Shown here piece by piece: positions 1 to 26,414 of a DNA stretch of 26,414 bases. The notes under the pieces were generated by a model. That model was not told the origin of the DNA. It worked only from the letters and a program-made list of their open reading frames with translations, and did no database searches. This stretch comes from a virus. The stretch lies in the IMG/VR virus record IMGVR_UViG_3300007276_000251, positions 1 to 26,414 of that record. One strand, 5' to 3'. The position numbers and the translations under genes were made by a program. Position 1 is the stretch's first letter; every line of letters begins with the position of its first letter.

Positions 1-1266
1 GACGACGTGGCGCTTCACCGCGCAGCTTGTGCTGCGTGGGAGCGCCCGGCAACGTATTGGCATTGCCTGCCGGAATACGGACAAGCGCGAAAGGCGATTT
101 GGACCGCCGTAAACCCGCACACCGGGCAGCGTCGAATTGACGAGGCGTTCCCTGAGTGGATGCGAAAGCGCACCAACGATCAGGAAATGTTTATTGAACT
201 GATAAACGGCTCGACGTGGCAAGTGATCGGCAGCGACCGCTACAACTCGCTCGTCGGATCTGGCGTGGCTGGCGTCACGTTTTCCGAGTGGGCGTTGTGC
301 AACCCCAGCGCCTGGGGCTACATCTCGCCAATGCTACGAGAAAACGACGGCTGGGCGTTGTTTATCACGACACCGCGTGGAAAGAACCACGCCTTCGATA
401 TGTACAACTACGCAACGCAGACAGACGGATGGTTTGCTGACTTGTCCGGCGCGGAAGAAACCGGCGCCTTCAGCAAGATCCAGCTTGACGAAATTGAGGC
501 TGAGTACGTCTCGCTGTACGGCAAGGATTTTGGCGCGGCGTCGTTTCAGCAAGAATATCTTTGCAGTTTTGAGGCGGCGACAATCGGCTCGTACTACGGG
601 AACGAGTTGGCGGCAGCCAGGGCTGAAAGCAGAATATGCGAAGTCAGGCACGATCCTGACTTAAAGGTAATGACGACCTGGGACATTGGGTATTCTGACG
701 ACACCGTAATTTTGTTTGTTCAGGTGTTGGCAGGCGAGGTGCGAATTATCGACACCTACTCGTCATCTGGTCACAACCTGGCGCACTACGCCGAGTTAAT
801 TGCTAGCAAGCCGTACAAATACTCTCAGCATTGGCTGCCGCACGACGCTCAAGCCAAGACGCTGGCGGCTGCCGGTCGGTCGGTCTACGAGCAACTGACT
901 GTAGACCACCGCATGAAAAACGTGAGCATCTTGCGAAACACCAACACCGAGCAGCAGGGGATTATGGCCGCCCGCCACCTGTTCCCACGGCTGTGGATCG
1001 ACAGCGGGCAGGAGGATTTTTTAAACGCTATTGGGCAGTTTCGCCGGGAGTGGGACGACGACAAAAAGACGTTTAGGGACCGGCCCGTCCACGACTGGAC
1101 TAACCACTACGCAGATGCCTTGAGATATCTGGCGTGGGTGTGGCGCGAACCGCCAAAAAAGGCAGAACCGAAAAAGGTTCAAACCATCAATATTGGCGGT
1201 CAATCCACAGTTACGATGAACGATTTAATTGGCGCCGTAAAAAAGCGAAAGGCGCGGTACGACTGA
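1..1266 (+). CDS. terL: Terminase large subunit (5'-truncated by window edge)
   Basis: DNA-packaging motor and nuclease that drives genome DNA through the portal into the prohead. The reading frame is open to the left edge; the first visible residues (DDVALHRAA) look like the end of a Walker A loop of GK-D-D type, so only the extreme N terminus is missing. Counting from the in-frame GTG at 7, a Walker B-like VTFSEWA lies at 90-96 and the coupling motif TTPRGK at 121-126. The nuclease domain shows three acidic positions in family-typical settings: D226 (TTWDIG), D280 (LPHDAQ) and D370 (HYADALRY). The tail is Lys-rich. The internal GTG at 7 is not the true start. The small terminase subunit is presumably upstream, outside the window. 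The motif set leaves little doubt about function. Confidence 0.95.
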   Translation, partial: DDVALHRAACAAWERPATYWHCLPEYGQARKAIWTAVNPHTGQRRIDEAFPEWMRKRTNDQEMFIELINGSTWQVIGSDRYNSLVGSGVAGVTFSEWALCNPSAWGYISPMLRENDGWALFITTPRGKNHAFDMYNYATQTDGWFADLSGAEETGAFSKIQLDEIEAEYVSLYGKDFGAASFQQEYLCSFEAATIGSYYGNELAAARAESRICEVRHDPDLKVMTTWDIGYSDDTVILFVQVLAGEVRIIDTYSSSGHNLAHYAELIASKPYKYSQHWLPHDAQAKTLAAAGRSVYEQLTVDHRMKNVSILRNTNTEQQGIMAARHLFPRLWIDSGQEDFLNAIGQFRREWDDDKKTFRDRPVHDWTNHYADALRYLAWVWREPPKKAEPKKVQTINIGGQSTVTMNDLIGAVKKRKARYD

Positions 1267-1305
1267 GCGGTTGCGTTTTTTGTATTTTTAGGGTTAGCAT
1301 CGCAG

Positions 1306-1476
1306 ATGCCTAGTAAATCAAAAGCGCAACAGCGTCTCATGCAGGGTGCGGCAAAAAACCCCACCTTTGCAAAAAAGGTTGGCGTCCCAAAGAAAGTCGC
1401 CAAGAAATACACCCGCGCAGACAGGGCGCCAATGGTTAAGGCACTGTCTGACAAGCCCGGCAACGGTGGCTATTAA
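1306..1476 (+). CDS. Small basic protein, DUF3008-like
   Basis: A 56-residue Lys/Arg-rich protein starting MPSKSKAQQRLM, ending NGGY. The opening pattern (M-P-x-K-S-K-A-Q-Q-x-x-M) is that of the small DUF3008-type proteins seen in bacteria and phages, whose role is unknown. The stop overlaps the next start in a TAATG junction, which supports it being translated and coupled to the downstream gene. It fills most of the gap between terminase and the next large gene. The basic charge and position suggest a DNA- or head-associated role, but that is inference. The family match is from memory and rests mainly on the first dozen residues. Confidence 0.72.
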   Translation: MPSKSKAQQRLMQGAAKNPTFAKKVGVPKKVAKKYTRADRAPMVKALSDKPGNGGY

Positions 1477-2183
1477 TGTTTTCTCCTGATGCTTTTAGCG
1501 GCAGCTATTACGGCGGTGCGCCTAGCGTCTCAGCAGGCTATGACGGTTTCGACGCAGATCAGATTTCTCAAAACATTGCGATGGCTCAAGCGTTGGCTGG
1601 TGCCCCGACCACGGGCATTGCCGCTGCGGCGCAACAGGCTGAAGCAAACGCAATGGCGCAACAGCAAGAGGCTATAAACTTAGCTAACGCTCAAGAGTTT
1701 GACGCTCTTAGAGACGCCGAGGCTGGACGCCTTCACGCTGATTCTTTGACTGGCGTGCCTCTCGCGGGCGGCGTGACTATTATGAGAAACGCAGCCGGGC
1801 GCTCGATGGGGCCGCAGACAATTGCAGCTAACTTGCCCCTTGGCGCTGGGACGTTAGCGCAACAGATTATGACACAAAACACGCTTGTGCAGCCGGACGA
1901 TGGTTTTGGTTTTAGCGGGCCTCTATCGACTGGATCTCTTGACAGTCAGCCTAACTTTGACAATCCAGACATGGATTTGGTTAGCGTTCCAAGCCAAGAA
2001 GAAATGGCCGCAGCGCAACCGGCGCAAGCGCAGACGCCGGGCGTGGCTGGTGTTCCGCAAGCGTTTGGCGCCCCTGGTCCTTACGAGGAATACCGGGCGC
2101 AGATTGGCCTTGGCGGCTTTAACACTGATCCGGTCCAAGAACACAACGCCAGATTGATGCGGGCGGCTTTGGGAGCTAGATAG
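1476..2183 (+). CDS. Uncharacterised Ala/Gln-rich protein between terminase and portal
   Basis: A 235-residue acidic protein, not recognised. The first 30 residues are Gly/Ser/Asp-rich, followed by an Ala/Gln-rich, probably helical stretch (about 35-75) and a loosely structured C-terminal half with Pro/Ala-Gln segments. No transmembrane segment or catalytic motif is visible. It starts inside the stop of the small basic gene (TAATG) and ends 2 bases before the portal start, so it belongs to the packaging/head operon. Low complexity and position suggest a minor head or packaging accessory protein. Function remains open. Confidence 0.8.
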   Translation: MFSPDAFSGSYYGGAPSVSAGYDGFDADQISQNIAMAQALAGAPTTGIAAAAQQAEANAMAQQQEAINLANAQEFDALRDAEAGRLHADSLTGVPLAGGVTIMRNAAGRSMGPQTIAANLPLGAGTLAQQIMTQNTLVQPDDGFGFSGPLSTGSLDSQPNFDNPDMDLVSVPSQEEMAAAQPAQAQTPGVAGVPQAFGAPGPYEEYRAQIGLGGFNTDPVQEHNARLMRAALGAR

Positions 2184-2185
2184 CA

Positions 2186-4492
2186 ATGCAAGGTTACGGC
2201 GGCAGCGCAGAACAATCTGGCGAACTTATAACGCTTGAAGACGCCGGTAAGGGACCGGCTGGCAAGGTTGCCCGGTGGGTGATGGAGCTAGACCTGTCGA
2301 GCAGCGTTGAAAAGTCTTGGCGGAAACGTGCCAAGGACGTTATCAACCGATACCGCGACGAAAACTCAAACGACATGAACGACCCAGGCCGATACTCTAA
2401 TTCGTGTCGCTACAACATTTTGTATTCTAACGTGCAGACGATTTGCCCTGCGCTTTTTAACCAGTCGCCAAAACCAGACGTGCGGCGCCGCTACCGTGAC
2501 AATGATCCGGTGGGCAAGGTCATTGCCGACATGTTGGAGCGAGCGTTGTCTTACTCGATGGACGACTACGACTTTGACCGCTACATGCGAATGGCAATTA
2601 AAGACCAGCAGCTAACGGGCCGAGGCGTGACGCGAGTTCGCTACGAGCCTCGCTTTACTGAAGAGGAAGACGAGGACGGCGAAAAGTACGACGAGTTAAA
2701 GTACGAAGAGGTGCGCTGGGAGCATGTGAACTGGGCCGATTTCCGACACGGCCCCGGTCGCATTTGGGACGAGGTTGAGTGGGTTGCGTTTTGCCACCTA
2801 ATGACAAGAGACGAGTTGCGCGAAAAGTTTGGCGAGATTGGCGACGACGTTGAGTTGGATTACGCGCCGGTCGGCATGGAAGACAAGGAAGGCGACACAG
2901 TCGCAGACACCTTTAAGCGGGCGACGATCTGGGAGATATGGTCAAAGCCCGACAAGGAGGTTGTGTTTATATCCAAGTCGCTAAAGGAGCGGCCTCTAAA
3001 AACTGAAGACGACCCGCTCGAACTAAAAGAATTTTTTCCGGTGCCGCGTCCGCTGTACCCCACAAGCAACACAGACAGCCTGACGCCAGTTGAGCCGTTC
3101 CGGTATTATCAGGATCAGGCTGACGAACTTGACAACCTAACTAAGCGCATTTCGGGCATTATTCAGGCTTGCAAGGTGCGAGGCATTTACGATTCGACAA
3201 TTACAGAGATGTCGAACCTTCTTGACGTAAGCGAAAACATCTTGATGCCAGCCACCGACGTTTTGCCAATTATGCAGGCGGGCGGATTGGAGCGAGCCGT
3301 CTGGATCTGGCCGATTGAAAAAATTGCTGGAGTTTTGGTTTATTTGTACAACCAGCAAACCACAGTCAAGACAACCATTTTTGAAATTACCGGCATTGCT
3401 GACATCATGCGCGGCTCGTCGTCAGCGTCTGAGACGTTAGGGGCGCAGCAACTGAAGGCGCAGTTTGGCACGATGCGGCTAAACGACATGCAGCGCGACG
3501 TGCAGCGTTACGCCAGAGACTTAGTCCGCATGGCTGCTGAAATTATGGCCGAAAAGTTTCAGCCTGACACGTTGCTGTTGATGACTGACGTAAAGCTGCC
3601 AACGCCTGAAGAAAAGATGCAGGCGCAGATGATAATGCAGCAGGGGCAGGCTCAAGGCCAGCCGGTGCCGCCGCAGATACAGGAAATACTTGAAAAGCCA
3701 ACCATCGAAGAGTGCCTGCAAGTCTTGCGCGACGATAACCAGCGTTGCTACCGCATTGATATTGAAACGGACTCGACAATTGCAGGCGACCAAGCCGCCG
3801 ATCAAAAGGCGGTCACCGAATTGTTGCAAGGCGTGGCGTCGTTTATTCAAAACGCGGGACCGGCGGTCGAGGCTGGCTATCTGCCGTTGGAGGCTGCCAA
3901 GTCAATGCTGATGATGGCAATCCGCCGGTTTAAGATGGGCCGAGAAGTCGAGGACGCGCTTGACATGATTGGCGAAGACGACGAGCAAGGCCAGTCAGAT
4001 CCGGCGCAGGCGCAGCAACAGCAGCAGGCGCAGCAGCAGGCGCAGCAGCAGGCTCAAATGGCGCAGCAAGAGGCGCAGGCTGCGGCGCAAGAGGCTCAAG
4101 TCAAGATCCAGATGGATCAGGCAAAGATGCAAATGGATCAGGCGGAAGCCCAATCTGACGCGCAGATTAAACAAGCGGAAATAGAATTAAAAAACCGCGA
4201 GTTGGCTCTAAAAGAATTTGAAGCGCAGAAGCCAGAGCCTGACCGGACTGTCGATCTGCTTATGGCACGAGAGCGTATGCAATTCGAAGCGGCAGAGGCT
4301 GACAAGCAGCGACAGGTTGAGTTAGCTAAGGCTGTAATGGCTCAAAGGGCGCCAAGCGGTGACGTGGCGGACGCGGCGTCGGCTATGTCTGAGGCGGCTG
4401 AAATTATGAGCCGCATTACATCGTCAATGGGTTCGCCAGACGTTGTCATAACTGAACAGGTCAGCACGGTTGTGCCGCCAGAGGTAATGTAA
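2186..4492 (+). CDS. Portal protein (P22-like)
   Basis: Dodecameric ring at the capsid vertex through which DNA is packaged and ejected. The 768-residue length is close to that of large P22-type portals (about 725). The N-terminal half has the style of this family: an early helix (VEKSWRKRAKDVINRYRDEN), NILYSNVQTICPALF, an acidic wing (EEEDEDGE), and later NLTKRISGIIQACKVRG. From about residue 605 to 730 the protein becomes a Gln/Ala-rich then charged coiled coil, as expected for a C-terminal barrel/tunnel extension. A GGGAG Shine-Dalgarno-like stretch precedes the ATG, inside the end of the upstream gene. It is placed between terminase and scaffold/capsid, the classical order. Confidence 0.93.
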   Translation: MQGYGGSAEQSGELITLEDAGKGPAGKVARWVMELDLSSSVEKSWRKRAKDVINRYRDENSNDMNDPGRYSNSCRYNILYSNVQTICPALFNQSPKPDVRRRYRDNDPVGKVIADMLERALSYSMDDYDFDRYMRMAIKDQQLTGRGVTRVRYEPRFTEEEDEDGEKYDELKYEEVRWEHVNWADFRHGPGRIWDEVEWVAFCHLMTRDELREKFGEIGDDVELDYAPVGMEDKEGDTVADTFKRATIWEIWSKPDKEVVFISKSLKERPLKTEDDPLELKEFFPVPRPLYPTSNTDSLTPVEPFRYYQDQADELDNLTKRISGIIQACKVRGIYDSTITEMSNLLDVSENILMPATDVLPIMQAGGLERAVWIWPIEKIAGVLVYLYNQQTTVKTTIFEITGIADIMRGSSSASETLGAQQLKAQFGTMRLNDMQRDVQRYARDLVRMAAEIMAEKFQPDTLLLMTDVKLPTPEEKMQAQMIMQQGQAQGQPVPPQIQEILEKPTIEECLQVLRDDNQRCYRIDIETDSTIAGDQAADQKAVTELLQGVASFIQNAGPAVEAGYLPLEAAKSMLMMAIRRFKMGREVEDALDMIGEDDEQGQSDPAQAQQQQQAQQQAQQQAQMAQQEAQAAAQEAQVKIQMDQAKMQMDQAEAQSDAQIKQAEIELKNRELALKEFEAQKPEPDRTVDLLMARERMQFEAAEADKQRQVELAKAVMAQRAPSGDVADAASAMSEAAEIMSRITSSMGSPDVVITEQVSTVVPPEVM
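4003..4100 (+). repeat. Imperfect GCGCAGCAG-type repeat coding the Gln/Ala tract of the portal
   Basis: A run of near-repeated CAG/GCG codons encodes alternating Gln and Ala residues in the portal C-terminal helix. Variants such as GCGCAGCAG recur many times with interruptions. It is a low-complexity coding repeat that could change length by slippage. It stays in frame throughout. Confidence 0.8.
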
Positions 4493-4493
4493 A

Positions 4494-4832
4494 ATGGGGT
4501 TAAGAGAATATAAGTCTAATTACGACGACATCGATTTCAGCCGGAAAGAAGATTACACGCCGCCTGCAAAGATCTCGTTTGCGTCAAAGCGGTCGTCAAT
4601 AGAGGCGCCCATGATTGCGGGCGACTACAAGCCATACGAGTGCCCCATAACGGGCAGGACGATTGACGGTCGCGTGGAACATCAGCAGAACCTAGAAAAA
4701 CACGGCTGCCGTGTTCACGAAAAAGGTGAATTTGAAGACGTTAAGAAAAACGGCTTAAAAGAGCGCAACGCAGAAATTGACCGGGCTATTGACAAGTCTG
4801 TTGACGCCATCGCGCACACGATAGACATTTAA
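4494..4832 (+). CDS. Small head-operon protein with Cys/His motif
   Basis: A 112-residue protein of unknown function lying one base after the portal stop. The centre reads YECPITGR at about 48-55, followed by EHQQNLEKHGC. The single Cys, then His, then His-Gly-Cys arrangement could form a one-zinc ribbon or treble-clef-like site, but this is inference. The C-terminal third is charged and helical. Similar small Cys/His proteins often sit between portal and scaffold in aquatic podoviruses. No enzyme motif is visible. It is probably co-expressed with portal and scaffold. Confidence 0.78.
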   Translation: MGLREYKSNYDDIDFSRKEDYTPPAKISFASKRSSIEAPMIAGDYKPYECPITGRTIDGRVEHQQNLEKHGCRVHEKGEFEDVKKNGLKERNAEIDRAIDKSVDAIAHTIDI

Positions 4833-4844
4833 TAGGAGGTATTT

Positions 4845-5882
4845 ATGTCTGACGTACAAGAACAAGCAGAACAACCCGTCATCGGGCAGTCTATGGATGA
4901 TTTTATGGGCGAGCAGTTTGACGCCCTTGAGGCAGAAGAAATTGAAGAGCAAGTCTCCGCTGACGTAGAAGAAAGCGTCGAGACTAAAACAGATAACGTC
5001 GAAACAGAGACTGCTTCGACTGAGGATGCCGTAGACGAAAGCGAGAGTGAACCTGAGACATCTCAGACCATCACCGCGCCTCAATCTATGTCTGCAAAAG
5101 ACCGTGAGTCGTTTTATGAACTTCCACCCGCAAGTCAGAAATGGATTGTGGATCGTGTGAAGGCTCAAGAAGGTGACTACACACGGAAATCTATGGAAGT
5201 TGCCGAGCAAAAAAGGTTCTACGAAAAGATAGAAAAGGCCATCGCGCCAAGAAGGCAACAGCTAGCTTTAGACGGAATGGACGAGGGAACGGCTATCGAT
5301 CAGTTGTTTGCCCTGTCAGATTTCGCTAGCAGCGACCCTGTTAACTTTACGCGCTACCTTTTCCAGCAACGTGGCATCCCATTGTCGGCGCTCGATCAAC
5401 CTGGCGGCCAGCAGGCTGCCGACCCTCAAATGCTTGCCATGCAACAACGTCTCCAAAACTTCGAGGGACATCTCGCGCAACAGCAGCAATTACAGCATCA
5501 AAAAACCACAGAAGCCGTGCAGACTGACGTAGAAAAGTTCTCTTCGGAAACTCCATTCTATCAAGAACTGCAACCTGAAATGGTGCCAATTGTAACGGCC
5601 CTTAAACAATCAAAGCCCGGCTTGTCTAATTTAGAATACTTGCAGATATCGTACAAAATGGCTTTAGCAGCCAACGAAGACGTTTCCGCAAAGATTGAAA
5701 TTGACCAGCGAGCTAAGAGTGAAAGCCAACGGATTGCAAAGGCGAAAAAAGCCGCCAAGCAAGCCCGAAAGGCAGGGGGCGTCAACATTAGGTCAACTGG
5801 TGCGTTACCGGCTGCTGCCAAGAAAGCAAAAAGCGTAGATGATTTTATCGGGGCATTGGTGGACGAACGCATGACAGCTTAA
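4845..5882 (+). CDS. Capsid assembly scaffold protein
   Basis: Predicted internal scaffold that templates prohead assembly and leaves before or during packaging. The 345-residue protein has a very acidic N-terminal region (about residues 1-75, rich in Glu, Asp and Val), a charged central region, a Gln-rich helix (about 180-225), and a Lys/Arg-rich C terminus (KAKKAAKQARKAGG) suited to binding the capsid inner surface. This charge layout and the position directly before the major capsid gene are typical of scaffolds. A strong AGGAGG at 4834-4839, five bases before the ATG, indicates high expression. No protease motif is visible. Confidence 0.85.
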   Translation: MSDVQEQAEQPVIGQSMDDFMGEQFDALEAEEIEEQVSADVEESVETKTDNVETETASTEDAVDESESEPETSQTITAPQSMSAKDRESFYELPPASQKWIVDRVKAQEGDYTRKSMEVAEQKRFYEKIEKAIAPRRQQLALDGMDEGTAIDQLFALSDFASSDPVNFTRYLFQQRGIPLSALDQPGGQQAADPQMLAMQQRLQNFEGHLAQQQQLQHQKTTEAVQTDVEKFSSETPFYQELQPEMVPIVTALKQSKPGLSNLEYLQISYKMALAANEDVSAKIEIDQRAKSESQRIAKAKKAAKQARKAGGVNIRSTGALPAAAKKAKSVDDFIGALVDERMTA

Positions 5883-5898
5883 CGCGAAAGGCTACATC

Positions 5899-6873
5899 AT
5901 GGGTGCGAATAGCTCCTTTACCGAAATTGCGGCAATTACTTACCGCCATTTCAAAGAAAAATACTTGGAAGACAACGTCTCTCACCACACGGCGTTGCAT
6001 CAGCGTCTTGCCGAAAAAGATCGCGTTGATCTAATTTCGGGCGGCTGGGAAATCCAAGTTCCTCTGGACTACGCAGAGAACGGAACCTACCAACGCTACA
6101 GCGGCTACGATACGTTGAGCATCGCGCAGTCTGAAGTCTTCACGGCTGCTAACTTTGCCTGGAAACAGGTTGCTATCAATGTGGTTGCGTCTGGCCTTGA
6201 AATTCGCCAGAACAGCGGCAAAGAGGGCGTCATTAAACTTGTCAAAAACAAGTTGAAAAACGCTATGCGTACCGCCGGAAACAATTTTTCGGTCGATATG
6301 TACAGTGACGGCACGACCGCCAATCAGATCAACGGCCTTCAGGCTCTTGTTTCTGACGCCGGTACGGGCACAGTCGGTGGCATTAACTCTTCCACCTACA
6401 CGTTCTGGAAAAGCATTCTTCAGTCGGCTGCAAGCCCGCTGCAAGGTGGTGGCGGAATTACGCCAAGTGCAACCACAATCGAAAGCCTCATGCTTCCGTT
6501 GTGGCTGAACCTTACTCGGAACAACGATATGCCTGACTTGATTTTGATGGACGACACTTACTTTACGTTCTTCGACAACAGTCAGACGAGCATTCAACGC
6601 TACACCAACACCACCGATGTCAAAGCTGGCACCACGTCCTTGAAGTACAAGGGCGCTGATGTTGTCTATGATTCGGCTGCTGCTGGTATGCCGGATGCTC
6701 ACGCATATTTCCTTAACACCGACTACATCGGCGTTTGCGCCCATCGTGACGCGAATTGGACTGAGGTTCCTGAGAAATCTTCTGTCAATCAGGACGCTCA
6801 AGTTCTTCCGATTATTTGGCAGGGGAACATGACTGTCTCCAACCGCTCACTTCAGGGCGTGATGAAGGCTTAG
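5899..6873 (+). CDS. Major capsid protein
   Basis: Main shell protein, expected HK97 fold. The 324-residue sequence starts MGANSSFTEI and contains the blocks VPLDYAENGTYQRYSGYDTL, FAWKQVAINV and SGLEIRQNSGKEGVI, which match a capsid family common in uncultured aquatic tailed phages. The N-terminal arm, the Tyr-rich E-loop-like stretch and a long helix around the QNSGKE block are consistent with that fold. It follows the scaffold by 16 bases, with a GAAAGG ribosome-binding-like site. No long N-terminal pro-domain is apparent, so scaffolding is by the separate upstream protein. Confidence 0.93.
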   Translation: MGANSSFTEIAAITYRHFKEKYLEDNVSHHTALHQRLAEKDRVDLISGGWEIQVPLDYAENGTYQRYSGYDTLSIAQSEVFTAANFAWKQVAINVVASGLEIRQNSGKEGVIKLVKNKLKNAMRTAGNNFSVDMYSDGTTANQINGLQALVSDAGTGTVGGINSSTYTFWKSILQSAASPLQGGGGITPSATTIESLMLPLWLNLTRNNDMPDLILMDDTYFTFFDNSQTSIQRYTNTTDVKAGTTSLKYKGADVVYDSAAAGMPDAHAYFLNTDYIGVCAHRDANWTEVPEKSSVNQDAQVLPIIWQGNMTVSNRSLQGVMKA

Positions 6874-6912
6874 GCTTTCGTCCAACCCTCTTTTCCCTGA
6901 AAGGAAGAAAAG

Positions 6913-7416
6913 ATGTCTGACTATCACATCACTAACCCCATCGCTGGGATGCAAAACATTGGCGATACCTCGACAACCCAGAACCAAGTTCTTGGGACTA
7001 TTGTCCAGGCTGTCGATGTAGATTCGACGGCTTACGGCGCCGGAGAGTTCATTTACCTCAAAGGTGTGGCGTCAACAGTTTTGGGGTCTTTTGTGACCTA
7101 CAACGCTGATGACAACTCAACTGCGCTTTTGGCTGCTAATGCTATCGGCCCTGTTGCTGTTGCAATGTCGATAAATGTTGCCAGTTCGTTTGGCTGGTAT
7201 CAGATTTCGGGCAAGGCAGTCGGCAAGGCTAAGGCAAGCTATGCGGACAACGGTCTGGTTTACGCAACATCTACGGCTGGCAGCATCGATGATGCCGTGG
7301 TTGCTGGTGATCGCGTAAAACTTGCAAAGGGCGCGTCTGCTGTTGACACTCCATCTTCTGGACTTGCTGAATTTGAAATTCAGCGGCCCTTTATGGATGA
7401 TGGGACTGCGGCTTAA
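6913..7416 (+). CDS. Capsid decoration/cement-like protein
   Basis: A 167-residue protein rich in Gly, Ala, Val and Ser with a beta-strand-rich look. Segments such as GEFIYLKGVAST and GWYQISGKAVGKA are typical of phage head decoration or cement proteins encoded right after the capsid gene. A purine-rich site (AAAGGAAG) precedes the ATG. A strong terminator follows immediately, so it closes the head transcription unit. The assignment rests on position and composition; a minor structural protein of another kind is possible. Confidence 0.7.
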   Translation: MSDYHITNPIAGMQNIGDTSTTQNQVLGTIVQAVDVDSTAYGAGEFIYLKGVASTVLGSFVTYNADDNSTALLAANAIGPVAVAMSINVASSFGWYQISGKAVGKAKASYADNGLVYATSTAGSIDDAVVAGDRVKLAKGASAVDTPSSGLAEFEIQRPFMDDGTAA

Positions 7417-7423
7417 CTTTGAT

Positions 7424-7448
7424 GGGGGGCTTCGGCCCCCCGTCTTTT
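7424..7448 (+). terminator. Rho-independent terminator with UUCG tetraloop
   Basis: A perfect 7-bp stem (GGGGGGC / GCCCCCC) is capped by a TTCG loop, the very stable cUUCGg tetraloop, and is followed by GTCTTTT. It sits just after the decoration gene stop and before the next ribosome-binding site. It should end or attenuate transcription from the highly expressed head genes and set a lower level for the tail genes. Confidence 0.92.
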
Positions 7449-7472
7449 CCATAAACAGGAGGTATGGATTTT

Positions 7473-8111
7473 ATGGTTCAGATGATGGCTGAAGAGCAAC
7501 ATGGGTTTTATGTTGACTTTGAACTAAGGCCCGAAGAAGACCGCGAGGAATCAATTTCTCAGGGTATGCCTGTTTTTAAGGATGTCGAATACGCCGTGAT
7601 AACAATGCCCGGCGGCGGTCTTGTCGTTGACAAGGTTATTTCAGACGACCTTTTAAGAGAGTGGAAGCACGGTAACGGCAACCGCAAGCCGCCATCTCCG
7701 TTTGCTGTTGTCGCATATGAGGCGTGGAAAGAAGGCCGAGAGATTGCCGTCAACGGAACAGACATTAAAAATTGGCCCGGCGTCACGCCTGCTCAATTGA
7801 AAATGTGTCTGGCTGCTGTTGTCAGGACAGTTGAGGATTTGGCAAACGCCAACGCTGACACGTTGAGAAAGTTAGGCATGGGATCTTATGCGCTAAAGGA
7901 AAAGGCAGCGGCCTACCTTGACGCCGCTACAACAAACAAAAACAGCGAGGCCGTGTCTGCGCTGAAGATAGAGTTGGCCGCGCTAAGAAAAACAATTGAA
8001 GACAGAGACAGCCAGATTGAAGAGTTGCTGTCTGACAGTGACAATCCGCCTGCGCCTAAGAAGCGCGGACGGCCCCGCAAAAATCAAAACGAACAACTTG
8101 GCGCTGGATAG
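7473..8111 (+). CDS. Structural-cluster protein with C-terminal AT-hook
   Basis: Protein of unknown function, 212 residues from the ATG at 7473. That start is preferred over the in-frame ATG at 7464 because AGGAGG at 7457-7462 is only one base from 7464 but ten bases from 7473. The N-terminal half holds a DVEYAVITMPG block found in a conserved family of short-tailed phages. A helix-hairpin-helix-like region (GVTPAQLKMCLAAV to LGMGSYALKEKAAAYL) follows, then a coiled coil. At the C terminus KKRGRPRK (8058-8081) is a classical AT-hook core that inserts in the minor groove of AT-rich DNA. It is the first gene after the terminator. A role at the DNA-head interface is inference. Confidence 0.85.
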   Translation: MVQMMAEEQHGFYVDFELRPEEDREESISQGMPVFKDVEYAVITMPGGGLVVDKVISDDLLREWKHGNGNRKPPSPFAVVAYEAWKEGREIAVNGTDIKNWPGVTPAQLKMCLAAVVRTVEDLANANADTLRKLGMGSYALKEKAAAYLDAATTNKNSEAVSALKIELAALRKTIEDRDSQIEELLSDSDNPPAPKKRGRPRKNQNEQLGAG

Positions 8112-8122
8112 GAAACATTGAC

Positions 8123-8818
8123 ATGACCTTGCTGACTCAAATTCAAAACGCTTGCGACACTATTGGTTTGAGCAGCCCGTCTGTCGTTATTTCTTCTGCT
8201 GACCAAAACATTAAGACGCTTTTGGCGCTGGCAAACACCGAGGGCCGCGAGTTGCTTGAGCGATTTGCGTGGCCGCAGACGCAAATTGAAAAGACGCACA
8301 CAACCCTGGGGGCAGAATTGCAAGGGGTGATAACAACCCTGGCCCCAGGCTTTGCCTACATCATCAACTCAACATTTTGGAACCGGACCCTGTCTGAGCC
8401 GGTGACCGGCCCTCTTAGTCCTGCTGAGTGGCAGGCTCTAAAGGCGCGAACCGCAACCGGGCCGTACTCTAGCTTTCGTCTTCAGGGCGGCAGCCTGTAC
8501 GCTTATCCGGCTCCAACGGCGGGCCAGACTTGGGTGTTTGAGTACCAGTCAACATTTTTCTGTCAATCTGCGGGAGGCGCAAATCAATCTGTGTGGACTG
8601 CCGACAGTGACGTGGGCGTCCTTGACGAAAACCTGATGATGATGGGCGTCGTGTGGCGGTTTAAGAAGAAAAACGGCCTCGACTATTCTGAAGACTATCG
8701 CGTGTACGAGCAGAAACTTGCTAACGACATGGCGAGAGTTGGCGGTAAGCGAGCCTTGGACATGCAGGGCGGCGGCGGCATGAGCGGCGTCTACATTCCA
8801 GAAGGCAGTTGGGCGTAG
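8123..8818 (+). CDS. Head-tail adaptor / tail tubular-like protein
   Basis: A 231-residue protein with an N-terminal helical part (LLALANTEGRELLERF) and a block FAYIINSTFWNRTL followed by GPLSPAEWQALKA. These occur in a family encoded next to portal and hub genes of short-tailed phages, in the place of the adaptor that plugs onto the portal. The C-terminal helix near 200-220 is charged. Its position between head module and hub gene supports the role. It could alternatively be named a tail accessory (gp4-like) factor; the exact family was not searched. Confidence 0.7.
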   Translation: MTLLTQIQNACDTIGLSSPSVVISSADQNIKTLLALANTEGRELLERFAWPQTQIEKTHTTLGAELQGVITTLAPGFAYIINSTFWNRTLSEPVTGPLSPAEWQALKARTATGPYSSFRLQGGSLYAYPAPTAGQTWVFEYQSTFFCQSAGGANQSVWTADSDVGVLDENLMMMGVVWRFKKKNGLDYSEDYRVYEQKLANDMARVGGKRALDMQGGGGMSGVYIPEGSWA

Positions 8819-8844
8819 TTGGTTATTTTTGATAGGGTCACGCT

Positions 8845-11724
8845 ATGGCAAGCCAGGAAATGCTCAACGCGCTGTCTGAGGAAGATCCCTCCACGTTTCG
8901 GCGTGCGCTAAATTATGTAAAGGGGCTGAGAGGCAGCGGGGCGCCTCTTGCCGCTAGCGCAAACGAGGCAATGATGACGGCTCTTGGGCCTCAAGGCCGC
9001 AAGGCTGTCGCGCCGGTTGCCGGATTGGCAAACGTGTTTTCTTTAGGCGCTGACGTTAGAGACGCAATGGAGTTTTCCGGCGACACCTTAGAGAGCCTAA
9101 AGGCGGGAGACTTTGGAAGGGCAGGCAGTGACGCTCTTTATACCGCCGCTGCGCCTTTTGCCATGTTGCTGCCGGGATCTCTTGGCGGCTATAAAAAAAG
9201 TGCCGAATCTATGGCGGATAGCCTCATGGGCGTTGCCGATGACGTTGACCCGTCAATGCCTGCAAGTCTGCAAGGAAATAGGATATTTGCGGGGCAAAAT
9301 GCAGTTGGAGCGCCGCTCGACAAGTTGGATGAGGCCAAAAAATTAGAAGAAACGGGCGAAGCCGCAGAAACTGTGTGGGGTGCAACCGGCTGGTTTAGAG
9401 GTCAAGACGGAAAGTGGCGTTTTGAAATTGACGACAGCGCCGCTGTTGTAAATCCTATAAGCAAAAAAGGAGAGACAAGCCTGTCTGCGGCAATTTCTCA
9501 CCCAGAATTATTTGCTGCCTATCCAGACCTTTCTAATGTGCCTGTTAAATTAAGAAACAACGCCGTTTTAGGGTCAAGTTACACCCCGTCCACCGACAAA
9601 ATAAAAATTGGAGAATACGTTGGGCCGGACGGGCTGTCTGTTAAAGATAGGGCCTTAAAAATTAATGAAGACCTAACCGCAATCAATGACAAAATTCGTA
9701 ATGTTGCCGCGCAAGCGGGCGGAAACATTAAGGTTGATACTCCAGAATATTACGAATACATGAGATTGCTTCAAGAATTTAGAGACACAAAAAGGCTTGG
9801 CAAGCAAACATTGGGCACAGAAGCTACGCCAGAAAAGTCGGTGCTTTTGCACGAGATACAGCACGCTATTCAAAATCCTCGCAGAGAAGACTTTGCGTCT
9901 GGCGGATCTCCAAGCTCAATTCCCCCAGGATTGCGTCCTCGCGGTCTGTCTAAAAGAGAAACTTACAACCGCCTTGCTGGAGAGGTCGAGGCTCGTAACG
10001 TAGAAAAGCGTACGGATCTGACCGCCGCAGAGCGGGCGGACCTCCCGCCTCGCTTAACTGAAGATTACGACGCTAGCGATCAAATTGTTAATTTTAGGCC
10101 AGAACAGTCGTATATGGAATCTGCTTCCCCAGGCTTTGACGACGAAAGTTTCTCAGATATGGCAAAGCGCGGCAGGATTCGCGGCGCTCGGGACAGAGAA
10201 AAGAGCGTCAAGTCGCTTGCTGACGGATCAAGTCAGGCCCAGGATTTTCAGTTCACATTATTTGACGAGGTTTACGAGTCTGGAGAGTTTACAGAACGCC
10301 TGAAGGACATGGGACTCACAGTCAACGACAACATGATGGGCACCGTTATTGCTGGGAGGACACAGGCCGCCGCCGACCAAATGGCGGACTTGCAAGGAAA
10401 GATTTCGCGCGGAGAGAGTGTTAATGCCGTCGATCTTGGGCGTCTTTATGGGTACTCGGATGAGGATATTGCTGCATTTTACAAGCAGCGAGGGTTCACC
10501 GCTGACCGCTTTTTTGCCGACATTTCTGCTTCTTCGGGCTTTGACGATGCGGGTGAAGGCGCTACAATAGGGTTAGGCAGTGGAGGGCGAACTGTTCCCC
10601 CTAGCGGTGTTTCTTCTGAAGTGCCGCAACCGCTGCCGACATATCCTCAAGCTGGACAATACGAAATTAATACAAATCCTGCGGGCAAAGAGTACCCGTC
10701 AAAGGTTCACACGCCTGAAGAGGCGGCTATCGCCAAGCAAGTCGGCGCGGCGCAGCGCGATATTCAAGCGGGCAACTACACGCCTTATTTTGATGTTGGC
10801 AAGCGCACTGATGTAGATGTTGCAAACTACCCCGGCACCGGAGCGCAGACTACGCTTGAAGAAGCGCGTCCTAGGACTGCAAAATCTATTGAAACTTACA
10901 AAAGCATTATTAAAGATCCAGAAATTCGCAAGGCTTTGCAAAAAGCATTTGACGACGGCGCGTTAATTAACAATTCCGAAAACTGGTATTTTGTTGGACA
11001 GTTAGAAAAAGAGTTTATCGAAGTTCTTGGTGAGGAAGCAGGCCGCGCTGCGTTTCTTGAAAAATTTGCAAAGCCAATGGCCGCAACAACCGCTAAAGCT
11101 AGTCCGACTTCAAATTTCCGTATGGCGATGTACGGAAATTATTTGAAAGAAAACAATCTTGCGTTTCCTGACGCATCTTACAACGTTCCCTATCCCGTTG
11201 GCGGCTTTGGTGTAATTGGCAATTTGAAACAGCACGAAGCGTTGGTGCCAGGAGAATTTTTCTCTGCCAAACAAAATCCTAAACGTCACAATTTTGCTCG
11301 CAATTATTTAGGCGACAAATCTGTGCCAACAATTGACGCTCAAATGACCGAGGTTATGTCTGGCGGCAAGCTGCAACAGCCAAAAGGGCCGTCATACGCT
11401 AATTACGAACAGGCTATTAGTGAACAGTCTAAAAAAATTGGCGTTGAACCAAGATTTTTTCAAGAAGTTGTTTGGGCAGGCGCAAAGCAAGCTAAGGAGG
11501 GAAAGAAGTACCCTGGCTCGCAGCCTATGATTGAAATTATCAATCAAAGCATTGAGCGCACATCTAGGATTACTGGCTTGTCTCCAAAAGAAGTTGTTCG
11601 GCTTGGAATTATTGAAAGCAAAATTCCATTGTACGGTCTTGCGGGAATTACTGCTGGCGCTGGTGTGGCAGGAGCAGTTTCTCAAGATGATACTGACATG
11701 GTTTCTGCTTTAAGGGGTGCCTAA
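8845..11724 (+). CDS. Large polyvalent protein with HExxH zincin-like domain (LPD23-like)
   Basis: A 959-residue multidomain protein. Residues 182-197 (ending DGKWRFEIDD) and the block LLHEIQHAIQ at 334-343, carrying HExxH (H336, E337, H340), match the zinc-dependent, LPD-type domain of phage polyvalent proteins. A downstream GEVEARN at 379-385 likely supplies the third ligand. Middle regions (about 400-620) are charged and linker-like. Residues about 640-930 form another conserved-looking module, and a hydrophobic Gly/Ala segment lies near 940 (LYGLAGITAGAGVAGA). N-terminal hydrophobic stretches also occur. Such proteins are usually thought to be injected with the DNA; protease activity and target are inference. 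It lies between adaptor and hub, overlapping the next start (TAATG). Confidence 0.85.
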   Translation: MASQEMLNALSEEDPSTFRRALNYVKGLRGSGAPLAASANEAMMTALGPQGRKAVAPVAGLANVFSLGADVRDAMEFSGDTLESLKAGDFGRAGSDALYTAAAPFAMLLPGSLGGYKKSAESMADSLMGVADDVDPSMPASLQGNRIFAGQNAVGAPLDKLDEAKKLEETGEAAETVWGATGWFRGQDGKWRFEIDDSAAVVNPISKKGETSLSAAISHPELFAAYPDLSNVPVKLRNNAVLGSSYTPSTDKIKIGEYVGPDGLSVKDRALKINEDLTAINDKIRNVAAQAGGNIKVDTPEYYEYMRLLQEFRDTKRLGKQTLGTEATPEKSVLLHEIQHAIQNPRREDFASGGSPSSIPPGLRPRGLSKRETYNRLAGEVEARNVEKRTDLTAAERADLPPRLTEDYDASDQIVNFRPEQSYMESASPGFDDESFSDMAKRGRIRGARDREKSVKSLADGSSQAQDFQFTLFDEVYESGEFTERLKDMGLTVNDNMMGTVIAGRTQAAADQMADLQGKISRGESVNAVDLGRLYGYSDEDIAAFYKQRGFTADRFFADISASSGFDDAGEGATIGLGSGGRTVPPSGVSSEVPQPLPTYPQAGQYEINTNPAGKEYPSKVHTPEEAAIAKQVGAAQRDIQAGNYTPYFDVGKRTDVDVANYPGTGAQTTLEEARPRTAKSIETYKSIIKDPEIRKALQKAFDDGALINNSENWYFVGQLEKEFIEVLGEEAGRAAFLEKFAKPMAATTAKASPTSNFRMAMYGNYLKENNLAFPDASYNVPYPVGGFGVIGNLKQHEALVPGEFFSAKQNPKRHNFARNYLGDKSVPTIDAQMTEVMSGGKLQQPKGPSYANYEQAISEQSKKIGVEPRFFQEVVWAGAKQAKEGKKYPGSQPMIEIINQSIERTSRITGLSPKEVVRLGIIESKIPLYGLAGITAGAGVAGAVSQDDTDMVSALRGA

Positions 11725-13268
11725 TGCTTTTACAGCCGCTACAAAATAATTCTGGCAAGTCTCCGACATCTCGAAGCGGCACCATCCCCGCGCCAGTCAA
11801 AGGTTGGAACGCCAAAGACGCCTTGGCTGACATGGACGAAGAGTTTGCCATTGAGTTGGAGAACGTCTTTCCCAACATGACTGACGTAGAGGTTCGCGGC
11901 GGTTATGCGTCTCACTCTACAGGGAACGGATCTGGCGCCGTCGAGACGCTGATTGAGTACGCCGGGCCGTCAACGCACAAACTTATATCTGCCGCCGGAT
12001 CTGTCATTTATGATTCGACCGCAGCCGGAGGCTCGACGGCTATTGCGACTGGCAAGTCAAACGCTCGTTGGCAGACGACAATGTTTGGAACCGGCGCAGG
12101 CAACTTTTTGTTTATGGTTAACGGCGAAGATGCGCCCATATACTACAACGGCTCGTCTTTTACGACGCCGTCGCTTGCCAGCGTCACGGCGACAGACATT
12201 GTTCACGTCACAGCGCACCAGCGGCGCCTGTTCTTTACGTTTAACGACAGCCTCGTCTTTGGCTATTTGCCGGTGGTGTCTGTTGCAGGAACGGTAGCAA
12301 CGTTTGACGTTGGCGGCCTGTGTAAAAAGGGCGGCAAGATCCAGGCGTGCGGAAGTTGGACGCGAGACGGCGGCAGCGGTCCTGACGATATTTTTGTCAT
12401 TATCACAAGCGAAGGCGAGTGCGTTCTGTACAACGGAACAGATCCATCGTCTGCGACGGCGTGGAGCCTTGTCGGCGTGTTTTCGATTGGCAAGCCAATT
12501 GGGCGAAGGTGCATTGAAAAGGTCGGCGCAGAACTAATTGTCATTACGCAAGACGGCGCCGTGCCGCTGTCTGTGTTTCTGCCAATCGACCAAGTGGCAA
12601 GCTCCAGCAAGTCACTGTCTGACAACATCAGAAACGAGTTCTTGGCGTCAGCCAGACTGTACAGCGCAATTTTTGGCTGGCAGTCGGTTCACTATCCTCA
12701 AGGCAGTTACGCCTTGTTTAACATTCCCGTTACTGCAACCGTTTCGCATCAGTACGTTGTGAACACGCAGACAGGCGCCTGGGCTAAATTTACTAATCAA
12801 GACGCAGCCTGCTGGGCAACGTATGACGGCGACTTGTATTTCGGCGCGACAACCGGCGGCGTTATTTTTAAGGCTGACACCGGCACAAGCGACAACACAG
12901 CAAACGTCGAATGGAAAATTAGACCGGCCTTTTCTTATTTTGGCACAAGAGGGCGCCAGAAGTTGTTCAGCTTGTGCCGCCCGCACTTCACAAGCAGCGG
13001 ATCTCCGTCTTACGCAATCGACTTAAATGTAAATTTTTCAAACATAAATCCAACAAGCATTCCAACTCCGCCATCTCTAAGCACAGGAATTTGGGATGTG
13101 TCGAAATGGGATTCAGGAACCTGGGCAGACGTTGCTCAAATTTCGTCATGGAACACAGTCTACGGCTTGGGCGAGTGCGCCTCGCCAACAATCAGAGGCG
13201 GCGACAGCGCAATTGAAATTTCTTTTTCAGCCTACGACATGATTTGGCAGCCGGGAAATGCTCTTTGA
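11724..13268 (+). CDS. Tail hub/nozzle protein, beta-propeller-like
   Basis: A 514-residue, beta-rich protein with repeated short aromatic/Gly strands, for example NFLFMVNGEDAPIYYNG, VHVTAHQRRLFFTF, DIFVIITSEGECVLYNG and AELIVITQDG. This pattern suits the propeller-like nozzle or DNA-stabilisation proteins that cap the portal-adaptor assembly in short tails (gp10 of P22 and equivalents). The N terminus has the GWNAKDALADM segment usual in this family. It starts in the stop of the polyvalent gene and ends by overlapping the next gene by 4 bases (TTGA). Function is by pattern and context. Confidence 0.72.
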   Translation: MLLQPLQNNSGKSPTSRSGTIPAPVKGWNAKDALADMDEEFAIELENVFPNMTDVEVRGGYASHSTGNGSGAVETLIEYAGPSTHKLISAAGSVIYDSTAAGGSTAIATGKSNARWQTTMFGTGAGNFLFMVNGEDAPIYYNGSSFTTPSLASVTATDIVHVTAHQRRLFFTFNDSLVFGYLPVVSVAGTVATFDVGGLCKKGGKIQACGSWTRDGGSGPDDIFVIITSEGECVLYNGTDPSSATAWSLVGVFSIGKPIGRRCIEKVGAELIVITQDGAVPLSVFLPIDQVASSSKSLSDNIRNEFLASARLYSAIFGWQSVHYPQGSYALFNIPVTATVSHQYVVNTQTGAWAKFTNQDAACWATYDGDLYFGATTGGVIFKADTGTSDNTANVEWKIRPAFSYFGTRGRQKLFSLCRPHFTSSGSPSYAIDLNVNFSNINPTSIPTPPSLSTGIWDVSKWDSGTWADVAQISSWNTVYGLGECASPTIRGGDSAIEISFSAYDMIWQPGNAL

Positions 13269-13690
13269 CGCATTTGGTATTCAGTCGAGACGAGGAAATG
13301 GCTTCTTGGGCAGAGGCAGCATACCCAGAGTGCGCCCCGCTTTGCAGGCCGCTTACAGCCATTGGCATTGCCGAAGGCCGAGATATTTGCGGGGTTGCCG
13401 TCTATCACAACTACAGGCAATATGATATCGAAATTACCTTTGTCACCGCGACCCAAAGGTGGGCCACGCCGGGAAATGTTCGGGCGCTTTTGCGATACCC
13501 GTTTATTCAATTAGGTGTGAGACGGATGACCGGAATTACCAAGAAGTCAAACAAGAAGGCCCGCAACTTGATGGGCAAACTTGGCTTTGTTCTTGAGGGC
13601 GTCCATCCGTTCGCAGCAGGCGGAAGCACAGCCTGCACCTACGGCCTTTATGAAAAAACTGCAAAAGAGAAGTGGCTAAAACATGGGTAA
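13265..13690 (+). CDS. GNAT-like acetyltransferase-fold protein of the tail cluster
   Basis: A 141-residue protein from the TTG at 13265; that codon forms a TTGA overlap with the hub stop, like the ATGA junctions elsewhere. A longer TTG start at 13244 and a shorter ATG at 13298 are possible. The core (AIGIAEGRDICGVAVYHNY, YPFIQLGVRRMTG, KLGFVLEGVHPF) has the strand-strand and late helix-LGF layout of GNAT proteins found in phage tail gene clusters. The canonical R/Q-x-x-G-x-G/A acetyl-CoA loop is not clear, so activity is uncertain. It could modify a virion or host protein. It overlaps the following gene by 8 bases. Confidence 0.75.
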   Translation: MTHLVFSRDEEMASWAEAAYPECAPLCRPLTAIGIAEGRDICGVAVYHNYRQYDIEITFVTATQRWATPGNVRALLRYPFIQLGVRRMTGITKKSNKKARNLMGKLGFVLEGVHPFAAGGSTACTYGLYEKTAKEKWLKHG

Positions 13691-15017
13691 GAGAACTCCA
13701 AGCCCCCCGGCGGCGCCAGATCCGACGCAAACCGCCATTGCTCAGGGCGCCATTAACCGTGACGCGGCTATTGCTCAGGCGCAACTTAACCGAATTGACG
13801 AGTACACGCCCTACGGCTCGTCAGTCTACACGCCTCAAGGCCCGGCAGATCCTAACACCGGCATTACGCCATACCGGCGGACAACGTCACTCGATCCCGG
13901 TCAGCAAGCCATATTTGACCAACAGACGCGAGCGACGGGGGCGCTCAACACTCTTGCAGCAGATCAAACGGGGCGCGTCTCTGGGGCGCTTGCCCAGCCG
14001 TTTTCTTATTCAGGACTAGCCGCAGCGCCGACCACCTCTGGCTTACAGTCGTCAGTTTCCGCCGCCGGACAAGCTCTGGCGCAGCCGTTTAGCTATGGCG
14101 GCCTGCCTGCCGCGCCAACGTCAGGCGGCATTAGATCAGCCGCTGACACAGCCACAGCCTCAGTTGCCCAGCCGTTCTCGTTTGATGGCTTGCCTGCCGC
14201 GCCAACTGGCGATGCCGCCGCAAGGCAGCAGACTATTGACGCGGTCTACAACCAGTACACCTCCAGGCTTGACCCAAGATTTGAAGAGGCTCGAACAAAA
14301 CTGGCGACAGACCTTGCCAACTCTGGCTTTAGTGTTGGCGATGCAGGGTACACTAGCGCCCTTGAATCTGCCGGGAGAACAAGAAACGACGCCTACCAGC
14401 AAGCTCTAAACGCTGCCGTGTTGGCTGGCGGAGCGGAGCAGTCGCGTTTATTCGGCCTGGGAGACACCGCCAGACAGCGGGCGACAGCGGAGGCACTAAC
14501 ACTCCGAGGAATGCCGTTGAGCGAGCAGGCGGCGCTCCAAGGGCTTCAGCAGACAGCATTTTCAACGCAGGCGTCTGAGCGGGACCGGGCGGCAGCAGAA
14601 CAGTCTCAGCAGCGTCAGGCGGGCCTCGCAGACGCGCAGCAGCTTTTCAACCTTCAGTCTGGATTGTACGGCCTGCAAGGCAACGAGCGCGAGCGTGCCA
14701 TTCAAGAGGCGTCGTTCCTACGCAACGTGCCGCTTAATGAGACGGCGGCGTTGCTGGGCACCGGCCCCGGCATCAGCAACCCTCAATTTAGCGCGGCACC
14801 GCAAGGAGCAATTGCCCCGGCTAATTATCAAGCCCAGGTTAACGCCAACTATCAGGGCGCCCTCAACAACTACAACCAACAGATGGGCGCCAACAACGCG
14901 GCGATGGGCGGCTTGTTTGGCTTGGCTGGCGCCGGGCTTGGCGGATTTACTGGAAGCGACGTAGGAAGCGCCGCAATTAACAGGGGCATCGGCATGATCC
15001 CTGGATTTGGCCGATAG
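13683..15017 (+). CDS. Internal virion / ejection-type protein with 29-residue tandem repeats
   Basis: A 444-residue protein starting MGKRTPSPPAAPDPT, an opening style shared by a family of internal proteins of short-tailed phages. Three tandem 29-residue units begin AQPFSY(S), AQPFSY(G) and AQPFSF(D) at residues 104, 133 and 162. The central part is Ala/Gln-rich and helical. A Gly/Ala hydrophobic segment near 415-430 (LFGLAGAGLGGF) could insert in a membrane. These features and the position before two further Ala-rich proteins suggest an ejection protein that helps form the DNA channel across the cell envelope. Function is inferred. Confidence 0.75.
   Translation: MGKRTPSPPAAPDPTQTAIAQGAINRDAAIAQAQLNRIDEYTPYGSSVYTPQGPADPNTGITPYRRTTSLDPGQQAIFDQQTRATGALNTLAADQTGRVSGALAQPFSYSGLAAAPTTSGLQSSVSAAGQALAQPFSYGGLPAAPTSGGIRSAADTATASVAQPFSFDGLPAAPTGDAAARQQTIDAVYNQYTSRLDPRFEEARTKLATDLANSGFSVGDAGYTSALESAGRTRNDAYQQALNAAVLAGGAEQSRLFGLGDTARQRATAEALTLRGMPLSEQAALQGLQQTAFSTQASERDRAAAEQSQQRQAGLADAQQLFNLQSGLYGLQGNERERAIQEASFLRNVPLNETAALLGTGPGISNPQFSAAPQGAIAPANYQAQVNANYQGALNNYNQQMGANNAAMGGLFGLAGAGLGGFTGSDVGSAAINRGIGMIPGFGR
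13992..14252 (+). repeat. Three in-frame 87-bp tandem repeats
   Basis: Starts at 13992, 14079 and 14166 are spaced exactly 87 bases (29 codons). The first 14 residues of each unit are nearly the same (AQPFSY-x-GL-x-AAPT), while the remaining 15 diverge. The third unit merges into a helical region (RQQTIDAVYN). The spacing suggests duplication of a small structural element. Confidence 0.85.
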
Positions 15018-15026
15018 GACAATAAC

Positions 15027-16436
15027 ATGGCAATGAACCCCAAGCTGATAAATTTTAATAAAGTTCCAACAGCGGCAATTGCCCCTGCGTATCAGGCGGG
15101 AATGACAAGCATAAACGAGTTTGCTCCTGACCAAGAAATGCTAGACGCCTTGCTGCAAAGGGGCACCAGCACTGATCCAGTTGGGTCTACGCGAGAGGGA
15201 GTGTATCGCGCACTTTCGGGCGCTCTTGGTGGCTATCTGAAGGGGCAAGACAGGCGAAGGCTTCAGGGCCAAAGAGACACTTTTAGAGACACCATGACCG
15301 AAGCCTTAACAGCGGGTCGCGGCACGCCGGGCACAGAAGAAACAATCCCTCAGAGCGTTGTCACGCCAACTGACGCAAGGGTTGGGGTAATCGACCCCGA
15401 TATGCTTCAAACAGAATTGCCACCGCAGCAATCAATACTAGACGATCCGTCAGTTCCTGACGTTGCGTCGCTTGGCCTTGAGAGAATCGAAACTCCAACT
15501 GGACCCGGCGATCAGGTTATTCAAAAAGAATACATCTCCAGAACACCGGGAACTCCTGGCGGGCTTCAGCCCATGCTAGATGTCCTTAGAGGGGCCGGAA
15601 CGAGAGAAGCGGATCAAGCCGCACTACAATTACAGTTTGGCGGAATGCAGCAGCAGGCTGCGCTTGATGCAGCCGAAGCTCAGTTTAATCGCGAGATGGA
15701 ACTTAAAAAAGCGGGAATAAAGCCAACGACGCCGTCAGGGACGATGGCTATGTATCTTCTGGCTAGACAACAAGAGCCGGGCCTAACAGTGGCGCAATTT
15801 GAAGAGAGAAACAGGAACCCACTTTTTAACCCCGAAGCAGTAAATCAAAAAGTGCTATCAGACCGATACGAAAGTTCAACGCAAGACTTGCGAGACGCAG
15901 AAAAATCCTTACTGGACATCGCCCAAATGGAAAGTTTGATAGAGACAACTTACCAAGGCACTGGCGCTGAATTAGCTTTGAACATTAAAAAAATTGGAAA
16001 GGCGCTTGGTTTTGAGGTAGACGACGACCTCATTGCCGATGCTGAAGCGTTAAGGTCTAAAGGCATGGACTTTATCCTGCAACGCATTCAGAAAACCAAA
16101 GGCGCTATTTCAGAAAAGGAAATGGCGGCCTTTAAGCAAGCGTCTGCTAACTTGGGCAACACTCCAGAAGGCAACAGAAGAATTCTTGCGCTTTCCCGGC
16201 ACATTGCGGAAAGGCAAAAAGCGGGTGCCCAGGCAGTTAGACAGGCCATCGCTGAAGGAAAGCCTATAATGGAAGCTGACGACGCAGGGTTTGCTGCAAT
16301 GACCGCATTTACTGAACGGTCTGAAGAGTGGGCACGCTTAACGACAGCAACACAAATTCCTTTGCGTGCTATTCAAAACGGGATGACGCAAGATGATTGG
16401 GATCTTCTTAGCGACCAAGAAAGAGAGCGTTTCTAA
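15027..16436 (+). CDS. Internal virion / ejection-type protein
   Basis: A 469-residue protein, mostly helical, not identified beyond family style. The N-terminal part holds ALSGALGGYLKGQDRRR, the middle is Pro/Thr-rich linker (about 100-180), and the C-terminal half contains KGAISEKEMAAFKQASANLG followed by NTPEGNRRIL. That block recurs in internal and ejection proteins of short-tailed phages. There is no transmembrane segment or enzyme motif. Two close ATGs (15027 and 15033) could both serve as the start. It overlaps the next gene by one base (TAATG), which suggests that the two products are made together. Confidence 0.72.
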   Translation: MAMNPKLINFNKVPTAAIAPAYQAGMTSINEFAPDQEMLDALLQRGTSTDPVGSTREGVYRALSGALGGYLKGQDRRRLQGQRDTFRDTMTEALTAGRGTPGTEETIPQSVVTPTDARVGVIDPDMLQTELPPQQSILDDPSVPDVASLGLERIETPTGPGDQVIQKEYISRTPGTPGGLQPMLDVLRGAGTREADQAALQLQFGGMQQQAALDAAEAQFNREMELKKAGIKPTTPSGTMAMYLLARQQEPGLTVAQFEERNRNPLFNPEAVNQKVLSDRYESSTQDLRDAEKSLLDIAQMESLIETTYQGTGAELALNIKKIGKALGFEVDDDLIADAEALRSKGMDFILQRIQKTKGAISEKEMAAFKQASANLGNTPEGNRRILALSRHIAERQKAGAQAVRQAIAEGKPIMEADDAGFAAMTAFTERSEEWARLTTATQIPLRAIQNGMTQDDWDLLSDQERERF

Positions 16437-18382
16437 TGGCTATGACCGCAGAGCAACTTGCCATTATGAATGCGGCTAGAGAGAGGGCGGGGAAACCTCC
16501 AATGCCTTCGCAGGGTCAAAGTGTTGAGGCATCTCAAGGGTCTCTGTACACGCCAACGACGGTAGCGCGGCAAACAGTTGGTCAGGGCCTTGCTCTAGGC
16601 TTTGGCGACGAGATAGAAGGCTTTGCTCGCGGCATTTATAAAGCTGCGACTGAAGGCAAGCCTTATCGTGCGGCTGTCGATGAAGAAATATTGAAAATTC
16701 GCGAATCAAACAAACAATTTGAAACCGAAAACCCTTTAGGCTCCACAGCACTTCAGCTTGGCGGCGGTCTTCTTACAGGCGGCGCGGGGGTTCTCAGGGC
16801 GGGCGCTATGAAAGCGCCTACTTTACTGGGACGGATGGGCCGTTCAGTTTTTCCGTCTGCGACTACGGGCGGCGTTGCTGGCGCAGGGATGTCTGAGGGT
16901 GGCCTTGCTGACAGAGCCGTTGGTGCTGCCGGTGGCGCGGCTCTTGGCGCAGGGTTAGGCGCCCTTACCCCCGTTGCGACAAAAGTTGTAGGAAGCGGAG
17001 CGAGAGCCGTTGGAAGAATGATGCCTGGGCGCATGGGTGGGGCCGAGCGGCAAACCGAGCGACTGATTAGAAATGTTGGTGCTGAAGACGAATTGCAGGG
17101 GGCTAATCTAGAGCAACGATTAGACGACTTTGGCGATGAGGCAATGGCTGCTGACGTTGGCGGCCCCGCAACAAGAGATTTAGCTAGATACGCAGGCAAT
17201 AAGTTTGGCGGACGTAGAGTTGAAACGGCCTTAGAGCAAAGACACCTTGGGCAAGCTCCTAGAATTGGTCAATCTATTGATGAAAACATTGCTGGCGACA
17301 CCTTAGAAGACTTTATTGACACGACTTCAAGGGCAAGAAGAGAAACCGCAGACATTAATTACAAACAACTGTACGAAAAAGAAATTTTGATGTCTTCAAA
17401 ATTGGCAAAATTCTTTCGAAACAACAAAATCAAGCAGGCATACGAGACTGCAAAGGAAATTGCAGAGGCAGAGGGGCGCACCTTGCCGCCCTTGTTTAAG
17501 GTAGGCCAAGGCGGTGAGACGTACTTGCCGCCAACTATGAGAACTCTTGACTATATTAAAAGAGGGCTAGACGACGACGTTAATGTTGCATTCAACGCGG
17601 GAAAAACTGGCCTTGGCACATCTCTAAAAACTTTGCGTGATGACTTTAGAGATGTAATAGACGAAGTCGTGCCTGAGTATAAAGCGGTTAGGTCTCAGTA
17701 TGCAGGGCAATCAGCGGCAATGGACGCCGCAAATTTAGGCAAAGATTTTATTCTTAACAGGAAGGGCGTTAGCAAAATTGCCGTAAGCAGGCTTGGCGAA
17801 CATGAGAAAAAGTCTTTTCTTGTAGGTGTCGCAGACGGTCTCAGATTAAAAGTTATGAGCGCCCCTGATGAGGCTGACGTTGTTAAAAGAATTTTTGGCA
17901 ACCCTAACTCTCGCGACAGAATTAGTCAGGCGCTAGGCGGAGATAAGGATGCACTTGCCGCATTTCAAAGGACAATGGAGCGCGAAGCGGCTTTTGCCAA
18001 AACTAACGCATCAGTTCGATTTGGCTCAAGAACTAATCCTATGGCAGAACAAGGCAAAGCATTTGAAGATGTTGGCGGGTTTCTTGGAGACGCCGCTGTG
18101 CTGGGGTCCGGCGTCCCGTCGCCCGCGTCTGCTGGTCGTATGGGAACAAGAATTGCCGATTTTTTAAAAACGCCGCCAGAGTCGGTAGCTAGAAGAGTTT
18201 CAGAGTTAATGTTGTCAAACGATCCGACGCAAAGACAAATTGCCGCAAGGCTAATGTCTGGCGGACGCGCTCTTACGACAAGAGCGGCTAACCCGTCTTC
18301 TAGTGCTGCTAGCGGCGCGGCAGCGTTTCAAGGTGGCGCCAGCGGCGGCGATATGATTAACGCCTTAATGGGCAGACGCTAA
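16436..18382 (+). CDS. Internal virion / DNA ejection-type protein with hydrophobic segments
   Basis: A 648-residue protein. The N-terminal motif GLALGFGDEIEGF (51-63) is common in internal proteins of short-tailed phages. Two Gly/Ala-rich hydrophobic stretches follow (about 100-123 and 145-186, for example AVGAAGGAALGAGLGAL), which could insert in the host inner membrane. The rest is charged and helical, ending with a Ser/Ala/Gly-rich tail and MINALMGRR. It is the third of three consecutive internal-type proteins, which matches the usual count of ejection proteins in P22- and T7-like viruses. No lytic transglycosylase motif was found. Confidence 0.72.
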   Translation: MAMTAEQLAIMNAARERAGKPPMPSQGQSVEASQGSLYTPTTVARQTVGQGLALGFGDEIEGFARGIYKAATEGKPYRAAVDEEILKIRESNKQFETENPLGSTALQLGGGLLTGGAGVLRAGAMKAPTLLGRMGRSVFPSATTGGVAGAGMSEGGLADRAVGAAGGAALGAGLGALTPVATKVVGSGARAVGRMMPGRMGGAERQTERLIRNVGAEDELQGANLEQRLDDFGDEAMAADVGGPATRDLARYAGNKFGGRRVETALEQRHLGQAPRIGQSIDENIAGDTLEDFIDTTSRARRETADINYKQLYEKEILMSSKLAKFFRNNKIKQAYETAKEIAEAEGRTLPPLFKVGQGGETYLPPTMRTLDYIKRGLDDDVNVAFNAGKTGLGTSLKTLRDDFRDVIDEVVPEYKAVRSQYAGQSAAMDAANLGKDFILNRKGVSKIAVSRLGEHEKKSFLVGVADGLRLKVMSAPDEADVVKRIFGNPNSRDRISQALGGDKDALAAFQRTMEREAAFAKTNASVRFGSRTNPMAEQGKAFEDVGGFLGDAAVLGSGVPSPASAGRMGTRIADFLKTPPESVARRVSELMLSNDPTQRQIAARLMSGGRALTTRAANPSSSAASGAAAFQGGASGGDMINALMGRR

Positions 18383-18396
18383 AAAAAGGACACGCT

Positions 18397-20907
18397 ATGG
18401 CCCGCGACGGCTCAGGTACTTACACAAACCCATACCCCAATTTTATTGCGGGCACGGTTATCAGTTCAGATCAAACTGACGCCAACAACTCTGACATTGC
18501 GGCGGCGTTGACGCAGTCAATAGCGGTTGACGGGCAAAGCACCGTCACAGCTAACCTTCCGATGAACAGCAAGAAGCTGACTGGCATGGCGGTAGGCACC
18601 GCCGCAACAGACAGCCTGACGCTTGGGCAAGCCCAGGCTCAAGCCTTTGCGTGGGGCGGCACTGCTGGCGGTGGCGCAGACGCGATTACTATCTCCCCGA
18701 CGCCCGCGATTACCGCCTACGCGGCTGGTCAAAAGTTCTTCTGGATTGCGTCTGGTAGCGCAAACACGGGCGCAGCCACAATTGCAATCTCTGGCCTGTC
18801 TGCCATTGCTATGCAGGACGGCGGCGCGGCTCTCGCTGCCGGTGTCCATGCGGCGGGTAAAGTCTTTATGGGCGTGCTGAACACCACGTCAACCATGCAG
18901 ATTATGCAAGTGCAATCTAGCGGAGATCCGCTAACGATTTCCGCCTTGACGGTCAACGGCGCCTCGCAATTTAACGGGACAATCATTCAAGGCGTTGACG
19001 GCACGGGCTACGATCTCAAGCTCTTTGGCGACACCTCTGGCGCCTACATCATGTGGGACCAGTCAGCCGACAAGTTGCTGACGGCAGGCGGCGCCCTAGT
19101 CGATATTGTCAAAGACAAGCTAATGATTGGCGGCACGGCGGTAACGACTACCGCTGCGGAGTTAAACTTTAACGACACAGCAACCGCAGGCACTGTCGTC
19201 GCCAGTAAGACTGTTGTCGCATCGGCTGACAAGGACATTGCATCGTTTCGCAACATTACCTTGACAGGCGAACTTGACGCCGGATCGCTTGACGTTTCTG
19301 GCGCGGTAGACATCGCCGGTACAACAAATCTTGACGCTGTAGACATTGACGGCAACGTGCAAGTTGATGGAACGCTAACTGTTGGCGTTGACGGCACCGG
19401 CTACGACGTAAAGCTCTTTGGAGACACCTCTGGGGCACATGTCTTATGGGATCAATCTGAAGACAAGTTGCTGACGGCGGGCGGTGCGCTTGTTGACGTT
19501 GTCAAAGACAAGTTGATGATCGGAGGAACGGCGGTCACAACCACAGCAGCAGAGCTAAACTTCAACGACACGGCGACAGCCGGAACGGTTGTGGCAAGCA
19601 AAACTGTCGTGGCGTCAGCAGACAAAGACATTGCATCGTTCCGCAACATTACGCTGACGGGTGAGTTGGACGCGGGCAGCCTCGACGTTAGCGGTGGCGC
19701 AGACATTGCCGGACAGACAACAATTCAAAACGGAAGCGCGGGTGCGCCATCACTGGCCGCGTCAGCCGATACCAATACGGGCCTGTATTACCCAGCCGCC
19801 GATACGGTAGGCATCACCGCAGGAGGCGTTGAGCAGTTCCGCTTCGGCAGCAACCCCATCCCAGGCGGGGGAAAGAACCTAATCGATAACGGGTCTTTTC
19901 TCGTAACCCAACGAGGTACGAGCTTTACCGGCGTTGCTCCCGCTGACGCCGATTACAGTCTTGATAGATGGTTTTGCGTCGGCGGCTACGGCACGCCAGC
20001 GGATCGCTACACTATTTCACAGGTCGCGACGGCGGCTGGCGCTCTGCTAGATGGGTTCCCCGTGGCAATCCGAGCAGAGACAACGACTGCTGAAACCAGT
20101 CCAGACGTGAACCGGTATAGCTCACCGATCACCCAAAAGGTCGAGCTATCCACTGCTCGGCAACTTGGGTACGGGGCAGCGGGAGCAAAATACCTCACCG
20201 TGTCGTTTTGGGCGCGGAGTTCTCAGACCGGGTTGCACGGCATCGCGCTGGGCATGAACAACGGAGGAGCTGTCAATCCGCAGACTTATTCGGTTAGCTC
20301 CGCCAATACTTGGGAAAAAATGAGTGTGACGTTTTCGCCCAACACGAGCACCGCAATTGGAGCCACTGAATATGGTCTCCAACTTGCTTTTGCTTCTCAG
20401 ATTGGCACGGCACAAGACGACGGCACGCAAGATACGTGGGGCAGCAAATTCGGCTACACCCCCGTGGCGGATATCGCCGGGGCTACCAGCCGTTACATCG
20501 AGATAACTGGCGTTCAGGCAGAAGTCGGAAAAGTAGCCACGTCGTATTCGCATGAACCAATTAGTGTGACGTTCGCAAAGTGTCTTAGGTATTACTTTGA
20601 ACTTGCGGGAGCGAACCAAATTGCGCTTCCAACTGGTTCGCAAACAACAACCACTGGGGGAAGCGCGTATTACCAATACCCAGTTGAAATGAGAACTACT
20701 CCAACCCTCGCGTATAGCGATTTATCTCATTTTGGCGTTCAGCCCGACATGGCTCAACAAAACCCGGACGCAATCACTCTAAGTTACGGCACAGCCAGTT
20801 CTGCTTGGATAGCTCACACATTTAGCGCGGACGCTGCAAAAAATCTGACCTATCGTTTTTACACTCTTAGCGCAGATGCTCGCCTTAACTTTAGTGCTGA
20901 CCTTTAA
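18397..20907 (+). CDS. Tail fibre/spike with internal duplication
   Basis: Receptor-binding appendage of 836 residues. The N-terminal part (MARDGSGTYTNPYPNF, then AVGTAATDSLTLGQAQ) is the attachment and shaft style of many podovirus fibres. Two 110-residue repeats (199-308 and 330-439) are 102/110 identical and contain TAAELNFND-type fibre elements. Residues about 440-485 (GAPSLAASADTNTGLYYP) are another typical shaft unit. From about 488 (NLIDNGSFLVTQRG) to the end is a jelly-roll, carbohydrate-binding-like domain (YLTVSFWARSS, ITGVQAEVGKVATSY) and a terminal domain beginning FAKCLRYYFEL. No intramolecular chaperone or lyase motif was recognised. The C-terminal half probably sets host range. 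Confidence 0.9.
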   Translation: MARDGSGTYTNPYPNFIAGTVISSDQTDANNSDIAAALTQSIAVDGQSTVTANLPMNSKKLTGMAVGTAATDSLTLGQAQAQAFAWGGTAGGGADAITISPTPAITAYAAGQKFFWIASGSANTGAATIAISGLSAIAMQDGGAALAAGVHAAGKVFMGVLNTTSTMQIMQVQSSGDPLTISALTVNGASQFNGTIIQGVDGTGYDLKLFGDTSGAYIMWDQSADKLLTAGGALVDIVKDKLMIGGTAVTTTAAELNFNDTATAGTVVASKTVVASADKDIASFRNITLTGELDAGSLDVSGAVDIAGTTNLDAVDIDGNVQVDGTLTVGVDGTGYDVKLFGDTSGAHVLWDQSEDKLLTAGGALVDVVKDKLMIGGTAVTTTAAELNFNDTATAGTVVASKTVVASADKDIASFRNITLTGELDAGSLDVSGGADIAGQTTIQNGSAGAPSLAASADTNTGLYYPAADTVGITAGGVEQFRFGSNPIPGGGKNLIDNGSFLVTQRGTSFTGVAPADADYSLDRWFCVGGYGTPADRYTISQVATAAGALLDGFPVAIRAETTTAETSPDVNRYSSPITQKVELSTARQLGYGAAGAKYLTVSFWARSSQTGLHGIALGMNNGGAVNPQTYSVSSANTWEKMSVTFSPNTSTAIGATEYGLQLAFASQIGTAQDDGTQDTWGSKFGYTPVADIAGATSRYIEITGVQAEVGKVATSYSHEPISVTFAKCLRYYFELAGANQIALPTGSQTTTTGGSAYYQYPVEMRTTPTLAYSDLSHFGVQPDMAQQNPDAITLSYGTASSAWIAHTFSADAAKNLTYRFYTLSADARLNFSADL
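18991..19713 (+). repeat. Two 330-bp direct repeats in the tail fibre, protein-identical core with recoded DNA
   Basis: Copies lie at 18991-19320 and 19384-19713, offset 393 bases. They encode 110 residues each with 8 differences. Residues 40-104 of the unit are identical in both copies, yet 42 of those 65 codons differ, all synonymously (for example GTA/GTC, TCG/AGC, CTT/TTG). Confidence 0.95.
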
Positions 20908-20917
20908 GGAGATAATC

Positions 20918-21235
20918 ATGGTCTTGAAATACGCAAATGCAGGTCACACTACGATCTTTGACGACAGCCGCAACATGAGCATCCCTTGCGTCACGGGAAA
21001 CAGTCAGTTTGACGAAATCGAAGCTGCTGGCACGGCTATCGCGGACTACGTTGCTCCAGCAGCAACTTGGGACAGTGTTCGAGCAGAACGCAACCAGCTT
21101 CTAAAAGACACTGACTGGCAAGCAAGCAGCGACCGCACGATGTCTGACGCCGAGACAACCTACCGGCAAGCTCTCAGAGATTTGCCAGCGACGAACGCTG
21201 ACCCAACAAAGATCGTCTTTCCTGACGTTCCGTAA
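20918..21235 (+). CDS. Tail assembly chaperone-like protein
   Basis: A 105-residue protein from the ATG at 20918, chosen because AAGGAG overlapping the fibre stop lies at the right distance; an upstream in-frame ATG at 20876 would lie inside the fibre gene. The C-terminal part (RAERNQLLKDTDW, TYRQALRDLPA, then DPTKIVFPDVP) matches the pattern of the phage tail assembly chaperone family (Phage_tail_APC). Members often follow fibre genes and assist fibre folding or attachment. The N-terminal 40 residues look like a small beta domain. It is translated directly after the fibre. Confidence 0.8.
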   Translation: MVLKYANAGHTTIFDDSRNMSIPCVTGNSQFDEIEAAGTAIADYVAPAATWDSVRAERNQLLKDTDWQASSDRTMSDAETTYRQALRDLPATNADPTKIVFPDVP

Positions 21236-21237
21236 CT

Positions 21238-21594
21238 ATGGATGAGTCGTCTCTCAGAATCCTGCTGACGCTAGGTGGAATGATTGCGTCAGTGGCTGCG
21301 GCCTTCGCAGTCGTGCGCCAGTCCGTCAAAACATTAACAGAAACCTTGGCTGACGTTGAGGTGCGCTTGAGAAGGCTTGATTCTAAGATCGACCGTTTAG
21401 AGACAAAGTCAGGAACAGTGGAACAGAGGCTAAATATACTGGCTACCATGTCTAGCCCTGACGCTCTCGAGAGACGGAACAGGGAGCTAGGTAGTGTGCT
21501 GGCGAGGTTATCGCACGTTGAGCGTTCTGTAGAAAAACTTGCCGGTCTTCATAACGGGTCACATCCAGACACGTCAAAGGGTGCATCAAAATGA
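21238..21594 (+). CDS. Membrane-anchored coiled-coil protein (lysis cassette)
   Basis: A 118-residue protein with one N-terminal transmembrane helix (about 6-26, LRILLTLGGMIASVAAAFAVV) followed by two coiled-coil stretches (about 28-66 and 84-103) and a polar tail. It starts two bases after the chaperone stop and overlaps the holin start by four bases (ATGA). This shape fits an inner-membrane spanin-like or holin-accessory protein, but no outer-membrane spanin partner is seen next to it, so the role stays open. No enzyme motif is present. Confidence 0.78.
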   Translation: MDESSLRILLTLGGMIASVAAAFAVVRQSVKTLTETLADVEVRLRRLDSKIDRLETKSGTVEQRLNILATMSSPDALERRNRELGSVLARLSHVERSVEKLAGLHNGSHPDTSKGASK

Positions 21595-21995
21595 TTCCTC
21601 TTATCACTCAGCTTTTGCCATCGGTAATGGATGTCGCGGGGCGGTTTCTTCCTGAAGACAAGCAAAAGCGAGCAGAAGCAGAGCGAGAGATTGAAGCGAA
21701 GCTGACGGAAAGCCTCGCCAACATTGACCTTGCTAACCTTAAAATTAATGAAGCAGATGCCAAGAGCGGTAACTGGTTTCAATCTGGGTGGCGGCCATTT
21801 ATCGGGTGGTCATGCGGGTTCGCACTGGCCTACACTTACGTCATGCAGCCAATCCTTACTTTTGGATTAGCCCAAGCTGGATATTTGATTGATCTTCCTG
21901 CTGTGAACTTGGGGGAGATGATGCCGGTCTTGATGGGAATGCTCGGACTAGGCGGACTTAGAACTTTTGAAAAAGTAAAAGGAATAAACAAATGA
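21591..21995 (+). CDS. Holin, GTA_holin_3TM-like
   Basis: A 134-residue protein with an N-terminal amphipathic/hydrophobic segment, a charged helix (RAEAEREIEAKL), and the block SGWRPFIGWSCGFALAY followed by hydrophobic helices and GMLGLGGLRTFEKVKG. This is the characteristic pattern of the three-helix holin of gene transfer agents. It should form lesions in the inner membrane so that lysozyme reaches the peptidoglycan. It is flanked by small membrane proteins and lysozyme, with four-base overlaps on both sides. Confidence 0.88.
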   Translation: MIPLITQLLPSVMDVAGRFLPEDKQKRAEAEREIEAKLTESLANIDLANLKINEADAKSGNWFQSGWRPFIGWSCGFALAYTYVMQPILTFGLAQAGYLIDLPAVNLGEMMPVLMGMLGLGGLRTFEKVKGINK

Positions 21996-22159
21996 AGATT
22001 GTGCAATATGTGTTGTCTCGCGTTGGCGAGCCGTCCAGCTACGCGGCGATTGGCGTGGCGGCAATTGGCGTCGGCATTCTCACTGACTTCGAGTGGCTTG
22101 CGGTCATCGGCGTTGTCGGTGGTGTCCTTGGTGTAATTCTTGGCGAAGGCAAAGAGTAG
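21992..22159 (+). CDS. Small two-helix membrane protein (second holin candidate)
   Basis: A 55-residue hydrophobic protein with two predicted membrane helices (YAAIGVAAIGVGIL and WLAVIGVVGGVLGVIL) joined by a short acidic turn (TDFE). It overlaps the holin stop (ATGA) and the next start (TAGTG). Size and topology suit a small holin, antiholin or pinholin-type partner of the upstream GTA-type holin. The gene order supports a lysis role. The exact family was not identified. Confidence 0.78.
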   Translation: MKIVQYVLSRVGEPSSYAAIGVAAIGVGILTDFEWLAVIGVVGGVLGVILGEGKE

Positions 22160-22299
22160 TGGCAACGAAAGCTACCGGGGCTGGAGCCAAGACGGCTGCC
22201 GTAAAAAAGCGGACCAGCATTGGCTCCAGTCCTCTTACTCGCGTCAAAAATAAAAGTAAGCGGCTGTCTCACAAGAAGTACAACGGGCAAGGCAGATGA
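22159..22299 (+). CDS. Very small basic protein in lysis cassette
   Basis: A 46-residue protein from a GTG start that overlaps the preceding stop (TAGTG); the stop overlaps the lysozyme start (ATGA). It is rich in Lys and Arg, with RTSIGSSPLTRVKNK and SHKKYNGQGR, a layout recalled from other phage small proteins with the ending KKYxGQGR. Function is unknown. The double overlap and conserved-looking C terminus argue that it is translated. It could bind nucleic acid or a negatively charged envelope component; both are inference. Confidence 0.68.
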   Translation: MATKATGAGAKTAAVKKRTSIGSSPLTRVKNKSKRLSHKKYNGQGR

Positions 22300-22736
22300 A
22301 CGTCAACCAGTTGCGGGCGGATCTTGAACGGGACGAGGGATGCGTCTACGCAATCTATTTGGATCATCTAAATCTGCCAACGCTTGGCGTTGGACATTTA
22401 ATCACACAAAAAGATCCTGAACACGGCCAGCCTGTAGCGACAGAAGTCAGTGAGGCTCGTGTGATAGAGGCGTTTGACTTGGACATTCAGCACGTCTTAG
22501 ACGATTGCGACAATCTGTTTAATGATTTCAGTTCGCTTCCAGAAGCGGCGCAGCTTGTCGTTGCCAACATGATGTTTAACTTGGGGCTTCCAAGGTTCAG
22601 CAAGTTTAAGAAAATGATCCGAGCCATTGAACTTGGCGACTGGCAATCGGCAGCAGATGAGATGATTGACTCAAAATGGTATCAACAGGTGACTGCCAGA
22701 GCGCGGCGCCTTGAAGCGGTAATGAGATCAGTCTGA
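22296..22736 (+). CDS. T4-type lysozyme (GH24 endolysin)
   Basis: Muramidase that cleaves the glycan backbone of peptidoglycan at lysis. The 146-residue protein has the catalytic triad of the T4 lysozyme family: E14 (RDEG), D23 (YLDH) and T29 (LPTLGVGH), with the same spacing (9 and 6) as E11, D20 and T26 of T4. NMMFNLGLPRFSKFKKM and AIELGDWQSAADEM match the conserved C-terminal lobe. There is no signal peptide or SAR segment, so it depends on the upstream holin. It ends 9 bases into the opposite-strand hydrolase gene. Confidence 0.93.
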   Translation: MNVNQLRADLERDEGCVYAIYLDHLNLPTLGVGHLITQKDPEHGQPVATEVSEARVIEAFDLDIQHVLDDCDNLFNDFSSLPEAAQLVVANMMFNLGLPRFSKFKKMIRAIELGDWQSAADEMIDSKWYQQVTARARRLEAVMRSV

Positions 22737-23117
22737 ACTATAAAAGATGTGATTGCCGATTTTGATTGTTACAGTCAGTGACGACGCCCAGGCCGGGTTG
22801 ACACTTGTTGAGTGATAGTGCGTTGCGCCTCCGGTGATGTCATCGACGTGCAGCGACGCCTCCGCAATCACGCGAGAGGTCAGCCACGCAACGTCGTCAA
22901 GAATTGCCTCACGTTTCCCGTCACAATAAAAACTAAATTGGCAGTTGTTCAGTCCGACACGCCGCGCCTCGGTAACAACTTCGCAAAAGTTGTCGGGGAA
23001 CCGATTGTCAAGCACGCGGTTTTGCACGACGTGAGCGACCGCTAACTGCCCGGCGGCTGGCTCACCGCGAGCCTCAAAGTAGACAGCCAAGGCAAGACAA
23101 AATAGACCTTCAACCAT
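22728..23117 (-). CDS. SleB-type cell-wall hydrolase (Hydrolase_2)
   Basis: A 129-residue protein, the only minus-strand gene here. ALAVYFEARGEP carries the catalytic Glu (E15) of SleB/CwlJ lytic hydrolases. GQLAVAHVVQNRV, CQFSFYCDG, GATHYH and the final IGNHIFY complete the family pattern. It is expected to cut peptidoglycan, with no clear signal peptide (start MVEGLFCLAL). It converges on the lysozyme, overlapping it by 9 bases, and its start faces the palindrome/terminator region. No clear promoter or strong ribosome-binding site was found upstream, so its control is unclear. A second lysin in one cassette is unusual. Confidence 0.9.
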   Translation of the reverse strand: MVEGLFCLALAVYFEARGEPAAGQLAVAHVVQNRVLDNRFPDNFCEVVTEARRVGLNNCQFSFYCDGKREAILDDVAWLTSRVIAEASLHVDDITGGATHYHSTSVNPAWASSLTVTIKIGNHIFYSSD

Positions 23118-23122
23118 TTGCC

Positions 23123-23137
23123 GAGTGTATCACACTC
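23123..23137. promoter_or_regulatory. 15-bp palindrome upstream of the SleB-type gene
   Basis: GAGTGT-ATC-ACACTC is a perfect 6-bp inverted repeat five bases before the hydrolase start codon. It shares GTGTAT with the palindrome near the rightward promoter. It could be an operator for the same regulator, or an RNA hairpin blocking translation initiation of the hydrolase. Confidence 0.55.
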
Positions 23138-23165
23138 AAAAAACCGCAGAAAGCTGCGGGTTTTT
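23138..23165. terminator. Bidirectional rho-independent terminator
   Basis: A six-bp stem CCGCAG / CTGCGG with an AAAG loop (23144-23159) is flanked by six A on the left and GTTTTT on the right, so it can terminate in both directions. Rightward it would stop late transcripts before the early module. Leftward it lies upstream of the SleB-type gene and could act as an attenuator for transcripts starting further right. Confidence 0.85.
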
Positions 23166-23167
23166 AG

Positions 23168-23198
23168 GTGTATACGCTATACACTAAATGTGTATAAT
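23168..23198 (+). promoter_or_regulatory. Rightward early promoter with overlapping operator palindrome
   Basis: A consensus -10 TATAAT (23193-23198) lies 29 bases before the ATG at 23228. Upstream, GTGTATA-CGC-TATACAC (23168-23184) is a perfect 7-bp inverted repeat covering the -35 position, where no good TTGACA match is seen. A third half-site GTGTATA (23190-23196) runs into the -10. This suggests a repressed or activator-dependent promoter for the early genes. Confidence 0.68.
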
Positions 23199-23227
23199 TA
23201 CGCCATTGATAAATCGGGAGAAGACAG

Positions 23228-23548
23228 ATGAACACCGCAAAAACTTACGAACTAACAGAAAACGAACTGCGTGCAGCTTTCGTGCTGGTCGGCTGGTGCT
23301 TGAAAAACATGGGCGGCAAACGACCGGCTGATTTGGACGACGACCCCTTCACATGGACTTACCCGTTCATCCTGATCGAGGCTGGTTGGAGCAAAGAGGC
23401 TGCGGCTGGGACGTGGGGTGCATTACTCGATAAAGGTGTCGTCGATTTGCATGGTCGCAACAACGAGGGTTGGGAGGAGTTCTTTGTGTGCGACCCTTTT
23501 TGGCAGTGGCTCGATACGGTCTGGGACGAGAAGGGAGGTGCGGCATGA
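23228..23548 (+). CDS. Uncharacterised early protein
   Basis: A 106-residue acidic, Trp-rich protein (TWTYPFILIEAGW, FFVCDPFWQWLDTVW). It was not recognised and shows no known motif or membrane segment. It is the first gene of the rightward module, with a GGGAGAAG ribosome-binding-like sequence before the ATG and a candidate promoter just upstream. The stop overlaps the next start. Early position and small size fit a host-takeover or regulatory protein, but nothing in the sequence shows which. Confidence 0.78.
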   Translation: MNTAKTYELTENELRAAFVLVGWCLKNMGGKRPADLDDDPFTWTYPFILIEAGWSKEAAAGTWGALLDKGVVDLHGRNNEGWEEFFVCDPFWQWLDTVWDEKGGAA

Positions 23549-23775
23549 GCCACGCCAGCCGGGAGCAAACCGCAGCCGAGACACGGCTGTGCATCATCCG
23601 CAGCAACTTGTCGGTCATCGTTGATGACCTTGCATCAATCATTGATTCCCTGCCGGGCAACGTGTGCCCCGATGCAGAGGCGGCGCTCGCAAAAATTGAG
23701 TCCGCCTGCGGCGATAATCTTTGGACAGCCGAATGCTCAATTATTGATGAAGCCAATTACGGAGACGAGCCATGA
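23545..23775 (+). CDS. Small uncharacterised early protein
   Basis: A 76-residue protein starting MSHASREQTAAETR, from the ATG at 23545, which overlaps the previous stop and is preceded by GGGAGG. A longer in-frame extension would run inside the upstream gene and is not needed. It is acidic, mostly helical, with three Cys. No family recognised. The stop overlaps the next start (ATGA), indicating a coupled early operon. Confidence 0.7.
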   Translation: MSHASREQTAAETRLCIIRSNLSVIVDDLASIIDSLPGNVCPDAEAALAKIESACGDNLWTAECSIIDEANYGDEP

Positions 23776-23945
23776 GATCAACTTTAGTCCAGGGCGGAGT
23801 GCTTATTGCACTCGGCCTGCTGCTGTCGGTCGTACTTCTTGAGACGGTGTCTGGCTGCGGCCAAGCCATCTACAACGCAGATAGAACTTGGTCTACAGGT
23901 GAGTGCGTTTTTGTTCCTTACACTCCGGCGGTGGGCAAGTGGTAA
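23772..23945 (+). CDS. Small membrane or lipoprotein-like early peptide
   Basis: A 57-residue protein with a hydrophobic stretch (LVQGGVLIALGLLLSVVLL) followed by ETVSGC. The last four residues (V-S-G-C) fit the lipobox, so it may be a lipoprotein anchored at Cys29, leaving a 29-residue periplasmic part with one more Cys. The n-region has only one Arg, and a Glu sits between hydrophobic core and lipobox, so a simple transmembrane anchor is an alternative. It overlaps both neighbours. Small phage lipoproteins made early are sometimes superinfection-exclusion factors; here that is only an idea. Confidence 0.62.
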   Translation: MRSTLVQGGVLIALGLLLSVVLLETVSGCGQAIYNADRTWSTGECVFVPYTPAVGKW

Positions 23946-24304
23946 GCGCCAAGTCTTTTCAAGAGCATAAATTTTATCTGCTAGACGACGACATTCGTTT
24001 AATTGAACAGCAACTCGACCAAACCCCAGGCACTTGGGTTCCGTACTTTTATGCGGACCCTCGCGAAACTTTGTTTGGCGACTCTATGGGTCGCACCAAG
24101 GTTGTCCACAAGACAGCCGTTGAGCTTGTCTCTGTTGCCGAGCCTCTTACAAAAAAAGACGTTGAGAGCGCGACGCTGAGATTGTCTTGGTCGCGGTGGC
24201 GGATTAGACAAGGCTATCTCTCAAGCCAAAAGAAAAACGAGGAGGGCAAGACTGTCTACTTGCTAATGAAACCCACACTAAAGCCAAAGAGGTCACAAAA
24301 GTGA
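23939..24304 (+). CDS. Uncharacterised early protein
   Basis: A 121-residue protein from a GTG at 23939, which overlaps the end of the upstream peptide; another GTG at 23903 is possible and no ATG is available near the beginning. The N-terminal half is acidic (LLDDDIRLIEQQLDQ), and the C-terminal third is basic (LSWSRWRIRQGYLSSQKKN) with a final Lys-rich tail, suggestive of nucleic-acid contact. No family recognised. It precedes a Cro-like regulator with a four-base overlap (GTGA). Confidence 0.68.
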   Translation: MVSAKSFQEHKFYLLDDDIRLIEQQLDQTPGTWVPYFYADPRETLFGDSMGRTKVVHKTAVELVSVAEPLTKKDVESATLRLSWSRWRIRQGYLSSQKKNEEGKTVYLLMKPTLKPKRSQK

Positions 24305-24495
24305 GAAAGAAACCAGCATCTAAAATTGTTGAATTGCTGGGCGGCCCATTTCGTGCGGCTGCCGCGCTGGGAACTAGCCCCCAGGCAGTCTGCAACTGGG
24401 TCCGCCGAGAGACTATTCCGCCCGGCAGAGCCGCCGACATTATTCGCGTCGCTAAGTCTAACGGACACACGTTGAGGTTCGAGGAGCTTATATGA
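24301..24495 (+). CDS. Cro-like helix-turn-helix regulator
   Basis: A 64-residue protein from a GTG that overlaps the previous stop. IVELLGGPFRAAAALGTSPQ with AVCNWVRRETIPPGRA has the spacing of a Cro/YdaS-type helix-turn-helix: helix, turn at LGTSP, then recognition helix QAVCNWVR. Its small size, with little outside the HTH, matches Cro-like phage repressors that act as dimers on palindromic operators. Candidate operators are the palindromes near 23168 and 24923 and the repeat array after 24944; which one it binds is not known. The stop overlaps the resolvase start. Confidence 0.85.
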   Translation: MRKKPASKIVELLGGPFRAAAALGTSPQAVCNWVRRETIPPGRAADIIRVAKSNGHTLRFEELI

Positions 24496-24956
24496 TTGCA
24501 GGCATTGACGTTGGCATGACTGGCGCAATTGGAATGATTTACGACGACGGCGGCGGGTTCGTCTACGACATGCCAGTCTTCAAAAAGGAGGTCAACGCTC
24601 ATGCTCTTGCGGATCTGTTTCGAGAGTTACCCCCGGCGCACGTCTGGATAGAACAGGTTAACGCCTTTGGCATGGGTCGCACGTCGGCTTACAACTTTGG
24701 GCAGGGCGTTGGCGCCATTAAGGGCGTGCTGGCGACGCTGGCTATCCCTCACTCTCTTGTCACGCCAGCCAAGTGGAAAAAGCACTACGGGTTGGGCCGC
24801 GACAAGGATCAGAGCCGGGCGTTGGCGTCTCGGCTGTACCCTCAAATAGCATCTGAATTTGCCCGCAAGAAGGATGACGGCAGGGCGGAGGCGCTGCTGA
24901 TCGCGCAATTTGGAAAACAGACCCTGACAATGTCAGGAAAGTCAGCCGGAAACTAA
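24492..24956 (+). CDS. RuvC-like Holliday junction resolvase
   Basis: Endonuclease that resolves four-way DNA junctions formed during phage recombination and replication. The 154-residue protein has the RNase H-like RuvC acidic set: D6 (GIDVGMTGA), E54 (VWIEQV), and D129/E133 in KKDDGRAEALLIA. SAYNFGQGVGAIKGVL and TPAKWKKHYGL with KDQSRALA are further family hallmarks. It starts in an ATGA overlap with the Cro-like gene. The stop codon falls within the first copy of the repeat array, so the gene end and repeats are superimposed. The last residues (SGKSAGN) are likely flexible. Confidence 0.92.
   Translation: MIAGIDVGMTGAIGMIYDDGGGFVYDMPVFKKEVNAHALADLFRELPPAHVWIEQVNAFGMGRTSAYNFGQGVGAIKGVLATLAIPHSLVTPAKWKKHYGLGRDKDQSRALASRLYPQIASEFARKKDDGRAEALLIAQFGKQTLTMSGKSAGN
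24923..24937. promoter_or_regulatory. 15-bp palindrome in the 3' end of the resolvase gene
   Basis: CCTGACA-A-TGTCAGG is a perfect 7-bp inverted repeat around one central base. It lies 8 bases before the repeat array and is embedded in coding sequence (TLTMSG). It has the size of a dimeric repressor operator. It may be chance, but its place next to the array and between two regulator genes makes it worth listing. Confidence 0.5.
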
Positions 24957-25095
24957 TGGCCGTGGCCGGAAACTATCGAGGTCGGCCCGTAATTAGTTTC
25001 AGGCCACTCTTTTGGCAGTTTTCCGCCGCTTTTGGCTGGCAACTGTAGCAATGGCCGGAAACTATCGAGAACGGCTGGAAACTAATTTCCGGCCA
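24944..25095. repeat. Cluster of GGCCGGAAACTA repeats (origin or operator candidate)
   Basis: Six clear copies: GCCGGAAACTAA at 24946-24957, TGGCCGGAAACTATCGAG at 24963-24980 and again at 25052-25069 (exactly the same 18 bases, 89 bases apart), a reverse copy at 24991-25006, a forward copy GGCTGGAAACTAATT at 25073-25087 and a reverse copy at 25084-25095. Weaker copies are seen at 25013-25027 (reverse) and 25034-25048. The last two strong copies form a 9-bp hairpin with CTAA loop (25073-25094). The copies at 24963 and 24991 form a larger inverted repeat. The stretch between stop 24956 and ATG 25121 is otherwise without genes. Confidence 0.85.
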
Positions 25096-25120
25096 CATTT
25101 TGAAAAGTTGGGAAAGAAAA

Positions 25121-25570
25121 ATGAGCACAATTGATATCGTTGATCTTCTTGAACTAGCGCGAGCCGAGATACTGCGGCTTCGCAAGCCGCTCCGCGTGGA
25201 GTATGGAGACGCGCCCCACCCGGCGGAGAAAAATTCTGTGCATCCCGACGTATCGGCGGGCTGGAACAGCCCGTTGCGGCTGAGGTTAAACGCCATAAAG
25301 ATGAGCGCAGTCGGACTTACTGCGAATCTTAGAGTTAACGGGGTGACAAAATCTGCCGAGACAATTCGCCGGTATATCACGGGCGTCTCGGTCCCGTCCG
25401 AAGAGATTAAAAACCACATCAGTTCAATTGTTAACGTTCCTGTCTGCGATCTCTGGCCGCCGTACATTCCGTCCTGTAGCTTGAGAGGAGCGTCAGCCAA
25501 GACACAGGAAATAGAAAAAACTCATATGATGCTTACAAAAGCAAGGCAAGATGCATTTAAGGGTAGCTAA
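25121..25570 (+). CDS. Helix-turn-helix DNA-binding protein
   Basis: A 149-residue protein from the ATG at 25121; a TTG at 25100 in frame is less likely because it lies closer to the repeats. The N-terminal 55 residues are charged and helical. Residues about 56-112 (LNAIKMSAVGLTANLRVNG, then KSAETIRRYITG, and IVNVPVCDLWP) have the order of a XRE/Ner-type HTH domain, with the final D-L-W-P typical of that group. It directly follows the repeat array, which suggests that it binds there as regulator or replication initiator. No replication motif was found. Confidence 0.72.
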   Translation: MSTIDIVDLLELARAEILRLRKPLRVEYGDAPHPAEKNSVHPDVSAGWNSPLRLRLNAIKMSAVGLTANLRVNGVTKSAETIRRYITGVSVPSEEIKNHISSIVNVPVCDLWPPYIPSCSLRGASAKTQEIEKTHMMLTKARQDAFKGS

Positions 25571-25575
25571 TTAAC

Positions 25576-25770
25576 ATGCCTAAAAAGCATGAACACATCG
25601 GCACCGTGTTTGTTAGCCACGATAAGGACGCAGACATCACGACTGCGCGATGCGAATGCGGCGCCCTGTGTTCGTTTCCTACGCTTGCAAAAGACCGCAC
25701 CTCCGCTCAGTCGGCTCACGGTGCTAAGGCGGTCAAAGACAACGGGTGGACAATAAATGAACGAGACTGA
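25576..25770 (+). CDS. Small uncharacterised protein with Cys-x-Cys
   Basis: A 64-residue protein with a CECGALC segment around residues 26-32 and several His, which could bind a metal ion. No family recognised. It begins 5 bases after the HTH gene stop and overlaps the following gene by 14 bases, within the same operon. The ribosome-binding sequence is weak. Likely real, given conserved spacing and absence of other frames, but function is open. Confidence 0.65.
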   Translation: MPKKHEHIGTVFVSHDKDADITTARCECGALCSFPTLAKDRTSAQSAHGAKAVKDNGWTINERD

Positions 25771-26050
25771 AATTCTCAACCGCGCTGCTGAAACTATCGC
25801 AGAGCGCGGACAAGTCTACGGCGAGGCTTCAATTAACCTTGAACGTGTGGCTGTTGGCACCGACGTAATCGTAAAGGCGGCGATTGAGACGCACGGTCGC
25901 GTCACGTCTGCTCACATGACGTTAATTCAAGATTGGTGGAAAACGTGTAGACTTCTTAAAACAATAGATCACGCAGACAGTTGGCTCGACAAGAGCGCCT
26001 ACTCAGCAATCGGTGGACGCATTGCAACGGACGTGGGAAACGACAAATGA
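25757..26050 (+). CDS. DUF6378-like phage protein
   Basis: A 97-residue helical protein. ILNRAAETIAERGQVYGEAS, the central MTLIQDWWKTCRLLKT and the C-terminal SWLDKSAYSAIGGRI fit the pattern of DUF6378 phage proteins, in which an opening with R-x-x-x-Y-G is followed by a D-x-x-x-Y motif. The function of the family is unknown, though members lie among nucleotide and DNA metabolism genes. The stop overlaps the next start by four bases (ATGA). The assignment is from memory of the motif order. Confidence 0.75.
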   Translation: MNETEILNRAAETIAERGQVYGEASINLERVAVGTDVIVKAAIETHGRVTSAHMTLIQDWWKTCRLLKTIDHADSWLDKSAYSAIGGRIATDVGNDK

Positions 26051-26414
26051 ACGGCTTTAAACGGCACGGGATTGTGCATTGCAGTGCAAGCCAACTCAAC
26101 AAGTGGAATGCGTGCCAGGGCGCGTGGGTTGCCCATTACCTTTTCAAGCAACGTGTCGGCAGCGTGTCGGCTGCGATGTACCGAGGCATCTGCTCAGAGG
26201 AAGGCGTCAAAAGCGTCATCACCAAAGAGTGCAACGTAGAGCAAGCTATTCTCAAGGCTCAAGAATTGTTTGACCAGAAGATGATGTTCGACGACGGCAG
26301 CAGCGGCAAAGAGCGCGAGAACATTGACCCAATGATCCGGCTGGCAGTCGAGGCGTTGGAGCCATACGGAGAGCCAGAGTTTACTAAAGGCGAACAGCAA
26401 CAGGTGTCGATGGA
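26047..26414 (+). CDS. PD-(D/E)XK (RecB-like) nuclease, 3'-truncated by window edge
   Basis: The N-terminal 122 residues of a protein that continues past the right edge with no stop. HCSASQLNKWNACQGAWVAHYL followed by YRGICSEEGV is the opening of the phage PD-(D/E)XK exonuclease family related to RecB/Cas4, with the C-x-x-x-W segment and the RG-x-x-x-E motif I. The catalytic D and E-x-K residues lie beyond the window. The likely role is DNA end processing or recombination together with the RuvC-like resolvase. The start ATG overlaps the upstream stop. Confidence 0.85.
   Translation, partial: MNGFKRHGIVHCSASQLNKWNACQGAWVAHYLFKQRVGSVSAAMYRGICSEEGVKSVITKECNVEQAILKAQELFDQKMMFDDGSSGKERENIDPMIRLAVEALEPYGEPEFTKGEQQQVSM

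Follow-up and report, generated by a model that had tools for sequence, protein, structure and literature searches.

A cluster of short repeats lies directly behind the ruvC-like gene of an uncultured phage, and it raises the question of whether such a cluster is a replication origin, a multi-site operator or something else. The window analysed here is the whole stretch of 26,414 bases, positions 1 to 26,414 of IMG/VR virus record IMGVR_UViG_3300007276_000251. Its genes run from terminase through portal, head, tail and lysis to early genes on the + strand, and the portal has distant kin (<40% identity) in several cultured phages (Bradyrhizobium, Rhizobium, Myxococcus and others). Two further reading frames of the window are recorded here in passing: one at 22728-23117 (- strand), opposite to and just 5' of the early genes, which by eye resembles a SleB-type cell wall hydrolase, and one of 959 aa at 8845-11724, only a short stretch of which matches very large PHROGs of unknown function.

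The repeat array and its neighbours

The early operon that contains the array has its genes in one direction, and the array immediately precedes a start codon. An earlier note on this DNA had placed it near a Cro-like gene and beside a RuvC-like gene, and both are present. The former (24301-24495, +, GTG start) encodes a 64-aa Cro/YdaS-like HTH protein that matches PF14549 and PF15943 above cut-off (P22_Cro/YdaS), falls in the PHROG class of transcriptional regulators and is kept in most relatives; the latter, which overlaps it (24492-24956, +), encodes a RuvC-like Holliday junction resolvase of 154 aa (phrog_1770, E 3e-28). The gene that follows (25121-25570, +) had been taken to encode a further HTH protein, which was not confirmed by Pfam, PHROGs or an uninformative, low-confidence structure model (pLDDT 44); its 149-aa product has no Pfam, PHROG or PDB match and is possibly DNA-binding. 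This gene is exchangeable, and 3' of it gene-order comparison places a small Cys-containing protein (25576-25770, +) in the array-bearing phages. The gene-free gap between ruvC, whose stop codon is 24954-24956, and the exchangeable gene is 164 bp long (24957-25120). The array had been described as lying in about 150 gene-free bp, which holds for most of it; the first copy (24944-24955) is contained in the last codons of ruvC.

We found by weight-matrix scan that the array consists of a 12-nt half-site (consensus GGCYGGAAAYTA) occurring nine times, in both orientations, between 24944 and 25094, with eight strong copies and one weak; at least six had been claimed. On the + strand these are site 1 (AGCCGGAAACTA, 24944-24955), site 2 (GGCCGGAAACTA, 24964-24975), the weak site 3 (GGCCCGTAATTA, 24984-24995), site 6 (GGCTGGCAACTG, or GGCTGGAAACTG in relatives, 25034-25045), site 7 (GGCCGGAAACTA again, 25053-25064) and site 8 (GGCTGGAAACTA, 25073-25084), and on the - strand site 4 (GGCCTGAAACTA, 24994-25005), site 5 (GGCGGAAAACTG, 25016-25027) and site 9 (GGCCGGAAATTA, 25083-25094). 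The spacing between half-sites is 10 or ~20 bp. Sites 3 and 4 together form a 22-bp palindrome (24984-25005), as do sites 8 and 9 (25073-25094), the second ending 26 bp 5' of the next ATG. There are two 50-nt units 89 bp apart, each with the pattern + (0), + (+20), - (+30) and a T run at its end, with one - and one + copy in between; the exact 18-base repeat previously noticed at this distance is TGGCCGGAAACTATCGAG, at 24963 and 25052. Inverted repeats define three potential hairpins, H1 (24962-25007, 14-nt arms, 18-nt loop), H2 (25016-25045, 12-nt arms, 6-nt loop) and H3 (25052-25095, 13-nt arms, 18-nt loop), and the last of these agrees with the near-perfect hairpin reported at the end of the array, as 25052-25064 and 25083-25095 pair at 12 of 13 positions. 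The array as a whole has terminal inverted repeats (24962-24975/25083-25096). The conserved module is bordered on the left by the 15-nt palindrome CCTGACAATGTCAGG (24923-24937), which falls within the final part of ruvC. This possible extra operator has no other match in the window and is the same in the relatives L004-L007 in all but its first base. On the right, a leader with a possible GGGAAAG ribosome-binding site (25095-25120, +) runs up to the next start codon.

The repeat array is real and far beyond chance: 24940-25100 contains 67 repeat pairs, whereas 100 dinucleotide shuffles average 0.6 and reach 7 at most. It is the most repeat-dense place in the window, the runner-up (3965-4181) being Gln/Ala-rich coding sequence. 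The site centres are in phase at a period of 9.9 bp (coherence 0.89, P = 0.0007 against uniform placement; P = 0.007 with the first six sites only, as the second 50-nt unit may be a copy of the first). Coherence is only 0.17 at 10.5 bp, and thus helical register is kept between neighbours and not over the entire array. Two small open reading frames in the array (MAVAGNYR... from 24956 and MAGNYRERLETNFRP... from 25051) were rejected as coding, as their variable codons are mostly replacements (about 3 silent and 5 replacement, by eye from the alignment).

Distribution and conservation

The weight-matrix scan found no second GGCYGGAAAYTA cluster in the window, and no further array was found in those relatives' contigs that run past the right end of the window, from the primase through the terminase genes (L006, L094-L096); in L094-L096, the primase gene holds the only other GGCYGGAAAYTA site found. 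Even scatter of the core through the genome, which the earlier note had named as counter-evidence, is therefore not seen, the window and its relatives' contigs having a single cluster. Three DNA patterns found no array in other viral contigs, and one pattern gave no convincing match in 84,980 prokaryote genomes; the pattern matches L090-L093 were taken as chance (a 20-bp tandem repeat of Tannerella in L092, and two spaced copies after a gene in L093). No similar DNA was found in known phages, and a search of the literature on phage P4 crr/iterons and on podovirus RuvC-linked repeats yielded nothing else of relevance.

Two relatives, L002 and L003, are identical to the window across the array region; L003 also has, at 4466-5287, a phosphoadenosine phosphosulfate reductase-like auxiliary gene downstream of an exonuclease-like gene. 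Conservation of the array in phages that keep the flanking genes, as the earlier note would have it, extends to relatives whose RuvC is 94% identical (L004-L007, which keep the whole array; L088 keeps it for the part that its contig covers) and stops there. The phages L008-L043, with RuvC 57-73% identical, lack both the exchangeable slot and the array; their post-ruvC repeat score is at most 8, and the next gene, often DUF6378 or exonuclease-like, closely follows ruvC. As judged from the sequences compared, the array is a property of a single clade and of a single junction, and is not tied to any one of the genes that follow it.

Between the window and L006, 35 of 151 third positions of ruvC differ, compared with eight of 177 positions in array and leader (P = 8e-7) and two of 118 in the right half of the array plus leader (P = 5e-8 against ruvC third positions). 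The 26-nt leader shows no difference among the window, L004, L005 and L006, even though the gene that follows it differs: behind the identical leader the window has the gene for the 149-aa protein, and other clade members have a gene for an endonuclease-like protein, which matches phrog_9019 and phrog_945 weakly and was found in the array clade only. Two unrelated genes are thus preceded by an array and leader that agree fully or almost fully as far as the ATG, and the swap occurs exactly at the ATG. Homologues of the 149-aa gene in L083-L085 are found without the array. L004-L007 have the array but not this gene at the locus, and L083 and L084 have the gene but no array, so that the 149-aa protein cannot be a required partner. 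The divergence of the array, far below that of synonymous sites, points to selection, and the array is a real, clade-specific repeat module that is probably selected. However, half-sites are no better conserved than spacers (8 of 104 versus 3 of 47 positions variable), so that the conservation could stem from a constraint on the whole sequence, as RNA, or from recent recombination. A control-type module that selection maintains while different genes come to occupy the position behind it would be a compact case of phages perhaps plugging new genes into a standing regulatory slot.

Regulation, replication, RNA or mobility

We consider the array to be, with a probability of roughly 45%, a clade-specific cis-regulatory, protein-binding (operator-like) intercistronic module between ruvC and the exchangeable slot. 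Spacing in multiples of about 10 bp together with palindromic composites favours protein binding to DNA, and the two palindromes are, as in operators, clustered near a gene start. A phage or host DNA-binding protein would bind the GGCYGGAAAYTA half-sites cooperatively; at 10 or ~20 bp, neighbouring half-sites would be presented on almost the same helical face, and each of the palindromes 24984-25005 and 25073-25094 would accommodate a dimer. How far the sites are occupied would control transcription through the junction, and thereby the expression of whichever gene fills the slot. We infer the binding, the identity of the binder and the regulatory effect alike.

That the array is instead a replication origin, or an auxiliary initiator-binding region of iterons and hairpins working with the Prim-Pol/helicase of the clade (674 aa, with Prim-Pol, PriCT_2 and AAA_25 domains; L094:1847-3871), seems unlikely. 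Multiple similar repeats of roughly 20 bp at a regular spacing (10 or ~20 bp), hairpins, a replication/recombination neighbourhood and a DNA-fold z of -3.2 speak for it, as do other phages of the group in which direct repeats and a hairpin, with a motif peculiar to each phage, come immediately after the primase-helicase gene, and the origin stem-loop of plasmid pRN1, which still works after being moved elsewhere in the plasmid (PMC4234260). However, no initiator gene is adjacent (the primase-helicase starts ~4.4 kb downstream in L006), and the array is absent from L008-L043, several of which share the Prim-Pol/AAA_25 gene. Nor does GC skew show an inflection at the array, a measure that is uninformative here as nearly all genes lie on one strand.

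A better origin candidate is the post-primase spacer, which the window clade retains. In many relatives the spacer directly behind the primase-helicase gene contains direct repeats and a hairpin whose arms carry that repeat, the motifs differing between phages. Such post-primase repeats were observed at L011:8244-8427, L013:7128-7311, L020:8437-8616, L033:7482-7723, L036:5533-5727, L039:10802-10987 and L042:10633-10830, and from 2680 in L113, 6357 in L114 and 3082 in L119. The direct repeats, mostly with a hairpin, behind the primase-helicase in many uncultured phages are likely replication origins. Motifs like AAGYNNTTGAAA (at most one mismatch) occur in 16 of 18 post-primase spacers with a full-length AAA_25-type protein, including L094 and L095, and in none of seven where the helicase half differs, a contrast whose p-value overstates the support because the motif was picked after viewing the spacers and several entries are near-duplicates. 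AAGYNNTTGAAA was seen in both orientations at L094:3871-4050 and L095:4042-4220 and in the post-primase spacers of L013, L099, L101, L109, L110 and L111. The clade thus has the usual spacer with AAGYNNTTGAAA, like phages without the ruvC array, and the spacer has no GGCYGGAAAYTA site. With a better candidate elsewhere in the same clade, the origin half of the earlier note's alternative is weakened and the operator-like module becomes the likelier; the array is probably not the main origin. It is very unlikely to be a second, ruvC-linked initiator-binding or cruciform-forming (crr-like) region working together with the post-primase origin and making use of the neighbouring resolvase.

It is also doubtful that the array acts as RNA, with three consecutive hairpins in the ruvC-slot transcript serving as attenuator, processing or mRNA-stabilising elements and + copies competing for - copies as pairing partners. 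Hairpins H1-H3, the T run that closes both copies of the 50-nt repeat, conservation that spans spacers and leader and not half-sites alone, and a compensatory C-G to U-A change (24973/24996) in L005 are consistent with such a role. Against this, the RNA-fold z is only -1.75, slightly better than shuffles; paired cells amount to 89.1% compared with 88.6% in shuffles; and the compensatory pair is a single one among four sequences, not above shuffles, while five cells break an otherwise formed pair. There is no convincing Rfam match and no terminator call within the array, and the 10/20-bp spacing is left unexplained. A type III toxin-antitoxin RNA was considered and rejected, as the gene downstream can be swapped and has no match among toxin families.

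The terminal inverted repeats, the gene swap exactly at the ATG and the restriction to one clade would fit a palindromic or mobile repeat (REP/BIME- or MITE-like) without a regulatory role, or a hot spot of recombination favouring slot-gene swaps, its hairpins being cruciform substrates for the adjacent resolvase. We regard this as quite improbable: the dispersed copies typical of REP/BIME or MITE elements were found neither in the window, nor in the clade's contigs, nor with three patterns in other viral contigs, and none was convincing in the prokaryote genomes; by eye there is no flanking target-site duplication; and divergence far below synonymous sites points to selection.

Comparison with known systems

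REP/BIME elements consist of palindromic units of alternating orientation and are intercistronic between co-directional genes. The array shares with them palindromic units of alternating orientation between co-directional genes and differs in being confined to a single locus, with no dispersed copies found. Phage Cro/CI-type repressors act at multi-site operators with palindromic half-sites, and the array resembles these in its palindromic half-sites, its cooperative-looking spacing and the Cro-like gene nearby. Unlike them, it has nine half-sites in one cluster, and no sigma-70-like promoter was found at it, though the promoter type of the host may differ from sigma-70. Moreover, the Cro-like protein is present in phages with and without the array, and its recognition helix, SPQAVxNW or very similar, is conserved in relatives that lack the array sites.

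Like the array, the ori/crr of phage P4 has short repeats in both orientations beside replication genes. The P4 alpha protein binds its origin repeats with a winged-helix domain (PMC4234260). The array differs from this system in lying ~4.4 kb from the primase gene, in having a motif that is absent from the post-primase spacer and in that initiator binding to it is hypothetical. The iterons of RSF1010 are 20 bp long, and the helicase of the clade carries an AAA_25 domain, a type related to RSF1010 RepA. The array differs from RSF1010 oriV in the mixed orientation of its repeats and its distance from a replication gene, and no RepC-like initiator was identified; oriV combines iterons with ssi hairpins (PMC4234260), as the array combines repeats with hairpins.

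The origin of pRN1, which has a replication protein of the same Prim-Pol class, is a stem-loop no more than 166 bp downstream of the replication gene, and an origin behind the replication gene has also been proposed for the BIP-1/BPP-1 phages (PMC4234260). The primase of the window clade matches that of BPP-1 (29.7% over residues 2-330), whose gene order likewise leads from a Cro-type regulator via the primase to the small terminase subunit, and the spacer behind the clade primase is hairpin-forming. The pRN1/BPP-1 precedent thus points to the post-primase spacer and not to the ruvC array, and the comparison indicates where a group of uncultured phages is likely to have its origin, namely behind the Prim-Pol/helicase gene.
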